The position numbers and the translations under genes were made by a program. Shown piece by piece: positions 1 through 64,000 of a stretch of 64,000 nucleotides of DNA. Below the pieces are notes generated by a model. The model did no database searches. It worked only from the letters and a program-made list of their open reading frames with translations, and had not been told where the DNA came from. Source of the DNA: an uncultured Phycicoccus sp. (lineage in GTDB: Bacteria > Actinomycetota > Actinomycetes > Actinomycetales > Dermatophilaceae); assembly GCF_947495705.1 (NCBI RefSeq), contig NZ_CANLZR010000004.1, positions 62,001 to 126,000 on the forward strand. The letters run 5' to 3'. How positions within the stretch are numbered: the first letter of the stretch is position 1; each line of letters opens with the position of its first letter.

Positions 1-142
1 CGGGGTCCGCGAGCGCGCCGAGCAGGAGATCACCGGCCTCGCCGAACGCGCCCTGGACGGCCTGCCCGAGCTGGGCGGCGACGCGGCGGCCGTCACCGCC
101 CTCGACGACCTCGTCCGTTCGATCGCCTGGCGGTCGGCATGA
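1..142 (+). CDS. crtE: C-terminal end of a polyprenyl (geranylgeranyl) diphosphate synthase, partial
   Basis: This is the last 46 codons or so of a gene that begins before the window. The readable tail is helical, charged and Ala/Leu-rich, like the C-terminus of trans-polyprenyl diphosphate synthases. Its TGA (140-142) overlaps the ATG of crtI (139) as ATGA, so the two are translationally coupled. The identification as crtE, which makes the C20 precursor for phytoene, rests mainly on position at the head of a crt operon. The catalytic Asp-rich motifs lie outside the window, so this is an inference. Confidence 0.6.
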
Positions 143-1647
143 GGGTCGTCGTCGTCGGCGCCGGGCTCTCCGGCCTGGCGGCCGCGTGCCACCTCACCGC
201 GGCCGGGCACGACGTCACCGTCCTGGAGCGCGACGACGTCGTCGGCGGGCGCGCGGGGCTGCTGCGGCTCGGCGACTTCCGGATGGACCCCGGCCCCGTC
301 GTCATGACGATGCCCGAGCTGCTGCACGCCCCGATCCGCGCGGTCGGCGGCGACCCCGAAGCGCTGGCCCCGATGCGGCGGCTCGACCCGGCCTACCGCG
401 CGGTCTACGCCGACGGGTCCGAGCTGCTCGTGCGCGCCGACATGGCCGACCTGCGCGAGGAGATCCGCCGCCTCTCCGGCGAGCGCGACGCCGCGGCCTT
501 CGACCGGTTCCTCGACTGGCTCGAGGAGCTGCACGAGGTCGAGTTCGACACCTTCATCGACCACAACTTCGACTCCCCCCTCGACCTCGTCCGCTCGCCG
601 CTCACCGCGGCGCGGCTGCTGCGGCTCGGTGGCCTCGGGGCGCTCGGGCCGAAGGTGGCCTCGTTCTTCGACGACGACCGGCTCGTGCGGATCTTCGGCT
701 TCCAGGCGCTCTACGCCGGGGTGGCGCCGGCGGCGGCGCGGGCGGTCTTCGCCGTCATCACGTACATGGACACGGTGCGCGGCGTCTTCTACCCCGAGGG
801 CGGGATGCACGCCGCTCCCCGGGCGATGGCCACGGCCCTCACCGACGCCGGGGGCTCGGTCCACCTCGGGGTCGAGGTCGCCGAGGTGCTGCGTCGCGGC
901 GACGGTGCCGTCGCCGGGGTCGCGACCGTCGACGGCACCCGCATCGCGGCCGACGCCGTCGTCTGCACCGTCGACCTGCCCGTCGTGTACGACCGCCTCC
1001 TGCCGGGTGTCACCGCCCCCCGGGTGGTCCGGCGCGGCGACTACTCGCCGTCGGCGGTCGTGTGGCACGTCGGCGTCCGCGGCACCCCCGGGCCGCACGT
1101 CGGCCACCACAACATCCACTTCGGGCGCGAGTGGGACACCGCGTTCGAGGCGCTCATCGACCGCGGTGAGCTGATGCCCGACCCGTCCCGCCTCGTCACG
1201 GTGCCGACGGTCACCGACCCGAGCGCCGCCCCCGACGGGTGCTCCACCCTCTACGTCCTCGAGCCGGTGCCGCACACCGGGTCCGGCATCGACTGGGACC
1301 GCGAGTCCGGGCCGATGCGCGACCGGCTGCTCGCCTTCCTCCAGGCCGCCGGCTACCCCACCGACATCGTCGAGGAGCGCCTCGTCACCCCGGTCGACTG
1401 GGAGGCGCAGGGCATGCACCTCGGCACGCCGTTCGCCCTCGCCCACACCTTCACCCAGTCCGGGCCGTTCCGCCCCGCGAACATCGACCGGCGCGTGCCG
1501 GGGCTCGTGTTCGCCGGGTCGGGCACGACGCCCGGGGTCGGGATCCCGATGGTGCTCGTCAGTGGCAAGCTCGCCGCGCAGCGGGTGCAGCAGTACGCCG
1601 CGACTGCCCGGCCCGTCCCGCGGGCCACGAGCCGGGTCGCCCCGTGA
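139..1647 (+). CDS. crtI: Phytoene desaturase (CrtI)
   Basis: This 502-residue FAD-dependent carotenoid desaturase should convert phytoene to lycopene at the membrane. The N-terminus has the dinucleotide-binding GxGxxG (G7, G9, G12) followed by the acidic end of the second beta strand ([13 protein letters not shown]). The C-terminal FAD motif, with [16 protein letters not shown], is typical of CrtI. Length matches the family (about 490-510). The ATG overlaps the crtE stop and the TGA overlaps the GTG of crtB (1644), so the gene sits in a tight operon. CrtO- or CrtN-type desaturases are related alternatives, but the neighbouring crtB and lycopene cyclase genes favour CrtI. Confidence 0.93.
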
Positions 1648-3155
1648 GCGCCCCGGCCGAGCACCTCGCCGCCGGGTACGCCCGGTGTGCGCAGGTCACC
1701 CGCGAACACGGCACCACCTACTACTGGGGCGCCCGGCTGCTGCCGCGTGAGGACCGCCGCCACGTCTTCGCCGTCTACACCCTGGCCCGGCTCGCCGACG
1801 ACATCGTCGACCTCGCCGGGCCCGACCCGGGGCCGGGGACCGCGGCCGAGCTCGACGCGTTCGAGGCGCGCTTCCGCGAGGCCGTCGCCGCCGGGACCTC
1901 CGAGGACCCCGTGCTCGCGGCCGTCGCGACGACCGTGCGGGAGCGCGCCATCCCCGACGAGTGCTTCACCCGTTTCTTCGGCGCGATGCGTGCCGACCTC
2001 ACCCAGCGCACCTACGAGACGTGGGACGACCTGCTCGGCTACATGGACGGCAGCGCCGCCGTCATCGGCGAGATGATGCTGCCGGTCCTGCACCCGAGCG
2101 TCGACGCGCTGGCCCCGGCCCGGTCCCTCGGCCTGGCCTTCCAGCTCACGAACTTCCTGCGCGACGTCGGGGAGGACCTCGACCGCGGCCGGGTGTACGT
2201 CCCGCAGGAGGACCTGCGCCACTTCGGGGCCGACCCGCACGCCCGCGTCGCGACACCCGAGTGGCGCGCCCTCATGGCCTTCGAGATCGAGCGCAACCGC
2301 CGCCTCTACCGGGAGGCCGACGCGGGGCTCGCGGCCCTGCCGCCGGCGTCCCGTCGGTGCGTCGCGACCGCCCGGGTGCTGTACGCCCGCATCCTCGAGC
2401 GCATCGAGGCCGCGGGCTACGACGTCTTCGCCGAGCGGGCCCGGGTGCCGACCCCGGCGAAGGCGGCGCTGGCGGCCCGGATGGTGCTGGCGCGGGACCC
2501 GCTGCGGCTCGTCGGCCGGGACCGCGCCGCGGAGCGGGCCGACCGCGGCTGGGTCTCGGACGACGACGTCGTGCTCGTCGACGCCGACGGCGCCGCTGTC
2601 TCGACGGCCCCGAAGTCGGCCGTCCACCACGACGCGACCCCCCTCCACCTCGCGTTCTCGTGCTACGTCGTCGACGACGCGGGCCGGCTGCTCGTCACCA
2701 CCCGGGCCGCGAGCAAGCCCAGCTTCCCCGGCGTCGTGACGAACACGGTGTGCGGGCACCCGCACCCCGGCGAGCCCCTGGACGACGCCGTGCGGCGCCG
2801 GGCCCGCTCCGAGCTCGGCGTCGAGGTCACCGACGTCCGGCTCGTCCTGCCGCGCTTCCGCTACCGCGCGCTCATGGCGGGCGTCGCCGAGAACGAGGTG
2901 TGCCCGGTGTTCGTGGCGCGGGCCGCGACCGGGGCGACGTCCCCCGACCCGGAGGAGGTCGACGACCTGGCGTGGGTGCCCTGGGCGGAGTTCTGCGCCG
3001 AGGTCCTCGCCGGGCGGCTGGCCGTCTCCCCGTGGTGCGCCGAGCAGGTGCCGCTGCTCGCCGCGCTCGGCCCCGACCCGCTCGCCTGGCCGGCCGCCGA
3101 CCGCACCGAGCTCCCGCCGGCGGCCGTGCTGGGCCACGCGGTCGAGGCGGGCTGA
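1644..3155 (+). CDS. crtB: Phytoene synthase fused to isopentenyl-diphosphate isomerase (CrtB-Idi)
   Basis: One uninterrupted 503-codon frame holds two enzymes. Residues 1 to about 300 are a trans-isoprenyl synthase domain, with Asp-rich motifs DDIVD near residue 52 and [11 protein letters not shown] near 172, which joins two GGPP molecules into phytoene. Residues from about 305 are a type 1 (Nudix) IPP isomerase, with the catalytic Cys in NTVCGHP (C370) and the catalytic Glu in ENEVCPVF (E418). This half interconverts IPP and DMAPP. The GTG start at 1644 overlaps the crtI stop; there is no in-frame stop between domains and no good internal start at the junction. Separate crtB and idi genes are the usual arrangement, so one polypeptide would couple starter-unit supply to the committed step. 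Confidence 0.88.
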
Positions 3156-3162
3156 GGCGACC

Positions 3163-3504
3163 GTGGACGACCGGTACCAGTACCTGCTGCTCATGGCCGG
3201 GTGCGTGGCCATCACCCTGCCCCTGGAGTTCGTGCTCCGCGCCCGGGTGTACCGGCGCCCGGCGCGCCTGCTGGCGGCGCTGCTGCCCGTCGTCGCGCTC
3301 TTCGTGGCCTGGGACGTGCTCGGCATCGTCCGGGAGCACTGGACGTACAGCGAGCGCTACACGACCGGGATCCTGCTGCCGCTGGACGTCCCGCTCGAGG
3401 AGCTCGTCTTCTTCGTCGTCATCCCGATCTGCGGGCTGCTGACCTTCGAGGCCGTCGGCACGGTGCTCGGCTGGGTCCGCCGGTGGCGGGGGCAGGATGC
3501 CTGA
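3163..3504 (+). CDS. crtYc: Lycopene cyclase subunit CrtYc
   Basis: A 113-residue integral membrane protein with about three hydrophobic segments and the PLEE motif (DVPLEELVFF, around residue 70) typical of the lycopene cyclase domain family. It works as a heterodimer with CrtYd to cyclise lycopene. GTG at 3163 follows crtB-idi by 7 nt, and the end overlaps the ATG of crtYd by 8 nt. The two-gene form of this cyclase is characteristic of actinobacteria such as Brevibacterium, Corynebacterium and Micrococcus. The sequence alone does not decide between beta- and epsilon-cyclisation; the downstream crtU favours beta. Confidence 0.88.
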   Translation: MDDRYQYLLLMAGCVAITLPLEFVLRARVYRRPARLLAALLPVVALFVAWDVLGIVREHWTYSERYTTGILLPLDVPLEELVFFVVIPICGLLTFEAVGTVLGWVRRWRGQDA

Positions 3505-3817
3505 GTACACCACCCTGGCCGTCCTGTCGGTGCTGGCCACCGTGGCCGCGGAACGGTTCTGGCTGCGCACGGGCGTCTTCCGCACCGCGCGGTACTGGCT
3601 GGCGATGGCGATCGTCTTCGCCTTCCAGGTCCCGGTCGACGGCTGGCTCACGAAGCTGTCGGCGCCCATCGTCATCTACGACGAGAGCCAGACCATCGGG
3701 GTGCGGGTGCCCTGGGACATCCCCGTCGAGGACTACCTCTTCGGGTTCAGCATGGTCACCCTGACGATCCTGCTCTGGGTTCGTCGCGGCGCACGACACG
3801 AGGAGGTGGCCGGATGA
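3497..3817 (+). CDS. crtYd: Lycopene cyclase subunit CrtYd
   Basis: A 106-residue membrane protein and partner of CrtYc. It has about three hydrophobic segments and the PVEDYLF motif near residue 75, the counterpart of PLEE in CrtYc. Together the two subunits should form the rings of beta-carotene. The start overlaps the crtYc end, and the stop overlaps the ATG of the following methyltransferase gene (3814), so expression is coupled. Length and hydropathy match the half-size cyclase subunits. Confidence 0.88.
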   Translation: MPEYTTLAVLSVLATVAAERFWLRTGVFRTARYWLAMAIVFAFQVPVDGWLTKLSAPIVIYDESQTIGVRVPWDIPVEDYLFGFSMVTLTILLWVRRGARHEEVAG

Positions 3818-4557
3818 CCGGCCAGGACTGGGTGCTGGCGGACGCGTTCGACCGCGCGGCCCCGACGTACGACGCGATGGTGGCCCTGTCGCCGGGGTAC
3901 CACGACCAGCTGCGCACCGCGGCCGAGGCGCTCGTCGGCCGGATGCCCCTCGCGTCCGGTGGACGCCGCGCCGCGGTGCTCGACCTCGGCTGCGGTTCGG
4001 GCGCGTCGACCCGCGCCGTGCTGGAGGCGTGGGCCGCGGCCGGGCGCGACCCGGCCACGCTGGAGGTCACCGGGGTCGACGCCTCCGAGGGGATGGTCGA
4101 CCAGGCCCGGGCCAAGACCTGGCCCGGCGGGGTCGAGTTCGTCGTGGCCGACGCCGTGACGCACCTGCGGACGCTGCCGGACGCTTCGGTCGACGGCGTG
4201 CTGGGCGCCTACCTCCTGCGCAACGTGCCCGACCGGGCCGAGCTCGTCGCCGAGGTGGGGCGGGTGCTGCGCCCGGGCGGAGCGTTCGCCGTGCACGACT
4301 ACTCCGTCGCCGGCAGCGTCCGCGCCCGGGCGATCTGGGCGGCGGTCTGCCACGGCATCATCATCCCGCTGGCCGTCGTCAAGCGCTCGGACGTGCCGCT
4401 CCACCGGTACCTGTACACGAGCGTGCGCGACTTCGACTCGGTCGAGCGCATCTGCGAGCGGCTCCAGTCCGCGGGGCTCGCCGACGTGCGCCACCGCTCC
4501 TACCCGGGATGGCAGGACGGTGTCGTCCACACCATCGTCGGGAGCGCCCCCGCGTGA
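3814..4557 (+). CDS. Class I SAM-dependent methyltransferase in the carotenoid operon
   Basis: A 247-residue Rossmann-fold methyltransferase of the UbiE/MenG-like group. Motif I is VLDLGCGSGAS near residue 55, an acidic residue after VTGVDAS binds the SAM ribose, and the post-motif region is ADAVTHLRTLPDASVDGV. It is coupled to crtYd by ATGA (3814) and to crtU by GTGA (4554). A methyltransferase gene called crtT occurs in the Streptomyces isorenieratene cluster, so a role in tailoring the carotenoid or a related quinone is plausible. The substrate cannot be read from the sequence. Confidence 0.75.
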   Translation: MTGQDWVLADAFDRAAPTYDAMVALSPGYHDQLRTAAEALVGRMPLASGGRRAAVLDLGCGSGASTRAVLEAWAAAGRDPATLEVTGVDASEGMVDQARAKTWPGGVEFVVADAVTHLRTLPDASVDGVLGAYLLRNVPDRAELVAEVGRVLRPGGAFAVHDYSVAGSVRARAIWAAVCHGIIIPLAVVKRSDVPLHRYLYTSVRDFDSVERICERLQSAGLADVRHRSYPGWQDGVVHTIVGSAPA

Positions 4558-6245
4558 CGCCCTGGCCTCGCACCCCCCGGTACCGACCGGGTCGTGACCC
4601 CCGGGCGGTGTTCCACCCGCCCCCCGAGCCGGCCGGGGACGCGAGCGACGCGGTGGCTGCCGGCGAGCGGCACGTCGTCGTCGCCGGGGGAGGCATCGCC
4701 GGGCTGACCGCCGCGCTCGGGCTCGCCGAGCGGGGGGTCCGGGTCACCCTGCTGGAGCGCTCCGAGCGCCTCGGCGGGCGGGTGGCGTCCTGGCCGGTGA
4801 CCCTCGCGGACGGCAGCCCGTCGCACATGAGCCGCGGCTTCCACGCCTTCTTCCGGCAGTACTACAACCTGCGGGCCGTGCTGCGCCGCACCGACCCCAC
4901 GCTGGACCGGCTCCGCCCGCTGGCCGACTACCCGCTCGTACGCGAGGGCGGCGTCGCCGACTCCTTCGCCGGCATCCCTCGCACCCCGCCGTGGAACCTC
5001 GCGGCGTTCGTCGCCCGCAGCCCCAGCTTCGACCTCGCCGGGCTGCGCGGGGTCGACGTCGAGCAGGCGCTCGGGCTCCTCGACGTCGACTTCCCCGCGA
5101 CGTTCGCCGAGCTCGACGGGGTGAGCGCGGCCGAGCTGCTCGACCGGCTCCACTTCCCCGACGACGCCCGCCACCTGGCGCTCGAGGTCTTCGCCCGCAG
5201 CTTCTTCGCCGCCCCGAGCGACTTCGCGGGCGCCGAGCTGCTCGCGATGTTCCACCTGTACTTCGTCGGGTCGGCCGAGGGGCTGCTCTTCGACGTCCCG
5301 CGCGACGACTACGACAGCACCTTGTGGGGCCCGCTCGGCGCGCACCTGCACGACCTCGGCGTCGAGGTCCTCGTGGGCCACGAGGTCACCACCGTGCTCG
5401 ACGGCACCGGCGGGCGGCTCGCGGTGCACCACCGGCAGGCCGAGGGCGGGCACACCGGCCAGGTGCTCGACACCGACGCCGTCGTCCTGGCGCTCGACCC
5501 GGTGGGGCTCCGCGACGTCGTCGCCGGCTCCCCGCGGCTCGGCGGCGCCGGCGATGCGGGGCGGTCGTGGCGCGCGCAGGTGGCCGGCGTGCGGTCGGCG
5601 CCCGCGTTCGCGGTCTGGCGGCTCTGGCTCGACGGGCGGGTGCGGGCCGACCGGCCACCGTTCCTCGGCACCAGCGGGTACGGGCCGCTCGACAACGTCT
5701 CGGTCCTGGAGCGCTTCGAGGACCATGCCGCCGCCTGGTCCGCGGTGCACGGCGGGTCCGTCGTCGAGCTGCACGCGTACGCGGTCCCGGACGGCACGGC
5801 CGAGCCCGACCTGCGGGAGCGGATGCGCGCGGCAGTGCACCGCGTCTACCCCGAGACGGCCCGGCTCGGCGTGCTCCACGAGGAGTGGCTCGTCGCGCAG
5901 GACTGCGTCCTCGTGGGGCTGGAGCCCTGGGCGTCCCGGCCGGGCGTCGCGACCCCCGACCCGCGCCTGGTGCTGGCCGGTGACGCGATCCGCTGTGACC
6001 TGCCCGTCGCCCTCATGGAACGCGCGGCGACGACGGGCTGGCTCGCCGCGGACCGCCTCCTCACCGGCTGGGGCCTCCCCGGGCACGGCGTGTGGTCGGT
6101 GCCGCTCACCTCGCGCCTCGGCCGGCTCCCGGCCCTGGCCCGCCGCGGCATCCGCGCCGCCCGGGCAGCCCGTCGCCCGGGGTCAGGCCCGGGGGTCGGC
6201 GGTGTGGCGTCCCGCGGCGCGGAGCACGGCCAGGGCGGCGAGTGA
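4554..6245 (+). CDS. crtU: Beta-carotene desaturase/methyltransferase (isorenieratene synthase type)
   Basis: A 563-residue flavoprotein of the CrtU family, which converts the beta-ionone rings of beta-carotene to aromatic rings. The FAD-binding GGGIAGL lies near residue 47, followed by the family-typical SRGFHAFFRQYYNLR stretch, and a C-terminal LVLAGDAIRCDLPVALMERA completes the FAD site. GTG at 4554 is chosen because it overlaps the preceding stop. The last 63 bp overlap the 3' end of the convergent gene on the minus strand; the Gly/Ala/Arg-rich C-terminal tail looks non-conserved and may be a run-on. With crtE, crtI, crtB, crtYc and crtYd the predicted end product is isorenieratene or a close relative. 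Confidence 0.85.
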   Translation: MTPWPRTPRYRPGRDPRAVFHPPPEPAGDASDAVAAGERHVVVAGGGIAGLTAALGLAERGVRVTLLERSERLGGRVASWPVTLADGSPSHMSRGFHAFFRQYYNLRAVLRRTDPTLDRLRPLADYPLVREGGVADSFAGIPRTPPWNLAAFVARSPSFDLAGLRGVDVEQALGLLDVDFPATFAELDGVSAAELLDRLHFPDDARHLALEVFARSFFAAPSDFAGAELLAMFHLYFVGSAEGLLFDVPRDDYDSTLWGPLGAHLHDLGVEVLVGHEVTTVLDGTGGRLAVHHRQAEGGHTGQVLDTDAVVLALDPVGLRDVVAGSPRLGGAGDAGRSWRAQVAGVRSAPAFAVWRLWLDGRVRADRPPFLGTSGYGPLDNVSVLERFEDHAAAWSAVHGGSVVELHAYAVPDGTAEPDLRERMRAAVHRVYPETARLGVLHEEWLVAQDCVLVGLEPWASRPGVATPDPRLVLAGDAIRCDLPVALMERAATTGWLAADRLLTGWGLPGHGVWSVPLTSRLGRLPALARRGIRAARAARRPGSGPGVGGVASRGAEHGQGGE

Positions 6246-7229
6246 GACGAACGGGTTGGTGCGCCGCCGCCCGGACGGCCCCCAGTCGGCGTAGCTGCCG
6301 CGGCTGACGACGTGGTCCGCGGTGACCGTGGTCGGGGCCTCCAGCGGGAACCCGCCGTCGGGCTGCCACTTGGACTCCAACAGGTCGAGCGCGTCGGAGC
6401 AGCGGGCGTCACCGAGACGGCCGAGGTCGGCCATCACCTGCAGCGCGAACAGCACGTCGAAGAACTGGATCGGGTAGTGGATCCGGTCCGGGCCCGGTGT
6501 GCCGGCCCAGTCCGGCACGACCAGGGTGCCGTCCGAGCGGTGCCACAGCAGACGCCGCGGCAACAGCAGGTCCGCCACCCGCTGGGCCGCCCGGCGCGCC
6601 TGGTCGTCGTCGTGGGCCTCTCCGTACGCCCACAACGCGCGGGCCGGGATCAGCGACTCCTGGAAGGAGGAGTGGGCGGCCTCCGGACGCTTGTCGCAGT
6701 TCCAGCCGCCGTCGGGCCACTGCCAGCCGATGAGCCGGTCCACCGCCTCCCGGGTCCGGTCCTCCTCCAGGCCGAGCCGCACCGAGGACCAGATCGCGTT
6801 GCCGTCCATCGAGGCGCAGTGCCGGACCCGGTCCTCCTGCCCCGGGTGCACGACCGTCAAGGGCGACTCGAGGAAGTGGGTGGAGAACAGCCAGTCGTGG
6901 ACCCGGCCGACCAGCGGTCGGAGGCGCGCGTCACCCTCGGGGTGCTCGATCATCGCCAGGCAGGTCAGCGTCCAGTGCGGGCCCTGCCACTTGCGGTACG
7001 TGTGGTGCAGGGTCTTCGGGTCCTGCTCCAGGACCCGCAGCAGCGCCGTCGACATCGCGGACCCGCCGATCCGGTCCCGCATCGAGCGGGCCGTCGCCGA
7101 GTCGGGGTCCTGCCCGCTCAGCAGACTCGCCTTGTAGGCGAGGACGGGGTCCTCCGAGGCGGCCAGCCGCTCGACCAACGCCGCGGAGTCGGCGAGCCGG
7201 CGGGCTCGGACCTCGGCGGACGCGCCCAT
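6183..7229 (-). CDS. Alpha-toroid (terpene cyclase/prenyltransferase-like) protein of unknown function
   Basis: A 348-residue soluble protein with two QW-like repeats, QWPDGGWNC (170-178) and KWQPDGGFP (287-295), and helical spacing like the alpha/alpha toroid of squalene-hopene cyclases and protein prenyltransferase beta subunits. It lacks the DxDD motif of class II cyclases and is half their size, so cyclase activity is not supported. It may be a scaffold or a single-domain relative. It converges on and overlaps crtU by 63 bp. A TACGAT hexamer 5 nt before the ATG suggests a leaderless message. Confidence 0.6.
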   Translation of the reverse strand: MGASAEVRARRLADSAALVERLAASEDPVLAYKASLLSGQDPDSATARSMRDRIGGSAMSTALLRVLEQDPKTLHHTYRKWQGPHWTLTCLAMIEHPEGDARLRPLVGRVHDWLFSTHFLESPLTVVHPGQEDRVRHCASMDGNAIWSSVRLGLEEDRTREAVDRLIGWQWPDGGWNCDKRPEAAHSSFQESLIPARALWAYGEAHDDDQARRAAQRVADLLLPRRLLWHRSDGTLVVPDWAGTPGPDRIHYPIQFFDVLFALQVMADLGRLGDARCSDALDLLESKWQPDGGFPLEAPTTVTADHVVSRGSYADWGPSGRRRTNPFVSLAALAVLRAAGRHTADPRA

Positions 7230-7234
7230 ACCGA

Positions 7235-7240
7235 ATCGTA
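7235..7240 (-). promoter_or_regulatory. Putative -10 element, leaderless start
   Basis: TACGAT on the minus strand ends 5 nt before the ATG at 7229, the spacing expected if transcription starts at or next to the start codon. No clear -35 was seen. Confidence 0.4.
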
Positions 7241-7258
7241 GCCCCGGCCGGTGCGGCG

Positions 7259-7264
7259 TACGGT
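7259..7264 (+). promoter_or_regulatory. Putative -10 element, leaderless start
   Basis: TACGGT is followed by 6 nt and then the ATG at 7271. The divergent -10 at 7235-7240 lies only 18 bp away, so two opposite promoters overlap in this 41-bp gap. Confidence 0.4.
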
Positions 7265-7270
7265 GAGCAG

Positions 7271-7684
7271 ATGGCCGAGCCCGTCACCGTCCGCCAGCTG
7301 CGGCTGGTCGTCTCCACCCCCGATGCCGAGGCGGCCGTGGCGTTCTTCCGCGACGTCCTCGGCATGCCCGAGGAGGAGGCCTACGACGGGCCGGACGGTG
7401 CTCACGTCACGATCCTGGACGCCGGCCGGGCCACGCTCGAGATCGCCAACCCCGCCCAGCAGCGGTACATCGACACCGTCGAGGTCGGCCGACAGGTCGC
7501 CGGAGCGTGGCGGGTGGCTCTGGAGGTCGACGACGCGAGCGCCGCGAACGACGCGGCGGTCGACGGCGGAGCATCGCCGGTGGCCCCGCCGACCCGCACT
7601 CCGTGGGACTCCGTGAACGCCAGGCTCGACGCGCCGGGCGGCATCCACCTGACCCTGTTCCAGGAGCTCGGCGCCTCGGACTGA
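7271..7684 (+). CDS. VOC (glyoxalase/bleomycin resistance) family protein
   Basis: A 137-residue single-domain protein with two beta-alpha-beta-beta-beta units. The first opens with VRQLRLVVSTPDAEAAVAFFRDVLGM and the second ends with DAPGGIHLTLFQ. These match the vicinal oxygen chelate superfamily (glyoxalase I, extradiol dioxygenases, antibiotic-binding proteins). Metal ligand positions are not certain, and members of this group without catalysis are common. It is a single gene with its own promoter, divergent from the toroid protein. No specific substrate is suggested. Confidence 0.75.
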   Translation: MAEPVTVRQLRLVVSTPDAEAAVAFFRDVLGMPEEEAYDGPDGAHVTILDAGRATLEIANPAQQRYIDTVEVGRQVAGAWRVALEVDDASAANDAAVDGGASPVAPPTRTPWDSVNARLDAPGGIHLTLFQELGASD

Positions 7685-7768
7685 GCCGGCCGGGCCGCAC
7701 ATCACCGGCCCGCACACGTATCTCTGCGGCCCGACCGCCCTCCTCCCGGGTGACACCAAGGAGGAGCC

Positions 7769-9607
7769 ATGACCACAGCTGACCCGTTCAAGGACCTGGC
7801 GGCCGACGAGGACGAGTTCGATGTCGTCCACGAGGCGGTCCTGACCGACGGCGAGCTCGCCCGGTACGGCGCCACGCGGCTGCCGGACGACGTGCGTCAC
7901 CGCGAGAAGGACCGCGAGGACAAGTGTGCCGACGAGCCGGCGGTCGAGCCCGTCGACCACAAGGACCCGGCGTCGAAGATCCACCCGCTCCTGCGGGAGC
8001 GGAAGGGCAAGCGCGCCAGTGACGCGATCGAGACGGTCGTCGTCACCTTCCGGGACGAGCTGGCGATGCCACGGTTCCCCGAGCCCGACGTGGACCAGCC
8101 CCGCGACTGCTGCGACAACGCCCGCGAGCTCGAGCGGGCGGATGCGCTCGCCGACACGGTGCGGCGGCGACGCGCGGACGACTACCAGCAGCTGACCGAA
8201 CGCCTCGGCCGCGTCGACGCGAAGGTGACCGACACCTTCTGGCTGATCCGCGGCGTGCAGGCCCGGATGCCGTTGGCCGGCATCGAGGAGCTGGCCGAGG
8301 ACGAGGAGGTCCTGTACATCGAGCCGGACGACACCGAGGACGCGCCCCCGCAGAACGACGTCGTGGACGGGAGGCGGGACATCGTCTCGGACCCCTACTT
8401 CGGCCTCGGCCTCACCAGCGGGTGGATCGGCCTGCTCGACACCGGTGTCCGGCGGACCCACGTGGTGTTCAACTCACCGTCGCACATCGACTTCATGCGC
8501 GACTGCGTCAACGGGGGTGCCGACTGCAACACCGGCACCGCGCTCAACCCCGCCGACGACTGCTGGGACCACGGCACGGCGAGCGCCGCCATCATCACCG
8601 CCAACAACCGGCAGGGCAACGCCTTCCGCGGGGTCACCGGGATCACCCTGGACAGCTGGAAGGTCTACCCGAGCTCGGTCGACGCCTCGGGCAACTGCAA
8701 CGGCTTCCTCAACGTCACGGCCGCCGTCCGCGGTTTCGAGAACGCGGTCCGCGTGCTCGACCGGGTGATCGTGGCGGAGATGCAGGGGTCGGGCGACGAC
8801 CGCAGCGCCATCGCGGTGGCCGCCGACAACGCCTTCGACGCCGGCGCCGTCGTCATCGCCGCGAACGGCAACAACGGGCCGGGCGCCTCCACCGTCAACG
8901 TCCCCGCCAACGCCCACAAGGCCCTCGGGGTCGGCAACTTCGACGTCCAGTCGGGCACCCAGGTGGCGAGCCAGAGCCGCGGCCCGGCACCCGACGGCCG
9001 CTTCAAGCCCGACATCCAGGCACCCACCAACACCGAGACGGCGAGCAACGCCTCCGACACCGCGCGCCGCGTGTTCGGCGGGACCAGCGGGGCGACCCCG
9101 TACGCCGCCGGCGCCGCCGCGCTGCTGCGCAACTGGCTGCGTCGCCCGACCGGCTCGATCGACCCGGGCCAGGTCTACGCCCAGATGATCCTGTCGGGGC
9201 AGAACCCCTACCCCTTCACCAACACCGAAGGGGCCGGCCCGATCGAGCTGCCGACGAACGGGGTGGCCTGGTGGGGCAAGGTCACGGTCCGCGACGGCGA
9301 GAACGTCGACATCCCCCTCCCCGTCAACGCCGAGCGCGCCAACACCCTCGACGCGGCACTGTGGTGGCCCGAGGGCGGCGTCCGCATCTTCGGCTTCCAG
9401 CTCGACTGGCACAGCGACATCGACCTCCACCTGATCGACCCCTCCGGGGCGACGCGGGCGTCGAGCATCTCGATCCCCAGCGTCTTCGAGCGGGCCCGGG
9501 TCGGCGGGCGCATCGCCACCGGCACCTGGAGGCTGCGGATCCGGGGCTATCGGGTCCCGTCGGTGGTGCCTACCGTGTACTGGGCGGCCCACGTCCGCAC
9601 CCGGTGA
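7769..9607 (+). CDS. S8 (subtilisin-like) serine peptidase, no visible signal peptide
   Basis: A 612-residue subtilase. The catalytic triad reads D224 (LLDTGVRRTH), H268 (DHGTAS) and S440 (GGTSGATPYAAG). Residues 1-200 are acidic and charged, with paired Cys, and contain an inhibitor-like region before the catalytic domain. The last 130 residues resemble a beta-rich pre-peptidase/P-like domain (WHSDIDLHLIDPSG). The N-terminus is hydrophilic, without Sec or TAT features, so the enzyme is either cytoplasmic or exported by another route. The ATG is preceded by a strong AAGGAGG. A 90-residue protein gene follows 19 nt downstream and may be co-expressed. Confidence 0.85.
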   Translation: MTTADPFKDLAADEDEFDVVHEAVLTDGELARYGATRLPDDVRHREKDREDKCADEPAVEPVDHKDPASKIHPLLRERKGKRASDAIETVVVTFRDELAMPRFPEPDVDQPRDCCDNARELERADALADTVRRRRADDYQQLTERLGRVDAKVTDTFWLIRGVQARMPLAGIEELAEDEEVLYIEPDDTEDAPPQNDVVDGRRDIVSDPYFGLGLTSGWIGLLDTGVRRTHVVFNSPSHIDFMRDCVNGGADCNTGTALNPADDCWDHGTASAAIITANNRQGNAFRGVTGITLDSWKVYPSSVDASGNCNGFLNVTAAVRGFENAVRVLDRVIVAEMQGSGDDRSAIAVAADNAFDAGAVVIAANGNNGPGASTVNVPANAHKALGVGNFDVQSGTQVASQSRGPAPDGRFKPDIQAPTNTETASNASDTARRVFGGTSGATPYAAGAAALLRNWLRRPTGSIDPGQVYAQMILSGQNPYPFTNTEGAGPIELPTNGVAWWGKVTVRDGENVDIPLPVNAERANTLDAALWWPEGGVRIFGFQLDWHSDIDLHLIDPSGATRASSISIPSVFERARVGGRIATGTWRLRIRGYRVPSVVPTVYWAAHVRTR

Positions 9608-9626
9608 ACGGCAGCCCCGAGGACGC

Positions 9627-9899
9627 ATGAGCGAGAGCTGGTACGACGAGCGGCCCGAACCCGAGCAGACCGTCTCAGGGGTGCTGCGGGCGGCCCCTGC
9701 CCGCAGCACCCCCGGCGGTCGGGACCGGCTGCCCTACCGGCTGGTGCTGGCCGACGGAGGGGTCCTGCCGGTCTACGGGCCGGCCGTCGAGGACCGCCTG
9801 GACCGGCTGGTCGACGAGCACGTCGTGCTGGTCGGCAAGGTCGTCGACCTGTCGGCCGAGGGCTTCGGCCCGGAGCTGTGGGTCGGGGCGCTGGGCTGA
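9627..9899 (+). CDS. Hypothetical 90-residue protein downstream of the subtilase
   Basis: A small acidic protein rich in Val, Leu and Asp (for example VVLVGKVVDLSAEGFGPELWVGAL). It looks like a small beta-barrel (OB-like) fold, but this is only an impression. No signal peptide, membrane segment or metal site is visible. It begins 19 nt after the peptidase stop, which suggests one transcript. Its stop codon lies inside a hairpin shared with the convergent Rieske gene. Function unknown; a small accessory or inhibitor-like protein of the peptidase is possible but unsupported. Confidence 0.6.
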   Translation: MSESWYDERPEPEQTVSGVLRAAPARSTPGGRDRLPYRLVLADGGVLPVYGPAVEDRLDRLVDEHVVLVGKVVDLSAEGFGPELWVGALG

Positions 9900-9916
9900 C
9901 CAGCCTCGGTCAGCCC
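9893..9916. terminator. Bidirectional hairpin formed across two convergent stop codons
   Basis: GGGCTGACC (9893-9901) pairs perfectly with GGTCAGCCC (9908-9916) across a 6-nt loop. The arms contain the TGA of the plus-strand gene and the TGA of the minus-strand gene. No U-tract follows, as is usual in GC-rich actinobacteria. Confidence 0.5.
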
Positions 9917-10935
9917 TCGAGGGTGCCCGCGTCCCGGCGGCGCATCTCGTAGCGGCGGGCGGCGTACTCGAGGTCGTCGGCCCACAGCTGGGTCGCGGAG
10001 GCCCGCATCCCGACCCGGACGAGCCTCGCCATCCGGCGCGCGACGGCGAAGCCCCCACGGTCGGACGTCGCGACGACGGCCTCGGTCATCACCGTGCGGG
10101 CCGGGTGCGCTCCGGGCGCGGTGAGCGGGGTGGCGTGCGTCTCGACGACGCTGCCGACGCCCTCGCCGTCGGTGATCGTCATGACGATGGTGTGCGAGTC
10201 GGGGCAGGTGAACTCGGCCCGGACCGGCACCGCGAAGGTCCGGCCCAGCCGGTAGGCGACGTCCAGGACGAGACGGTCGTCGGAGGACGCGTCGTCGTCG
10301 ACCCGCAGGTCGCTGAACGCGTACGGGTGCAGCCAGGCCCCGTGCCAGGGGTCGAGCCGGTTGGCCATGATGTCGCGGGGTTCGCACGTCGCCGCGAGCG
10401 AGATGACCGACGCGATGGACCCCTCGGGCCGCGGTCGCATCGCGAGCACGGGGCGGTCGGTGGGGTCGGCGCCCTCCTCGACGGGCCCGAGCCGGACCCA
10501 GACGAGCACCCCGTCGTCGTGGGCGGCGTAGGTGTTCCACGGCGGGTCGGTGTCGCGGCCGAGCGGCATCCCGTGCCACCGGCACAGCACGGTCCCGTCG
10601 ACGACGTCGCAGTCGTGCAGCCGCGCCCCGAGGTGCGGGCAGGCGCCGGGACCCGCGAGGAGGGACCCGTCGGCGTCGCGCCACAGTGCGACCTCCCGCC
10701 CGGCCACCGTCCGCATGACGGACCGGGTCGCCGGCACCTCCGTGGACGCTCCGGCGACGAGCCAGCCGTGGGTGGGGCGGCGCAGGGCAGCGGCCAGCGC
10801 CTGCTCGATCCGGGCCGGCTTGGCCTGCCGCCACGTGCCGCGCAGGTGGGCGGGCGTCGTCTGCGGGAGGTACCGCACCGGGATGCGGCGGCGCACGTCC
10901 TCGCGCCAGGACCGGTCGACGCGCAGCATGCTCAC
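9910..10935 (-). CDS. Rieske [2Fe-2S] protein with DUF5914-like C-terminal region
   Basis: A 341-residue protein. A Rieske domain near residues 60-130 has the full ligand set C99-x-H101 and C118-x2-H121 (ACPHLG and CRWHG). The rest resembles the substrate domain of Rieske proteins (DUF5914 type), but an intact mononuclear iron triad was not identified. It could be an oxygenase component or an electron-transfer protein. Such proteins accompany carotenoid genes in some actinobacteria, and crtU lies 3.7 kb upstream, so carotenoid oxidation is a reasonable but unproven role. GTG at 10935 with TAGCGT 6 nt upstream suggests a leaderless message. Confidence 0.75.
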   Translation of the reverse strand: MSMLRVDRSWREDVRRRIPVRYLPQTTPAHLRGTWRQAKPARIEQALAAALRRPTHGWLVAGASTEVPATRSVMRTVAGREVALWRDADGSLLAGPGACPHLGARLHDCDVVDGTVLCRWHGMPLGRDTDPPWNTYAAHDDGVLVWVRLGPVEEGADPTDRPVLAMRPRPEGSIASVISLAATCEPRDIMANRLDPWHGAWLHPYAFSDLRVDDDASSDDRLVLDVAYRLGRTFAVPVRAEFTCPDSHTIVMTITDGEGVGSVVETHATPLTAPGAHPARTVMTEAVVATSDRGGFAVARRMARLVRVGMRASATQLWADDLEYAARRYEMRRRDAGTLEG

Positions 10936-10941
10936 CCCGTA

Positions 10942-10947
10942 ACGCTA
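10942..10947 (-). promoter_or_regulatory. Putative -10 element, leaderless start
   Basis: TAGCGT on the minus strand is followed by 6 nt and the GTG at 10935, consistent with transcription starting at the initiation codon. Confidence 0.4.
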
Positions 10948-11007
10948 ACCCCGGCACCGCCGATCCGACCACCCCGTCGAGCCACGGCGTGGACCCCGTG
11001 CAGCATC

Positions 11008-11418
11008 ATGGACAGGGTGAACCCCCTGCACGGCGCGCTGCGCATCTCGGCGACCGGCGACCGCCCTCCCGCGCACGCCTGGGCCTGCTACACCGAGCCG
11101 CGCCGCTGGCAGGCGTGGGCACCTCAGATCCGGGAGGTGGACTACCCGCACGAGGTGGTGGTGCCGGGCACGAGCGGCCGCGTCACGGGTGTGGGCGGCG
11201 TGATCGCCGTCTTCCGGGTCGAGGCCGTCGACCACGAGGCCCGGACCTGGGCGTGGTCGGTGCGGTCCGGGCCGCTGCGGGTCCGGCTGGAGCACGGCAT
11301 CGAGCAGCGCGGCGCCGGCAGCCTGGCCTGGGCCGACGTGCACGCGCTGTGGCCGGTCGTTCTCGGCTACGCCCCGGTGGCCCGGTGGGCGCTGGGCCGT
11401 CTCGTGAGACCGGCCTGA
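11008..11418 (+). CDS. SRPBCC (polyketide cyclase/START-like) family protein
   Basis: A 136-residue protein with the order typical of the SRPBCC fold: an N-terminal strand, a helix with the W-rich YTEPRRWQAWAPQI segment, then a curved sheet ending in a C-terminal helix (LGYAPVARWALGRLV). It probably binds a hydrophobic ligand in a helix-grip pocket. Start ATG at 11008 was chosen; an in-frame GTG at 11017 is an alternative. It is divergent from the Rieske gene, so both could belong to one hydrophobic-metabolite function. No ligand can be assigned. Confidence 0.65.
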   Translation: MDRVNPLHGALRISATGDRPPAHAWACYTEPRRWQAWAPQIREVDYPHEVVVPGTSGRVTGVGGVIAVFRVEAVDHEARTWAWSVRSGPLRVRLEHGIEQRGAGSLAWADVHALWPVVLGYAPVARWALGRLVRPA

Positions 11419-11465
11419 GCCTCGAATCGCGCAAACCCCTCGACTACCGCTAGGCTCGGCTCCAG

Positions 11466-11607
11466 TTGTTGAGCTTTCCGTTTGTGACGTAGTAGCAGCA
11501 TGGTCCCGTCGGGGCTAGAGGCACTTTCTGAGCAGAGGTACGCACCAGGCATCACCAACTCCGGGCGTTCCGACAGTCGGTCCGCTCAGACAGAAAGAAG
11601 GCCTCCC
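11466..11607 (+). promoter_or_regulatory. Cold-shock gene promoter and long 5' leader
   Basis: TTGTTG (11466-11471) lies 17-18 nt upstream of a weak -10-like sequence (GTAGTA, 11489-11494). This would give a leader of about 100 nt before the cold-shock ATG, less GC-rich than its surroundings. Long structured leaders are common for cold-shock mRNAs. The hexamers are weak matches, so the exact start is uncertain. Confidence 0.3.
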
Positions 11608-11814
11608 ATGGCTACTGGCACCGTGAAGTGGTTCAACGCCGAAAAGGGCTTCGGCTTCATCGCCCCCGACGACGGCTCCGCCGACGTCTTCGCCCACTAC
11701 TCGGCGATCAACTCGAACGGCTACCGTTCGCTCGACGAGAACGCCAAGGTCGAGTACGAGACCCAGCAGGGCCCGAAGGGCCCGCAGGCGGCGAACATCA
11801 CCGTCATCTCCTGA
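11608..11814 (+). CDS. Cold-shock protein (CspA family)
   Basis: A 68-residue single-stranded nucleic-acid-binding OB-fold protein. It begins [13 protein letters not shown], containing RNP1 (KGFGFI), followed by RNP2 (DVFAHYSAI). It ends [10 protein letters not shown] as in actinobacterial CspA proteins. Start ATG at 11608 follows an AGAAAGAAGG ribosome-binding site; longer upstream frames are not conserved in type. It is monocistronic, with a long leader and a strong hairpin terminator downstream. It should act as an RNA chaperone, constitutively or on cold shock. Confidence 0.95.
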
Positions 11815-11845
11815 CGATCGCCCCTTCCGCGCCGTGAGGCGCACC

Positions 11846-11882
11846 CACGACCGCCGTCCGGCTCTGCCGGGCGGCGGTCGTG
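11846..11882. terminator. Strong hairpin terminator after the cold-shock gene
   Basis: CACGACCGCCGTCCGGC (11846-11862) pairs with GCCGGGCGGCGGTCGTG (11866-11882) through a TCT loop: 17 bp with a single G-U wobble. It lies between the cold-shock gene and the convergent PPOX-family gene, so it can serve both. Confidence 0.75.
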
Positions 11883-11907
11883 CGTCCGGGGGTCGGGGCC
11901 CGGCCGG

Positions 11908-12333
11908 TCAGGCGGCAGGCAGGTGCTCGACCTCGATGACGATGGCCGCCCGGGGCTTGCGCCCGACGCCCGTCAGGCCGGCGGCGGCGTTGGCGGCGCT
12001 CAGCAGCCGCGCCTGCCAGCCGTACTTCGCGGCGAGCGCCGCACGCACCGCCCGCACGCCGGCGTCGTCGCGGACCACCTCGGCCTCGCCGCGGTACATC
12101 GGCGCCCCGTCGGCCACCTGGCCCCGCACGTCACACGGCCGCAGCTCCACCCGCCGGGTGTGAGCGAGACGCTTGGTCTTCCCGGTGTCGTCCACGCTCA
12201 CGAAGACGAGATGCTCGGTGCCGTCGACGGCGGGGGCGATCCACACCGGCGTGCTCACCGGTGCCCCGGTGCGGCGGAAGGTCGTGAGCGAGACGTACGG
12301 GGCCTCGGCGAGGGGGTGGCGGCGCGGGTCCAT
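11908..12333 (-). CDS. PPOX-class F420-dependent oxidoreductase family protein
   Basis: A 141-residue split-barrel flavin/F420-binding protein. The opening APYVSLTTFRRTGAPVSTPVWIAP and the central TGKTKRLAHTRRVEL followed by ADGAPMYRGEAEVV are typical of the actinobacterial TIGR03666-like PPOX-class F420 group. These enzymes reduce small unsaturated compounds using reduced F420 (family knowledge). The catalytic function of this one is unknown. It has TAGGCT 6 nt before the ATG. It lies next to a DUF4442 gene on the same strand, with 9 nt between them, though that gene ends before this one's promoter. Confidence 0.8.
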   Translation of the reverse strand: MDPRRHPLAEAPYVSLTTFRRTGAPVSTPVWIAPAVDGTEHLVFVSVDDTGKTKRLAHTRRVELRPCDVRGQVADGAPMYRGEAEVVRDDAGVRAVRAALAAKYGWQARLLSAANAAAGLTGVGRKPRAAIVIEVEHLPAA

Positions 12334-12339
12334 CCGGCC

Positions 12340-12345
12340 AGCCTA
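12340..12345 (-). promoter_or_regulatory. Putative -10 element, leaderless start
   Basis: TAGGCT on the minus strand is followed by 6 nt and the ATG at 12333. It overlaps the very end of the upstream DUF4442 gene (stop at 12343), so the gene can be transcribed separately. Confidence 0.4.
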
Positions 12346-12855
12346 GGCGGGTGCGGGCGGGGCGGACCGGCGCACGTAGAGCTGCTTGCGGACCCGGGCG
12401 ACGACCGTGCCGTCGGGGGCGGTGAGGTCGACCGGGAACCACCGCAGCACCGTCTCACCGGCGTCGGCCGCGGCCCGGACCTCGGCCACGACCGCCGGGT
12501 CCAGGACGAACACCGCGGTCACCGAGGACCGGCCCGGCGCGACGAAGTCGATCTCGCCGGCCTTGTCCCACACGACGTACCCGGGGCCGAGGTTGCGCAT
12601 CATCATGATCATCCAGAACGGGTCGGTCATCGCGAACAGCGAGCCGCCGAACAGCGTCCCGACGTAGTTCGACGTCAGCCGCGACCGGCGCAGCCGGACG
12701 ACGACCCGATCGAAGCCCTCGGAGATCTCGACGATGCGGATCCCGCTGGCCAGGAACGGTGGCCAGAGGTTCATCCCCCGGCGCAGCCCGTCGGGGCTGT
12801 CGAGCGCGGCCTTGACCCGGCCGATGCGCTGGGCGGGGCGGGCGTGCGTCGTCAT
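12343..12855 (-). CDS. DUF4442 hotdog-fold (thioesterase-like) protein
   Basis: A 170-residue protein with the hotdog-fold pattern NYVGTLFGGSLFAMTDPFWMIMMM, a helix-plus-strand core matching the DUF4442/YiiD-C thioesterase-like group. Members probably hydrolyse or bind acyl-CoA, but most are uncharacterised. ATG at 12855 is preferred because a TACGCT hexamer stands 6 nt before it; an in-frame upstream ATG at 12921 would add a low-complexity tail. The next gene on the strand is the PPOX-family gene. Confidence 0.7.
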   Translation of the reverse strand: MTTHARPAQRIGRVKAALDSPDGLRRGMNLWPPFLASGIRIVEISEGFDRVVVRLRRSRLTSNYVGTLFGGSLFAMTDPFWMIMMMRNLGPGYVVWDKAGEIDFVAPGRSSVTAVFVLDPAVVAEVRAAADAGETVLRWFPVDLTAPDGTVVARVRKQLYVRRSAPPAPA

Positions 12856-12861
12856 GGGGAA

Positions 12862-12867
12862 AGCGTA
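12862..12867 (-). promoter_or_regulatory. Putative -10 element, leaderless start
   Basis: TACGCT on the minus strand, 6 nt before the ATG at 12855. Confidence 0.4.
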
Positions 12868-12907
12868 GGTCGCTGGCCCTGATCGACCGCCCCCGGGGAG
12901 GGCCGTT

Positions 12908-12940
12908 CGGCCGAGAGTCACCGGCGACCTCCCTCGGCCG
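12908..12940. promoter_or_regulatory. Inverted repeat between divergent genes, possible operator
   Basis: CGGCCGAG (12908-12915) and CTCGGCCG (12933-12940) are perfect inverted 8-mers separated by 17 nt in the 148-bp divergent gap. A TATCCT at 12956-12961 could be the -10 of the metalloprotease gene. Regulatory role is a guess. Confidence 0.25.
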
Positions 12941-13003
12941 GGCCGCCGCTGTTCCTATCCTGGGACTCCTGCCGTTCCCCCTCTGCCCGGAGCGCCTCAT
13001 CGC

Positions 13004-14623
13004 ATGCGTGCCCACCCCCGGTTCGTCGCCCTCCTCGGCGGCGCCACCGCACTCCTCCTGACCCAGGTGGCGCCCTCGGGTGCCGCCGCGGGGTCGAGCG
13101 ACCCCGCCACCGTCACGGGGGTCCTCGTCGCGCAGGTGGCCGACGACTTCGCCCGTGACCGCAGCGCCACCGAGCTCGCGGTCCGACGCGACGGCGACGG
13201 CCGGGCCGTCCCGCTCGTCGGGCTGGGCCGCGACGACGTGGCGGCGCTGGTCGGCCGCCGGGTGCGGGCGCGGGGCACCACCGCGGCGGGCGGGGCGATC
13301 CGGGCCAAGGGCTCCGGCGTGGCCGCCGCCGGACCGAGCGGGTCGGCCAGCGCGTCCCCGGATCCCATCGAGCAGGCCGCCGCCACCACGGCGGGCCCCA
13401 CCGGACCACGCAGCGTCAAGGTCCTCGCGGTCGCCATCCGCTTCGCCGACGACCCGTCGGCGGCGACGCCGTCGACGAGCGGGGTGTCGGCGCGGCTCTT
13501 CAGCGGGTCCTCGAGCGTCAAGGGCTACTACGCCGACGTCTCGGACGGGCTGTGGACGGTGTCGGGCAAGGTCGTGGGCCCGTACACCGTCAGCCGGCCC
13601 GCGGGCGGGGGCTGCACCTCGGCCGATTACTACTCCTGGGCGAACGCCGCCGTTCAGGCCGCGGCGGACCGGGGCGTCGACACCGGCGCCTACACGCACT
13701 ACATGGTCGTCCTGCCGCCGGGGAGCGTGTCGTGCGTATGGGCCGGGCTCGGGCAGGTGCCGGGCAACGTCACGTGGGTCAACGAGTCCACCCCCTCGGT
13801 CTACGTCATGGCGCACGAGCTGGGGCACAACTTCGGCGAGGGGCACGCCTCGACGTACCGGTGCACGGTGGACGGGACGAAGGTGGCCCTCGGCCGGCCG
13901 TCGCAGTGCGCCAAGGTGTCCGAGTACGGCGACCCCTTCTCGGTCATGGGCGGCACGGTGCGGCTCCACCACGCGACCGCCCGCCACCACTACCTCCTCA
14001 TCGCCCCGCGGACGCTGTCCCCCGGTGAGGCACGCACCGTCCGGCTCGCGCCGGCGGACTCGACCTCGGGGGTGCGCGAGCTCCGCGTCGACCGCGGCGA
14101 CGGCACTTGGCTGTCGGTGGAGTACCGGCGCCCGACCGGGGTCTTCGACACCTTCGCCGGGAACGACCCGGTGGTCACCGGCGTCACCGTGCGGGTCGAC
14201 AACGGGGCCGGGGTGGCGACCTACCTCGTCGACTCCCGTCCCTCGACCACCTCCGCCACCGACGCGCCGCTCCAGGTCGGCGGCAGCATCGTCGACCCGC
14301 TGACCGGGTCGCGCATCACCCTGCTCCGGGCGGACCCGTCCGGTGCGAGCGTCTCGGTCACCTCGGGGACCGCCGTCACCGGCCTCGCCGTCGGCCACGT
14401 CGGGGCGACGGTCACGGCGTGGTGGCAGCCGCCCGCCGGCGTCACCGTGGCCGGGTACGACGTGGCGGTGGACCACGGGACCCCGGAGCGGGTCGTCGCC
14501 ACCCGGTGGTCCGGCCCGGTCACCGCGGGCTGGCACACCGTGAGCGTGCGCGCCGTCGCCGCCGACGGGACCCGCTACCCCTGGTCGAGCGCCTCGGTGC
14601 TCGCCCGCGGCGCGGTGGGCTGA
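13004..14623 (+). CDS. Secreted zinc metalloprotease (M6/M11 gametolysin-like)
   Basis: A 539-residue exported protein. The N-terminus is a Sec signal peptide (basic start, hydrophobic stretch, cleavage near APSGAAA). Zinc ligands lie in H271-E-L-G-H275-N-F-G-x-x-H281, followed downstream by a Met-turn-like SVMGG, the metzincin layout seen in gametolysin-like peptidases. The C-terminal 120 residues form beta-rich and fibronectin-like segments, perhaps for substrate binding. The protein would degrade extracellular proteins or wall proteins. It is separated by only 3 nt from the next gene, so read-through is likely. Confidence 0.85.
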   Translation: MRAHPRFVALLGGATALLLTQVAPSGAAAGSSDPATVTGVLVAQVADDFARDRSATELAVRRDGDGRAVPLVGLGRDDVAALVGRRVRARGTTAAGGAIRAKGSGVAAAGPSGSASASPDPIEQAAATTAGPTGPRSVKVLAVAIRFADDPSAATPSTSGVSARLFSGSSSVKGYYADVSDGLWTVSGKVVGPYTVSRPAGGGCTSADYYSWANAAVQAAADRGVDTGAYTHYMVVLPPGSVSCVWAGLGQVPGNVTWVNESTPSVYVMAHELGHNFGEGHASTYRCTVDGTKVALGRPSQCAKVSEYGDPFSVMGGTVRLHHATARHHYLLIAPRTLSPGEARTVRLAPADSTSGVRELRVDRGDGTWLSVEYRRPTGVFDTFAGNDPVVTGVTVRVDNGAGVATYLVDSRPSTTSATDAPLQVGGSIVDPLTGSRITLLRADPSGASVSVTSGTAVTGLAVGHVGATVTAWWQPPAGVTVAGYDVAVDHGTPERVVATRWSGPVTAGWHTVSVRAVAADGTRYPWSSASVLARGAVG

Positions 14624-14626
14624 CCG

Positions 14627-15469
14627 ATGCCGGCGGGCCTCGAACGGGCGGCGCGGGAGGCGGAGTCGGCGCTGCGCCGGGCCGGGTACCCAGGCGACCT
14701 CGTCGACCGGGTCGCGCGAGCCCTGGCAGAGCACCGGGCATCGGTCGGCGCCGACGGCGGGCCCGAGCCGATCGAGGTGACCGCCCCTGTCCTCGGCGTC
14801 GACGGGTGCGCGGCCGGCTGGGTCGGGGCCCTGCTCGAGCCCGGGGCGCCGCGCCCGCGCGTCCTCGTCGCCCCCACGATCACCGCCCTCGTCGAGACGG
14901 CGCGGGAGTCCGCGGCGCTGCGCGTCGTCGGCATCGACATCCCGATCGGCCTCCCCGACACCACGACCCGCCGAGCCGACGCGCTCGCCCGGCGGGCGCT
15001 GCCGGGGAAGGCGTCCTCGGTGTTCACCACCCTGACGCGGGCCGCGTACGGGCAGCCCGACCGGGCGGCTGCCGACACCGTCAACCGTGCCGCCAGCGGG
15101 CAGGGCGTGGGGGCGCAGGCGTTCGCCCTGCGCGCCAAGATCCTCGAGGTCGACGCCTGGCTGCGGACACGCCCGACGCTCGAGGTGATCGAGGTACACC
15201 CCGAGGTCTCGTTCGCGGCGATGGCGGGCGCCCCGGTGCTGGCGGGCAAAAAGACCCCTCCGGGCCGTGCCGCCCGGGTAGCGGCGCTCGCCGCTGCCGG
15301 CGTCGCCCGCCCGTCCGTCCTGGAGGGGCTGGGCTACGCCGCCGACGACGTGCTCGACGCCTGCGCCGTCGGGTGGACGGCGGCCCGCCACGCGGCCGGG
15401 CTGTCGCGCTCGCTGCCGGACCCGCCCGAGGTCTTCTCGGACGGCATCCCGGCCGCCATCCGCGTCTGA
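14627..15469 (+). CDS. DUF429 (RNase H-like fold) protein
   Basis: A 280-residue cytoplasmic protein. The core motifs are VLGVDGCAAGWVGALL, VVGIDIPIGLPD and VIEVHPEVSFAAM with a later ADDVLDACAVGWTA, which match DUF429 predicted nucleases of the RNase H-like fold with three or four conserved acidic residues (D in DGC, D in IDIP, E in VHPE, D in DDVLD). The substrate is unknown. It begins 3 nt after the metalloprotease gene, an odd partnership of a secreted and a cytoplasmic protein that may be only compact packing. Confidence 0.75.
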   Translation: MPAGLERAAREAESALRRAGYPGDLVDRVARALAEHRASVGADGGPEPIEVTAPVLGVDGCAAGWVGALLEPGAPRPRVLVAPTITALVETARESAALRVVGIDIPIGLPDTTTRRADALARRALPGKASSVFTTLTRAAYGQPDRAAADTVNRAASGQGVGAQAFALRAKILEVDAWLRTRPTLEVIEVHPEVSFAAMAGAPVLAGKKTPPGRAARVAALAAAGVARPSVLEGLGYAADDVLDACAVGWTAARHAAGLSRSLPDPPEVFSDGIPAAIRV

Positions 15470-15544
15470 AGCCGCGGTCCCGAGGAATACCGGCCGTGTG
15501 TGGCGTGCGTTGACCCTGGTACCACCGCTGACGAGGAGCAGGCC

Positions 15545-15955
15545 ATGCCCGACTGGAACCAGCAGATCATCGACGAGTTCCGCGCCCACGACGGGACCGT
15601 GGCCACGAACGGGTTCGGGCGCAACCTGGTGCTCCTCCATCACATCGGCGCGAAGACCGGGACCGAGCGGGTCACGCCGGCCGCCGCCGTCCACCCCGAC
15701 GCCGACACCTGGCTCGTCGCGGCCTCCAAGGCCGGTGCGCCCGACAACCCCGCCTGGTTCCACAACCTGCGGGCGCATCCCGACGTCCGCATCGAGACCC
15801 CGGACGACGGCACCGTCGAGGTCCGGGCCCGGGTGCTCGAGGGGGCCGAGCGGGACGCCGGGTGGTCCCGGATGACGGGGCTGTTCGAGGGCTTCCGGGC
15901 CTACGAGCAGAGGACGACCCGGGTCATCCCGGTCATCGAGCTCAGCCGGCGCTGA
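15545..15955 (+). CDS. Deazaflavin (F420)-dependent nitroreductase family protein
   Basis: A 136-residue protein of the DDN family, with IIDEFRAHDGTV, GRNLVLLHHIGAKTG and NPAWFHNLRAHPDVRIE as the family signatures. The family uses reduced F420 for ene- and nitro-reductions (family knowledge). ATG at 15545 is chosen because GAGGAGCAG precedes it; an upstream in-frame GTG at 15500 lacks such a site. Monocistronic, converging on lutC. Confidence 0.85.
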   Translation: MPDWNQQIIDEFRAHDGTVATNGFGRNLVLLHHIGAKTGTERVTPAAAVHPDADTWLVAASKAGAPDNPAWFHNLRAHPDVRIETPDDGTVEVRARVLEGAERDAGWSRMTGLFEGFRAYEQRTTRVIPVIELSRR

Positions 15956-15979
15956 CCGCGACCGCCCATCGGTGGCTGC

Positions 15980-16585
15980 TCACCCCGTGACGAGCACGAC
16001 GTGTAGGCGCCGTGGCCCGTGGACGCCCTCGACCCGGTCCAACTCGATGTCGCTCGTCGCGGACGGCCCGCTGATCCAGGTCTGCGGCCGGGTCGGGTTG
16101 AGCGCGGCCACGGCGTCGACGACACCGGCGACGACCTGGTCGGCGGCCACGACGCAGACGTGCAGGTCCGGGACGAGGGTGATGGCGCGCCGCCCCTGGC
16201 CCGGGCCGTGGTCCAGGACGACCGTCCCGGTCTCGGCGATGCCGAGGGTCGCGCGCGTCACGACCGCGTCGACGGCGTCGAGCTCGGCGGCGGACAGGCC
16301 GTGGTCGGGGACGCACCGGGGGACGTCGAGCCACAGCGCGTCCGGGACGACGACCCGGGTGGCGGCTCCGAGGGCTGCGGCAACGGCGGCCTCGACGTCG
16401 CCGGGAGAACACCGGGTGACGGTGGCGCGGTAGTCGGCGACCCGCTCGGCGAAGAGGTCGACGACGTCCGCGCCCGGCGGTAGCGGGTCGCGGTCGCGGT
16501 AGGTGCGGTCGACGGCGACCTCCAGCGGGCGGTCCGGCCCGAGGGCGGCCCGCACGGCGGCGAGCACGTCGTCGCGGGTGCTCAT
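15980..16585 (-). CDS. lutC: Lactate utilisation protein C
   Basis: A 201-residue LutC/YkgG family protein (LUD domain). Typical elements are RVVVPDALW, the GIAETGTVVLDHGPGQGRRAITLVPDLHVCVV segment and a TWISGPSATSDIEL ending. With LutA and LutB it forms the iron-sulfur L-lactate oxidising complex that feeds electrons to the quinone pool. The ATG at 16585 overlaps the lutB stop as ATGA and is preceded by GAGGAGGGA. Last gene of a minus-strand set. Confidence 0.9.
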   Translation of the reverse strand: MSTRDDVLAAVRAALGPDRPLEVAVDRTYRDRDPLPPGADVVDLFAERVADYRATVTRCSPGDVEAAVAAALGAATRVVVPDALWLDVPRCVPDHGLSAAELDAVDAVVTRATLGIAETGTVVLDHGPGQGRRAITLVPDLHVCVVAADQVVAGVVDAVAALNPTRPQTWISGPSATSDIELDRVEGVHGPRRLHVVLVTG

Positions 16586-18063
16586 CGCCGTCCCTCCTCG
16601 GTGCCGCCACCGCGGCGCCACCAGGCGCGGAAGGACTCGCGCGGCGGCAGCGGCAGGTCACGGGCCCCGGTCCAGCGGGAGCCGGCGAACGGCAGCCACG
16701 ACACCGCGCCGCGCCCGCCGGGCATGCCCCGGCCGCGGCGGACGCGGCCGGCGCCGCCCGCGGCCTTCTCGGCCAGGGCGAGCCGGCGTGCGTCGCCCAG
16801 CGTCCAGGCCGCGGCGCGGACCGCGAGCGCCTCGGCCGTGGGCCGGGTGTCGCTGCGGTGGGCGTCGACGACCGCCGTCCGCAGGTGGACGAGCACCCCC
16901 GGGATGTCGATCGCCACCGGGCAGACGTCGCCGCACGCGCCGCAGAGCGTCGAGGCGTAGGGCAGCGCGTCGACCTGGGGATCCTGCCCGACCCCGCGCA
17001 GCAGCGGGTTGATGATCGCGCCGATCGGGCCGGGGTACACCGAGCCGTACGCGTGGCCGCCGACGCGCTCGTAGACGGGGCACACGTTGAGGCAGGCCGA
17101 ACAGCGGATGCAGCGCAGCGCCTGCCGGGCGTACTCGTCGGCGAGGGCCCGGGTGCGGCCGTTGTCGAGGAGGACGACGTGCACCTCCTGGGGTCCGTCG
17201 CCGGGCGTCACGCCGGTCCACATCGAGGTGTACGGGTTCATCCGCTCGCCGGTCGAGGACCGGGGCAGGAGCCGCAGGAACAGGTCGAGGTCACGCCACG
17301 TCGGCACGACCTTCTCGATCCCGACGACGGACACGAGGACGTCCGGCAGGGTCAGGCACATCCGGCCGTTGCCCTCGGACTCGACGACGACGAGGGTCCC
17401 GGTCTCGGCGACGGCGAAGTTCGCCCCCGAGACCGCCATCCGGGCCGACAGGAACTTCTCGCGCAGGTGCAGCCGGGCGGCGGCGGCCAGGGCGGCCGGG
17501 TCGTCGGTGAGGTCGTCGGGGGCGGGGCGGCCCGCAGCGGCCATCCGGGTGCGGAAGATGTCGCGGATCTCGGCGCGGTTGCGGTGGATCGCCGGGACCA
17601 GGATGTGGCTCGGCAGGTCGTCCCCGAGCTGGACGATGAGCTCGGCGAGGTCGGTCTCCCAGGCCGCGATCCCCTGCTCGGCCAGCGCCTCGTTGAGCCC
17701 GATCTCCTGGGTCGCCATCGACTTGACCTTGACGACCTCGTCGATGCCGTGGCGGCGCGCCACGTCGGCGACGACGGCGCACGCGTCGGCCGCGTCACGC
17801 GCCCAGTGGACGGTGGCCCCGCGTGCGCTCAGCGCCTCCTCGAGGGCCACCAGGTGCTCGTCGAGGTGGGCGAGGGTCCGGTCCTTGACGGCGGCGGCCT
17901 GGGCGCCCAGGTCCTCCCAGTCCTCGAGCTCGGCGACGGCGCCGGCGCGCTTGCCCCGGATCGTCCCGGTCGCATGGGCGAGGTTGCGGCGCAGCTGGCT
18001 GTCGGCGAGCGCGGTCCGGGCTGCGACGGGGAACGGCGGCATGCCGACGAAGGTGCGCCCCAT
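16582..18063 (-). CDS. lutB: Lactate utilisation iron-sulfur protein B
   Basis: A 493-residue protein. The N-terminal half is a LUD domain (KVKSMATQEIGLNEAL and SGANFAVAETGTLVVVESEGN). The C-terminal half holds two [4Fe-4S] motifs, CIRCSACLNVCP and CGACGDVCP, typical of LutB/YkgF. It relays electrons in L-lactate oxidation. ATG at 18063 is preferred over a longer frame that reads into the palindromic repeats upstream. The 199-bp gap to lutA is filled by those repeats, which is unusual inside an otherwise tight lut gene set. Confidence 0.92.
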   Translation of the reverse strand: MGRTFVGMPPFPVAARTALADSQLRRNLAHATGTIRGKRAGAVAELEDWEDLGAQAAAVKDRTLAHLDEHLVALEEALSARGATVHWARDAADACAVVADVARRHGIDEVVKVKSMATQEIGLNEALAEQGIAAWETDLAELIVQLGDDLPSHILVPAIHRNRAEIRDIFRTRMAAAGRPAPDDLTDDPAALAAAARLHLREKFLSARMAVSGANFAVAETGTLVVVESEGNGRMCLTLPDVLVSVVGIEKVVPTWRDLDLFLRLLPRSSTGERMNPYTSMWTGVTPGDGPQEVHVVLLDNGRTRALADEYARQALRCIRCSACLNVCPVYERVGGHAYGSVYPGPIGAIINPLLRGVGQDPQVDALPYASTLCGACGDVCPVAIDIPGVLVHLRTAVVDAHRSDTRPTAEALAVRAAAWTLGDARRLALAEKAAGGAGRVRRGRGMPGGRGAVSWLPFAGSRWTGARDLPLPPRESFRAWWRRGGGTEEGRR

Positions 18064-18081
18064 CAGCACCCCACCCCCACA

Positions 18082-18256
18082 GCCCGTACCTGCCGCGACC
18101 AATAGGTCACAGGGGGTACAGCATGGGTCCGTACCTGGCACGACCAATAGGTCACAAGCGGTGCAGCCGCCTGTCCCTGGTGTGACCTATTGGTCGATAT
18201 CGGTCCGGGACGGGGCTGTACCTGGCGTGACCTATCGGTCGATCGCGGGACGGGGA
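18082..18256. repeat. Cluster of four palindromic repeats (locus A) between lutA and lutB
   Basis: Four copies share the 15-bp core CGACCAATAGGTCAC or its reverse complement: 18096-18110 and 18141-18155 forward, 18182-18196 and 18227-18241 reverse (the last with C for T). GACC/GGTC arms enclose a 4-nt AATA/TATT loop. Outer GTACC(TGG) and GGTAC-like arms extend some copies to hairpins of about 35-40 nt. Spacing is 45, 41 and 45 bp. The forward pair followed by a reverse pair resembles a bacterial interspersed mosaic element. The same family recurs at 26901-27040. Short frames read through it are artefacts of the repeat. Confidence 0.8.
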
Positions 18257-18262
18257 CGGGGG

Positions 18263-19021
18263 TCATCGGGTCGCCTCCTGCGTCCACGGGTCGTCGGCGG
18301 TCGAGGCGAGCACCTCGGCGAGGTGCATGGTCCGCACGCCCGTCCGCTGCCGCGACAGCAGCCCGCCGACGTGCATGAGGCACGACGCGTCACCGGCGAC
18401 GAGGACCTCGGCACCGGTCCCGACGACGTGGCGCGCCTTGTCCGAGCCCATCGCAACGGAGGTGTCGGCGTTCTTGACCGCGAACGTGCCGCCGAAGCCG
18501 CAGCACTCCTCGGCGCCGGGCAGGTCCACGAGGTCGATACCGCGCACGGCCTCCAGCAGGCGCAGCGGCCGGTCCCCCACCCGCAGCATCCGCAGCGAGT
18601 GGCACGTCGGGTGGTACGTGACCCGGTGCGGGAACGACGCCCCGACGTCGGTGACACCGAGCACGTCGACGAGGAACTCGGACAGCTCGTACGTACGCGG
18701 CCCGAGTCGCGCGACGCCGTCGACGAGCGCCGGGTCCCCCGCCCGCTCGGCGACGATGCCGTGCTGGTGGCGCACCGACCCCGCGCACGACCCCGACGGC
18801 ACGACGACGGCGTCGAACCCCTCGAAGGCGGACACCGTCGTCCGCACGAGCGGCACGGCCTCGTCGAGGTAGCCGGTGTTGACCATCGGCTGCCCGCAGC
18901 ACGTCTGCGCCTCGGGCACCTCGACGTCGACCCCGAGCCGGCGCAGCAGGCGCACCGTCGCGCGGGGTGCCTCGGGGAACATCGCGTCCCCCAGGCACGT
19001 CGCCATGAGCCCGACCCGCAC
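18263..19021 (-). CDS. lutA: Lactate utilisation protein A (Fe-S oxidoreductase)
   Basis: A 252-residue LutA/YkgE protein with two CCG domains, TCCGQPMVNTGY and ECCGFGGTFAVK, that bind a [4Fe-4S] cluster and help oxidise L-lactate. GTG at 19021 is chosen because it begins the conserved VGLMATCLGDAMFPEA and lies 2 nt after the methyltransferase stop; a longer frame would read antisense to nothing conserved. Followed by the palindrome cluster and then lutB, so the repeats may separate or stabilise parts of the transcript. Confidence 0.92.
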   Translation of the reverse strand: MRVGLMATCLGDAMFPEAPRATVRLLRRLGVDVEVPEAQTCCGQPMVNTGYLDEAVPLVRTTVSAFEGFDAVVVPSGSCAGSVRHQHGIVAERAGDPALVDGVARLGPRTYELSEFLVDVLGVTDVGASFPHRVTYHPTCHSLRMLRVGDRPLRLLEAVRGIDLVDLPGAEECCGFGGTFAVKNADTSVAMGSDKARHVVGTGAEVLVAGDASCLMHVGGLLSRQRTGVRTMHLAEVLASTADDPWTQEATR

Positions 19022-19023
19022 GC

Positions 19024-19683
19024 TCAGCCCTTCGCGGCGCGGCGCAGGAGGACGGCGGTGAACTGCTGGGTGCTCCCCCACGGCGTCACGTGGTCCTCCC
19101 CGGCGGTGTCGACCAGCTCGAAGCCGGGGAACTGCGCCGCGAGCTCGTGGTGGGTGTAGCGGACGATGGGCAGCCCCGAGCAGGTCGTGGGCCCGTCCGG
19201 CCCGAAGGTGGCCACGACGACCCAGCCGCCCGGGGCCAGACAGCGCTCGAGCGAGACGAGGTAGTCCTCCCGCTCGTCGGGCTCGGTGAGGAAGTGGAAG
19301 ACCGCCCGGTCGTGCCACAGGGAGTACTGCCGGCCCGGGTTCAGGTCCAGGACGTCCGCCACGTCGAGGACCACCTGGGCTCCGGCCGCGCCGAGCCGGT
19401 CGCGCACCGTCTGCAGTGCGGTCGCGGACAGGTCGATGGCGGTGAGGTCGGTGTACCCGCGCTCGAGGAGGTGGTCGACGAGGGTGGACCACCCCGCCCC
19501 GACGTCGATGACGGGCTCGTCACGGCCGATGCCGGTGGCGTCGACGAGCCCGAGCGACAGCTCGGGCACCGACTGCCACCACGAGACGCCGTCGACGTCC
19601 TTGGAGCCGTGGACCCCCTCCCAGAAGTCCTGACGGCTCCCGGTGTCCGCCGGCCGCCGGAGGTCGCTCACGTCGTCGCTCAT
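19024..19683 (-). CDS. Class I SAM-dependent methyltransferase upstream of lutA
   Basis: A 219-residue methyltransferase with SAM motif VIDVGAGWSTLVDHLLERGY, acidic DLTAIDLS, and LWHDRAVFHFLTEPDER. This is a small-molecule group with some likeness to TPMT/TehB-type enzymes, which can methylate thiols or chalcogen oxyanions in some cases. It starts at ATG 19683 with a TACCGT hexamer 6 nt before it. Its stop is 2 nt from lutA, so it may head a methyltransferase-lutA(-lutB-lutC) transcript. It is divergent, across 101 bp, from the TusA/radical SAM gene, which makes a link to that system possible. Substrate unknown. Confidence 0.7.
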   Translation of the reverse strand: MSDDVSDLRRPADTGSRQDFWEGVHGSKDVDGVSWWQSVPELSLGLVDATGIGRDEPVIDVGAGWSTLVDHLLERGYTDLTAIDLSATALQTVRDRLGAAGAQVVLDVADVLDLNPGRQYSLWHDRAVFHFLTEPDEREDYLVSLERCLAPGGWVVVATFGPDGPTTCSGLPIVRYTHHELAAQFPGFELVDTAGEDHVTPWGSTQQFTAVLLRRAAKG

Positions 19684-19689
19684 CCTCCG

Positions 19690-19695
19690 ACGGTA
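19690..19695 (-). promoter_or_regulatory. Putative -10 element for the methyltransferase-lut set
   Basis: TACCGT on the minus strand, 6 nt (CGGAGG) before the ATG at 19683. That spacer also resembles a ribosome-binding site, so leaderless and leadered starts are both possible. Confidence 0.35.
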
Positions 19696-19772
19696 GTCCG
19701 GACACCACGCCGCCGGGAGCCCCGTAAGGAGACCGTCACCGCCAGGCCCGTGCCATCCGAGCCCGGACGCCC

Positions 19773-19778
19773 TACGGT
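19773..19778 (+). promoter_or_regulatory. Putative -10 element for the TusA-radical SAM operon
   Basis: TACGGT followed by 6 nt and the ATG at 19785, consistent with a leaderless message for the whole 19785-25200 operon. No clear -35. Confidence 0.4.
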
Positions 19779-19784
19779 CGAAGC

Positions 19785-20876
19785 ATGGTCCCCACCGGAG
19801 CACAACCGGTCCCTACCCCCCTCGGTGACGTGGCCCGGCTCGTGGACGGGGGCGACATGGACTGCGGCAGTGGCCTGCTGCTCCTCATCACCCGCGCGAT
19901 GCGTCGGCTCGAGCACGGCGACCTCCTGGCGGTGCGCAGCGCCGAGCCGTCGGTGCGCACCGACCTCCCGGTGTGGGCCGAGCTCGTCGGGCACGACGTC
20001 ACCGCCGAGCACGCCGAGTCCGCCGACGGCCCCTGGTGGTTCGCGGTCCGCAAGGTCGTGGGCCTCGCCGCCGACACGATGTTCACCGTCGGCGACCGGA
20101 CGCCGGTGGGCCGCCGGCTGTGGGCCTACACGAACTTCGACTGCAACCTCGCGTGCGCGTACTGCTGCGCTCAGTCCTCCCCCAAGGCCCTGGCCCGTCG
20201 GCTCCCGGTCGACGTGGCACGCGCCGCGTTCGCGGAGTTCCGCGACCTCGGCGGCCGCGAGCTGTTCCTCACCGGCGGCGAGCCGTTCATGCACCCCGAC
20301 CTCGGCGAGCTGGTGGCCGCGGGCGCCGGGCTGGAGCGCACGATCCTCACGAACGCGATGATCTTCGCCCGCGGCACGCGCCGGCAGACGCTGGAGGGCC
20401 TGGACCGCGACGTCGCGCTCCAGGTGAGCCTGGACTCCGCGACCCCCGACCTGCACGACGCCCAGCGCGGCGCCGGCTCGTGGGCCAAGGCGCTGAGCGG
20501 CATCGGCGAGGCGCGGGGTCTGGGCTTCCGGGTCCGGGTCGCGGCGACGCTCTACGACGAGGATCCCGAGGGCGTGCGGGCCCTGCACCGGCGGCTCGAC
20601 GACGAGGGCATCGCGAAGGAGGACCGGGTCATCCGGCCCGTCGCGCAGGAAGGGTTCGCCGACACCGGGATCCACGTCTCGATCGACACCCTCGAGCCGG
20701 AGCCGACGATCACTGCCGACGGCGCCTGGTGGCACCCGGTGGCCGTCACGAACCCGAACATGCGCATCGCGGACTCCCCACTCCCCCTCGCCGAGGTCTT
20801 CGGCGTCGTCACCGACACCGTGGCGGTGCAGGATGCCGCCACCCGATCCGGACGGGAGGTGTTCCGCTGTGCCTGA
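19785..20876 (+). CDS. TusA-like domain fused to a radical SAM enzyme
   Basis: A 363-residue protein. Residues 15-75 resemble a TusA sulfur-carrier domain, but the usual CPxP motif is absent; instead a single Cys stands in MDCGSGLLLL (C27). Residues 110-300 are a radical SAM domain with the [4Fe-4S] motif C120-x3-C124-x2-C127 (and an adjacent C128), then LFLTGGEPFMHPDL as the SAM-binding GGE motif. No clear C-terminal auxiliary-cluster (SPASM) domain is visible. Its stop overlaps the GTG (20869) of a DoxX-like gene, heading a five-gene operon with a PhnDCE-like importer. The combination suggests radical-based handling of an imported sulfur- or selenium-containing compound; substrate unknown. 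Confidence 0.8.
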   Translation: MVPTGAQPVPTPLGDVARLVDGGDMDCGSGLLLLITRAMRRLEHGDLLAVRSAEPSVRTDLPVWAELVGHDVTAEHAESADGPWWFAVRKVVGLAADTMFTVGDRTPVGRRLWAYTNFDCNLACAYCCAQSSPKALARRLPVDVARAAFAEFRDLGGRELFLTGGEPFMHPDLGELVAAGAGLERTILTNAMIFARGTRRQTLEGLDRDVALQVSLDSATPDLHDAQRGAGSWAKALSGIGEARGLGFRVRVAATLYDEDPEGVRALHRRLDDEGIAKEDRVIRPVAQEGFADTGIHVSIDTLEPEPTITADGAWWHPVAVTNPNMRIADSPLPLAEVFGVVTDTVAVQDAATRSGREVFRCA

Positions 20877-21810
20877 ATCCGACACGCGTACACCAACCAC
20901 CATGACGGGCCGCGCGCGGTCCGCCGTCGACTGGCTGCTGGCCCCCGCCACCGAGGCGGTGCCCCGGCACCAGGCGGTCGGCGCGACCTTCCTGCGGATC
21001 CTCCTCGGCTTCCTGTGGCTGTGGAACGTCAACTGGAAGATCCCGCCGGACTTCGGCGAGGCAGGCGGGCGCGGCCTCTACAAGTTCACCGCGTTCGCGG
21101 TCAGCGACCCCGTGCTCCCGCCGTACTCCTACGTCGTGGAGCACGTCGTCCTGCCCAACCTGGCGGTCTTCGGGTGGGGCGTCATCGTCGCCGAGACCGC
21201 CCTCGCCGTGCTCCTGCTCTCCGGCGCCTGGATCCGCGCCGCCGCCGCGCTCGGCATCGCCCAGAGCCTGGCCATCGGCCTGTCGGTGGCGTTCGCCCCG
21301 AACGAGTGGCCGTGGGCGTACCTGCTCATGCTCGGCGCCCACGTCGCGCTCCTCGCGTCCTCGTCGGGGCGGTATCTCGCGGTCGACGCGATCCGGACCG
21401 GGCTCGACCACGGCCGGACCCTCGGGCGCGTGGCCGGAGGCGTCGCGCTCGCCGCCGGCCTGGTCGGCGTGCTCGGGTCGTTCGGCGACCCGCTCGCCGC
21501 GTCGGGCCCGCAGATCGGCACCTCGAGCCTCGAGGTGGGGCTCGGGTCGTTCAACCTCCTCGGCGGCGCGATCCTCCTCGTCGTCGGTGGCCTGCTGCTG
21601 GCCACCGAGCGGATGGGGGCACGGGCGGCTCAGGGCGCGCTGGTCGTTGCGCTGCTCGCCGCCCTCCTCATGCGGATCCAGGCCGGGTTCGCCGAGCGTC
21701 TGCTCGGCGGCGGCGGCACCTCGGCGACGCTGCTGATGACCCTCGCCGTCGTGGCCTTCGTCCGGCTGCGGGCCGTCCGCACCACCTCCCATCCCCAGGA
21801 GCAGCCGTGA
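20869..21810 (+). CDS. DoxX/TQO-like multi-pass membrane protein
   Basis: A 313-residue integral membrane protein with several hydrophobic segments. The first (FLRILLGFLWLWNVNWKIPPDF) resembles the DoxX/DoxD family that includes thiosulfate:quinone oxidoreductase subunits. GTG at 20869 is chosen because GGGAGG stands about 9 nt upstream and it overlaps the radical SAM stop; ATG at 20902 is an alternative. Its own stop overlaps the GTG (21807) of the binding-protein gene. In context it may pass electrons to the quinone pool during oxidation of the imported compound, but this is inferred from family and neighbours only. Confidence 0.75.
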   Translation: MPESDTRTPTTMTGRARSAVDWLLAPATEAVPRHQAVGATFLRILLGFLWLWNVNWKIPPDFGEAGGRGLYKFTAFAVSDPVLPPYSYVVEHVVLPNLAVFGWGVIVAETALAVLLLSGAWIRAAAALGIAQSLAIGLSVAFAPNEWPWAYLLMLGAHVALLASSSGRYLAVDAIRTGLDHGRTLGRVAGGVALAAGLVGVLGSFGDPLAASGPQIGTSSLEVGLGSFNLLGGAILLVVGGLLLATERMGARAAQGALVVALLAALLMRIQAGFAERLLGGGGTSATLLMTLAVVAFVRLRAVRTTSHPQEQP

Positions 21811-22739
21811 CCCCCTCCCTGCCCCGCCGCCACGTCCTCATCGGGTCGGTTGGCGTCCTCGCCCTCGCGGCCTGCGGCGCGGACGAGACCGCGAGCCCGG
21901 CCGCAGAGGCAGGCGACGGGACCGGCGGCACCCTCGTCATCTCGGCCATCCCGGACCAGGACCCGGAGAAGCTCGGTCGGCTGTACCCGGCGCTCGCGGC
22001 GCTGCTCGCCGACGCCACGGGTCTCGAGGTCACCTACCAGCCGGTCACCGACTACCCGGCCGTGGTCCGGGGGTTCGAGGTCGGCGACATCGGGCTGTCC
22101 TGGATGGGCGGGCTCACCGGGGTGCAGGCCCGCTCCCGCGTCCCGGGGGCCCGGGCCATCGCCCAGCGCGACATCGACGCCGACTTCCACAGCGTCTTCA
22201 TCGCCAACACCGCGGCCGGGATCGCGCCGTTCACCGACGCGGCCGGGTTGACGGCCCTGGCCGGTCACTCCTTCACCTTCGGCAGCGAGACCTCGACGTC
22301 GGGCCGGCTCATGCCCCAGTACTTCATGGAGCAGGGCGGCCTTGCCGTCGCCGACCTCAAGGGCGAACCCGGGTTCTCGGGCTCGCACGACGCGACGGTC
22401 GAAGCCGTCGCCTCCGGCAGCTTCGAGGTCGGTGCGGTCAACGAGCAGGTGTGGAAGGCCGCGCAGGAGGCCGGCGAGGTCGACCTGTCCGAGGTCGTCG
22501 AGCTGTGGCGGACCCCCGGCTACGCGGACTACCACTGGCTCGCCCGACCCGACCTCGACGAGCGGCTCGGCGAGGGGACGACGCAGAGGATCACCGACGC
22601 CCTCCTCGCCCTCGACGCGGCGGACCCCCGCGACGCCGAGGTGCTGGACCTCTTCGGCGCCACGACGTTCGTCCCGACGGAGAACGCCAACTACGACCAG
22701 ATCGAGTCGGTGGCCGAGGAGCTGGGACTCCTCGCATGA
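21807..22739 (+). CDS. PhnD-like substrate-binding lipoprotein of an oxyanion ABC importer
   Basis: A 310-residue lipoprotein: the basic start PRRHVLIG is followed by a hydrophobic segment and the lipobox LAAC. The mature part has the type 2 periplasmic-binding fold of the PhnD/phosphite-phosphonate group: ISAIPDQDPEKLGRLYPALAALLADATG, VGDIGLSWMGGLTGVQAR and a GSHDATVEAVASGSFEVGAVNEQVW segment. Known members bind phosphate, phosphonate, phosphite or, by prediction, selenate. The neighbours (TusA-like, radical SAM, DoxX) point away from simple phosphonate use, since no C-P lyase genes are present here. Confidence 0.85.
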   Translation: MTPSLPRRHVLIGSVGVLALAACGADETASPAAEAGDGTGGTLVISAIPDQDPEKLGRLYPALAALLADATGLEVTYQPVTDYPAVVRGFEVGDIGLSWMGGLTGVQARSRVPGARAIAQRDIDADFHSVFIANTAAGIAPFTDAAGLTALAGHSFTFGSETSTSGRLMPQYFMEQGGLAVADLKGEPGFSGSHDATVEAVASGSFEVGAVNEQVWKAAQEAGEVDLSEVVELWRTPGYADYHWLARPDLDERLGEGTTQRITDALLALDAADPRDAEVLDLFGATTFVPTENANYDQIESVAEELGLLA

Positions 22740-23482
22740 CGGCGGCCGGCCCTGCCGTGCGGCTCACCGGGGCGACCCGGCGCTTCGGTGACCGCACCGC
22801 CGTCGACGCGGTCGACCTGACGATCCACCAGGGTGAGCGGGTCGCCCTTCTCGGGCCCAGCGGCGCGGGTAAGAGCACCTTGCTGGCGCTGCTCAACGCG
22901 TCGCTGCGACCGACGAGCGGGACGGTCGAGGTGCTCGGCGCGGACCTCGCCACCCTCACCGGGCCCGCCCTGCGCGTCGTGCAGCGCCGGGTCGGCACGA
23001 TCGGCCAGCGCCTCGACCTCGTCGACCAGGTGCGGGTGCTGCACAACGTCAACGCCGGGCGGCTCGGCCGGTGGAGCACCGGCAGGTCGCTCCTGGCGCT
23101 GGCGCTGCCGCGTCCCGACCCCGTCGTCGTGTCCGCGCTCGAGGCCGTGGGTCTCGGCTGGGCGGTCCACGAGCGCACCGAACGGCTGTCCGGGGGCGAG
23201 CGGCAGCGCGTCGCCATCGCCCGGCTCCTGGTGCAGGACCCCGAGCTCGTCCTCGCGGACGAGCCGGTGTCGAGCCTGGACCCGAGCCGGGCCTCGGAGG
23301 TGCTGGGGCTGCTGCGCGCCGCGACGCCGGACGGCACCCTTGTCGTGAGCCTGCACCAGCCCGAGCTGGCCCGACGCCACTGCACCCGCGCGATCGGCCT
23401 CCAGCAGGGGCGCGTCGTCCTCGACCGCCCCGCCGACGAGCTCGACGACGCCCTCCTCGCAGAGCTGTACGCCCTGACGTGA
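22736..23482 (+). CDS. PhnC-like ABC transporter ATPase
   Basis: A 248-residue ABC ATPase with Walker A GPSGAGKST (near residue 39), Q-loop, signature LSGGERQRVAIARLL, Walker B LVLADEP and switch His in VSLHQPELA. Closest by layout to PhnC of phosphonate/phosphite importers. The ATG overlaps the binding-protein stop and its TGA overlaps the GTG of the permease gene, so all three importer parts are coupled. Confidence 0.88.
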   Translation: MTAAGPAVRLTGATRRFGDRTAVDAVDLTIHQGERVALLGPSGAGKSTLLALLNASLRPTSGTVEVLGADLATLTGPALRVVQRRVGTIGQRLDLVDQVRVLHNVNAGRLGRWSTGRSLLALALPRPDPVVVSALEAVGLGWAVHERTERLSGGERQRVAIARLLVQDPELVLADEPVSSLDPSRASEVLGLLRAATPDGTLVVSLHQPELARRHCTRAIGLQQGRVVLDRPADELDDALLAELYALT

Positions 23483-25200
23483 GCCTCGACACCCGGCCGG
23501 CCGACCGGCCCGCATCCACGCGGGCGGCCACCGAGCGGCCCCGGGTCACCGCCCGCCGGGTCGCGCTCAGACGGCTCGTCGGGACCGGCCTCGTCGCCCT
23601 CGTCGTCGGGTGGTCCCTCGTCCGGTCGCTGTCCACCGACGGCGCCCTCGTCAACACCGGCGGGCTCCGCCTGCTGGGGCGGCTCCTCGCCGCCGTCGGG
23701 GATCCGGCGACCTCGCCCGACTTCCTCCGGATCGTCCTCGACGCCGCGCTGACCACCGTCGTCTACGCCGCGCTCGGCACGGCCGGGGCCCTGGTCATCG
23801 GGGTCGCCGGTGCCCTCGTCCTCAGCGACGCCACCTGGCGCCACCCGCCCGGTCGGGTCGTCGGTGCGATCCGCCTGGTCCTGCGAGGGATGCTGGTCGG
23901 CGTCCGCGCCATCCACGAGCTGATCTGGGCGCTGCTGTTCGTCAGCGTGCTCGGACTCGACCCCCTCGTCGCCGTCCTGGCCATCGCCGTCCCGTTCGGC
24001 GCACAGACGGCCAAGGTCTTCGCCGAGATCCTCGACGCCGCTCCCCGACACCCGGTCTCGGCGATGCGCGCGAGCGGTGCCCGGTCGGCAGCCGCTCTGG
24101 CCTACGGGCTCGTGCCGGCGGCGATCCCGCTGCTGCTGTCGTACGCGTTCTACCGGTTCGAGTGCGCGATCCGCTCGGCCGTGGTGCTCGGGGTCGTCGG
24201 GGTCGGCGGACTCGGCCAGGAGATGGTGCTCAGCCTCCAGTCGCGGAACTGGGACGAGGTCTGGACCCTGGTCGCGGCCGTCGTCGTCCTCTCGGGGGTC
24301 GTCGACGTGTGGAGCTCGAAGGTGCGCGGCGACCTGGCCGTCGTGTCGTGCTCGGACTGGTCCGGCGGGAGCACCGGGACCCCGCGCGGCAACCGGTCCT
24401 CGTGGGCGCGGTGGTCCGCCGTCTTCGCCGCCGTCGGCCTCGTCGCGGCGTGGTTCGCCTCGGGCGTCTCGTGGGCGGGCCTGGTGTCCGCACGCACGCG
24501 TGAGCTCACGGTCCGGCTCGTCGACGACCTGCTGCCGCCGGCGCTGCCTCCGGGCGGCTGGTCGGTGCTGGGCGGAGCGACGCTCGACACCCTGGCGATG
24601 GCCGTCCTCGCGATGGTCGTCGCGGTCGGCGTCACCCTCGTCGTCGGGCCGCTGGCGACCCGGGTGCGGCCCGTCGGGACCGACGAGGGTGCGGCCCGGC
24701 TCACCCGGGCGCCGCGGCTCGTCGGCCGGGTCGGCGCCCGGGGGGTGCTGCTCGTGCTCCGGTCCGTGCCGCCGACGGTCTGGGCGGCGCTGGCGCTGCT
24801 CGTCCTGTTCCCCGGGGTGCTGCCCGGGGCCGTCGCGCTCGGCCTCTACACAGGCGGCATCCTCGGGCGGCTCGTCGCCGAGGCCTGGGAGAGCATGGAC
24901 ACCCGGCCGCGGGACGCGCTGCGGGCGGCCGGCGTCCGGTCGGGCCTCGCCGCCCTGGTGGCCGTCCTGCCTCCCTCCTCCCACCAGCTCGTCACGTACA
25001 CCCTGTACCGGTTCGAGATCTGCGTGCGCGACACCGCGATCGTCGGGGTCGTCGGGGCGGCCGGCCTGGGGCGGCTGTTCGCCGAGAACCTGTCCGTCTT
25101 CCGGTTCTCCGCGGTGACGACGCTGCTGCTCGCCTCGTTCGCCGTGAGCGCGGCCAGCGAGGTGCTCGGCCGCCGGATCCGCCGCGCCATCTCCGCCTGA
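23479..25200 (+). CDS. Fused double permease (PhnE-PhnE-like) of the ABC importer
   Basis: A 573-residue membrane protein made of two homologous permease halves. The first (about 30-280) ends with YAFYRFECAIRSAVVLGVVGVGGLGQEM and the second (about 300-573) with TLYRFEICVRDTAIVGVVGAAGLGRLF, the repeated motif being the EAA-type loop that contacts the ATPase. Most PhnE permeases are single and dimerise; here the dimer is one chain. It is the last gene of the operon. The two halves have diverged, which suggests an old fusion. Confidence 0.85.
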   Translation: MSLDTRPADRPASTRAATERPRVTARRVALRRLVGTGLVALVVGWSLVRSLSTDGALVNTGGLRLLGRLLAAVGDPATSPDFLRIVLDAALTTVVYAALGTAGALVIGVAGALVLSDATWRHPPGRVVGAIRLVLRGMLVGVRAIHELIWALLFVSVLGLDPLVAVLAIAVPFGAQTAKVFAEILDAAPRHPVSAMRASGARSAAALAYGLVPAAIPLLLSYAFYRFECAIRSAVVLGVVGVGGLGQEMVLSLQSRNWDEVWTLVAAVVVLSGVVDVWSSKVRGDLAVVSCSDWSGGSTGTPRGNRSSWARWSAVFAAVGLVAAWFASGVSWAGLVSARTRELTVRLVDDLLPPALPPGGWSVLGGATLDTLAMAVLAMVVAVGVTLVVGPLATRVRPVGTDEGAARLTRAPRLVGRVGARGVLLVLRSVPPTVWAALALLVLFPGVLPGAVALGLYTGGILGRLVAEAWESMDTRPRDALRAAGVRSGLAALVAVLPPSSHQLVTYTLYRFEICVRDTAIVGVVGAAGLGRLFAENLSVFRFSAVTTLLLASFAVSAASEVLGRRIRRAISA

Positions 25201-25260
25201 GTGTCTAAGGCGCGGAATGGCTGTCGGTGCGCCCGACGTTCGACCGGGGGCCAGAGCCTC

Positions 25261-25293
25261 CACGACGACCTGCACGACGACCTGCACGACGAG
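25261..25293 (+). repeat. Short 12-bp tandem repeat before the SDR gene
   Basis: The unit CACGACGACCTG occurs twice in tandem plus most of a third copy, ending just before the GAGAGGA ribosome-binding site. It may only reflect replication slippage. Confidence 0.5.
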
Positions 25294-25301
25294 AGGACCC
25301 C

Positions 25302-26252
25302 ATGAGCCGCTGGACCGCCGACCAGATCCCCGACCTCACCGGACGGAGGGCCGTCGTGACCGGCGCGAACTCGGGGATCGGCCTGGTCCAGGCCCGCGCG
25401 CTCGCAGCGCGGGGGGCCGACGTCGTCCTCGCCGTGCGGAACACCGAGTCCGGGGAGGCGGCGGCCCGCCGCATCCGCCGCACCGGTGCGGGCGGGTCGG
25501 TGGCCGTCGAGCACCTCGACCTCGCCTCGCAGGGCTCCGTCCGGGAGTTCGCCGAGCGCCAGGAGGAGCCGCTGGACCTGCTCGTCAACAACGCCGGCGT
25601 GATGACCCCGCCCCGGTACCGCGAGACCGAGGACGGCTTCGAGCTGCAGTTCGGGACGAACCACCTCGGCCACTTCGCGCTCACCGGCCGCCTGCTGCCG
25701 CAGCTGCTCGCGGCCGCAGCCCCCCGGGTCACGACGGTCTCGTCCATCGCGCACCAGCGCGGCGACGGCGCTGTCTGCGAGGGCAACCCGCGCGAGACCT
25801 ACGACCCCCAGACCGCGTACGGCCGGTCCAAGCTCGCGAACCTGCTGTTCGCCCAGGAGCTGCACCGGCGGGCCGCGGCCGCCGGGTCGGGCCTGACCTC
25901 GACCGCCGCCCACCCCGGCGTCACAGCGACCAACCTCGTGGCCAGCAAGGACGGAATGGGTTCCCTCCCGGTCATCGGCGCCCTCGGCCAGCTCGCCGTC
26001 AAGGCGCTCTTCCCCGGCGCCGAGAAGGGCGCCGAGGCCGTCCTGTACGCCGCCACGGCCGCCGAGCCGGGCTCGTACTCGGGCCCGACCGGCATCGGGG
26101 AGACCCGCGGTCCGGTCGGGCCGGCCCGCCGGTCGTCGTGGGCACGCGACGAGACCTTGGCCGACCTGCTGTGGCAGCGCTCCGAGGAGCTCACCGGGGT
26201 CACGTACTCGTTCGACGCCGGCGCCGGCCGGCTGCGAGGCAACCTCGCCTAG
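25302..26252 (+). CDS. Short-chain dehydrogenase/reductase
   Basis: A 316-residue classical-type SDR with the cofactor motif TGANSGIG near residue 20, NNAGV near 96, and active-site Tyr/Lys in YGRSKLANLLFAQ. Its length and the C-terminal extension resemble the retinol dehydrogenase/protochlorophyllide reductase-like group common in actinobacteria. Substrate unknown. The ATG at 25302 follows GAGAGGA. The gene converges on the DHFR-like gene with 2 nt between stops. Confidence 0.85.
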   Translation: MSRWTADQIPDLTGRRAVVTGANSGIGLVQARALAARGADVVLAVRNTESGEAAARRIRRTGAGGSVAVEHLDLASQGSVREFAERQEEPLDLLVNNAGVMTPPRYRETEDGFELQFGTNHLGHFALTGRLLPQLLAAAAPRVTTVSSIAHQRGDGAVCEGNPRETYDPQTAYGRSKLANLLFAQELHRRAAAAGSGLTSTAAHPGVTATNLVASKDGMGSLPVIGALGQLAVKALFPGAEKGAEAVLYAATAAEPGSYSGPTGIGETRGPVGPARRSSWARDETLADLLWQRSEELTGVTYSFDAGAGRLRGNLA

Positions 26253-26254
26253 CG

Positions 26255-26803
26255 CTACGTGAGGACCCAGCGCTGGAAGCCCGCCCCGGTCCCGTAGGCC
26301 ACCGCTTCGGCGAGTCGCAGGTCGCGCGTCGCGTAGCCGTCCGGGAAGAGCGGGCGCCCCTCGCCCTGGACGACGGGGTACTGGAAGAGGCGGAGCTCGT
26401 CGACGAGACCCGCGTCGAGCAGCGCGTGGACCACGCTCACGGACCCGGTGCACACGATGTCGCCGCCGTCCTCGCTCTTGAGGGTGCCCACCTGCTCGAG
26501 CCAGTCCGTCCGCAGCACGGTCGTCCCGCCCCACCCCGGATCCTCGAGGGTCGACGAGACGACGTACTTGCGGACCCGGTTGAGGTAGTCGCTGACACCG
26601 GTGGTGTCGTCGTCCAGGTCGCGCCAGTAGCCGCGGAAGGCCTCGAAGGTGTCACGCCCGACGAGCAGGGCGTCGGCAGCCTCCCGCTGGCGGATGTTCT
26701 CCGCCAGCAGCTCGCCGTCCTGAGCCTGGTCGTCGAACCAGCCGCCGATCATGTCGATCCGGCCGTCGAGGGTGATGTTCTCGGTGATCGCAAGGGTGCG
26801 CAC
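26255..26803 (-). CDS. RibD C-terminal/dihydrofolate reductase-like protein
   Basis: A 182-residue protein of the RibD_C/DHFR-like fold, opening with ITENITLDGRIDM and containing LLVGRDTFEAFRGYW, KYVVSSTL and DELRLFQYPVVQGEGRPLF. These are NADPH-dependent reductases of largely unknown substrate. GTG at 26803 is chosen because GGAGGAGGT lies 3 nt upstream; a longer frame would include the palindromic repeats and is not supported. The gene faces a 322-bp gap rich in repeats. Confidence 0.8.
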   Translation of the reverse strand: MRTLAITENITLDGRIDMIGGWFDDQAQDGELLAENIRQREAADALLVGRDTFEAFRGYWRDLDDDTTGVSDYLNRVRKYVVSSTLEDPGWGGTTVLRTDWLEQVGTLKSEDGGDIVCTGSVSVVHALLDAGLVDELRLFQYPVVQGEGRPLFPDGYATRDLRLAEAVAYGTGAGFQRWVLT

Positions 26804-26900
26804 GGCACCTCCTCCTTGTCGGGGGTGGTCCGGCCACCCTGCCCGTGACGGCGCTCCGACAGGGGCCTCCGGACGGACGAACCCGGGCATGCCCCCACCC

Positions 26901-27042
26901 GTACCTGCACCGACCAACAGGTCACGCCAGGTACGCACCCCGACCCCGGCTCCCGTACCTACCTCGACCAATAGGTCACACCAGGTACGCCCCGACCCCG
27001 GCTCCCGTACCTCCCTCGACCTATTGGTCACGCCAGGTACGC
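26901..27042. repeat. Tandem array of three palindromic repeats (locus B)
   Basis: Cores lie at 26911-26925 (CGACCAACAGGTCAC), 26965-26979 (CGACCAATAGGTCAC) and 27016-27030 (CGACCTATTGGTCAC), spaced 54 and 51 bp. Each is enclosed by outer arms GTACCT and AGGTAC, giving nested stem-loops of about 38 nt. The flanks of copies 2 and 3 are nearly identical over about 50 bp, but the 4-nt loop is exactly reverse-complemented (AATA to TATT). The family is shared with locus A at 18082-18256. Confidence 0.85.
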
Positions 27043-27113
27043 ACCCCGGGCACAGGCTCGACGGTCGGCAGCCGTGATGCCACCGCACCCTCGGCGGGCC
27101 GGTCCGATGCACA

Positions 27114-27119
27114 TAGGCT
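27114..27119 (+). promoter_or_regulatory. Putative -10 element for glpD, leaderless start
   Basis: TAGGCT followed by 6 nt and the ATG at 27126. A weak -35-like TCGGCG is 17 nt upstream. Confidence 0.45.
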
Positions 27120-27125
27120 GAGCCC

Positions 27126-28763
27126 ATGAGCCTCAGGTCGGCGAACATCGAGCGCATCGACGGCGGCTTCTTCGACGTGCTCGTCGTCGGGGCCGGCATC
27201 AACGGCGCCGTCTCCGCCGCCTCCTTGGCCGGGCGGGGCGCCTCCGTGGCCCTTGTCGACCGGGGCGACTTCGGCGCCTTCACGAGCCAGGAGTCCTCCA
27301 ACCTCGTCTGGGGCGGCTTCAAGTACCTCGAGAACTACGAGCTCCCCCTCGTCTACGGGCTCTGCAAGTCGCGCAACCGGCTCATGAAGGCCTACCCCGG
27401 CAACATCAAGGAGATCGGCTTCCTCGCCTCCCTCACCTACGACGCCCCGTACAAGCCCTGGTTCGCCGGGCTGGGCGCCACCGCGTACTGGGGCATCGGG
27501 ATGTTCGGCACCAAGCGGCCGCGGGTCTTCGACGCCAAGGAGGTCAAGGCCGAGGAACCGGCGATCGACACCACCAACGTGCGCGGCGCCATCCAGTACC
27601 AGGACGCCTTCCTCGTCGACAACGACAGCCGGTTCGTCTTCTCCTTCGTCCGGTCCGCGCTCGAGGCCGGGGCCGCCGTCGCCAACTACGTCGAGGTCGT
27701 CTCGGCCGAGCGCATCGGGGACCGCTGGGTCGCCCACCTGCGCGACACCGACACCGGCGCCGAGATCACCACCTCGGCCCGCGTCCTGGTCAACGCCGGT
27801 GGCCCGTTCGCCGACGACCTCAACGAGCAGTTCGGCGCACACACCGAGCACCGCATCGTCTACTCCAAGGGCATCCACCTCGTCGTCCCGCGGCTCACGA
27901 CGACCCGGCACGACCGGGTCCTCGCGTTCTTCGACGACACCCAACGGCTCTTCTACGTCATCCCGATGGGCCGCCGCTCGGTCATCGGCACCACCGACAC
28001 CCGCGTCGACACCCCGTACACCGAGGTGACGGCCGAGGACCGGCAGTTCCTCCTCGACCAGATCAACGCCCGCCTCGACCTCGACGCGCCGCTGACCGTC
28101 GACGACGTCATCGCCGAACGCTGCGGGGTCCGCCCGCTGGTCGTCACCCGCGGCCACGGCGACCAGACCGACGTCGACTGGACCTCGCTGTCGCGCAAGC
28201 ACGAGATCGAGCGCGACGACGACCGCGCCGTCGTGTCCGTGCTCGGCGGCAAGCTCACCGACTGCCTCAACGTCGGCGAGGAGGTCGCCGACGAGGTGCA
28301 GGCCCTCGGCATCCCGCTCGAGAAGGACCTGCACAGCTGGTACGGCGAGCCCGCGGCGCAGACCCGGGCCGAGTTCTACCGCCAGGCCCGGCTCATGCGC
28401 CTGGACTCCCTGCGCTCCAAGCCCGACACCGAGCCGCTCAGCGACCGCCTGTGGCGCCGGTACGGCCGGCGGGCCTTCGACCTCCTCGAGGCGATCCGGG
28501 CCGACCCGGCGATGGGCGAGGACGTCATGGGCTCGGCCGACTACCTGCGCGCCGAGCTCTACACCGCCGCCGAGGCCGAGATGGTCGTGACCCTCGACGA
28601 CTTCATGCGCCGCCGCAGCAAGATCGACCTCGTCGTGCCGGACGCCGACATCGACGACTCCGAGGGCCTGCGCGAGGTCGCGACGATCCTGTTCGGGGAC
28701 GACGCCGAGCGCCGCCTCGCCGACTACCGGGCCGCCAAGCGCCCGCGCCAGGGAGCCCAGTAG
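27126..28763 (+). CDS. glpD: Glycerol-3-phosphate dehydrogenase, FAD-dependent
   Basis: A 545-residue flavoprotein that oxidises glycerol 3-phosphate to dihydroxyacetone phosphate and reduces quinone at the membrane. The FAD motif is VVGAGINGAVSA near residue 22. The substrate region includes SSNLVWGGFKYLENYE, and the C-terminal domain begins around residue 400 (SKPDTEPLSDRLWRRYGRRAFDL). Length fits the GlpD family. It is monocistronic, just downstream of the palindrome array; no glpK or glpF lies beside it. Confidence 0.92.
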   Translation: MSLRSANIERIDGGFFDVLVVGAGINGAVSAASLAGRGASVALVDRGDFGAFTSQESSNLVWGGFKYLENYELPLVYGLCKSRNRLMKAYPGNIKEIGFLASLTYDAPYKPWFAGLGATAYWGIGMFGTKRPRVFDAKEVKAEEPAIDTTNVRGAIQYQDAFLVDNDSRFVFSFVRSALEAGAAVANYVEVVSAERIGDRWVAHLRDTDTGAEITTSARVLVNAGGPFADDLNEQFGAHTEHRIVYSKGIHLVVPRLTTTRHDRVLAFFDDTQRLFYVIPMGRRSVIGTTDTRVDTPYTEVTAEDRQFLLDQINARLDLDAPLTVDDVIAERCGVRPLVVTRGHGDQTDVDWTSLSRKHEIERDDDRAVVSVLGGKLTDCLNVGEEVADEVQALGIPLEKDLHSWYGEPAAQTRAEFYRQARLMRLDSLRSKPDTEPLSDRLWRRYGRRAFDLLEAIRADPAMGEDVMGSADYLRAELYTAAEAEMVVTLDDFMRRRSKIDLVVPDADIDDSEGLREVATILFGDDAERRLADYRAAKRPRQGAQ

Positions 28764-28773
28764 GGCCGGCGCC

Positions 28774-29634
28774 TCACGGCGCGTCGACCCAGCGGAAGGT
28801 GACGTCGCGACCCGGTGGCACCTGCGCCGCGCGGTCGACGTCCGCGTCGACGACGACCGCCACGACCGGGTAGCCGCCGGTCACGGGGTGGTCGGCGAGG
28901 AACACCACCGGCTCGCCGCTCGGCGGCACCTGCACCGCGCCCCGCCACACGCCCTCGCTCGGCAGCTCCGCGTCCCCGGCGGGGTCGACCGCCCCACCCG
29001 CCAGCCGCATCCCCACCCGGTTGCTCCGCTCCGTCACCCGCCAGGTCGTGCGGACGAGGAGGTCGGGGTCCCGCACCCGGTCGGCCCGAGGGCCCCGGAC
29101 CGCGCGCAGGACGACATCCCCGCCGTGGTCCGGCCACGGCACGTACGGCAGCGTCGGGACCTCACCCCCGGGCGCCCCGACCGCGAGGACGTCGCCTCGT
29201 TCGAGAGGCGCGGGCCCCAGCTTGGCCAGGACGTCGCGGCTCCGGGAGCCGAGCACCGGCGCCACGTCGATGCCACCGCGGACGGCGAGGTACGAGCGCA
29301 GCCCGTCCCGGGGGGGCCCGAGCCGGATCCGCGCACCGGGGGTCGCCCGGGCGAGGGCGTGCGACCCCACGGGACGGCCGTCCACCGTGACCTCGCAGAC
29401 CGCCCCCGTGACACAGAAGTCGACGGCGTCCTCGCCGACCTCGACCTCGAGACCGCCGGCGGTCACCTCGACCCCAGCCGCGCCCTCGGGGTTGCCGACG
29501 ACCCGGTTGCCGAGGCGCAGGGATCCCCGGTCGGCGGCCCCCGAGCGCCCCACGCCCACCCCCGCGAGCCCCGCTCGCCCGAGGTCCTCGACGAGGGCCA
29601 GCGGGCCGGTCGACCGCACCGTGAGGGCCCTCAC
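28774..29634 (-). CDS. pxpC: 5-oxoprolinase subunit C (biotin-dependent carboxyltransferase family)
   Basis: A 286-residue PxpC/KipA family protein, marked by VEDLGRAGLAGVGVGRSGAADRGSLRLGN near the N-terminus, IRLGPPRDGLRSYLAVRGGID, and a C-terminal SNRVGMRLAGGAV and EPVVFLADHPVTGGYPVVAVV. With PxpA and PxpB it cleaves 5-oxoproline to glutamate using ATP. GTG at 29634 overlaps the pxpB stop; it is the last gene of the pxpABC set. Confidence 0.9.
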   Translation of the reverse strand: MRALTVRSTGPLALVEDLGRAGLAGVGVGRSGAADRGSLRLGNRVVGNPEGAAGVEVTAGGLEVEVGEDAVDFCVTGAVCEVTVDGRPVGSHALARATPGARIRLGPPRDGLRSYLAVRGGIDVAPVLGSRSRDVLAKLGPAPLERGDVLAVGAPGGEVPTLPYVPWPDHGGDVVLRAVRGPRADRVRDPDLLVRTTWRVTERSNRVGMRLAGGAVDPAGDAELPSEGVWRGAVQVPPSGEPVVFLADHPVTGGYPVVAVVVDADVDRAAQVPPGRDVTFRWVDAP

Positions 29635-30245
29635 GGGCCCACCTCGACGAACCGGACCCGGACACCGGGGCGCATCAGCGCCGGCGGCTCCCGGTCGAGG
29701 TCGAACAGACGGAGCTCGGTGCGTCCGATGAGCTGCCAGCCTCCGGGCGACTCGCGCGGGTAGACCCCGGAGTACTCGCCCGCCAGGCCCACCGCGCCGG
29801 CCGGGACCCGGGTACGGGCCTCCACGCGCCGCGGGACGTGCAGGCGGTCGTGATCGCCCACGAGGTAGCCGAACCCCGGCGCGAAGCCACCGAAGGCCAC
29901 CTGCCACAGCTGCCCGGTGTGCGCCGCGACGACCTCCTCGCGCGTCAGGCCGGTGAGCCGGGCGACGTCGTCGAGGTCCTCCCCGTCGTAGACGACCGGG
30001 ACCTCCACGACGTCGCCCCCGTCACCGGTGCTCTCCGTCACCGGGTCCACCCGGTCCAGCGCGGCGCGGACCTCCGCCACGGGGACCCCGTCGGCCGCGA
30101 CGACCAGCACCGTGCGGGCGGCCGGCACCACCTCGCCGACGGCCGCGGGGCGCGCCGCGCGCAGCCCGGCCGCGAAGGCCATCGCCTCCGGCCCGTCCGC
30201 CAGCTCGACGAGCACGGCCCGGTCGCCGTACGGCAGGACCTTCAC
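29631..30245 (-). CDS. pxpB: 5-oxoprolinase subunit B
   Basis: A 204-residue PxpB/KipI family protein. Signatures are the N-terminal [13 protein letters not shown], the [27 protein letters not shown] stretch, and [16 protein letters not shown] at 30245 is chosen because it overlaps the pxpA stop (GTGA) and begins the conserved domain. It forms a complex with PxpC. Confidence 0.92.
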
Positions 30246-31009
30246 CCGAAGGCCCTCACCGTCACCCCGGCCTCCGCGAGCGTCGCCCGCACCCGCCGGG
30301 CCATCTCGACCGCACCCGGGGTGTCGCCGTGCAGGCACACCGACTCGGCGTCGACGGCCACCACGCTCCCGTCCACGGCGCTCACCTGGCCCTGGGTGAC
30401 GAGCCGGACGACCCGGCGCGCCACCTCGGCGGGGTCCTCGAGCACCGCTGCGGGCTCGCCACGCGGGACGAGCGTGCCGTCCGGGGTGTACCCGCGGTCG
30501 GCGAACGCCTCGCGGACGGCGCGCAGCCCGGCCGCCTCGGCCCGGCGGAGCAGCGCCGAGCCCGGCAGGCCGAGCACCGGGAGCGACGGGTCGTAGGCCC
30601 GGACCGCCTCGACGACGGCCCGGGCATGCCCCTCGTGGTGCACCGCGGCGTTGTACAGCGCCCCGTGCGGCTTGACGTAGGAGACCCGGGTCCCGGCGAC
30701 GCGGGCCATCGCCTCGAGCGCCCCCACCTGGTAGACGATGTCGTCGGCGAGTTCCCCCGGCTCGACGTCGAGGAAGCGGCGGCCGAAGCCGGCGAGGTCC
30801 CGGTAGCCGACCTGGGCCCCGACCGCGACCCCGCGCGCGGCGGCCGACTCGCAGCAGCGCCGCAGGGTGCTCGGGTCGCCGGCGTGGAACCCGCAGGCCA
30901 CGTTGGCGCTCGTCACGAGCGCCAGCACGGCGTCGTCGTCGCCGAGCCGCCAGCGGCCGAAGGACTCCCCGACATCGCTGTTGAGGTCGATGACCGCGCT
31001 GTCCGCCAT
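30242..31009 (-). CDS. pxpA: 5-oxoprolinase subunit A (LamB/YcsF family)
   Basis: A 255-residue YcsF/LamB family protein. The typical [12 protein letters not shown] start is followed by [27 protein letters not shown] and [12 protein letters not shown], which carry the conserved His and Asp residues. First gene of pxpABC, a route for recycling 5-oxoproline that forms spontaneously from glutamine. The gamma-glutamyltransferase gene at 61986-63512 is another source of gamma-glutamyl products in this genome, though far away. Confidence 0.94.
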
Positions 31010-31046
31010 GGTCGTCGATCCTCCCAGGTTGTGGGCGCGCCGGGGC

Positions 31047-31712
31047 TCAGACCTCGACGAGCACCTCGTCGAGCGGCTTGCGGGTGATGGCCGGGACCCG
31101 GGCGCCGTCCGCCGGGAGCCCGACCGGGATGACGACGAACGGTCGCTCGTTGGCGGGCCGCCCGAGGATCTCGGTGAGCCAGCGCATCGGGGACGGGGTG
31201 TGCGTCAAGGTGGCGAGCCCGGCCCGGTGCAGCGCGGCGAGCAGCAGCCCGACCGCGATCCCCACCGACTCCTTGGGGTAGTAGGGCTTCGGCTCGGTCT
31301 CGCTGCGGTGGACCTCGAAGACGACGACGAGCACCGGGGCGGTCTCGAGGAAGGGTTTGTCGGCGTCGGTGCCGAGAGGAGCGAGCGCGTCCAGCCACTC
31401 CTCCCCCGCGCGGCGTTCGTAGAACTCCCGCTCCTCGGCCTCGGCCCCCTGGCGGATGCGCCGCTTGGCCTCGGGGTCGGTGACGACGACGAAGCGCCAC
31501 GGCTGGAGGTTCGCCCCGCTCGGGGCGCTGGCCGCGGCCCGCACCGCCTCGCGCACGGCGTCCAGCGGCACCGGGTCGGGCGCGAAGTCGCGCAGGCTCC
31601 GCCGGGTCGCCATGAGGTCGGCGAACTCCCCGGCCCGGGCCACCCGCTCGGCGTCGGTGAGGTCCGGTGCGCGCGGCGCCGGCTCGGTGGGGACGGGCTC
31701 GTCGGGGGTCAC
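31047..31712 (-). CDS. Nitroreductase family flavoprotein
   Basis: A 221-residue FMN-dependent protein. [17 protein letters not shown] near residue 32 and [18 protein letters not shown] form the FMN phosphate site, and [24 protein letters not shown] is the dimer helix. Substrate unknown; the family includes nitro-, quinone- and iodotyrosine reductases. GTG at 31712 is preferred, as upstream residues look unconserved. It ends 37 nt before the pxpA start on the same strand, so it may be co-transcribed with pxpABC. Confidence 0.82.
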
Positions 31713-31831
31713 CGCCCCATGCTCTCGCACCGGTCCGGCGGTGGGCGGTGACCGCGCCCTGCCCACTCCAGACCCGGCTCTCCGCGCCACGGCCGGGGAA
31801 CAGCCCCACGACCGCCGGGGTTGGCACCACC

Positions 31832-32488
31832 ATGCGCACTCTCATCATCGGTGGCCACGGCAAGGTGGCCCGCCACCTGTCCCCGCTCCTCGTCGACCGC
31901 TCCCACGAGGTGACGGCCGTCATCCGGGACCCGGAGCAGTCCGCCGACGTCGAGGCCGACGGGGCCACGCCACTCGTCGCCGACGTGCAGGCGATGTCCA
32001 CCGACGAGCTCGCCGACCTGCTGCGCGGCCAGGACGCCGTCGTGTGGGCCGCCGGTGCGGGTGGCGGCAGCCCCGAGCGCACCTACGCGGTGGACCGGGA
32101 CGCGGCGATCCGCTCGATGGACGCCGCCTCCGCCGCGGGCGCACGCCGGTACGTGATGCTGTCCTACTTCGGCGCCGGGCCGGACCACGGCGTCCCCGAG
32201 GACCACGGGTTCTTCGCGTACGCCGACGCCAAGACCGCTGCCGACGCACACCTGCAGGATTCGGGCCTGGACTGGACGCTCGTGCGACCCAGCAGCCTCA
32301 CCGACGACGCCGGCACCGGTCGGATCGAGACGTCCCGCCAGGGCGCCGACGCCGGGTCCGTCCCGCGGGCCGACGTCGCCCTCGTCATCGCCGAGGTCCT
32401 CGACCGGCCCGACACCGCGGGCCTCGTCGTCGAGTTCAACAGCGGCGACACCGCCGTCGCCGACGAGCTGGCCGCCGCCACCGCCTGA
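31832..32488 (+). CDS. NAD(P)-binding SDR-like (atypical) protein
   Basis: A 218-residue protein with a Rossmann NAD(P) motif IIGGHGKVARHL at the very N-terminus and the NmrA/YwnB-like pattern VVWAAGAGG, YVMLSYFGAG, FAYADAKTAAD and LDWTLVRPSSL. These proteins reduce or sense NAD(P)-linked metabolites. The Tyr/Lys pair is YADAK. It is followed 5 nt later by a DUF2071 gene and probably shares its transcript. Confidence 0.8.
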   Translation: MRTLIIGGHGKVARHLSPLLVDRSHEVTAVIRDPEQSADVEADGATPLVADVQAMSTDELADLLRGQDAVVWAAGAGGGSPERTYAVDRDAAIRSMDAASAAGARRYVMLSYFGAGPDHGVPEDHGFFAYADAKTAADAHLQDSGLDWTLVRPSSLTDDAGTGRIETSRQGADAGSVPRADVALVIAEVLDRPDTAGLVVEFNSGDTAVADELAAATA

Positions 32489-32493
32489 GTCGC

Positions 32494-33261
32494 GTGCCCT
32501 CGCCGACGCAGGCCCGACCGCCGGCCTTCGACCCGGTCCCGGCGCCGCTGCCGGGACCGCGGACGATGCGGCAGACCTGGGCGGACATCACCTTCGTCCA
32601 CTGGGCCGTGGAGCCCGACCTGGTCGCGCCGCTCCTTCCCGCCGGGACCCGGCCGGACGTGCTGGACGGCGTCACGTACGTCGGGCTCATCCCCTTCCGG
32701 ATGCACCGAGCCGGGTTCGGGGCCGGCCCGCCGGTGCCGTGGTTCGGGGACTTCCTCGAGACCAACGTGCGTCTCTACTCCGTCGACGCGGCCGGGCGCC
32801 ACGGGGTCGTCTTCGCCTCGCTCGAGGCCGAACGGCTCGCCGTGGTGCTCGGCGCCCGGCTCGCAACCGGGACCCCGTACATGTGGGCCCGGATGCGCCT
32901 ACACCGCGACGGCGACCTGCTTCGCTACGAGACACGGCGTCGGTGGCCGGGGCCGCGGGGCGCGGGGGGACGGATGGAGGTCCGGCTCGGTCCCGAGATC
33001 GCCACCCCGACGCCGGTGGAGCAGTTCGTCACCGCCCGGTTCGGGCTGCACACCCGCGTGGCCGGCCGCAGCTGGTGGATCCCCAACCACCACGAGCCGT
33101 GGCCGCTGCGTCGGGCCCGGCTCCAACGGCTCGACGACACCCTCGTCACGGCCGCCGGGCTCGGCGGGCTCGCCGGGGAGGACCCCGCGTCGGTGCTCCA
33201 CTCCCGCGGGGTCCACACCGTGTTCGGGACCCCGCGAGCGCTCCGGGGCACCGGCCCCTAG
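32494..33261 (+). CDS. DUF2071 (YqjF-like) protein
   Basis: A 255-residue protein with MRQTWADITFVHWAV, LLPAGTRPDVLDGVTYVGLIPFRM and FLETNVRLYSVD, the signatures of DUF2071 (acetoacetate decarboxylase-like fold). Function unknown. GTG at 32494 lies 5 nt after the SDR-like gene; a later start is possible because the first 20 residues are Pro-rich. The TAG stop overlaps the stop of the convergent phosphotransferase gene (CTAG at 33258-33261). Confidence 0.72.
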   Translation: MPSPTQARPPAFDPVPAPLPGPRTMRQTWADITFVHWAVEPDLVAPLLPAGTRPDVLDGVTYVGLIPFRMHRAGFGAGPPVPWFGDFLETNVRLYSVDAAGRHGVVFASLEAERLAVVLGARLATGTPYMWARMRLHRDGDLLRYETRRRWPGPRGAGGRMEVRLGPEIATPTPVEQFVTARFGLHTRVAGRSWWIPNHHEPWPLRRARLQRLDDTLVTAAGLGGLAGEDPASVLHSRGVHTVFGTPRALRGTGP

Positions 33262-34205
33262 AGGGACTCGAGCACGCCGGTGAGCGCCTCGAGCTGCCAC
33301 GCGGTGTCGTCGTCCTCGACCGTGGCGGCCAGCAGCGAGGGGACGAACGAGGCGACGTCGACGAGCGCCCAGCGCAGGCCTCGCGCCCGCATCCGGGCGG
33401 GGTCCACGGAGCGGCCCGTCAGCCGTCCGTAGAGGCCCACGACGTCGACGGACGTGCGCGCGGCGACGAGCCACAGGTCGCGTTCCGGCTCGGCGAGGCG
33501 GGCGGTGTCCCAGTCGACGAGCACCGGGCCGGAGGCCGCCCGCACGACGTTGCCGGGGTGCGGCTCGCCGTGGGTGACCACGAGCCGCTCCGGGTCGGGA
33601 GGTCCGCTCGCGTCGAGGTCGCGGAACGCGTCCCGGACCGCCGGACCGAAACGAGCGAGCAGGGCGTCGACCGCGCCGGCGAGCGGGCCCGACCCGAGGC
33701 CCCGGCCGGCCGCCGTCGCCGTGAGGGCGCTCTCCAGGGCCTGGCGCCCCAGGACGCGTGGGTCCTCCACCGGGGCACCCCGCGGTGGTGTGCCGTGCAG
33801 GCCGCCGAGCAGGCGGACCAGGGCGCTCGCGTCGTGCCCGGACCAGCGGTCCCCGAACCGTCCGACGGCACCGTCGAGCCACGACTGGACCGACACCGCC
33901 CACCTGCCGACCACGACGACGAGGTCGCCGTTCGCGGCAGGCACCGGCCCGTGGGCCCCGTCGACGCCGCACGAGCGCGCCGCAGCAGCCACCGCGAACG
34001 CGGCCACCAGCGTCTCGTGCGCCCCGGGCTCGCGCACCTCGTCGGCCGAGACGAACCACCGGTCGCCGTCGGGTCCGGTCACCGCCCAGTGGTGCGAGCC
34101 GAAGCCCACCGGGAGGTACGTGGCCGTCGCGGCGGCCGGCGCCCACCCGGCCCGCACGACGGCGAGGACGTCGCTCTCTGCGAGGTCGGTCGGCGGGGTT
34201 CTCAT
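33258..34205 (-). CDS. APH-type phosphotransferase
   Basis: A 315-residue kinase-like protein of the aminoglycoside/choline phosphotransferase fold. The catalytic loop reads VVTHGEPHPGNVV, with Glu where most members have the catalytic Asp (HGD), and the metal site is LVDWDTARLAEPERDLW. The HGE variant is seen in some actinobacterial members, so activity cannot be excluded. ATG at 34205 is preferred; a TACGGT hexamer lies 7 nt upstream. Substrate unknown; an antibiotic or small-metabolite kinase are both possible. Confidence 0.75.
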   Translation of the reverse strand: MRTPPTDLAESDVLAVVRAGWAPAAATATYLPVGFGSHHWAVTGPDGDRWFVSADEVREPGAHETLVAAFAVAAAARSCGVDGAHGPVPAANGDLVVVVGRWAVSVQSWLDGAVGRFGDRWSGHDASALVRLLGGLHGTPPRGAPVEDPRVLGRQALESALTATAAGRGLGSGPLAGAVDALLARFGPAVRDAFRDLDASGPPDPERLVVTHGEPHPGNVVRAASGPVLVDWDTARLAEPERDLWLVAARTSVDVVGLYGRLTGRSVDPARMRARGLRWALVDVASFVPSLLAATVEDDDTAWQLEALTGVLESL

Positions 34206-34212
34206 CCCCGGC

Positions 34213-34218
34213 ACCGTA
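34213..34218 (-). promoter_or_regulatory. Putative -10 element, leaderless start
   Basis: TACGGT on the minus strand, 7 nt before the ATG at 34205. Confidence 0.35.
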
Positions 34219-34283
34219 CGGCGGGTGGCCTTCGAGAACCACCCGTGGTTGGCTGACCCCGACCGCACGAGAGGAGACGCGCC

Positions 34284-34424
34284 ATGTCACGTCCGTTGCA
34301 CTTCGAGATCCAGGCAGACGACATCGAGCCGGGCATCAACGGCGGTCTCCTGGAGCGCCCGGCGCCCGTACCCGACGAGGGCATCACCTTCGGCATCCAC
34401 CAGCCCGACCCCGAAGCCGCCTGA
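34284..34424 (+). pseudogene. Condensed in-frame remnant of a VOC-family gene
   Basis: A 46-codon frame with a good GAGAGGAGA ribosome-binding site. Its three pieces each match a different part of a VOC (PhnB/glyoxalase-like) protein: the N-terminus (SRPLHFEIQADDIE), the middle (PGINGGLLERPAPVPDEG) and the C-terminal strand (ITFGIHQPDPEAA). A full gene would be about 120-130 codons, so two internal segments have been deleted without losing frame, start or stop. The stop is 1 nt before the GTG of metP, so its translation could feed ribosomes to metP as a leader peptide. Whether the peptide does anything is unknown. Confidence 0.65.
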
Positions 34425-34425
34425 C

Positions 34426-35988
34426 GTGGCGACGGAGGTCCGGACGCCCCGCACCGGCTCCGCCCACCGCGGGTCGTTCAGCTCGCGCAAGGTCTTCATC
34501 CTCGCCGCGATCGGGTCGGCCGTCGGGCTCGGCAACATCTGGCGCTTCCCCTACGTCGCGTACGAGAACGGCGGCGGGGCGTTCATCCTCCCGTACCTCG
34601 TCGCCCTGCTCACCGCCGGACTCCCGTTCCTGCTGCTCGACTACGCCCTCGGACACCGCAACCGGGGCTCGGCGCCGCTGTCCTTCGCCCGCACCCACCG
34701 GCGCACCGAGTGGATCGGGTGGTGGCAGGTGGGCATCTGCTTCGTGATCGCCGTCTACTACGCCGCCGTCATCGCGTGGGCCGTGCGCTACACCGGGTTC
34801 TCGGTGAGCAAGGCCTGGGGCGACGCCCCCGACGAGTTCCTGTTCGGGACCTTCCTCCAGGCCGGCGACCCGGGCGTGAGCCTCGACGTCGTGCCGGGCG
34901 TCCTCGTCCCGCTCGCCGTCGTGTGGCTCGCGGTGCTCGTCGTCATGTCCCTCGGCGTGCAGAAGGGCATCGGCGCGACGGCGGTCGTCTTCATCCCCGT
35001 GCTGATCCTCGCCTTCGGCGCGCTCGTCGTCCGGGCCCTGTTCCTCCCCGGCGCCGGCATCGGGCTCGACGCGCTCTTCCGGCCCGACTGGGCCGCCCTG
35101 ACCCAGACCTCGGTCTGGGCCGCCGCGTTCGGGCAGATCTTCTTCTCGCTCTCGGTGGGCTTCGGGATCATGATCACGTACAGCTCCTACGTCGGCCGGC
35201 GCACCGACATGACCGGCTCCGGGCTCGTCGTCGGGTTCGCCAACTCGGGCTTCGAGCTGCTCGCAGGCATCGGGGTGTTCGCCGCACTCGGCTTCATGGC
35301 CCAGGCCCAGGGCGTGGCCGTCGACGAGGTCGCCTCCGACGGCCTCGGCCTCGCCTTCGTCGCGTTCCCGGCCATCATCAACGAGGCGCCGGCGGGCGCG
35401 CTCATCGGCGTCCTGTTCTTCGGGTCGCTCGTGTTCGCCGGGGTCACCTCGCTCGTCAGCGTCATCGAGGTCGTCATCTCGGCGGTCCGCGACAAGTTCG
35501 AGATGACCCGCCTCGGTGCCACTCTCACGGTGGTCCTGCCGTCGGCCGTCGTCAGCCTCGTCTTCTTCAGCACCACGAGCGGGGTGTACGTCCTCGACAT
35601 CGTCGACCACTTCATCAACCGCTACGGCATCCTGCTCGTCGCGGTCGTCAGCATGGTCGCCGTCGCCTGGTTCGCCCGCGCACTCGGTCCGCTGGCGGCG
35701 CACCTGAACCGCACCGGGTCCGTGCCTCTCGGCCGGTGGTGGACCGTCCTCATCGCGGCCGTCACCCCGGCAGCGCTCACCGTGGTCCTCGTCCGCGAGC
35801 TGGTCGCCGACCTGGCGTCCCCGTACGAGGGCTACCCCGCGTGGATGCTCGGCCTCTTCGGGTGGGGCATCGCGGCCGTGGTCCTCGCTCTGGCGGGCGC
35901 CGCGATGCTCGTCCGCTGGCGGGCGAGCACTTCCCTCACCCCGCCGGACGACGATCCGGCCGAGCACACCGCGGAGGTGGCCCGATGA
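34426..35988 (+). CDS. metP: Sodium-dependent methionine/alanine transporter, NSS family
   Basis: A 520-residue transporter with 11-12 membrane segments. The N-terminal AAIGSAVGLGNIWRFPYVAYENGGGAFILPYL is the sodium and substrate site signature of the neurotransmitter:sodium symporter family. GTG at 34426 is chosen because it follows the VOC remnant by 1 nt and begins the conserved region; longer upstream frames are not conserved. The gene is directly followed, with overlap, by a 42-residue protein matching MetS, the small subunit that in Corynebacterium pairs with MetP. This supports methionine and alanine import. Confidence 0.88.
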   Translation: MATEVRTPRTGSAHRGSFSSRKVFILAAIGSAVGLGNIWRFPYVAYENGGGAFILPYLVALLTAGLPFLLLDYALGHRNRGSAPLSFARTHRRTEWIGWWQVGICFVIAVYYAAVIAWAVRYTGFSVSKAWGDAPDEFLFGTFLQAGDPGVSLDVVPGVLVPLAVVWLAVLVVMSLGVQKGIGATAVVFIPVLILAFGALVVRALFLPGAGIGLDALFRPDWAALTQTSVWAAAFGQIFFSLSVGFGIMITYSSYVGRRTDMTGSGLVVGFANSGFELLAGIGVFAALGFMAQAQGVAVDEVASDGLGLAFVAFPAIINEAPAGALIGVLFFGSLVFAGVTSLVSVIEVVISAVRDKFEMTRLGATLTVVLPSAVVSLVFFSTTSGVYVLDIVDHFINRYGILLVAVVSMVAVAWFARALGPLAAHLNRTGSVPLGRWWTVLIAAVTPAALTVVLVRELVADLASPYEGYPAWMLGLFGWGIAAVVLALAGAAMLVRWRASTSLTPPDDDPAEHTAEVAR

Positions 35989-36113
35989 CCAGTGGCGCGA
36001 TCGTCATGATGCTGTTCGCGATGCTCGTCCTGTGGGGCGGGCTCGGGCTCGCCGTCTGGAACCTCGTCCGGCGCAGCAAGGCACCCGAGGAGAAGTACCG
36101 CCGGGACCTCTGA
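35985..36113 (+). CDS. metS: Methionine/alanine importer small subunit
   Basis: A 42-residue protein with one hydrophobic segment (AIVMMLFAMLVLWGGLGLAVW) and a charged tail RRSKAPEEKYRRDL, the size and layout of MetS. The ATG at 35985 overlaps the metP stop (ATGA), as expected for a subunit made in step with its partner. It is small enough to be missed by automatic calling. It ends 9 nt before the convergent arcA stop. Confidence 0.85.
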   Translation: MTSGAIVMMLFAMLVLWGGLGLAVWNLVRRSKAPEEKYRRDL

Positions 36114-36122
36114 GCGGGCCGG

Positions 36123-37376
36123 TCAGTAGTCGACGGGGTCGCGCACGATCGGGCAGGTCATGCAGTGCCCGCCGCCGCGGCCGCGGCCCAGCTCGGAGCC
36201 GACGATCTCGACGACCTCGATGCCGGCGTCGCGCAGCAGCGCGTTCGTCGTCGTGTTGCGGTCGTAGGTGAACACGACGCCGGGCTCGACGGCGACGGCG
36301 TTGTTGCCGCTGTCCCACTGCTGGCGCTCCGAGGCGTACACGTCGCCCCCGGTCTCGATGACCCGCAGCTCGCCGACGCCGAGCGCCTCGGCGACGACCT
36401 TGGTGAAGCGGCCCTCGCCGGCGTCCTCGACCTCGACCCCCGGGTCCTTGTCGGAGGGGTGCAGGACGAAGGTGTGGACGTTGTCCATGATCGTCGGGTA
36501 GAGCGTGACGACGTCGCGGTCGGCGAAGGTGAAGACCGTGTCGAGGTGCATCGCGGCCCGCAGCTGTGGCATCCCGGCGACGATCACCTTCTCGGCGGCC
36601 CCCTGCGCGAAGAGGGACGCCGCGACCTGGGTGATGCCCTGCCGCGAGGTCCGCTCGCTCATCCCCATGAGGACCACGCCGTTGCCGACCGGCATGACGT
36701 CGCCACCCTCGACCGTGGCCTCGCCCCACTCGGCCTCGGGGTCGCCCCACCAGATGGTGGAGTCCCGGAAGTCGGGGTGGAAGGTGTAGATCGCCTTGTA
36801 GATGAGCGTCTCGTTCTCGCGAGCCGGCCAGTAGAGCGGGTTGAGCGTGAGACCGCCGTAGACCCAGCACGTGGTGTCGCGGGTGTACAGGGTGTTCGGC
36901 AGCGGCGGCATGAGGTACTCGCGAGCGCCGGTCTGCTCCCGGGCGAGCATGACCCACGGGGTGCGGAACTCCTCGGGGAGGTCGGGGATCGCGAGGCCAC
37001 CGATGAGGTACTCGGCGAGCCACTGCGGGTCGAGGGTCTCGAGGAAGGCGCGGGTGCTGTCGACGAGCCCGAGCCCGACGTGGTTCGCGACGATCTTGCG
37101 GTCCAGCAGCCAGTCCCGGGCGCCGGGGATGGCCATCGTCTCGGCGAGGAGGTCATGCAGCTCGATGACCTCGACCCCGCGCTCCCTGAGCTTGCCGACG
37201 AAGTCGGCGTGGTCGCGCTGCGCCTGCTCGACCCACATGACGTCGTCGAAGAGCAGCTCGGAGGAGTTGCTCGGCGTCAGCCGGCGGTGGGCCAGCCCAG
37301 GCCGGCACACGAGGACCTTGCGGAGCCGCCCGACCTCGGAGTGCACTCCGTGGATGGCGGGCTGGTTCTGGGTCAT
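36123..37376 (-). CDS. arcA: Arginine deiminase
   Basis: A 417-residue arginine deiminase that hydrolyses arginine to citrulline and ammonia. Motifs present are the N-terminal [44 protein letters not shown] and the C-terminal nucleophile in [10 protein letters not shown] (C405). Residues for substrate Asp and His are visible in EGGDVMPVG and AAMHLDT. No arcB or arcC follows, so it is a stand-alone gene, perhaps for acid resistance or nitrogen supply rather than the complete ADI pathway. ATG at 37376 fits the family start ([16 protein letters not shown]). Confidence 0.93.
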
Positions 37377-37440
37377 GGGTGTCCTCCGGTCGACGGCGTC
37401 GGGAGCGTCCGGACGTGGGGACGCCGCCGCGCTGATCCCA

Positions 37441-38730
37441 TCACAGCGCGCCCCGCGGCACCAGCATGGCCTCCGCGGGCGTCGTCCGCGGCGGAGGGGC
37501 GACGATGACCGCGACCGCGGTCGTCGCGGGGATCGCGAGCACGAGCCCGACCGCGCTGGCCAGGGTGCGGACCACCTCGGCCGAGATGTCCTCGGAGAGG
37601 AACAGGGTGTCCACGCCCTGGCCGGACAGCGCGATGAGCAGCAGGATCGGCAGCGCAGCACCGGCATACGCGAAGACGATGGTGTACACGGTCGAGGCCA
37701 GGTGGTCACGTCCGATCCGCATCGCCGACGCGAAGAGTGCGGCGCGGCTGCGGGCGGGGTCGGCGGCGCGCAGCTCCCACACGGCCGAGGTCTGGCTGAT
37801 CGTCACGTCGTTGAGCACACCGAACGCCGCGATGAGCACGCCACAGGCGACGAGATCATGCAGGTGGACGTCGGCGGCCAGGGCCTGGAGCAGGCCGCCG
37901 TTCTCGTCACCGACGCCGGTGAGCCGGGCCGCGTCGGATCCGAGGACACCGGCGACCGCCGTCAGGGCGAGGCCCACCACGGTGCCCAGGAGGGCGGTCG
38001 ACGTGCGCAGGCTGAGCCCGTGGGTGAGATAGAGGACGACGAGCATCGTGGCACCGGACGCGGTGAGCCCCACCGCGACCGGAGGTGCCCCCTGGAGCAG
38101 GGCCGGGGCGACGAAGCCCAGCAGGATGAAACCGCCGAGCCCGAGGCTGACGAGGGCCGCCAGCCCACGCCACCGCGCGACGATGAGCACGAGCACGACG
38201 AAGATGGCGGTGAGGACGAGCAGCGGCGGATCACGGTCGACGCCCGCGTACGAGTAGGCGCTGTCGAGAATGGCGCCCTGGGTCGCCGCATCGCCGGCCG
38301 ACTCGTCGGGGAGCTTGAGCAGCGTGACGGTGTCACCGGCGCGCAGACCCGACCGCGAGACCTCCGGCTGGATCCGCACGACCTGGGTCGACCCGTCCTC
38401 CAGCCGCGTCACGAGCTGTCCGCAGTCGGGGGCGCCGGCGGGACCACCGTCGACCGAGTCGGGGGCGACCGCCGGGCACGGTTCGGTGAGCGACACGACC
38501 GTGCCCTGCGGGAACGTGGCACCGGCCACGGCGTAGTCGAGGTTGGGGTTCTTGGGGATGCTCCCCTCCGGCCAGAGCACCACGAGACCGACAGCGGTGG
38601 CCGCTGCCGTCAGGATGACGAGGATGACGACGACGACCCGCGTCACCATGGGGGTGGGCGGCAGGTCATCAGGCGCGGTGGCCCCCGGTGCGGTCCCGGC
38701 CCCGTGAGCATGGCGCCCCACGGTCAGCAC
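37441..38730 (-). CDS. YibE/F-like multi-pass membrane protein
   Basis: A 429-residue protein: a His-rich N-terminus (GRHAHGAG), one membrane segment, an extracytoplasmic domain of about 110 residues with Cys pairs, then six to seven membrane segments with [22 protein letters not shown] and [17 protein letters not shown]. This is the YibE/F family, whose transport substrate is unknown. GTG at 38730 is assigned because His-rich starts are usual for the family; ATG at 38649 is an alternative. It lies between the SRPBCC gene and arcA on the same strand. Confidence 0.75.
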
Positions 38731-38837
38731 GACCTCGGGCGGGGTTGAGTGGCGGCGGCGGTCGGCACGACGCAGAACCTAGCAATCCGGCTCGGTATGT
38801 CCCGAGCCGACCCGGGCCCGTCCGAGCCGCGGTCCGC

Positions 38838-39311
38838 TCAGGCGTCGGCCTCGGCCTCGGCCTTGAGCTGGGCGAGGCCCTTCTCGAGGTCGGGACCGAT
38901 GAGCTCCTCCATCGGCTTCACCAGCGAGAACAGCCGCATCGCCGTCGACAGCTCCCCGTGCATGAGCCACTCGACGTGGGTCTCGGGCGTCTCGCCGTCC
39001 TGGGGGGTGAGGACGAACTCGACGCGGGACCTCGCCGGGAACGGCTTCTCGAAGGTGAGCGCGAGGTCGACGCGCTGGGGCTCGTCGCCGGTGATCTCCA
39101 TCGTGCCCCGGCCGGCCTTGCGGTTGCCGTCCCAGGCGTACTTGGCCCCCACGCCGCGCTCGGCGCCCGAGTAGGTGCGCTGCAGGTGGGGGTCGAGGTC
39201 CTCCCACGGGGACCAGCGCGGCCAGGCATGGAAGTCGTCGATGAGGTCGTGGATCCGGCTCGGCGGGGCGAGGACGATCGTCTCGCGGCGGACGGTGTAG
39301 GGCGTGGCCAT
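38838..39311 (-). CDS. SRPBCC family protein (polyketide cyclase-like)
   Basis: A 157-residue START/SRPBCC-fold protein. The family pattern includes the N-terminal RRETIVLAPPSRIHDLIDDFHAWPRWSPWEDLDPHL, then SGAERGVGAKYAWDGNRKAGRG and TFEKPFPARSRVEFVLTP. It likely binds a hydrophobic small molecule. ATG at 39311 is preferred; upstream frame residues are not conserved. Possible partner of YibE/F and arcA only by position. Confidence 0.78.
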   Translation of the reverse strand: MATPYTVRRETIVLAPPSRIHDLIDDFHAWPRWSPWEDLDPHLQRTYSGAERGVGAKYAWDGNRKAGRGTMEITGDEPQRVDLALTFEKPFPARSRVEFVLTPQDGETPETHVEWLMHGELSTAMRLFSLVKPMEELIGPDLEKGLAQLKAEAEADA

Positions 39312-39383
39312 GCCCCAGTCTGGCGTCCCCGGGTGCCCGGGCGACAGAGGGCGCGCGGGAACGGCGCATGTCGGAAGCCCATC

Positions 39384-39425
39384 AGCCGGTTGCCGGGCAC
39401 GGAGCGAGCGAGACCACAACCGGCT
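39384..39425. promoter_or_regulatory. Inverted repeat in the 222-bp gap before the DUF1918 gene
   Basis: AGCCGGTT (39384-39391) and AACCGGCT (39418-39425) are perfect inverted 8-mers with 26 nt between them, located between divergent genes. It could be an operator or chance; nothing else is recognisable in 39312-39534. Confidence 0.2.
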
Positions 39426-39534
39426 CCTCTGGCGTGGCGCCCTCGGTCCGGGCGATGATCGAGGTGGGCGCCGTCGGCCGTCGCCACCGCCTCGGCGCTC
39501 AGGGACCCGGTGACGAGGAGCCCAGGAGGCTGCC

Positions 39535-40032
39535 ATGCAGGCACGACGCGGAGACCACATCGTCCTCGCCGGCGAACAGGTCGACGACCCGGTCCGTGCA
39601 GGTGAGGTCGTCGAGACCGGCGCGGACGGCGCACCGCCCTACAGCGTCCGCTGGGACGACGGACGGACCAGCACGATCTTCCCCGGGCCCGGGTCGGTGC
39701 TGCGGGTCGAGTCGGGAACGGAAGAGGAACACTCCGGGGTCGTCGCCCGCCCCGAGCTCGGGTCGATGCGGCAGTGGAGCGTGCGGGTCACCCTCTTCGA
39801 GCGCGGCGACGACACGACCGCGACCGTGGCGCTGCTCGCCGACTCCGCCGGGGCCCTGACGGCACGGGCCACGAGCCACCGGTCGGCGGCGGATGCACCC
39901 GACCCCCATATCGGCGACGAGGTCGCCGTCGCCCGGGCGCTGCACCGCCTGGCAGACCGGATCGTCGCGGACGCCGAGCGCGACATCGAACGCGCGACGG
40001 GCGAGCAGGACGTGCACGTCCGCTCGCACTGA
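39535..40032 (+). CDS. DUF1918-DUF1876 fusion protein
   Basis: A 165-residue protein. Residues 1-60 match DUF1918 (MQARRGDHIVLAGEQVDDPVRAGEVVE, ending with YSVRWDDGRTSTIFPGPGS), an SH3-like fold of actinobacteria. Residues 75-155 match DUF1876 (SVRVTLFERGDDTTATVALL and IGDEVAVARALHRLADRIV), an alpha/beta dsRBD-like fold. Both domains are common in actinobacterial stress-linked small genes and usually stand alone; here they are joined. Function unknown. Confidence 0.75.
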   Translation: MQARRGDHIVLAGEQVDDPVRAGEVVETGADGAPPYSVRWDDGRTSTIFPGPGSVLRVESGTEEEHSGVVARPELGSMRQWSVRVTLFERGDDTTATVALLADSAGALTARATSHRSAADAPDPHIGDEVAVARALHRLADRIVADAERDIERATGEQDVHVRSH

Positions 40033-40108
40033 CCCGGGCGACCCGCGACGGGGCGCCGCAGAAAACCCGTCCGTCACCAAACCCCCGGCCACCGTCGGCG
40101 CGTGGCAC

Positions 40109-40142
40109 TGTAAGCCCTTACAACGTTCTGTAAGCGCTTACA
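40109..40142 (+). promoter_or_regulatory. Two LacI-type operators in front of the LacI regulator
   Basis: TGTAAGCCCTTACA (40109-40122) and the perfect palindrome TGTAAGCGCTTACA (40129-40142) are 20 bp apart centre to centre, so they lie on the same face of the helix after about two turns. The second abuts the AAGGAGG ribosome-binding site of the regulator gene. This is typical for autoregulated LacI-family sugar regulators with an inducing sugar ligand. Binding by this particular LacI is an inference from position. Confidence 0.75.
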
Positions 40143-40158
40143 AGGAGGTGGCGCGGAC

Positions 40159-41205
40159 ATGGCCACCCATGCCGCTCGAACGCCCGCGGGGGCGACGATC
40201 TACTCGGTCGCCGACGCCGCCGGTGTCTCCATCGCCACCGTGTCCCGGGTCATCCAGGGGACCGGAGCGGTGTCCGAGCGCACCCGCACCAAGGTCCTCG
40301 ACGCCATCGAACGGCTCGACTACATGCCGACGGCGGCCGCCCGCAGCCTCGCCGTGCGCCAGCACGAGGCCCTCGGCCTGGTCCTTCCCGAGCTGAGCGG
40401 GCCCTACTTCTCCGAGCTGCTCATGGGCTTCGAGGAGGCCGCCGCCGAGCATCGGCTCAGCGTCGTGCTGTCCCTCGCCGAGCACGGTGGCACCCTCGAC
40501 GCCGACCGGTTCGCCCGCCTCGCCGCCACGGTCGACGGCATCGCCGTCCTCGGTGGGGTGGTCGACGACGGCGCCCTGCGTCGGATCGCCCGCCAGAAGC
40601 CTCTCCTCGTCGTCGCAGGGGCCGAGACCCCGGGGGTCGACCGGCTCGCGGCCGAGAACACGACGAGCAGCGCCGCGCTCACCGCCCATCTCCTCGACGC
40701 CCACGGCCGCACCCGCCCGGTGTTCGTCGGGGACCCCGACATCGCCCCCGACGTCCGGCAGCGCTTCGAGGGCTTCCGCGGCGTGCTCCAGGAGCGCGGC
40801 ATCGCCGTCCCCGACCCGCTGCGCGGTGGGCTCCGCGAGGCGGACGGCGTCCGTGCGGCCGAGCGGCTGCTGGCCGACGGGATGCCCGCCGACGCCGTCG
40901 TCTGTGCGAACGACGAGATCGCGCTCGCCCTCACCACCCGGCTCGCCGGCGCCGGGGTCGGCGTCCCCGCGGACGTCGCCGTCACCGGCTGGGACGACGT
41001 GATGGCCGCCCGCTACGTCCGGCCCGGGCTCACGACGGTGCGCCAGCCGGTCCGCGAGCTGGGCGGCCTCGTCGCGCGCCGCCTGCACGAGCGGGTCACC
41101 GGCGCCACCGGCCCGCAGGACGAGAGCGTCCTCGCCACTCGCGTCGTCATCCGCGGGTCCTGCGGCTGCCCGGAGCCCGGCCACCCGGACCAGCGGGCCA
41201 CCTGA
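40159..41205 (+). CDS. LacI family transcriptional regulator of the sugar operon
   Basis: A 348-residue regulator. The N-terminal helix-turn-helix (YSVADAAGVSIATVSRVIQGTGAVSERTRTKVLDAIERLDYMP) is followed by the periplasmic-binding-like sugar domain to about residue 335 with the C-terminal RVVIRGSCG. The operators lie just upstream of its own start. The gene is followed by an importer and two glucan-hydrolase genes on the same strand. It should repress this operon until the sugar is present. Confidence 0.9.
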   Translation: MATHAARTPAGATIYSVADAAGVSIATVSRVIQGTGAVSERTRTKVLDAIERLDYMPTAAARSLAVRQHEALGLVLPELSGPYFSELLMGFEEAAAEHRLSVVLSLAEHGGTLDADRFARLAATVDGIAVLGGVVDDGALRRIARQKPLLVVAGAETPGVDRLAAENTTSSAALTAHLLDAHGRTRPVFVGDPDIAPDVRQRFEGFRGVLQERGIAVPDPLRGGLREADGVRAAERLLADGMPADAVVCANDEIALALTTRLAGAGVGVPADVAVTGWDDVMAARYVRPGLTTVRQPVRELGGLVARRLHERVTGATGPQDESVLATRVVIRGSCGCPEPGHPDQRAT

Positions 41206-41276
41206 CCCATCGGTCCGACCCACCCCCCCACACCTGCCCGTCCCCCATCCCACCCCGCAAGGAAGAGAGCACCACC
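41206..41276 (+). promoter_or_regulatory. C-rich, G-poor leader between lacI and the binding-protein gene
   Basis: This 71-nt stretch is strongly C-rich with few G residues and includes long C runs, the composition of Rho-utilisation sites. No operator-like palindrome is seen. A GCAAGGAAGAGAG ribosome-binding site precedes the ATG at 41277. A transcription-attenuation role is possible but unproven. Confidence 0.25.
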
Positions 41277-42557
41277 ATGAGAAGAACGTCGACGACATCC
41301 CTGGCCCTCGTGGCCACCCTGGCCCTGACCGTGAGCGCGTGCGGCCGCAGCGACACCACCGAGGACGCAGCGGCGGCGACCGGCGCCGCCGTGGCCGACG
41401 GCAAGGCGACCGGGACCATCACCGTGTGGGCCATGGGCGCCGAGGGCGAGAAGCTGCCCGAGATCACCAAGGAGTTCGAGGCCGCCAACCCCGGGGCCAA
41501 GGTCGAGGTCACCGCCATCCCCTGGGACGCCGCCCACGACAAGTTCACCACCGCGATCACCGCGAACAAGACCCCCGACGTGGCCATGGTCGGCACGACC
41601 TGGATGGGCGAGTTCGCCGGCATGGACGCGCTCGACCCCACCCCCGGCGAGATCGACACGTCCGTCTTCTTCGACGGCGCCCAGAAGACCACCGAGGTGG
41701 GCGGCACCTCGTACGGCATCCCCTGGTACGTGGAGACGCGCCTCGTCTACTACCGCACCGACCTCGCCGAGAAGGCGGGCATCACGACCCCGCCGACCGA
41801 CTGGGCCGGCCTGAAGGACATGGCCAAGGCGATGCAGGACAAGGCGGGCGCCAAGTACGGCATCGGGCTGCAGGCCGGCGGCGTCGGCTCCTGGCAGTCG
41901 GTCATGCCGTTCGCCTGGTCGGCCGGCGCCGACCTGACCAAGGACGGCGGCGAGGCCTACAACTTCGACAGCCCCGAGCTCCTCAAGGCGGCGCAGTACT
42001 ACCAGTCCTTCTTCACCGAGGGCATCGCCGACAAGGCCGCGCCGGCCACCCCCACGACCGAGCCCGACTTCGCCAGCGGCAAGGTGCCGATGTTCATCTC
42101 CGGCCCCTGGATGATGTCCGCCGTCGAGAAGGCCGGCGGCGAGGGCTTCGAGGACAAGTACGACGTCATGCAGATCCCGGCCGACACCCAGTCGTCGTCG
42201 TTCGTCGGCGGCTCCAACCTCGTCGTCTTCAAGAACACCGAGAACCGTGACTCCGCCTGGAAGTTCGTGCAGTGGCTCGCCGAGCCCGAGACCCAGGTCG
42301 ACTGGTACGGGGTCTCCACCGACCTCCCGTCCGTGAAGAGCGCCTGGCAGGACCCGGCCCTGGCCGACGACAGCAAGCTCGCCGTCTTCGGCAAGCAGCT
42401 CGAGACCGCCCAGGCCCCGCCGTCGTTCTCGACGTGGGAGCAGGTCGTGAGCACCTTCGACACCGAGATGGAGAAGGTCACCAAGACCGGCGCCGACCCG
42501 GCGGCCGCTCTCGAGACCGTGCAGTCGCAGGCCGAGTCGATCGGCACCGGCAACTGA
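41277..42557 (+). CDS. Sugar-binding lipoprotein of the ABC importer
   Basis: A 426-residue extracellular solute-binding protein (family 1, maltose-type). The signal is lipoprotein-like: RRTSTTS, hydrophobic stretch, lipobox LTVSAC. The mature part contains ITVWAMGAEGEKLPEITKEFEAANPGAKVEVTAIPWDAAHDKF and PDVAMVGTTWMGEF, typical of sugar-binding proteins. It would feed the two permeases downstream; no ATPase gene is in the operon, so a shared MsiK-like ATPase is implied, as known in actinobacteria. Confidence 0.9.
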   Translation: MRRTSTTSLALVATLALTVSACGRSDTTEDAAAATGAAVADGKATGTITVWAMGAEGEKLPEITKEFEAANPGAKVEVTAIPWDAAHDKFTTAITANKTPDVAMVGTTWMGEFAGMDALDPTPGEIDTSVFFDGAQKTTEVGGTSYGIPWYVETRLVYYRTDLAEKAGITTPPTDWAGLKDMAKAMQDKAGAKYGIGLQAGGVGSWQSVMPFAWSAGADLTKDGGEAYNFDSPELLKAAQYYQSFFTEGIADKAAPATPTTEPDFASGKVPMFISGPWMMSAVEKAGGEGFEDKYDVMQIPADTQSSSFVGGSNLVVFKNTENRDSAWKFVQWLAEPETQVDWYGVSTDLPSVKSAWQDPALADDSKLAVFGKQLETAQAPPSFSTWEQVVSTFDTEMEKVTKTGADPAAALETVQSQAESIGTGN

Positions 42558-42558
42558 C

Positions 42559-43506
42559 ATGTCCACCCTCACCGACGGCGCGGACACCGCGCGCCGCGAG
42601 CAGCTCCCCTCCCGGAAGGCTCGTCCTCGCACGGGCCTCCGGGAGGGGCGGGCGGCCTGGGTGCTCGCCCTGCCGTTCGTCCTGCTGTTCCTCGTGTTCA
42701 CGGTCTGGCCGGTGCTCCAGTCGCTCTTCATGAGCGTCACGGACACCCGCGCCCAGGACCTGCGCACCCCGCTCGCCGTCGACTTCGTGGGCCTGGAGAA
42801 CTACGCCCGGGCGCTGACCGACGAGAACTTCCTGCGGGCCGCACGCAACACCGCGTACTTCGTCGTCGTCGGCGTCCCGCTGACGCTGACGCTGGCGCTG
42901 GCGGCCGCGGTCGCCCTCGACCGCGGGATCACCCGGTTCCGGTCGGCGTTCCGGCTGGGCTTCTACACCCCCGTCGTCACCTCGATCGTCGCCGTCGCAG
43001 TCGTCTGGCAGTTCCTGCTCCAGCGCGAGTTCGGGCTCATCAACACCGTCCTCGGCTGGGTCGGCATCACGGGGCCCAACTGGCTCGGCGACCCCGACTG
43101 GTCGATGCCGGCGCTCATCATGATGGCGGCCTGGCGCAACTTCGGTACCGGCATGATCATCTTCCTCGCCGGCCTCCAGGCGGTGCCGTGGGCCCTGCAC
43201 GAGGCCGCGGCCATCGACGGGGCCAACGCCTGGCAGCGGTTCCGGCACATCACCCTGCCGCTCATGAAGCCGACGATCCTCTTCGTCTCCGTCACGACGA
43301 TGATCGGCTACCTCCAGTTCTTCGAGGAGCCCTTCGTCATGACGAACGGCGGCCCGCTCGACAGCACGGTGTCGATGTCGCTCTACACCTACCGGCAGTT
43401 CGGGTTCGGCAACTACGCCTACGCCGCCTCGCTCAGCTACCTCATCTTCGTCGTCGTGGCGCTCGTCACGGCCCTCCAGTTCCGCGCGCTGCGCGAGAAG
43501 GGGTGA
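42559..43506 (+). CDS. Sugar ABC transporter permease (MalF-like)
   Basis: A 315-residue inner-membrane protein with six to seven membrane segments, preceded by a charged N-terminal region. The EAA loop reads EAAAIDGANAWQRFRHITLPLMKP near residue 220, which contacts the ATPase. Its ATG is 1 nt after the binding-protein stop. Works with the next gene as a heterodimeric channel. Confidence 0.9.
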   Translation: MSTLTDGADTARREQLPSRKARPRTGLREGRAAWVLALPFVLLFLVFTVWPVLQSLFMSVTDTRAQDLRTPLAVDFVGLENYARALTDENFLRAARNTAYFVVVGVPLTLTLALAAAVALDRGITRFRSAFRLGFYTPVVTSIVAVAVVWQFLLQREFGLINTVLGWVGITGPNWLGDPDWSMPALIMMAAWRNFGTGMIIFLAGLQAVPWALHEAAAIDGANAWQRFRHITLPLMKPTILFVSVTTMIGYLQFFEEPFVMTNGGPLDSTVSMSLYTYRQFGFGNYAYAASLSYLIFVVVALVTALQFRALREKG

Positions 43507-43513
43507 GCACACC

Positions 43514-44338
43514 GTGAACGCCAAGAACCCCGGCAAGTGGTGGCTGTACGTCCTGCTCTCCCTCGCGGTCGTCGTCGTGGCCGCCCCGTTCGTCTGGATG
43601 GTGCTCGGCAGCTTCAAGACCACTGCCGAGCTGCGCCAGAGCCCCCCGACATGGCTGCCCGAGACCGCCACACTCGACAACTACACCCAGCTGTTCTCCC
43701 GCCTCGACTTCGGGACGTACTTCTTCAACTCGACCGTCGTCGCCGTCGTCGTCACGGCGGGCAACCTGCTCTTCTGCTCGATGCTGGGCTACGCCCTGGC
43801 GATGCTGGAGTTCCGGGGGAAGCGCGCCCTGTTCGGCCTCGTCATGGGCACCCTCCTCATCCCCGGGGTCGTCACCTTCGTGCCGCTGTTCGTCCTCGTG
43901 GCCAACGCCGGCCTCATCGACACCCTCCCGGGCCTGATGCTGCCCTTCCTGGCCGCCCCGTTCGGGGTGTTCCTCATGCGGCAGTTCATCCTCGGCCTGC
44001 CGCGGGACCTGCTCGACGCGGGCCGGGTCGACGGTGCGGGGGAGCTGCGCATCTTCGCCAAGATCATCCTGCCGCTGTGCGGGCCCGCGCTGGCGACCCT
44101 CGGCATCCTCACCTTCCTCGGCAGCTGGAACAACTTCCTCTGGCCCCTCGTCGTGGCCCAGACCGAGGACACCTACACCCTCCCGGTGGCGCTCGCCCTG
44201 TACTCCAAGGGCCAGAACGCCACGAACTACGGGCTGCTCCTCGCCGGCGCCACCGTCGTGGTGATCCCGGTCCTCATGGTGTTCCTCGCGTTCCAGCGAC
44301 GCGTCATCGAGGGCATCGCCACGACCGGCATCAAGTAG
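43514..44338 (+). CDS. Sugar ABC transporter permease (MalG-like)
   Basis: A 274-residue permease with six predicted membrane segments. The EAA-type loop, here LLDAGRVDGAGELRIFAKIILPLCGP, is located near residue 165. Short N-terminal cytoplasmic part (MNAKNPGK), then the WWLYVLLSLAVVVVAAPFVWM segment. GTG at 43514 follows the MalF-like gene by 7 nt. Its partner ATPase is not in the window. Confidence 0.9.
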   Translation: MNAKNPGKWWLYVLLSLAVVVVAAPFVWMVLGSFKTTAELRQSPPTWLPETATLDNYTQLFSRLDFGTYFFNSTVVAVVVTAGNLLFCSMLGYALAMLEFRGKRALFGLVMGTLLIPGVVTFVPLFVLVANAGLIDTLPGLMLPFLAAPFGVFLMRQFILGLPRDLLDAGRVDGAGELRIFAKIILPLCGPALATLGILTFLGSWNNFLWPLVVAQTEDTYTLPVALALYSKGQNATNYGLLLAGATVVVIPVLMVFLAFQRRVIEGIATTGIK

Positions 44339-44409
44339 CCCACAGCACTGCACGCACACCCGACCGCCACGGGTCGCCGCCCGGCGACACCGACGAACGG
44401 AGACCGACC

Positions 44410-45993
44410 ATGACCGACCTCACCATCCCCACCGCAGCCCGCCGACAGGTGATCCTCGGGGGCGCCGCCGCCCTCGTGGGCCTCGGCGCCGCCCCGCAGG
44501 CAGCCGCGGCCGTGGCGCCCGCGCGCGGCGTCCCGAACTCCCGGCTCCACCGCTGGGCGAGGGACACCTGGCACAGCCTCGACGCGATGACCGTGCCGGC
44601 CACCGGCCTGCCCGCCGACAACATCCCCGAGTCCCTCGCCCCGGGCGACCGGTCCGGCTACACCTCCCCGACGAACATCGGTGGCTACCTGTGGTCGACC
44701 GTCGTCGCCCGCGAGCTCGGCATCATCTCGCCCGCCGACGCCAGCCGGCGGATGCTGCGGACGATCCAGACCCTCGAGGGAATGGAGCACCACGAGCCGA
44801 GCGGCATGTTCTACAACTGGTACGACGAGGCCACCGGTGACGCGATCCGCTCCTGGCCCGGCACCGGGGCCACGGTCCACCCGTTCGTCTCCAGCGTCGA
44901 CAGCGGCTGGCTGGGCGCGGCCCTGCTCGTCGTGAGCACGGCCGACCGCGTCGCCGGTCCGCGGGCGAAGGCACTGTTCGAGCGGATGCGCTGGGACGCC
45001 TTCTACAACCCCGGCGACGGCGCCGACGGCCACCCCATGGTGCGCACCGGCGGGCTCATGCACGGTGGGTTCTTCGTCTTCGACCACGAGCGTCCCGGCG
45101 GGGTCTACCGCGGCACCCACATCGGCGGCGAGGACGTCTGGCTCACCACCCACCACTACGACACGATCGTCTCCGAGACCCGCATCACGAGCTACCTCGG
45201 GATCCTCACCGGGCAGGTGCCCGGCAAGCACTACTTCGCCCCCTGGCGCACGTTCCCCGCGAGCTGCGACTGGGCCTGGCCCGAGATGCAGCCGGTCGGG
45301 GAGACCCGCACCTACCTCGGGGTGGATGTGTACGAGGGCGCCTACACCTACCGCGGCATGCACATCGTCCCCGGCTGGGGCGGCAGCATGTTCGAGGAGC
45401 TGATGCCCGCCGTGTTCGTCCCGGAGGAGACCTGGGCACCCCGCAGCTGGGGCGTCAACCACCCCCTCCACGTCCGGGCCGAGCGCGAGCACGGCATGGA
45501 GGAGGCCGGATACGGCTACTGGGGCTTCTCCCCGGCGAGCGACCCGTTCGCCAACTACCGGGAGTACGGCGTCGACGCTCTGGGCATGAACCCCGAGGGC
45601 TACTTCTCCGACCGGGAGAGCACCAACTACGACGCCGGGTTCGGCGACTGCCGCGAAGGCACCAACCCGACCCCCGAGTACGGCGACGGTGTCGTCACCC
45701 CGCACGCCTCCTTCCTCGCGATGATGGTCGAGCGTGGCGAGGCCACCGCCAACCTGCTGCGGATCGAGCAGCAGCTCGGCGCCTACGGCAAGGGCGGCTT
45801 CTTCGACGCCGTCGCGGTCGGCTCGGGCACCATCGCCCGTCGCTACCTCTCGCTCGACCAGGCCATGGTCATGGGTGCCCTCGGCAACGTCCTCGGCAAG
45901 GACATGCTCCGCCGCGCCTTCAGCACCCCCGACGTCGAGGCCGCCCTGCGCCCGGTCATCGGGCTCGAGGAGTTCGGGGCGGGCATCGCATGA
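44410..45993 (+). CDS. TAT-exported glycoamylase-like (GH144-like) glucanase
   Basis: A 527-residue protein with a twin-arginine-type start (ARRQVILGGAAALVGLG, then AAAA cleavage). Motifs fit the 'Glycoamylase' domain shared with GH144 endo-beta-1,2-glucanases: YTSPTNIGGYLWSTVVARELGII, MFYNWYDEATGDAI, FVSSVDSGWLGAALLVVSTA, GYGYWGFSPASDPF and YGVDALGMNPEG. It should hydrolyse a glucan outside the cell. The stop overlaps the ATG of a GH3 gene (45990) and the importer lies just upstream, so glucan fragments would be taken up and cut to glucose. Family assignment is firm at the fold level; linkage is inferred. Confidence 0.75.
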   Translation: MTDLTIPTAARRQVILGGAAALVGLGAAPQAAAAVAPARGVPNSRLHRWARDTWHSLDAMTVPATGLPADNIPESLAPGDRSGYTSPTNIGGYLWSTVVARELGIISPADASRRMLRTIQTLEGMEHHEPSGMFYNWYDEATGDAIRSWPGTGATVHPFVSSVDSGWLGAALLVVSTADRVAGPRAKALFERMRWDAFYNPGDGADGHPMVRTGGLMHGGFFVFDHERPGGVYRGTHIGGEDVWLTTHHYDTIVSETRITSYLGILTGQVPGKHYFAPWRTFPASCDWAWPEMQPVGETRTYLGVDVYEGAYTYRGMHIVPGWGGSMFEELMPAVFVPEETWAPRSWGVNHPLHVRAEREHGMEEAGYGYWGFSPASDPFANYREYGVDALGMNPEGYFSDRESTNYDAGFGDCREGTNPTPEYGDGVVTPHASFLAMMVERGEATANLLRIEQQLGAYGKGGFFDAVAVGSGTIARRYLSLDQAMVMGALGNVLGKDMLRRAFSTPDVEAALRPVIGLEEFGAGIA

Positions 45994-47882
45994 GCGCCTC
46001 GTCCGCACCCGAGATGTCCCCCGCCGTCGCCCACCCCGCGACCGGTGACACGCCGGCCTGGCGCGACCTCAACGGCAACGGCGTCCTGGACCCCTACGAG
46101 GATCCGCGCCGACCCGTGGAGGAGCGCGTCGAGGACCTCCTCGGGCGGCTCTCCCTCGAGGAGAAGGTCGGCCTGATGTTCCACACCGTCATCGAGGCGG
46201 GCGCCGACGGCGGGGTGCTCGAGACACCGGGCAAGATCAGCAAGTCCCCCACGAGCGACGTCGTGCTGCGCAAGCACCTGTCGCACTTCAACGTCCACGA
46301 GCTGCGGGACGCCCGGCAGGCGGCACGGTGGAGCAACGCCCTCCAGCGGCTCGCCGAGCGCACCCCGCACGGCATCCCCGTGACGGTCAGCACCGACCCG
46401 CGGCACGCCTTCATCGAGAACGCCGGCGTCTCGTTCGCCGCGGGGTCGTTCTCGCAGTGGCCCGAGCCGCTCGGGCTCGCGGCGCTGCGCGACGTGGACC
46501 TCGTCCGCCGCTTCGCCGACATCGCCCGGCGGGAGTACCGCGCCGTCGGCATCCGGGCGGCGCTGCACCCCACCCTGGACCTCGCGACCGAGCCCCGGTG
46601 GGCCCGGCAGGCGGGCACCTTTGGGCAGGACCCGGCCCTCGCTGGCGACCTCGGGGTGGCCTACCTCGAGGGCTTCCAGGGCTCCGCCGACCTCGGCCCG
46701 GACGCCGTCTCGTGCGTGACGAAGCACTTCCCCGGCGGCGGCCCGCAGCAGGACGGCGAGGACGCCCACTTCCCGTACGGGCGTGAACAGGTCTACCCGG
46801 GGGGCCGGTTCGCCGACCACCTCGCGCCGTTCCCACGGGCGATCGCGGCCGGGACCGCGGCGATCATGCCGTACTACGGGATGCCGGTCGGGCTCGAGGT
46901 CGACGGCGAGCCCATCGAGCAGGTCGGCTTCGGCTACAACCGGCAGGTCGTCACCGGGCTGCTCCGCGAGAAGCTCGGATTCGACGGTGTCGTCCTCACC
47001 GACTGGGAGCTCGTCAACGACAACCATGTCGGCGACCAGGTGCTCCCCGCGCGGGCCTGGGGTGTCGAGCACCTCGACCCCAGCGGGCGGATGGAGCTGA
47101 TCCTGGAGGCCGGGGCCGACCAGTTCGGGGGGGAGGAGTGCGTCGACCTGCTCCTCGACCTCGTCCGCCGCGGACGCGTGCCGGAGGCCCGGATCGACGA
47201 GTCGGCCCGTCGCCTGCTCCGGGTGAAGTTCCGGCTCGGCCTGTTCGAGAACCCCTTCGTCGACGAGGACGTCGCGGTCGCGACGCTCGGCAACGAGGAG
47301 TTCCGTCGCGCCGGTCACGAGGCCCAGGCCGGGTCGGTGACGGTGCTGCGCAACGAGGCACCCGGCGGCCGCGGAGCCCCCGTCCTTCCGCTGCGCCCCG
47401 GGACGCGCGTCTACGCGGAAGGCGTCGGCCACGACGCCCTGACGGAGGCCGGGCTGCGGGCCGTCGCGTCACCGGAGCAGGCGGACGTGGCGCTCGTGCG
47501 GCTGGCGGCGCCCTTCGAGCACCGCGACGACCTCTTCCTCGAGGCGTGGTTCCACCAGGGCTCCCTGGACTTCCCGCCTGGGCTCGTCACCCGGATCGAG
47601 CGGATCGCGGCGCTCTGCCCGGTCGTCCTCGACCTCTCGCTCGACCGGCCGGCCATCCTCACCCCGCTCGTGCCGGTGTGCGCCGCGATCACGGCGACGT
47701 ACGGCAGCAGCCCGGTCGCGCTTCTCGATGCGCTGACCGGCCTGACCCCACCGCGGGGACGGCTCCCGTTCGACCTCCCCCGGTCCATGGAGGCCGTGCG
47801 GCGCCACCCGGAGGACGTCCCGGGCTTCGGGGTCGAGGCCCTCTTCCGGTTCGGCGACGGGCTGGAGCTGCCCCTCGCCTGA
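45990..47882 (+). CDS. Glycoside hydrolase family 3 beta-glucosidase
   Basis: A 630-residue GH3 enzyme with no signal peptide, so probably intracellular. The N-terminal TIM-barrel domain has VEERVEDLLGRLSLEEKVGLM, KHFPGGGP and the nucleophile region GFDGVVLTDWELV (Asp in TDW). The second alpha/beta domain starts near residue 440 with SVTVLRNE. ATG at 45990 overlaps the previous stop. Together with the GH144-like protein and importer this suggests hydrolysis of imported beta-linked glucooligosaccharides, perhaps sophorose-like. Confidence 0.88.
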   Translation: MSASSAPEMSPAVAHPATGDTPAWRDLNGNGVLDPYEDPRRPVEERVEDLLGRLSLEEKVGLMFHTVIEAGADGGVLETPGKISKSPTSDVVLRKHLSHFNVHELRDARQAARWSNALQRLAERTPHGIPVTVSTDPRHAFIENAGVSFAAGSFSQWPEPLGLAALRDVDLVRRFADIARREYRAVGIRAALHPTLDLATEPRWARQAGTFGQDPALAGDLGVAYLEGFQGSADLGPDAVSCVTKHFPGGGPQQDGEDAHFPYGREQVYPGGRFADHLAPFPRAIAAGTAAIMPYYGMPVGLEVDGEPIEQVGFGYNRQVVTGLLREKLGFDGVVLTDWELVNDNHVGDQVLPARAWGVEHLDPSGRMELILEAGADQFGGEECVDLLLDLVRRGRVPEARIDESARRLLRVKFRLGLFENPFVDEDVAVATLGNEEFRRAGHEAQAGSVTVLRNEAPGGRGAPVLPLRPGTRVYAEGVGHDALTEAGLRAVASPEQADVALVRLAAPFEHRDDLFLEAWFHQGSLDFPPGLVTRIERIAALCPVVLDLSLDRPAILTPLVPVCAAITATYGSSPVALLDALTGLTPPRGRLPFDLPRSMEAVRRHPEDVPGFGVEALFRFGDGLELPLA

Positions 47883-47891
47883 GCCGGGCGG

Positions 47892-48701
47892 TTACAGGGC
47901 CGGGACGGCGAGGATGCTCTTGAGGTCTCCGACCCGGTCCGTGCACCACATGTCGAGGTCCGAGCCGTTCGCCGAGGCCACGAGCTTGCGGTACCCCAGG
48001 GACGACGTGTCGAGCGAACCCTGGAGGTAGTCGACGCAGAGGTCGGAGGTCGTGGCCGTCGACGACGACCCGTCGTCGGCCTTGGCCCCGTCCTTGGCCT
48101 TGGGCTTGGCCTTGGCCTTCGTCGTGGCCGGGTCGGAGGACGTGGGCTTCGCGTTCGACGTGGCACCGCCGGTGCTGGTCCGGTCCGGCGACGGGGCGGC
48201 CGTGCGGCTGGACCCGCCGGACGTCGCCGGGGCGCTCGCGCCCGTGGGCCGCGTCGCGGGGGCGCTGGTGGGGCTGGGCTCGGTGCGCGGGGTCGCGCTG
48301 GACGGCTTGGCCGCCGCGACGGCCCCGCTCGGGGCCACCGTGCGCGACGCCGTGATGCTGTGGACGCCGTCGATGGCCTGCGGCGCCGCCGCGGACCATC
48401 CCACGGCCCGCATGGCTGCCCCCGGAACGTCTGCGGCCGACATGCCCGTCAGCGAGAGCGCGGCGCCGCTCGTCGCCACGATCCCGACGGTGGCCAGGGC
48501 GGAGATCCACAGGACCCGGTGCCGCCGGTGGCGGCTCTTCACCACCGTCGTGCGCCGGGCGCTCCGGCTGGTCACCGAGCCCCCCGGGGCCGGTCGGGTC
48601 TTTCCGGGTCGCTTGGGGTGGGACGTGCGGGGTCGGCGCGACGGGTACATGGCCCGGCGACGCTCCACCCGCGTCAGCTGCACCTTCGGTTCGTCCTGCA
48701 T
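47892..48701 (-). CDS. Hypothetical membrane-anchored protein with Ser/Thr/Pro/Ala-rich linker
   Basis: A 269-residue protein: basic N-terminal region, one membrane segment (VLWISALATVGIVATSGAALSL), a low-complexity Ala/Ser/Thr/Pro/Lys linker, and a C-terminal domain of about 50 residues with two Cys (SDLCVDYLQGSLD and DMWCTDRVGDLK) that could form a disulfide. ATG at 48701 with a G-rich upstream site. No family recognised; the layout suggests an exported wall-reaching protein. Confidence 0.65.
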   Translation of the reverse strand: MQDEPKVQLTRVERRRAMYPSRRPRTSHPKRPGKTRPAPGGSVTSRSARRTTVVKSRHRRHRVLWISALATVGIVATSGAALSLTGMSAADVPGAAMRAVGWSAAAPQAIDGVHSITASRTVAPSGAVAAAKPSSATPRTEPSPTSAPATRPTGASAPATSGGSSRTAAPSPDRTSTGGATSNAKPTSSDPATTKAKAKPKAKDGAKADDGSSSTATTSDLCVDYLQGSLDTSSLGYRKLVASANGSDLDMWCTDRVGDLKSILAVPAL

Positions 48702-49080
48702 CCCCCCACTTTCCACAGACGGGGAGCGGGGTCGCAGACGATCCGGGGGGCGATCGACCATTCGGCCGATGGAATTCGAGCCACTTGACCGGACCTTTAC
48801 CTTTACTTGACGAACCTCCGGCCCCACGGAGCCCGCCCAGCCCACCCGTCCCGTCGGTCACTCCACGGTGCGGACACCTCGGGGGCTACCCCCGGGTAAG
48901 GCTCGTCCCCGGTGCTGGTCGGCCCCGGGTAAAAGTTCCGTACATTCCCCGTGGCACCGTGAACCGATACCCCCGCGGGCCCCGAGCGCGCGCCTATCGT
49001 CCCCGGTCCAGACACCCCGTGGACCGACCGACCCGGCCACTCACGCACCACACGCGACGGGGTGACGGAGGAACACCACC
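48702..49080. other. Intergenic region, 379 bp, divergent promoters
   Basis: This region separates a hypothetical minus-strand gene from a secreted subtilase gene. It is less GC-rich around 48785-48812 (two TTGAC-like hexamers at 48785 and 48807). Two direct copies of CCCCGGGTAA lie 33 bp apart at 48890-48899 and 48923-48932. TACATT at 48941-48946 may be a -10 for the peptidase, giving a leader of about 128 nt. No gene is supported inside it. Confidence 0.45.
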
Positions 49081-50541
49081 GTGCGACTCAAGCCCACAAC
49101 CGCCGTCGGCGCCGCGATCCTCGCGGCCGCCGCCGGGCTCACCACACCCCTGACCGCCAGTGCCGGCGCCGACCTCGCCCCGGTCTCCACGCACCTCTCG
49201 GGCACCCTCGGCTCACTCACCGGGGCAGGCCAGGCGATCGTCATGGTCCACGGCGCCACCCTGGCCGATGCCGAGGACGCCGTCGCCGAGGCAGGGATGA
49301 CCCGCAAGTTCGCGTTCGAGAAGATCGGCGTCGTCGGCGCCCTCGGCACCGCGCAGCAGATCCAGGAGGTCCGCGCCCAGGACGGGGTTACCTACGTCGA
49401 GGGCAACGCCCCCATCGAGCTCTTCCAGGAGACCTCGAACAAGGCCACCCGCGGGCTTGAGGCCGCCCAGACCCTCACCGGGGCCGACGGCAAGCCGCTG
49501 ACCGGCAACGGCGTCAGCGTCGCCGTCATCGACTCCGGCGTCGACCCGACCCACCCGTACTTCCGCGAGGCCGACGGCTCCAGCGCTGTCGTGGCCAACC
49601 TCAAGACGGTGTGCGAGCCGCTGACCGAGACCGTGTGCACCGTCCAGCGCGTCCCCGGATCGGTCGACACCGACACGCTCTCCGGCGGGGGCCACGGCAC
49701 CCACGTGAGCGGCATCGTCGCGGGCAACCCGACGACGCTCACCGACGGTGGCACGCTCCAGGGCGCGGCCCCCGGCGCCAAGCTCGTCTCGGTCTCGACG
49801 GGTGCGGTCCTGTTCATCATCGGCGCGGACGCAGCGCTCAACTGGGTGCTCGAGAACCACGCAGCCCCCTGTGGCCCCGGCGTCCCCGCGAGCACCTGCC
49901 CGCCGATCAAGGTGACGAACAACAGCTACGGCCCGAGCGGCGGCGGCGACTTCGACCCGAACTCCGCGACGGTCAAGCTGCAGCGTGCGCTCGTGAAGGA
50001 GGGCGTCGTCTCGGTCTGGGCCAACGGCAACGACGGCGGTGACGGCTCGGAGAGCCTGTCGAACCCGCCCGGTCAGGACCCGACCGGCGGGATCCTGTCG
50101 GTCGCGTCGTACTACGACCAGGACACCGGGACGCGCAACGGCACCGTGTCCGACTACAGCTCGCGCGGCAAGGCCGGTGACCAGTCGACCTACCCGGACA
50201 TCTCGGCGCCCGGTGAGGACATCACCTCCGCCTGCCGGGTGTACCTCCCGATCTGCATGACCGGGCTGGACCCGCGCAACGGCCCCGGCCCGCTGGACCT
50301 CGGGACCTTCAACACGATCAGCGGCACCTCGATGGCCGCCCCGCACATCGCGGGCATCGTCGCCCAGCTGTTCCAGGCGAACCCGAACGCGACCCCGGCG
50401 CAGGTCGAGTCGGCGCTGAAGCGGACGGCGCACAAGTACACCGACGGCGCGCCCTACGAGAGCGGGCCGCTCGGCACCACCTCGTTCGACAAGGGCTACG
50501 GCCTCGTCGACGTCGTGGCGGCCGCCGGCGCGCTCGGCTGA
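49081..50541 (+). CDS. Secreted S8 serine peptidase (subtilisin-like)
   Basis: A 486-residue subtilase. The N-terminus is a Sec signal peptide (MRLKPTTAVGAAILAAAAGL, cleavage near TASA), followed by an I9-like propeptide (AIVMVHGATLADAEDAVAEAG, ending YVEGNAPIELFQE). The triad is D151 (VIDSGVDPTHP), H205 (GHGTHVSGI) and S417 (GTSMAAPHIAG). Ends cleanly after the catalytic domain. GTG at 49081 with GGAGGA nine nt upstream. A perfect hairpin terminator follows. Confidence 0.93.
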   Translation: MRLKPTTAVGAAILAAAAGLTTPLTASAGADLAPVSTHLSGTLGSLTGAGQAIVMVHGATLADAEDAVAEAGMTRKFAFEKIGVVGALGTAQQIQEVRAQDGVTYVEGNAPIELFQETSNKATRGLEAAQTLTGADGKPLTGNGVSVAVIDSGVDPTHPYFREADGSSAVVANLKTVCEPLTETVCTVQRVPGSVDTDTLSGGGHGTHVSGIVAGNPTTLTDGGTLQGAAPGAKLVSVSTGAVLFIIGADAALNWVLENHAAPCGPGVPASTCPPIKVTNNSYGPSGGGDFDPNSATVKLQRALVKEGVVSVWANGNDGGDGSESLSNPPGQDPTGGILSVASYYDQDTGTRNGTVSDYSSRGKAGDQSTYPDISAPGEDITSACRVYLPICMTGLDPRNGPGPLDLGTFNTISGTSMAAPHIAGIVAQLFQANPNATPAQVESALKRTAHKYTDGAPYESGPLGTTSFDKGYGLVDVVAAAGALG

Positions 50542-50553
50542 GCTCACCGCCGC

Positions 50554-50593
50554 ACGCAGAACGCCCGGGCCGATCGGCCCGGGCGTTCTGCGT
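50554..50593. terminator. 40-bp perfect palindrome, shared terminator
   Basis: ACGCAGAACGCCCGGGCC (50554-50571) is followed by GATC and the exact complement (50576-50593). It separates the subtilase gene and the convergent hypothetical gene and should terminate both. No U-tract follows. Confidence 0.8.
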
Positions 50594-50609
50594 GTGCTGG
50601 GTCCGACGA

Positions 50610-51029
50610 TCACTCGTAGTCGTGGGCCCACCCGTCGACGATCTTGTTGCCGTTCCCGTCGAACATGACGGCGTGGTAGTCGTGGGCTCCCGAACCGCGG
50701 TACCGGTAGACGTAGGACGAGTACTGACCGTCGACCTTGACGGTGGTGTCGGAGTTGCCGTTCCGGGTGCGGATGACGAGCTTCATGTACTTCTGAACGC
50801 TGCCGTACCCACCCCGGGCGTACAGGTACGCATTCCCGGCCTCGCTGAAGGTCGGCGCACAGATGGTCGCGACGACCTTGCCGCCGTGCGAGAAGCTGCG
50901 CTGGTAGTACGACGACCCGCTGATCTTGCTTGCACAGAAGTCGGCGGCATGCGCCGGCGACGACGCAGCGACCCCCATCCCCAGCGCCAGCGACAGGACG
51001 GCCGCTCCAGCGGCACGCGTGAGCTTCAT
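50610..51029 (-). CDS. Secreted hypothetical protein
   Basis: A 139-residue protein with a Sec signal peptide (MKLTRAAGAAVLSLALGMGV, cleavage near AHA-ADF) and a mature part rich in Tyr, Gly and Ser (GSSYYQRSFSHGG, YLYARGGYGSVQKYM, YSSYVYRYRG, HDYHAVMFDGNGN). Two Cys may be bridged. Possibly a small beta-sandwich that binds wall or carbohydrate, but no family was recognised. ATG at 51029 with a GGGGGAGAC site upstream. Converges on the subtilase gene. Confidence 0.7.
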   Translation of the reverse strand: MKLTRAAGAAVLSLALGMGVAASSPAHAADFCASKISGSSYYQRSFSHGGKVVATICAPTFSEAGNAYLYARGGYGSVQKYMKLVIRTRNGNSDTTVKVDGQYSSYVYRYRGSGAHDYHAVMFDGNGNKIVDGWAHDYE

Positions 51030-51114
51030 GATGTCTCCCCCTCGATCTGCGGCGGACCCTCCGCCGCCGGGGACCACCGTAGGGCCGGACGCGCAGGGCT
51101 GCAGGTCGGGGACG

Positions 51115-52206
51115 TCAGGTGCGGATCGGCCGGGCCGAGGCCACGTCGTCGACGACCTCGACAATGGCCTGGAGGTCGGCGATGAGGGCGCCGTACAGGG
51201 GCCACATCAGGGCGGGCAGGTCGGACCGGGACAGGTCCGCGACGAGGGAGCGCAGGTCCTCGCGCGCCTCGGCCACGTCGGCGTCCGGGTCGGCGACACC
51301 GCGACCGACCCGAGCCAACAGGTCGACGTAGCGGTCCCGGAAGGTGTCGTCCCACTCCCGCGCATCCCGGCTGGCACCCCGCAGGTGCCGGGCGATGCTG
51401 CGCGCCTGCGCCACCCCGTCCTCGAGCCGCTCGAGGACCGCGGGATAGGCGTGCGGGGCGGTCTCGGGGTGTCGGCGACCGCGGAGGTTCCAGGCCCGGC
51501 TCTCCTGCGAGTGCCGCACGAGTGACCAGGCGTGGTCGAGGTCGGCGTCGATCGAGCGGGTCCGGGCGATCCAGTCGTCCTCGTCCTGCTCCGCCCAGGG
51601 GCGGCGCAGCTGGTCGGCGATGTCGACGAGCAGCCGCCCGAGTCGGCGGTCGACCGCGTCGACCTGCTCGCGGGCGCTCCGGTCGTCGAGCGGAGGCAGG
51701 ACCACCGCATTGACGAGCAGGGCCACGGCGACGCCGACCACGGTGGCCAGCAACCGGTCCGGAATGGTGGCGAGCGCTGCCTGGTCCGACGTCTCGGAGC
51801 CCGTGGTGATGACGAACAGCGCCGTCGTCGCGATGGTGACGCCTTCGTCTCGCACCCAGGGGAGGCGGGCGAGGACCAGGCCGACGAGGAGGGCTGGGGC
51901 GAGCGCCCACGACGTCGTCCCGAGCAGCTGGACGACGCCGAGCGCGAGGACGACTCCCACGCCGACGGCGAGCACGGTTTCCGCGCCGCGCCGGACGGAG
52001 CGGCGCACCGTCGCATGGACCGTGAGCAGGGCGACCCAGGGCGCGAGGAACGCCTGCTCGAGGCCGAGGACGTCACGGGTCACGACCCAGGCGAGCACGG
52101 CGGCCACGACGGACTTGACCACCTGGAGGGCCTCGGTCTGCGTCACCGGCGAGGTCACGAACGCGGCGACACGTGACCAGGGCCTCCGGTCGGGGAGCAT
52201 GCTCAT
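51115..52206 (-). CDS. FUSC/aromatic acid exporter-like membrane protein
   Basis: A 363-residue protein. The N-terminal half has about six membrane segments in short-loop pairs (VVKSVVAAVLAWVVTRDVLGL, then APALLVGLVLARLPWVRDEGVTIATTALFVITTG), typical of the FUSC/ArAE family. The C-terminal half is a soluble helical region. ATG at 52206 was chosen; an in-frame GTG at 52224 could add six residues. Substrate unknown. The next gene upstream on this strand begins after a gap of 66 bp. Confidence 0.75.
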   Translation of the reverse strand: MSMLPDRRPWSRVAAFVTSPVTQTEALQVVKSVVAAVLAWVVTRDVLGLEQAFLAPWVALLTVHATVRRSVRRGAETVLAVGVGVVLALGVVQLLGTTSWALAPALLVGLVLARLPWVRDEGVTIATTALFVITTGSETSDQAALATIPDRLLATVVGVAVALLVNAVVLPPLDDRSAREQVDAVDRRLGRLLVDIADQLRRPWAEQDEDDWIARTRSIDADLDHAWSLVRHSQESRAWNLRGRRHPETAPHAYPAVLERLEDGVAQARSIARHLRGASRDAREWDDTFRDRYVDLLARVGRGVADPDADVAEAREDLRSLVADLSRSDLPALMWPLYGALIADLQAIVEVVDDVASARPIRT

Positions 52207-52272
52207 CGCTCCAGTCAAGCCCACGACGCGCCCGCGGGCAGCCCTCGTGGGAGCCCTGGTCGGGTCAGCGGC

Positions 52273-53001
52273 TCAGCCCGGGACGCGCCACACCGACACG
52301 TGGGCCGTGCTGTCACCCGTGAACGGAGCGCCGTGCCAGTCCGCGGTCCGGCGCTCGAGCGTCATCCCGGCGAGGCGGGCCATGAGGTCGAGCTCCGCCG
52401 GCCAGACGTAGCGGTAGTGGTGCGCCAGGTAGCGGAAGGAGCCGTCGTCCTCGCGGGTGTAGTGGTGCGACACCGCCTCCTGGGTCTCGACGTCGTAGGT
52501 GTCGACGGCCACGTGGTCGGCGGAGAGGTCGAAGGGCACCGCGCTCTGCCCTGGGGGGGCGCCGCAGGGGCGGGACGCCCACCTCGACGACGAAGCGGCC
52601 CCCGGGAGCGAGGTGGCGGGCGGCGTTCGCGAAGCAGGCGACTGCTCGTCCTGGGTCCGCAGGTTGCCGATCGTGTTGTACACGAGGTAGACGAGAGCGA
52701 ACCGGCCCGGTGCGACGGTCGTCGCCATGTCGCCGACGACGACGGGGAGGCCGGGCATCGTGACGTGGAGGCGGTCGACCATCGGCTGCGACAGCTCGAT
52801 GCCCGCGACATCGACGCCCCGGGCCGCGAGCGGGATCGCGACCCGGCCGGTCCCGATGGCCAGCTCGAGCGCCCGCCCGTTCCCGGCCAGCTCGGCCAGG
52901 GTGTCGACGACCGGGTCGAGGACCTCGGGCCGGAACATCGCCGCGGACACCTCGTCGTAGCGGGCTGCCCTCGCGTCGTCCCACAGGTCGCTGCTCGTCA
53001 T
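52273..53001 (-). pseudogene. Class I methyltransferase with two compensating frameshifts
   Basis: The 242-codon frame has the SAM-binding ALELAIGTGRVAIPLAARG, IELSQPMVDRL, VYLVYNTIGNLRTQDEQ and a normal C-terminal domain (YRYVWPAELDLMARLAGMTLERRT). Between DEQ and PPGQSAVPF, however, the frame reads an alien Ser/Pro/Arg stretch, while the +1 frame there reads the family-typical ACFANAARHLAPGGRF and VVEVGVPPLRR. One base is missing near 52641 and one extra base is present in a run of seven G (52553-52559). About 27 residues are therefore out of frame. A real inactivated gene or two sequencing errors are the alternatives; otherwise it would be intact. Confidence 0.7.
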
Positions 53002-53028
53002 CGCTCCACTCTGGTCCCGGACTGCGCC

Positions 53029-54255
53029 TCACGCCAACGGGTTTCCGCTCGCCGCGGGCGTGCCCGCCCGCGGCCCGCTGCGTTCGAGGTGGGACCTGAG
53101 GGCCGGTTGGGCGAGCGCGAGGGCGAGGCTCGCCACGGCCAGCGTGGTCCACGCGGCGCCGGGCCCCCATCGGGCCAGCAGCTGGGTGCCCGCGAGCGGG
53201 GCGACGACGGCGGCCAGGCCCCAGCTGACTCCGTAGACGGCCAGGTACCGCCCTCGCGCATCGGGCGGCGCGACGGCGGCGACCAGCGCGTAGGCCCGGC
53301 CGAGGAGCACCGCGTCCCCGACGCTCCAGAGGACGGTCGTGACCGTGAAGACGAGGAGGGTGTCGGCGCGGGCATAGAGGAACAGCCCCGCGGCGACGAG
53401 CACGTAGCCGGCAGCCATGGCCGTGTGATGGTCGGCGCGGGCGAGGGCGCGCACGCGGGTGAGCAGGGGCTGCGCGGCGATGATGGTGGCGGCGGACGTC
53501 GTGAGCAGGATGCCCATGGCCGCTGGAGGCAGGCCCCGCGCCGTGAGCGTGAGCGGGAGGGCGATGGTGATCTGCAGGTAGATGACAGCGAACACCGTGC
53601 CGGCGGCGACGAGCGCGAGAAGCCCGGTGTCCGCCCACGGGCGCGCCGGTGCTGCGCCGCCGGTACCGACCCGCCGGGAGGCGTCGCGCCGTGGGAGCAG
53701 GAGCGTGACGGCGGCCGCGCACACGAGGCAGGTGGCCGCGTCGACGACGAAGAGCAGGCGCAGGTCCCAGCCGGCGACGAGCGCGGCCAGCAGTCCGGCC
53801 CCCATCCCGGCCGCTGCCATCGCGGCGGCGAGCAGGCCGTAGGCCTGGGTGTGCTGGGCGGGTGGGGTGCTGTCGGCGATGAGGGCCTGGCTCGGAGGCT
53901 CGTAGATCTCGAAGGCGAGACCGAGCAGGACGACCGCGACCGCCACCACGCCGAGGGTCGGCGCGGCGGCGACGAGGAGCTGGGCGGCAGCCGTGGCACC
54001 GAGACCACCCGCGATCGTGACCTTCGCGCCCAGGCGGTCGGCGAGGCGTCCACCGAACAGCCGTGAAGGGATGGTCGCCGCGCCGAACGCCGCGAAGAGG
54101 TAGCCGGCCTCGGCGACCGTCGCGCCGAACTCCTGCACCAGGGTCACCGCGAGGAAGGGCAGGGTGAACGCCCCGAGGCGGTTCGCCGCCCGGGCGAGCA
54201 CCAGCGCCCACACCGTGGCGGGCAGGTCCCGGTAGGAGGGGGTCCCGGTCGGCAT
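53029..54255 (-). CDS. MFS exporter
   Basis: A 408-residue transporter with twelve hydrophobic segments. The loop between segments 2 and 3 carries GGRLADRLGAK and the second half has a similar PDARGRYLAVYG. This is a drug/proton antiporter-like layout. It is divergent from the CGNR regulator gene, a common pairing that suggests regulator control of export. Substrate unknown. Confidence 0.85.
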   Translation of the reverse strand: MPTGTPSYRDLPATVWALVLARAANRLGAFTLPFLAVTLVQEFGATVAEAGYLFAAFGAATIPSRLFGGRLADRLGAKVTIAGGLGATAAAQLLVAAAPTLGVVAVAVVLLGLAFEIYEPPSQALIADSTPPAQHTQAYGLLAAAMAAAGMGAGLLAALVAGWDLRLLFVVDAATCLVCAAAVTLLLPRRDASRRVGTGGAAPARPWADTGLLALVAAGTVFAVIYLQITIALPLTLTARGLPPAAMGILLTTSAATIIAAQPLLTRVRALARADHHTAMAAGYVLVAAGLFLYARADTLLVFTVTTVLWSVGDAVLLGRAYALVAAVAPPDARGRYLAVYGVSWGLAAVVAPLAGTQLLARWGPGAAWTTLAVASLALALAQPALRSHLERSGPRAGTPAASGNPLA

Positions 54256-54280
54256 CGCGGCCCTTCGGTCGTCATCACTG

Positions 54281-54303
54281 GTAAACTTGCCGTAGGCAGT
54301 TAC
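54281..54303. promoter_or_regulatory. Imperfect inverted repeat between the MFS and CGNR genes
   Basis: GTAAACTTGCC (54281-54291) and GGCAGTTAC (54295-54303) are imperfect inverted arms in a stretch poorer in GC than its surroundings, in the 74-bp divergent gap. A candidate operator for the CGNR protein; binding is inferred from position. Confidence 0.35.
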
Positions 54304-54329
54304 GACAGGTCGAGGCTACGGAGGAAACG

Positions 54330-54911
54330 GTGACCGGTCAAGGTGGCTTCGACAGTCACGTCCTGGCGCTCGTCGACGTCGCCGCCCGGCTCGTGAACGC
54401 CACGTCCCCCGGCGACGCGGGGGGTCACCCGGTCGCCGCCCCGACGGGAGACGCGCTGCGCAGCGCGGTCGCGGAGGCGCTCGGTGGCCCGGAGCGACGG
54501 ACGCCCACGGTCACCGCGGCCCACGCAGACGCCCTGGCCGGCATCGCGCTCCGGCTGCGCGAGGTGTTCGACGCCGCAGCCGAGGGGCGCGTCGCGGATG
54601 CCGTCACGGTGCTCAACGACGTCATGGCGGCCACCGGGGCGCGCCCGCAGCTGGACCCGCTCCCCGACGGGGGCTGGCACGTCCACTTCCACGGCACGAC
54701 GGACGACCTCGCCACCGGCTGGGCCGCAGGCTGCGCCGCCGGGCTCGCCCTGGCCGTCGGCAGCAACCTCGCCGGCCGCCTCGGGGTCTGCGCCGCGGAC
54801 CGCTGTGACCGGGTCTACGTGGACGTCACGAAGAACTCCACGCGTCGGTTCTGCTCGACGGCCTGCCAGAACCGCACCAAGGCGGCCGCGTTCCGCGCTC
54901 GGCGGCACTGA
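54330..54911 (+). CDS. CGNR zinc-finger (ABATE domain) regulator
   Basis: A 193-residue protein. The N-terminal ABATE-like domain contains LALVDVAARLVNAT; the C-terminal CGNR-type zinc finger reads LGVCAADRCDRVYVDVTKNSTRRFCSTACQNR with four Cys. This is a DNA-binding type common in actinobacteria. The GTG start follows a GGAGG about 7 nt upstream. Divergent from an MFS exporter, whose expression it probably controls. Confidence 0.85.
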   Translation: MTGQGGFDSHVLALVDVAARLVNATSPGDAGGHPVAAPTGDALRSAVAEALGGPERRTPTVTAAHADALAGIALRLREVFDAAAEGRVADAVTVLNDVMAATGARPQLDPLPDGGWHVHFHGTTDDLATGWAAGCAAGLALAVGSNLAGRLGVCAADRCDRVYVDVTKNSTRRFCSTACQNRTKAAAFRARRH

Positions 54912-55090
54912 GCATCCGGTCCCGGCGAGCCCGTGCGGTGCGGACCCGCCGAGCCGACTAGCCTGCATGGTCGGTGCGGAGCCGACATCGGCCCCGCACG
55001 GGGGACGGGTCTGCGGGGGACCGATCGTGCGGCCGTCCCCGGCGCGGTCCTGCACCGTGCCCCATCGAACGCCGTCGCCGAGGAGAGTCG

Positions 55091-56203
55091 ATGCTCAACG
55101 TGATGCTCGCCGGCGGTTTCGCCATGGTCGTGGCACTGCTCGGGACGCCGCTGTTCATCCGGTTCCTGGTCCGCCGCGGCTACGGCCAGCCGATCCACGA
55201 CGACCTCACCCTGCACCACGTCAAGCGTGGGAAGCCGACGATGGGCGGCGCCGTGATCATCGGTGCGGCGCTGCTCGGCTACCTCGGCTCGCACCTGGTC
55301 CTGTTCACCGTCGACGGCCGCGGTCTCGCGGGGGTCTCGAGCAGCCGGTTCTCCGTCGGCGCCCTGCTCGTCCTGTTCCTCCTCGTCGGGCTCGGGCTCG
55401 TGGGCTTCCTGGACGACTACACGAAGATCCGCAACGAGCGCAGCCTCGGCCTGACCTCCCGGCAGAAGCTCGCGGGTCAGGCCTTGGTGACCGTCGTCTT
55501 CGCCGCCCTCGCCTTGTGGGCCCCCGGCGGCGACGGCCGCGCCCCCGCCTCGACCGCGATCTCCTTCGTGCGCGACACGCGGCTGGACCTCGCCGTCGCC
55601 GGGCCCGTCCTGGGCGCGCTGCTGTTCCTGCTCTGGGCCAACATCCTCATCACCGGGGCCTCCAACGGGGTCAACATCACCGACGGCCTCGACGGGCTGG
55701 CGACCGGCGCCTCGGTCATGGTGTTCGGGGCGTACACGATGATCGGCCTCTGGCAGCACAACCAGAGCTGCGCCGTGGCGCCCGGCCCCAGCTGCTACCC
55801 GGTCGCGGACGCCCTCGACCTCGCCGTCGTGGCGGCCGCCGTCGCCGGGGCCTGCTTCGGCTTCCTCTGGTGGAACGCCTCCCCGGCCAGCATCATCATG
55901 GGCGACACGGGGTCGCTGGCCCTGGGCGCGGCGCTGGCCGGCCTGGCCATCCTGACCCGGACCGAGCTGCTCCTCGGGATCCTCGGCGGGCTGTTCGTCC
56001 TCATCACGCTGTCCGTCATCGTCCAGGTCGCCAGCTTCCGGCTCACCGGGAGGCGCGTGTTCCGGATCGCACCCGTCCACCACCACTTCGAGCTCGTCGG
56101 CTGGGCCGAGGTCACCATCGTCACGCGCTTCTGGATCGTCGCCGGGATCTGCGTCCTGGCCGGCCTGAGCCTCTTCTACGGCGAGTGGGTCGTCAGCCTG
56201 TAG
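55091..56203 (+). CDS. mraY: MraY-type phospho-MurNAc-pentapeptide transferase, stand-alone
   Basis: A 370-residue membrane protein with about ten hydrophobic segments. The signature residues fit Mra[37 protein letters not shown] and PVHHHFE. It moves phospho-MurNAc-pentapeptide to undecaprenyl phosphate to form lipid I. The gene lies between a CGNR regulator and dnaB rather than in a division-cell-wall cluster, so it is either a moved essential gene or a second copy. ATG at 55091 follows AGGAGAG. The 179-bp gap upstream shows nothing distinctive. Confidence 0.88.
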
Positions 56204-56271
56204 CCGAGGCCACGTCCGCGCCGGCGCGGTGACTGCCGGGCCCTCGGGACTCGGCGGAAAGACGCCCGCCG

Positions 56272-56329
56272 GAGAGGCACGACGTCGGCTGCTTCGAGGG
56301 ACGTCGGCACGTCACAGTGCGTGCCTCTC
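56272..56329. terminator. Inverted repeat between mraY and dnaB
   Basis: GAGAGGCACG (56272-56281) pairs with CGTGCCTCTC (56320-56329), 10 bp with a 38-nt loop that contains further short repeats of ACGTCGG. It lies between convergent genes, so a shared terminator is plausible; stability is modest. Confidence 0.35.
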
Positions 56330-56333
56330 GACG

Positions 56334-57704
56334 TCAGAAGCCGCCGTCCTTGGCCATGTTGTTGAAGCGGGAGTAATGGCCCTGGAAGGCCAGGACGATG
56401 TCCTTGGTCGGGCCGTTACGGTGCTTGGCGACGATGACGTCGGCCTCGCCCTCGCGCTCGACGTCGCCGCGGTCGCGGTGCAGGAGGATGACGAGGTCGG
56501 CGTCCTGCTCGATGGAGCCGGACTCGCGCAGGTCGCTCATCTGGGGCCGCTTGTCGGTGCGCTGCTCGGGGCCACGGTTCAGCTGGCTGATCGCGATGAC
56601 CGGCACCTCGAGCTCCTTGGCGAGCAGCTTCAGGGCCCGGGAGAACTCCGAGACCTCCTGCTGACGCGACTCGACCTTCTTGCCGCTCGTCATGAGCTGG
56701 AGGTAGTCGATGACGACGAGCTTGAGGTTGTGCTGCTGCTTCAGACGGCGGGCCTTCGCCCGGATCTCCATGAGGGACATGTTGGGGCTGTCGTCGATGA
56801 ACAGCGGCGCGCTGGAGATCTTGCCCATGATCCGGGCGAGCTTGGTCCACTGGTCCTGGTTCTTCAGGCCGCGCCGCAGGTCCTGGAGCTGGATGGTCGC
56901 CTCGGCGGACAGGATGCGCATCGTGATCTCGGTGCGGCTCATCTCGAGCGAGAACACCGCCGCCGCCATGTTGTGCTTGATCGCGGCCGCCCGGACGATG
57001 TCGATGCCCAGAGTGGACTTGCCGACGGCCGGGCGCGCCGCGACGACGATCATCTGGCCCGGGTGCAGGCCGTGGGTGAGCTCGTCGAGCTCAAGGAACC
57101 CGGTGGGGACCCCGATGAGGTCGTCGGTGCGCCCGGAGGCGGCCTCGATCTCCTCCATCGTCTCGTTGAGCAGCTCGCCGAGGACGTGGTAGTCCTCGCC
57201 ACCGCGCTGCTCGGCGACGCCGTACACCTCGGCCTGGGCCCGGTTGACGATGTCGGCGATGTCGCCCTCACCCTGGGCGTACCCCATCTGCACGATGCGC
57301 GTGCCGGCCTCGACGAGCCGCCGCAGGACCGCCCGCTCGTGGACGATCTCGGCGTAGAACCCGGCATTGGCGGCGGTGGGGACCGACTGGATGAGCTGGT
57401 GGAGGTAGGCCTGCCCGCCGACCCGGGCGAGGTCACCGCGCTTGGACAGCTCGTCGGCGACGGTGATGGCGTCGGCCGGCTCGCCGCGGCCGAAGAGGTC
57501 GAGGATCGCGTCGAAGATCGCCTCGTGCGCGGGCCGGTAGAAGTCGTGGGCCTTGCACTCCTCGAGACAGTCGGCGATGGCGTCCTTGTTCAGGAGCATC
57601 GAGCCGAGCACCGACTGCTCGGCGCCCAGGTCCTGCGGCGGGACGCGCTCGTCGTGCCGGTCCGAGGATCCCGAGAAGGCCGTGCTCAGCTCCGCGATGG
57701 ACAC
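56334..57704 (-). CDS. dnaB: Replicative DNA helicase
   Basis: A 456-residue DnaB. The N-terminal domain reads RVPPQDLGAEQSVLGSMLLNKDAIADCLEE; the C-terminal RecA-like domain has Walker A ARPAVGKST and Walker B with LVVIDYLQLM, then SQLNRGPEQR and the SIEQDADLVILLHRD finger. No intein interrupts it. GTG at 57704 (SIAELSTAF) is preferred to an upstream ATG at 57749, as GAGAGGGG precedes it. It unwinds DNA at the fork. DnaA-box-like sites lie upstream. Confidence 0.95.
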   Translation of the reverse strand: MSIAELSTAFSGSSDRHDERVPPQDLGAEQSVLGSMLLNKDAIADCLEECKAHDFYRPAHEAIFDAILDLFGRGEPADAITVADELSKRGDLARVGGQAYLHQLIQSVPTAANAGFYAEIVHERAVLRRLVEAGTRIVQMGYAQGEGDIADIVNRAQAEVYGVAEQRGGEDYHVLGELLNETMEEIEAASGRTDDLIGVPTGFLELDELTHGLHPGQMIVVAARPAVGKSTLGIDIVRAAAIKHNMAAAVFSLEMSRTEITMRILSAEATIQLQDLRRGLKNQDQWTKLARIMGKISSAPLFIDDSPNMSLMEIRAKARRLKQQHNLKLVVIDYLQLMTSGKKVESRQQEVSEFSRALKLLAKELEVPVIAISQLNRGPEQRTDKRPQMSDLRESGSIEQDADLVILLHRDRGDVEREGEADVIVAKHRNGPTKDIVLAFQGHYSRFNNMAKDGGF

Positions 57705-58125
57705 GCGTCCAACCCCTCTCGATGGCTCCGGGTGAGCCGCGACCGACATCTGCGCGGACCGGTCCGGCCGACCGTGGCTTCAGCACACCACGACGCACCG
57801 ACAACAGGCCGGACCGGGTCCGCCGAGTCACCGTAAGACCGGCAACCCGAGGGATCCAAGCCCGGGACGGCGCCATCGTCCGAACGGCTGGGGATGTCGT
57901 GTGGACAACCTGGGGAAAACGCCCGGAATCGTTGTGCACCGACGGTGGAGAACCCTGTGGACCACTCGGCCCGACCCGTCGCAAACACCTCCTGACCTGC
58001 GGTAATACCGTCCACCGCATGTGCACGCAAGAAACATCCGGGCGTGTTGCCGTCCACAGGCCGGATCGGCCGATCGGACCACGGCGGGGCCCTCGATGGG
58101 CCCCGCGGCGTGCCGGCGCGGGGGC
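57705..58125. other. Intergenic region with DnaA-box-like sites upstream of dnaB
   Basis: This 421-bp gap includes TGTGGACAA at 57900-57908, the exact complement of the actinobacterial DnaA box TTGTCCACA. It also has TGTGGACCA at 57956-57964 (one mismatch), and weaker TTGTGCACC (57932-57940) and CCGTCCACA (58050-58058). The stretch 57890-58060 is clearly less GC-rich than the genes around it. A role in DnaA control of dnaB is inferred. No gene is supported inside. Confidence 0.5.
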
Positions 58126-58401
58126 TCAGCCGGTCCGGCCGTAGCGCTCCGCCGCCCGTGCCCGGGCCTTGGCCGCCTCGACCTCGCGGTCCTTCGGCGG
58201 GGCCGTCGTCACGAGGTGGTCCAGGAGGCGCGCGGTCGCCTGTGCGACCTCCTCGACGGCGCGGTCGAAGGCCTCGGCGTTCGCCTGCGACGGACGGGTC
58301 GACCCGCTGACCTTGCGCACGTACTGGAGCGCGGCGGCACGCACCTCGTCGGTCGTCGCGGGGGGCTCGAAGTTGTGGAGCTGGCGGATGTTGCGGCACA
58401 T
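58126..58401 (-). CDS. DUF2277 family protein
   Basis: A 91-residue protein beginning MCRNIRQLHNFEPPAT, the signature of DUF2277, with a following helical part (ALQYVRKVSGSTRPSQANAEAFDRAV) and a basic tail. Function unknown; widespread in actinobacteria and proteobacteria. ATG at 58401 is chosen at this signature, with TACCGT 7 nt before it. Confidence 0.85.
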   Translation of the reverse strand: MCRNIRQLHNFEPPATTDEVRAAALQYVRKVSGSTRPSQANAEAFDRAVEEVAQATARLLDHLVTTAPPKDREVEAAKARARAAERYGRTG

Positions 58402-58408
58402 GCCATCC

Positions 58409-58414
58409 ACGGTA
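58409..58414 (-). promoter_or_regulatory. Putative -10 element, leaderless start
   Basis: TACCGT on the minus strand, 7 nt before the ATG at 58401. Confidence 0.38.
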
Positions 58415-58475
58415 GGCCGCCGCGCGGGTGAGCACCCTCTGACGAACACGGGCCTCGAGGGTGCACGATCAAGTC

Positions 58476-59702
58476 ATGCGCATCGTGACTCTGGAACAGC
58501 TGGGTCGCCGGCTCGCCGCCCTCCCCGGCACACCGCGGGTCGTCGTCTCCGGCAACTCGGCGGTGCCGTGGGACGCGCTGCGGGTCCTCGACGAGTCGCG
58601 TGACGAGTACATCGTCCACGCCCTCAACGCCCCGCCCGGCATCCCGGACCGGCCCGGGGTCACCGCCGAGACCACCTTCGTCGGCGCGGGCATGCGGCGG
58701 CATCAAGGGCTGTCCTACGTGCCGTGCCGGCTCTCGCTCGTCCCCATCCTCTACGCCGGGCCGCTGCCGCCGGACGTCGTCATCGTCCACTGCGCCCCAC
58801 CACAGGACGGGATGCTCTCCCTCGGGATCGAGGTCAACGTCCTGCCGGCCGCCATCGAGGCGTGCCGGGCCCGCTCCGGGCTCGTCGTCGCCGTCGTCAA
58901 CGACCGGATGCCGTACACCGGCGGCGACGCGCTCGTCGACGTCAGCGCCGTCGACCTCGCCGTCGAGGTGTCGGGCCCCCTCCCGGTGCACGAGCCACCG
59001 CCCCCCGCCGACGACAGCCGGGCCATCGGCGAGCGGGTCGCGGCCCGGGTCGCGGACGGCGCGACCCTTCAGGCCGGGATCGGGGCCATCCCGGACGCCA
59101 CCATCGCCGCGCTGCGCGACCGGCGCGGGCTGCGGGTGTGGACCGAGATGTTCTCCGACGGCGTCGTCGCGCTCGACCGGGCCGGCGCCCTCGACCCCGA
59201 CCACCCGTTGACCACGTCCTTCCTCTTCGGCTCCGCCGACCTGTACGCCTGGGTCGACGGCAACCCGCGGGTCCGGATGGCCCGCACCGAGACGACGAAC
59301 GACCCGGGGCTCATCGCCCGACAGCGCGCGATGACCTCGGTCAACACGGCGCTCGAGGTCGACCTCTTCGGCCAGGCCAACGCGTCCCGCATCGACGCCC
59401 GGATCCACTCCGGGTTCGGCGGCCAGACCGACTTCGTCGTCGGGGCCCTGCACTCCCCGGGTGGGCAGTCGTTCATCGCGCTGCGCTCCTGGCACCCCAA
59501 GGCCGACGTCTCGACCGTGGTGCCCCTGCTCGACGAGCCGGTGACGAGCGTGCAGCAGACCGCCGTCGTCACCGAACAGGGCGTCGCGGAGCTGTTCGGC
59601 TACGACCAGCGCGCCCAGTGCCGGCACCTCATCCGCGACGCCGCCCACCCCCGCGTCCGCGAGGAGCTGTGGGAGGAGGCGCGCGCGCTCGGGCTCGCCT
59701 GA
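58476..59702 (+). CDS. Acetyl-CoA hydrolase/CoA-transferase family protein
   Basis: A 408-residue protein of the 4-hydroxybutyrate CoA-transferase/acetyl-CoA hydrolase group, with VEVNVLPAAIE-like N-terminal domain, ATLQAGIGAIPDATIAAL, ARTETTNDPGLIA, NTALEVDLFGQANASRI and IHSGFGGQTDFVVGA. It moves CoA between acids. ATG at 58476 is preferred to a GTG at 58461. The next gene starts 16 nt downstream. Acceptor and donor acids unknown. Confidence 0.85.
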   Translation: MRIVTLEQLGRRLAALPGTPRVVVSGNSAVPWDALRVLDESRDEYIVHALNAPPGIPDRPGVTAETTFVGAGMRRHQGLSYVPCRLSLVPILYAGPLPPDVVIVHCAPPQDGMLSLGIEVNVLPAAIEACRARSGLVVAVVNDRMPYTGGDALVDVSAVDLAVEVSGPLPVHEPPPPADDSRAIGERVAARVADGATLQAGIGAIPDATIAALRDRRGLRVWTEMFSDGVVALDRAGALDPDHPLTTSFLFGSADLYAWVDGNPRVRMARTETTNDPGLIARQRAMTSVNTALEVDLFGQANASRIDARIHSGFGGQTDFVVGALHSPGGQSFIALRSWHPKADVSTVVPLLDEPVTSVQQTAVVTEQGVAELFGYDQRAQCRHLIRDAAHPRVREELWEEARALGLA

Positions 59703-59718
59703 CCCGCGACCGGATCCG

Positions 59719-60441
59719 ATGACGACGCAGCGCCGCCGCTCCGACCCGCCGCTGGCGGCGGCGATGCGGGCCGCGCTGACCGACGTGGGCGACCCCGACC
59801 GGGCGGTCGCGTACCAGCAGTACATGAAGTCGGCCCTGCCCTTCCGCGGTCTCGCCATGCCCGAGTTCCGGGCCCTGATGCGGCCGCTGCTCGCCGACCC
59901 CGGCCTCGCCCCGGCCGACCGCCCGGAGTGGGAGCGCACCGTGCGAGCGCTGTGGGACGACCCCGAGGTGCGCGACGAGCGCTACGCCGCCATCGCGGTG
60001 GCCGGCCACCGCGCCGCCCGGCCCTGGCAGGACCCCGACGCCCTGCCGCTGTACCGCTACCTCATCGAGACCGGCGCGTGGTGGGACCTCGTCGACGCCG
60101 TGGCGCCCCGCCTCGTCGGCCCGATCCTGCGCTCGTTCCCGGACACCGTCGCGCCCGTCATCCGCGCCTGGGCCGTCGACGACGACCTCTGGGTGCGGCG
60201 CGCGGCGATCATCGCCCAGCTGGGGCACCGGACGGACACCGACACCGCGCTGCTCTCCGACGTCCTGGGCGCCAACCTCGAGGGCTCGCTGCACGGCCGC
60301 GAGTTCTTCGTCCGCAAGGCCGTCGGGTGGGCGCTGCGGCAGTACGCGCGCACCGACCCCGAGTGGGTCGTGGCCTGGGTCGCAGCCCACGAGGACCGGC
60401 TGTCCGGGCTGTCCCGCCGCGAGGCGCTCAAGCACCTGTGA
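59719..60441 (+). CDS. DNA alkylation repair protein (AlkD-like)
   Basis: A 240-residue HEAT-repeat protein with YQQYMKSALPFRGLAMPEFRALMRPLL, WWDLVDAVAPRLVG, DDDLWVRRAAIIAQLGH and FFVRKAVGWALRQYARTDPEWV, all typical of AlkD-type DNA glycosylases that remove bulky or cationic alkyl bases. The residues WD and KAVGWALR belong to the active cleft. It may be co-transcribed with the CoA-transferase gene, 16 nt upstream. Confidence 0.87.
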   Translation: MTTQRRRSDPPLAAAMRAALTDVGDPDRAVAYQQYMKSALPFRGLAMPEFRALMRPLLADPGLAPADRPEWERTVRALWDDPEVRDERYAAIAVAGHRAARPWQDPDALPLYRYLIETGAWWDLVDAVAPRLVGPILRSFPDTVAPVIRAWAVDDDLWVRRAAIIAQLGHRTDTDTALLSDVLGANLEGSLHGREFFVRKAVGWALRQYARTDPEWVVAWVAAHEDRLSGLSRREALKHL

Positions 60442-60520
60442 GCACCGGCGCGGGCACGACACGGGTATCGGCGGCGGGCGCACACGCGCTCCGGCCCGGC
60501 GCCGTGCGAGAGTGCTCCGC

Positions 60521-61879
60521 GTGGGCCAGCAGCCGTCGGTGAGCCAGCACCGCGAGGTGCTCCGGCTGGCCCTCCCGGCGTTCCTCGCGCTCGTCGCGGA
60601 GCCGCTGTTCCTTCTCGTCGACTCGGCCATCGTCGGCCGTCTCGGGGTCGCACCCCTGGCCGGGCTCGGCGTCGCGAGTGCCGTGCTCCTCACCGCCGCC
60701 AACATCTTCGTGTTCCTCGCGTACGGGACCACCTCGGTCGTGGCCCGTCAGCTCGGCGCCGGCTCGCGGGCGGGCGCGGTGGCCGCCGGCATCGACGGGA
60801 CGTGGCTCGCCGTGGCCCTCGGGGTCGGCACCACCGCCGTCGTCGCCACCGCCGCGAGACCGCTCGCCGGGCTCTTCGGCGCCTCCCCGGAGGCGCTCGA
60901 CCAGGCCACGACGTACCTGCGGATCTCGGCCTACGGCATCCCCGCGATGCTCGTCGTCCTCGCCACCACCGGCGTGCTCCGTGGGCTCCAGGACACCCGC
61001 ACCCCGCTCGTCGCGGCGGTCGCCGGGTTCAGCGCGAACGCCGGGCTCAGCCTGTGGTTCGTCCACGGCCTCGGCTGGGGCATCGCCGGCTCCGCGTGGG
61101 GCACCGTCATCGCGCAGACCGGGATGGCGGCGGCGCTCGTCACCGTCCTGGTCCGCGAGGCCGGGCGCACCGAGGTGCCGCTGCGGGCGCACCCGGGCCG
61201 GGTGCTGTCGGCCGCGCGCGGCGGGGTGCCGCTGCTCGTGCGCACCCTCGCGCTGCGCGGCGTCCTCGTCCTCACGACGTGGGTCGCCGCCGGGCTCGGT
61301 GACGTGCCGCTCGCGTCGTACCAGGTGACCGCGACCATCTGGTCCTTCCTCACCTTCGCACTCGACGCCATCGCGATCGCGGCGCAGGCCATCACCGGGC
61401 GGTCCCTCGGCGCCGGGGATCTCGGCACGACCCGGGCCGCGACGAGCCTCATGGTGCGGTGGGGCGTGCTGTCCGGGATCGTGCTCGGGCTCGTCGTACT
61501 GCTCGTGCGGCCCTTCGTCGGGCCGTTCTTCACCCCGGACGCGGCGGTGCAGTCGGCGATCGCGGCGGGGCTGCTCGTCGTCGCGATCGGCCAGCCGCTC
61601 TCGGGCTTCGTGTTCGTCATCGACGGCGTCCTCATCGGCGCGGGGGACGGCGCGTGGCTCGCGCGGGCGATGGCGGTGACGCTGGTGTTCTACCTGCCGA
61701 TCGCGCTCGGGCTGCACCTCGCCGGGGACTGGCTGCTGCAGGGCGGGACCACGAAGGGCCAGGCCGACGCCGTGACGTGGCTGTGGGTGGCGTTCACCCT
61801 GTTCATGGCGGTGCGCGGCACGTTGATGTGGATGCGGGTGCGCACCGACCGCTGGATGGTCACCGGCGCCACCCGCTGA
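60521..61879 (+). CDS. MATE family efflux transporter
   Basis: A 452-residue membrane protein with twelve hydrophobic segments in two similar halves: HREVLRLALPAFLALVAEPLFLLVDSAIVGRLG, then GVPLLVRTLALRGVLVLTTWVAAGLG. It is the MATE layout of DinF-type exporters. GTG at 60521 is chosen because GCGAGAG lies about 8 nt upstream; GTG at 60512 is an alternative. A MATE gene beside dnaB is also found in other actinobacteria such as Streptomyces. Substrate unknown. Confidence 0.87.
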   Translation: MGQQPSVSQHREVLRLALPAFLALVAEPLFLLVDSAIVGRLGVAPLAGLGVASAVLLTAANIFVFLAYGTTSVVARQLGAGSRAGAVAAGIDGTWLAVALGVGTTAVVATAARPLAGLFGASPEALDQATTYLRISAYGIPAMLVVLATTGVLRGLQDTRTPLVAAVAGFSANAGLSLWFVHGLGWGIAGSAWGTVIAQTGMAAALVTVLVREAGRTEVPLRAHPGRVLSAARGGVPLLVRTLALRGVLVLTTWVAAGLGDVPLASYQVTATIWSFLTFALDAIAIAAQAITGRSLGAGDLGTTRAATSLMVRWGVLSGIVLGLVVLLVRPFVGPFFTPDAAVQSAIAAGLLVVAIGQPLSGFVFVIDGVLIGAGDGAWLARAMAVTLVFYLPIALGLHLAGDWLLQGGTTKGQADAVTWLWVAFTLFMAVRGTLMWMRVRTDRWMVTGATR

Positions 61880-61887
61880 CAACCCCG

Positions 61888-61956
61888 ACTTTTTAGGCTG
61901 GCGTCCGCCGACACGCCGTATCCGGGCGCTCAGAACCGGACGCCAGCCTGAAAAGT
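61888..61956. repeat. Long inverted repeat between the MATE and gamma-glutamyltransferase genes
   Basis: ACTTTTTAGGCTGGCGTCCG (61888-61907) and CGGACGCCAGCCTGAAAAGT (61937-61956) are inverted 20-mers with one mismatch and a 29-nt loop. It lies between convergent genes and could end both transcripts, but the T and A runs sit inside the arms rather than after them. It may instead be two inverted copies of a dispersed repeat. Confidence 0.6.
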
Positions 61957-61985
61957 GCGGAAAGAGCGGGGAAAGGGGGTCGGGG

Positions 61986-63512
61986 TCAGGGGACGACGGC
62001 GACGGCGGCCTCGCGGCGGGGGTCGCCGGCGGCGAGCAGGCGCCCGTCCTCGTGCCGGAACGCGGCTCCGACCCCACCGAAGTACATCGACAGCGGCCCG
62101 TGGTCGTGCCCGGGGTACCCGGACGACCGGACCGTCGCCGCGATCCCGTCGTCCGACTCGTGCTCGACGACCGCCGCGCGGTCGGCGTCGAAGCGGATGT
62201 GGACGCGGGGCGCCTCGATGGCCGTGCGCAGGTCCGCCCCGTGCAAGCACCCCTGGCCGAGCACCTGCATCAGCGCTGTCGTGATCCGGTCGGCCCCCGG
62301 CGAGCCGATGGCCAGGACCCGGCCGTCGTCGGTGCGCCCCGTCGTCGGCGCCATGTTCGACGCGAGCCGGGTGCCCGGGGCCAGCGAGTGCAGCCCGAGC
62401 CGGTTCAGCTCGGGCTCCCCGAGGGCGTTGTTGAGGAGCATCCCGGTGCCCGGCACGGTGACCCCCGCGCCGTAGCCCGCCGACATCGTCACCGCGCACG
62501 CCAGCCCCTCGGAGTCCACGGCCGACACGTGCGCCGTGGACGCCGACGTCGGCAGCCCCGCCAGCCCCTGCCGGTCGACCGACGCGAGCAGCGCGTGCCC
62601 GGCCGCCTCGAGGTCCGTGGCGACGTCGTGCACCTCGAGCCGGTAGCGCAGCACGGCCTCCTGGACCGTGATGACGTCCGCCCAGTCGTAGTAGCCGCGC
62701 CGGGCCAGCTCGGCGAGCATCACCGCGAGCATCGGGCCACCTACGGACGGCGGCGGGTTGAACGCGAGGTCCCACGCACCGATGCGCCGGCGCACCGGGT
62801 CCCGCACGACGGGAACGTATGCCTCGACGTCGGCCACGGTGACGAGCCCGCCCCGTTCGGCCAGGTCGGCGACCATCGCCCGCCCGACCTCCCCGGTCGT
62901 GAGCACCGCCGCCCCCTCGCGCCCGACGAGGTCGAGCAGGTCCGCGAGCGGTCCGTTCGTGGCGGTCTCGCCGGCCCCCAGCGGCGAGCCGTCGGGCCGG
63001 GTGACGACGGCGTGCGCCTCGGGGTCGGTGCCGAAGAGCCGGTCGGCGACGAAGCCGAGGTACCGGGCGGCCGCTCCGCCGACGGGGTACCCGTGGCGGC
63101 ACGCCAGCGCCGCGGGCGCGCACACGTCCGCCCAGGGCGCGACCCCGAACCGCCGCACGGCCTCGGCCCCCGCGAGCGCCGCGCCCGGCGTCGCGACCGA
63201 GCCGGGCCCGGCGAACATCGTCACCCCGCCGCCGTACTCGGTGAAGACCTCGCGGACCCCCCGCCCGAAGGCCTCGCGCGCCAGCCCCCGCCCGGGCATC
63301 TCGACGTTGCCGTCGACGACGACGGGCTCCTGGCCCACCGGCCACACCGACACGTAGGCGCCCCCGCCGAGCGAGACGATGCCCGGCTCGGTCGCCATCG
63401 CCGTCATCGCCGCGGTGATGGCGACGTCGACGGCGTTGCCCCCGGCCAGCGCCATCTCGCGGCCGGCCGCGAGCGACACCGGACCGGTCGCCGACAGCGC
63501 CACCTCACCCAT
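61986..63512 (-). CDS. Gamma-glutamyltransferase
   Basis: A 508-residue Ntn hydrolase. The N-terminal GNAVDVAITAAMTAMATEPGIVSLGGGAYVSV and the cleavage-site nucleophile T326 in SASTAHVSAVD mark the two subunits; the second includes LNNALGEPEL and SNMAPTTGR. It cleaves or transfers the gamma-glutamyl group of glutathione-like or other gamma-glutamyl compounds. No signal peptide was seen with ATG at 63512; a longer frame to 63587 would add an Arg-rich tail. Divergent from the MTA phosphorylase gene. Confidence 0.88.
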   Translation of the reverse strand: MGEVALSATGPVSLAAGREMALAGGNAVDVAITAAMTAMATEPGIVSLGGGAYVSVWPVGQEPVVVDGNVEMPGRGLAREAFGRGVREVFTEYGGGVTMFAGPGSVATPGAALAGAEAVRRFGVAPWADVCAPAALACRHGYPVGGAAARYLGFVADRLFGTDPEAHAVVTRPDGSPLGAGETATNGPLADLLDLVGREGAAVLTTGEVGRAMVADLAERGGLVTVADVEAYVPVVRDPVRRRIGAWDLAFNPPPSVGGPMLAVMLAELARRGYYDWADVITVQEAVLRYRLEVHDVATDLEAAGHALLASVDRQGLAGLPTSASTAHVSAVDSEGLACAVTMSAGYGAGVTVPGTGMLLNNALGEPELNRLGLHSLAPGTRLASNMAPTTGRTDDGRVLAIGSPGADRITTALMQVLGQGCLHGADLRTAIEAPRVHIRFDADRAAVVEHESDDGIAATVRSSGYPGHDHGPLSMYFGGVGAAFRHEDGRLLAAGDPRREAAVAVVP

Positions 63513-63571
63513 AGGACCGATCCTGCCACCGCGACCTCGCGGTCCGCGTCGCCGCTCCACCTCGTGGCCGG

Positions 63572-63577
63572 TAGCGT
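63572..63577 (+). promoter_or_regulatory. Putative -10 element, near-leaderless start
   Basis: TAGCGT is followed by 8 nt and the ATG at 63586. Confidence 0.35.
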
Positions 63578-63585
63578 TGGCGGGC

Positions 63586-64000
63586 ATGACCCGCCCTCCC
63601 CTCGCCGTCGTGGCCGGTACCGGGTTCTACGACCTCGAGGCGCTGGAGGACCGGGTCGAGGAGACCGTCGACACGGTCTGGGGCCAGGCCCGCGTCACCC
63701 GCGGCACCTGGCACGGCCTGCCCGTCGTCTTCCTCACCCGGCACGGCGCCGGTCACTCCGTCCCGCCGCACCTGGTCAACTACCGCGCGAACGTCCGCGC
63801 GCTCGCCGATCTCGGGTGCGTCGACGTCGTCGCCGTCAACGTCACCGGCAGCATCGACCCCGACCTCGCGCCGGGCGACCTCGTCTGCCTCGACGACTTC
63901 CTCGACCTCACCCGGCAGCGGCCGCTGACGTTCTTCGACGGCTCCGGGCCCGAGGGCGTCGTCCACGTCGACGTGGGAGCGCCGTACACGCCCGAGCTGC
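63586..64000 (+). CDS. mtnP: S-methyl-5'-thioadenosine phosphorylase, 5' part
   Basis: About 138 codons of a purine nucleoside/MTA phosphorylase family enzyme, cut by the window end. VVAGTGFYDLEALED is the phosphate-loop start, followed by VVFLTRHGAGHSVPPHLVNYRANVRAL, VNVTGSIDPDLAPGDLVCLDDFLDLT and RPLTFFDG, typical of MTAP. It would split methylthioadenosine into adenine and methylthioribose 1-phosphate. Inosine-type phosphorylases are related, so the exact purine is not settled. Confidence 0.82.
   Translation, partial: MTRPPLAVVAGTGFYDLEALEDRVEETVDTVWGQARVTRGTWHGLPVVFLTRHGAGHSVPPHLVNYRANVRALADLGCVDVVAVNVTGSIDPDLAPGDLVCLDDFLDLTRQRPLTFFDGSGPEGVVHVDVGAPYTPEL

Follow-up and report, generated by a model that had tools for sequence, protein, structure and literature searches.

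A TIGR04553-type importer joined to a TusA-radical SAM enzyme in a genome without selD, and a possible selenium route

What is taken up by an ABC importer whose genes are joined to a radical SAM enzyme, and what is made of it in the cell? The question is raised by positions 19785-25200 of the window, that is, the whole stretch of 64,000 nucleotides of an uncultured Phycicoccus sp. that was analysed. A sequence-only reading had placed five genes with overlapping starts and stops there. All of these frames are present and the five-gene operon is confirmed, with successive genes overlapping at the four junctions by GTGCCTGA, GTGA, ATGA and GTGA in order (DNA letters). To this set we assign a sixth gene, overlooked before, for a divergent methyltransferase, and the intergenic region is probably a control region shared by the methyltransferase and the operon (Table 1). 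For the DoxX-like gene the best start is the GTG at 20869, which has GGGAGG upstream, and the listed ATG at 20833 is less likely. In this set a TIGR04553 importer is joined to a radical SAM enzyme with a built-in TusA domain, in a genome without selD.

Table 1. Features of the operon and its divergent neighbour in the window
Feature	Position	Strand	Evidence
Class I SAM-dependent methyltransferase, divergent from operon	19024..19686	-	Methyltransf_25, 46.4 bits
Intergenic region, 98 bases, divergent	19687..19784	.	Sequence
Radical SAM enzyme with N-terminal fused TusA-like domain	19785..20876	+	NF049973, Radical_SAM, AlphaFold model
TusA-like domain, residues 9-92	19809..20060	+	Profile matches and model
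DoxX-like membrane protein, Rv1678-type	20869..21810	+	NF049986, 38.7 bits (cut-off 50)
TIGR04553-type oxyanion-binding lipoprotein	21807..22739	+	TIGR04553, 325 bits
PhnC-like importer ATPase	22736..23482	+	TIGR02315, 209 bits (cut-off 266)
Double PhnE-like permease, two fused domains	23479..25200	+	TIGR01097, 293 bits, two stretches

The binding protein scores 325 bits against TIGR04553, the "putative selenate" family of NCBI, where the cut-off is 250, and 115 bits against the PhnD model, where it is 261. The selenate-type PhnD of the sequence-only reading therefore stands at the family level, by this score and by the genomic link to selenium given below, but the protein groups with phosphite binders as well, so that one of the refuting outcomes named in that reading applies by half. 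It matches 7S6G at E 5e-91. This structure belongs, with 5LQ5 and 5LQ8, to the PhnD1 proteins of picocyanobacteria, which fall in the same TIGR04553 family (337 bits for 7S6G, 301 bits for 5LQ5), though their conserved neighbour is tesA (PMC10284923). Eleven pocket residues (D11, Y44, T65, F88, S124, T125, S126, H156, N174, D203 and Y204 in 7S6G numbering) are identical in 7S6G, the window protein, its counterparts in loci L009 and L011, and also in 19 of 20 importers that score above the cut-off and come from selD genomes, while 5LQ5 differs at one of them, T65 being Ser.

Is phosphorus then the substrate? PhnD1 (the 5LQ5 protein) binds phosphite with a Kd of 51 nM (PMC5700983), and PhnD1, present in 97/97 sequenced picocyanobacteria of the Cyanorak database, was read as a constitutive medium-affinity phosphate importer (PMC10284923). 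Uptake of phosphite, phosphate or phosphonate, in which case the radical SAM protein would act on phosphorus or have no connection with it, could thus draw on the proposed phosphate role, on nearest solved relatives that bind phosphite or phosphate (7S6G) and on the kept pocket. Against it, PhnJ gave 0 matches in the window genome at E 0.001, and the TIGR04553 family tracks selD and adjoins selenium genes. Moreover, tested picocyanobacteria with PhnD1 but without the ptxD set fail to grow on phosphite (PMC10284923); according to the same paper, phosphite is bound more tightly than phosphate, yet the tested strains cannot use it. We hold this to be the least probable of the readings weighed here. 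Plain phosphonate uptake was rejected, given the missing PhnJ and the PhnD score. The phosphite binding of PhnD1 is read instead as candidate shape mimicry of selenite and not as proof of a phosphite role; such mimicry, if true, would be a simple answer to the puzzle of a ligand that is bound but not used by the tested strains. A search of the main texts of PMC5700983 and PMC10284923 found neither selenite nor selenate.

The link of TIGR04553 importers to selenium comes from other genomes. selD is present in all 19 examined TIGR04553 genomes outside this kind of operon. Within the order it was found in 7/7 of them, representing three genera, versus 73/241 of the remaining genomes (p 3e-4, Fisher, kinship ignored). 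In the phylum draw it was found in 9/9 versus 40/64 controls picked by handle number (p 0.02, Fisher, kinship ignored), and in three further genomes (G253, G277, G285) in 3/3. selD is common in this phylum regardless, as the controls show. Selenium genes (selB, selD, senA or senB) adjoin the importer in at least six of the 19 genomes, a lower bound since the importer neighbours were annotated in part: selB, selD and tRNA-Sec in both G043 and G059, in G129 the selB end, selD and senB in G680, selD, senB and senA in G277, and senA in G579. As far as gene content and neighbourhood can tell, a selenium link of this importer family is well supported. A 2022 review (PMC9312934) states that a high-affinity system for selenium transport had yet to be identified, and the gene neighbours make TIGR04553 importers a strong candidate. 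Our literature search found no paper naming TIGR04553, and on selenite uptake by an ABC transporter or phnD it found plant papers only. For picocyanobacterial selD/ybbB the source is PMC1273633.

The radical SAM protein scores 61.6 bits against Radical_SAM and 343 bits against NF049973, the Rv1681 family, with a cut-off of 380; it forms a clade separate from that family (SH-aLRT 100). Its CxxxCxxC cluster motif (C120, C124, C127) is invariant in 19/19 aligned proteins, window included, and it carries a C-terminal F-x-C-A. These cysteines, and C27 without a CPxP motif, are as the sequence-only reading described them. Cys27 occupies the position of the active cysteine of TusA, and DCGSGLL stands in place of CPxP. 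The TusA-like domain claimed there falls below the gathering score of Pfam PF01206 (22.3 versus 28.6 bits), but the fold holds: profile matches reach TusA 3lvj/1dcj at E 2e-5, and the best matches of the predicted domain, in an AlphaFold model with pLDDT 87, are E. coli TusA (3lvj, 3lvk, 1dcj). By profile and model, a TusA fold of the N-terminal domain is confirmed. Of the 13 domains aligned, 11 keep the cysteine, with CPxP absent, and free TusA relatives score 27.9 (L010), 30.1 (L144) and 22.1 (L146) bits against PF01206. The cysteine is missing from the Mycobacterium- and Bradyrhizobium-type relatives read.

The families Rv1678-Rv1681 (DoxX-like, FadE16, SBP-like and radical SAM; Mycobacterium gene names are taken from NCBIfam model names) resemble the window operon in having a radical SAM enzyme, a DoxX-like protein and a PhnD-fold protein. 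However, an importer is found in 0/22 of their loci, FadE16 in 21/22 and an Rv1680-like protein in 22/22, and the Rv1681-type proteins read lack the TusA cysteine. The oxyanion pocket is lost in 6/6 aligned Rv1680-like proteins, so this system is unusable for inferring the ligand of the window operon. An assignment as an "Rv1681 system" was rejected on its cut-offs and partner genes. Our literature search found no paper combining two of Rv1678, Rv1680 and Rv1681; for Rv1681/moeX, Rv1681 occurs, among the matches listed, only in work on the diagnosis of tuberculosis or on its biomarkers or vaccines.

Do the genes stay together? At least 215 relatives were found and 80 kept; the neighbour analysis took in 64 of the 80 (L009-L072), three whole-genome loci and the window. 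L071 gave no radical SAM gene, and L006 and L037 are one locus, L037 being left out of the neighbour counts. The counts are of tblastn matches over thresholds set by us, and genes in relatives were called as mechanical ORFs. Importer, radical SAM gene and methyltransferase occur together in 4/4 importer-bearing loci of the clade that were found (window, L009, L011, L142), and window and L009 share all six genes in identical order. In L011 and L142 the operon has no DoxX gene; the expected cohesion holds for importer, radical SAM gene and methyltransferase, and for DoxX in part. The DoxX-like protein scores 16.0 bits against Pfam DoxX PF07681, below the gathering score of 23.6, and the thiosulfate oxidation once suggested for it finds no support. 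The methyltransferase partners are 74-83% identical in L008, L009, L011 and L142, and 49-52% identical in L012, L013, L015 and L061. A Cys-bearing TusA, fused or separate, is found in 14/15 clade-A loci and an extra TusA plus DsrE in 5/15, which speaks for sulfur or selenium rather than phosphorus or arsenic.

It might be asked whether importer and radical SAM genes do separate jobs and have the operon alone in common. The importer is missing from 11/15 clade-A loci, and around 19 of the 20 above-cut-off TIGR04553 importers outside the operon no radical SAM match was found in the stretch. On the other hand, the genes are joined in four loci with kept order, starts and stops are coupled in the window, and the importer is joined again to a more distant radical SAM gene in L130, a locus of the selD genome G253; there this gene, with DoxX and AhpD-like genes, is divergent from the TIGR04553 importer next to it. 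Separate jobs seem to us very unlikely.

If sulfur and selenium are both favoured, which of them is it? The operon binding proteins carry WMGG, L142 included, where others have WFGG, WYGG, WVGG or similar, and in the tree the four form one clade with support 100/100 (L142 placed by 72% identity and the tree, not by HMM score); the ligand may therefore have shifted. An importer shifted to sulfite or thiosulfate, with TusA, radical SAM enzyme and methyltransferase making an organosulfur compound, would suit this separate clade, the TusA domain, the DsrE and free TusA of relatives, the DoxX-like protein and the lack of selD in the window genome. But the pocket otherwise equals that of importers from selD genomes, the TIGR04553 family tracks selenium genes, and sulfate is usually plentiful. 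We consider the sulfur version unlikely.

The window genome, listed as 100% complete, gave no selD match at E 1e-30, and selD is absent from all four genomes with the importer in the operon, so the co-occurrence with selD suggested as a check is not borne out and there is no known selenium trait there to use the import. In this the window importer differs from the TIGR04553 transporters of the 19 other genomes, which it otherwise resembles in family score, pocket and PhnC/PhnE-like partners; it also differs in being joined to a TusA-radical SAM enzyme and a methyltransferase. The sequence-only interpretation is thus partly supported: its selenate-type family holds, the co-occurrence with selD fails, and thiosulfate oxidation by DoxX finds no support. 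Among ten clade-A genomes without the importer in the operon, selD occurs in G253, G699 and G734, and the strict rule that this radical SAM clade excludes selD was rejected; the importer of G253 is located elsewhere, at L130. In the other seven, which are G163, G863 and those that carry L010, L012, L013, L015 and L061, selD is absent. The search for selD and TIGR04553 in relatives covered 50 of the 61 chosen loci, and G248 and G250 are metagenome bins with completeness not given.

Then what would be made of selenium without SelD? Our tentative answer, which we think possible, if a little short of likely, is that the operon imports a selenium oxyanion and feeds a SelD-independent TusA/radical SAM/methyltransferase route. 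The tyrosine-capped PhnD-type protein and the PhnC/PhnE-type ABC importer would take up the oxyanion, most likely (hydrogen)selenite, and selenium would be passed to the radical SAM enzyme with its own TusA-type sulfur/selenium carrier domain. All steps after import we infer. Selenite would be reduced by cytosolic thiols, and a perselenide on Cys27 would hold the selenium. A 5'-deoxyadenosyl radical from the C120/C124/C127 cluster might form a C-Se bond either with a substrate or with its own deoxyadenosyl group, the group to which ArsS joins arsenic. The product would be methylated by the divergent methyltransferase, the DoxX-like protein may exchange electrons with the membrane, and the outcome would be a small organoselenium compound. 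The selenoneine pathway (SenA, SenB, selenophosphate synthase), whose SenA/SenB genes neighbour the importer in G680, G277 and G579, requires selenophosphate, and differs from the window genome in that the latter has no selD. By the account of PMC1273633, selenium utilisation as a whole is defined by SelD, and the window operon points to a selenium route without it, which may be an unknown selenium pathway. A bolder combination, in which this SelD-independent C-Se pathway exists, TIGR04553 is the missing high-affinity importer and PhnD1 proteins import selenite and not phosphorus, is somewhat unlikely as a whole.

The selenium reading shares with the ArsS/arsenosugar pathway (TIGR04167) a radical SAM enzyme with a methyltransferase and the logic of an oxyanion made organic. 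Could imported arsenite itself be turned into an organoarsenical by the radical SAM enzyme and methyltransferase? ArsS is a distant relative of the radical SAM protein, but the 42 bits are far from the TIGR04167 cut-off of 300, and the window set has in addition a TusA domain and an importer. The sole cysteine of the binding protein is that of the lipobox, leaving the mature part and its pocket cysteine-free, whereas AioX binds arsenite by Cys106 (PMC5908839). TusA and DsrE suit chalcogens, and an arsenosugar-type glycosyltransferase is near 0/4 importer-bearing loci. The arsenic version is thus quite unlikely, although a permease of the ArsP_1 family adjoins the radical SAM and methyltransferase genes in L012, L013, L015 and L061 (Pfam-scored in L012). 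TIGR04282-type glycosyltransferases are found near 13/14 Bradyrhizobium/Acidobacteria-type and 3/11 other clade-A loci, and TIGR04283-type ones near 12/17 loci of another clade, as called by similarity to HMM-scored proteins. Both types are families named for arsenosugars.

The window (G000:C4:62001-126000) has a G+C content of about 74% and belongs to a genome of 3.54 Mb. The family of this genome is probably that of the Lapillicoccus locus L011, presumably Intrasporangiaceae: some genomes sampled from L011's family carry selD on exactly the contigs and coordinates found for relatives of G000 within its own family. The sequence-only reading had described five genes with overlapping junctions and proposed a new chalcogen or oxyanion system for them. 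Overlaps were indeed found at every junction (GTGCCTGA, GTGA, ATGA, GTGA). The TusA-like/radical SAM (rSAM) protein scores 343 bits in NF049973, the 'Rv1681 family' (below its cut-off of 380), and the Rv1678 model gives the DoxX-like protein 38.7 bits against a cut-off of 50; the ATPase is PhnC-like and the permease consists of two PhnE domains. The binding protein scores 325 bits in TIGR04553, the 'putative selenate' family (cut-off 250), and 115 bits in the PhnD model, where the cut-off of 261 is not reached.

Positions of the operon, its surroundings and two rSAM frames of related loci
Feature	Positions	Strand	Remark
Five-gene operon	window 19785-25200	+	
Class I methyltransferase	window 19024-19686	-	divergent; start 98 bases upstream of operon
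Presumed lactate-utilisation frames	window 15980-19492	-	resemble LutABC set
Presumed 5-oxoprolinase frames	window 28774-31009	-	resemble PxpABC set
Interspersed near-palindromic repeats	window 18084-18254 and 26884-27041		39-52 bases, around GACCAATAGGTCA; core with 9 matches at no more than 2 mismatches vs 0.21 expected
rSAM gene of operon locus L011	L011 8001-9073		broken by frame change (metagenome bin); sequencing error or decay
Second rSAM protein of locus L049	L049:3320-4837		no match among NCBIfam models searched at 1e-5

Is the arrangement conserved? Importer, rSAM gene and methyltransferase are joined in at least four loci: the window, L009 from a Nocardioides bin with all six genes in the window's order, L011 from a Lapillicoccus bin, and L142 from genome G767. 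Their proteins are 59-83% identical to those of the window (DoxX 50% in L009). The four binding proteins form one clade (support 100/100), placed among importers from selD genomes by inner branches that are not firmly supported. The marker gene selD itself is absent from all four operon genomes (0/4), compared with its presence in 19/19 TIGR04553 genomes outside this operon type (three samples pooled). The earlier interpretation is partly supported: it holds for the selenate-type family of the binding protein, but the co-occurrence with selD that it had proposed as a check is found neither in the window genome nor in the other three. As a separate clade, the operon binding proteins may have changed ligand.

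For the importer family as a whole, the NCBI name was put to the test in genome samples. In a sample of the order (248 genomes, TIGR04553 in 8 and selD in 80), selD is present in 7/7 TIGR04553 genomes besides the window's, compared with 73/241 others (p 3e-4; 3 genera only). In a phylum sample of 396 genomes with TIGR04553 in 10, the proportions are 9/9 besides the window's and 40/64 in controls (p 0.02). Among 50 genomes carrying rSAM relatives, five have TIGR04553 above cut-off: G253, G277 and G285 with selD, and G248 and G250 without. Selenium genes stand beside the importer in at least 6 of the 19 genomes, the neighbours of the other importers being annotated in part. The importer adjoins selB, selD and tRNA-Sec in G043 and G059 and the end of selB in G129; it is linked to selD and SenB (378 bits) in G680, to selD, SenB (334 bits) and SenA (475 bits) in G277, and to SenA (470 bits) in G579. 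Regulators in G433 and G579 score 205 and 203 bits in the selenium LysR model, below its cut-off of 250. This linkage indicates that the family accompanies both selenocysteine and selenoneine genes, and its link to selenium, the firm part of our interpretation, is probable. Against it, the sample numbers are small, the genomes are related by kinship, and selD is common in the phylum anyway.

Then which oxyanion is bound? The closest solved relatives of the binding protein, MITS9220 PhnD1 (7S6G, E 5e-91) and Prochlorococcus PhnD (5LQ5, E 1e-67), both pass the TIGR04553 cut-off (337 and 301 bits). Eleven pocket residues are the same in the window, L009, L011, 7S6G and the selD-genome importers above cut-off (n=20), except for importer L127 (N174 to Ser, D203 to Asn); 5LQ5 has Ser at T65, and a twelfth column (S123) varies between T, S and N. 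The motif WMGG occurs in the operon proteins, L142 included, with Phe, Tyr or Val for Met in other importers, and the proteins of L132 and L068, which are more distantly related, diverge further. Hydrogenselenite has the same three oxygens as phosphite, with a lone pair replacing the P-H bond. Because of this likeness in shape, selenite rather than selenate would be the ligand that we favour. Speaking against selenium, the relatives bind phosphite and phosphate, and their authors read phosphate. Passages of PMC5700983 give Pm_PhnD affinities of 0.051 uM for phosphite and 182 uM for phosphate, and describe a tyrosine cap facing the R1 hydrogen as well as an Asp whose presence points to a protonated ligand with a single negative charge. 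According to passages of PMC10284923, PhnD1 occurs in every one of the 97 picocyanobacteria sequenced in one database, P-starvation studies saw no induction of it, and the strains tested did not grow on phosphite; its authors consider it probably a constitutive medium-affinity phosphate importer with fortuitous phosphite affinity. The main text of PMC10284923 nowhere mentions selenium (word stem 'selen'), nor does that of PMC5700983 mention selenate or selenite. A selD-like gene and ybbB are present in picocyanobacteria, as part of PMC1273633 states.

The rSAM protein gives a further clue. Its residues 1-92 have a TusA fold by both profile and model: a profile built from 13 such N-terminal domains matches TusA structures at E 2e-5, and the domain model (pLDDT 90.8) matches E. 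coli TusA best (E 1e-5). Cys27 stands at the place of the TusA active cysteine, CPxP is absent, and the remainder is similar to BlsE, MoaA, SkfB and viperin. Its clade, clade A, comprises 10 tree rows (SH-aLRT 100) and five further loci added by similarity. All of these loci except L014 (14/15) have a TusA with the Cys, either fused to rSAM or as a separate protein, and 5/15 have DsrE, which favours a predicted sulfur or selenium chemistry over one of phosphorus or arsenic. Four loci (L010, L144, L145, L146) combine DoxX, TusA, DsrE and rSAM; in another four (L012, L013, L015, L061), rSAM and a methyltransferase are accompanied by an ArsP-like permease and by a TusA-like frame that is separate and bears the Cys. 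Besides the lack of selD, two points count against selenium: the TusA cysteine is not universal beyond clade A, and 'arsenosugar' glycosyltransferases and an ArsP-like permease are present in relatives. That clade A as such excludes selD is ruled out, since 3/10 clade-A genomes in which this operon carries no importer possess the gene. Genome G767 carries a second rSAM copy (L143), 77% identical to the window's, without importer or methyltransferase and with separate TusA and DsrE genes divergent from it.

Importer, rSAM and DoxX are brought together once more at L130 (G253, a selD genome), where DoxX, AhpD-like and rSAM genes, the last of a more distant type, are divergent from an adjoining TIGR04553 importer; by similarity, off the tree, this rSAM gene resembles those of L066, L068 and L070. 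At L068/L133 (G294, a selD genome), a methyltransferase, a PhnDCE-like importer, an AhpD-like protein and rSAM are grouped, with a distant binding protein of 140 bits in TIGR04553, below cut-off.

How might the operon work? Family and linkage suggest that a selenium oxyanion would be imported; judging from the parts, it would be reduced by thiols and carried as a perselenide on Cys27, with radical formation of a C-Se bond, a methylation step and a membrane electron partner. A selenium route of this kind, working without SelD, is the boldest element of our interpretation, and we offer it tentatively, as possible rather than probable.

TIGR04282-type glycosyltransferases lie near 3/22 Mycobacterium-type loci, 3/11 other clade-A loci and 13/14 Bradyrhizobium/Acidobacteria-type loci, 4/14 of the last also having nucleoside phosphorylases nearby. 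Such neighbours would fit a conversion of 5'-deoxyadenosyl adducts into sugars; neither type is near the importer-bearing loci (0/4). The Bradyrhizobium/Acidobacteria-type clusters (L016-L024, L045-L048, L069) combine rSAM and this glycosyltransferase with Rv1680-like proteins (13/14) and FadE16 (12/14), and some add GT2, a mannosyltransferase-like membrane protein, the phosphorylase, or a second rSAM that comes close to the model for the tungsten-cofactor maturase (score from L017). Rv1680-like proteins (L006, L007, L044, L017, L019, L014) have a PhnD fold with Asp/Glu/His/Cys replacing the oxyanion pocket, pointing to another ligand, perhaps a metal or thiol compound. A related rSAM clade of 17 rows (L049, L051, L052, L055, L057, L059, L060, L062 and kin), in many proteins of which we take the N-terminal part to be metallophosphoesterase-like, has TIGR04283-type (12/17) and TIGR04282-type (8/17) glycosyltransferases as neighbours, and at some loci an MTAP-like phosphorylase.
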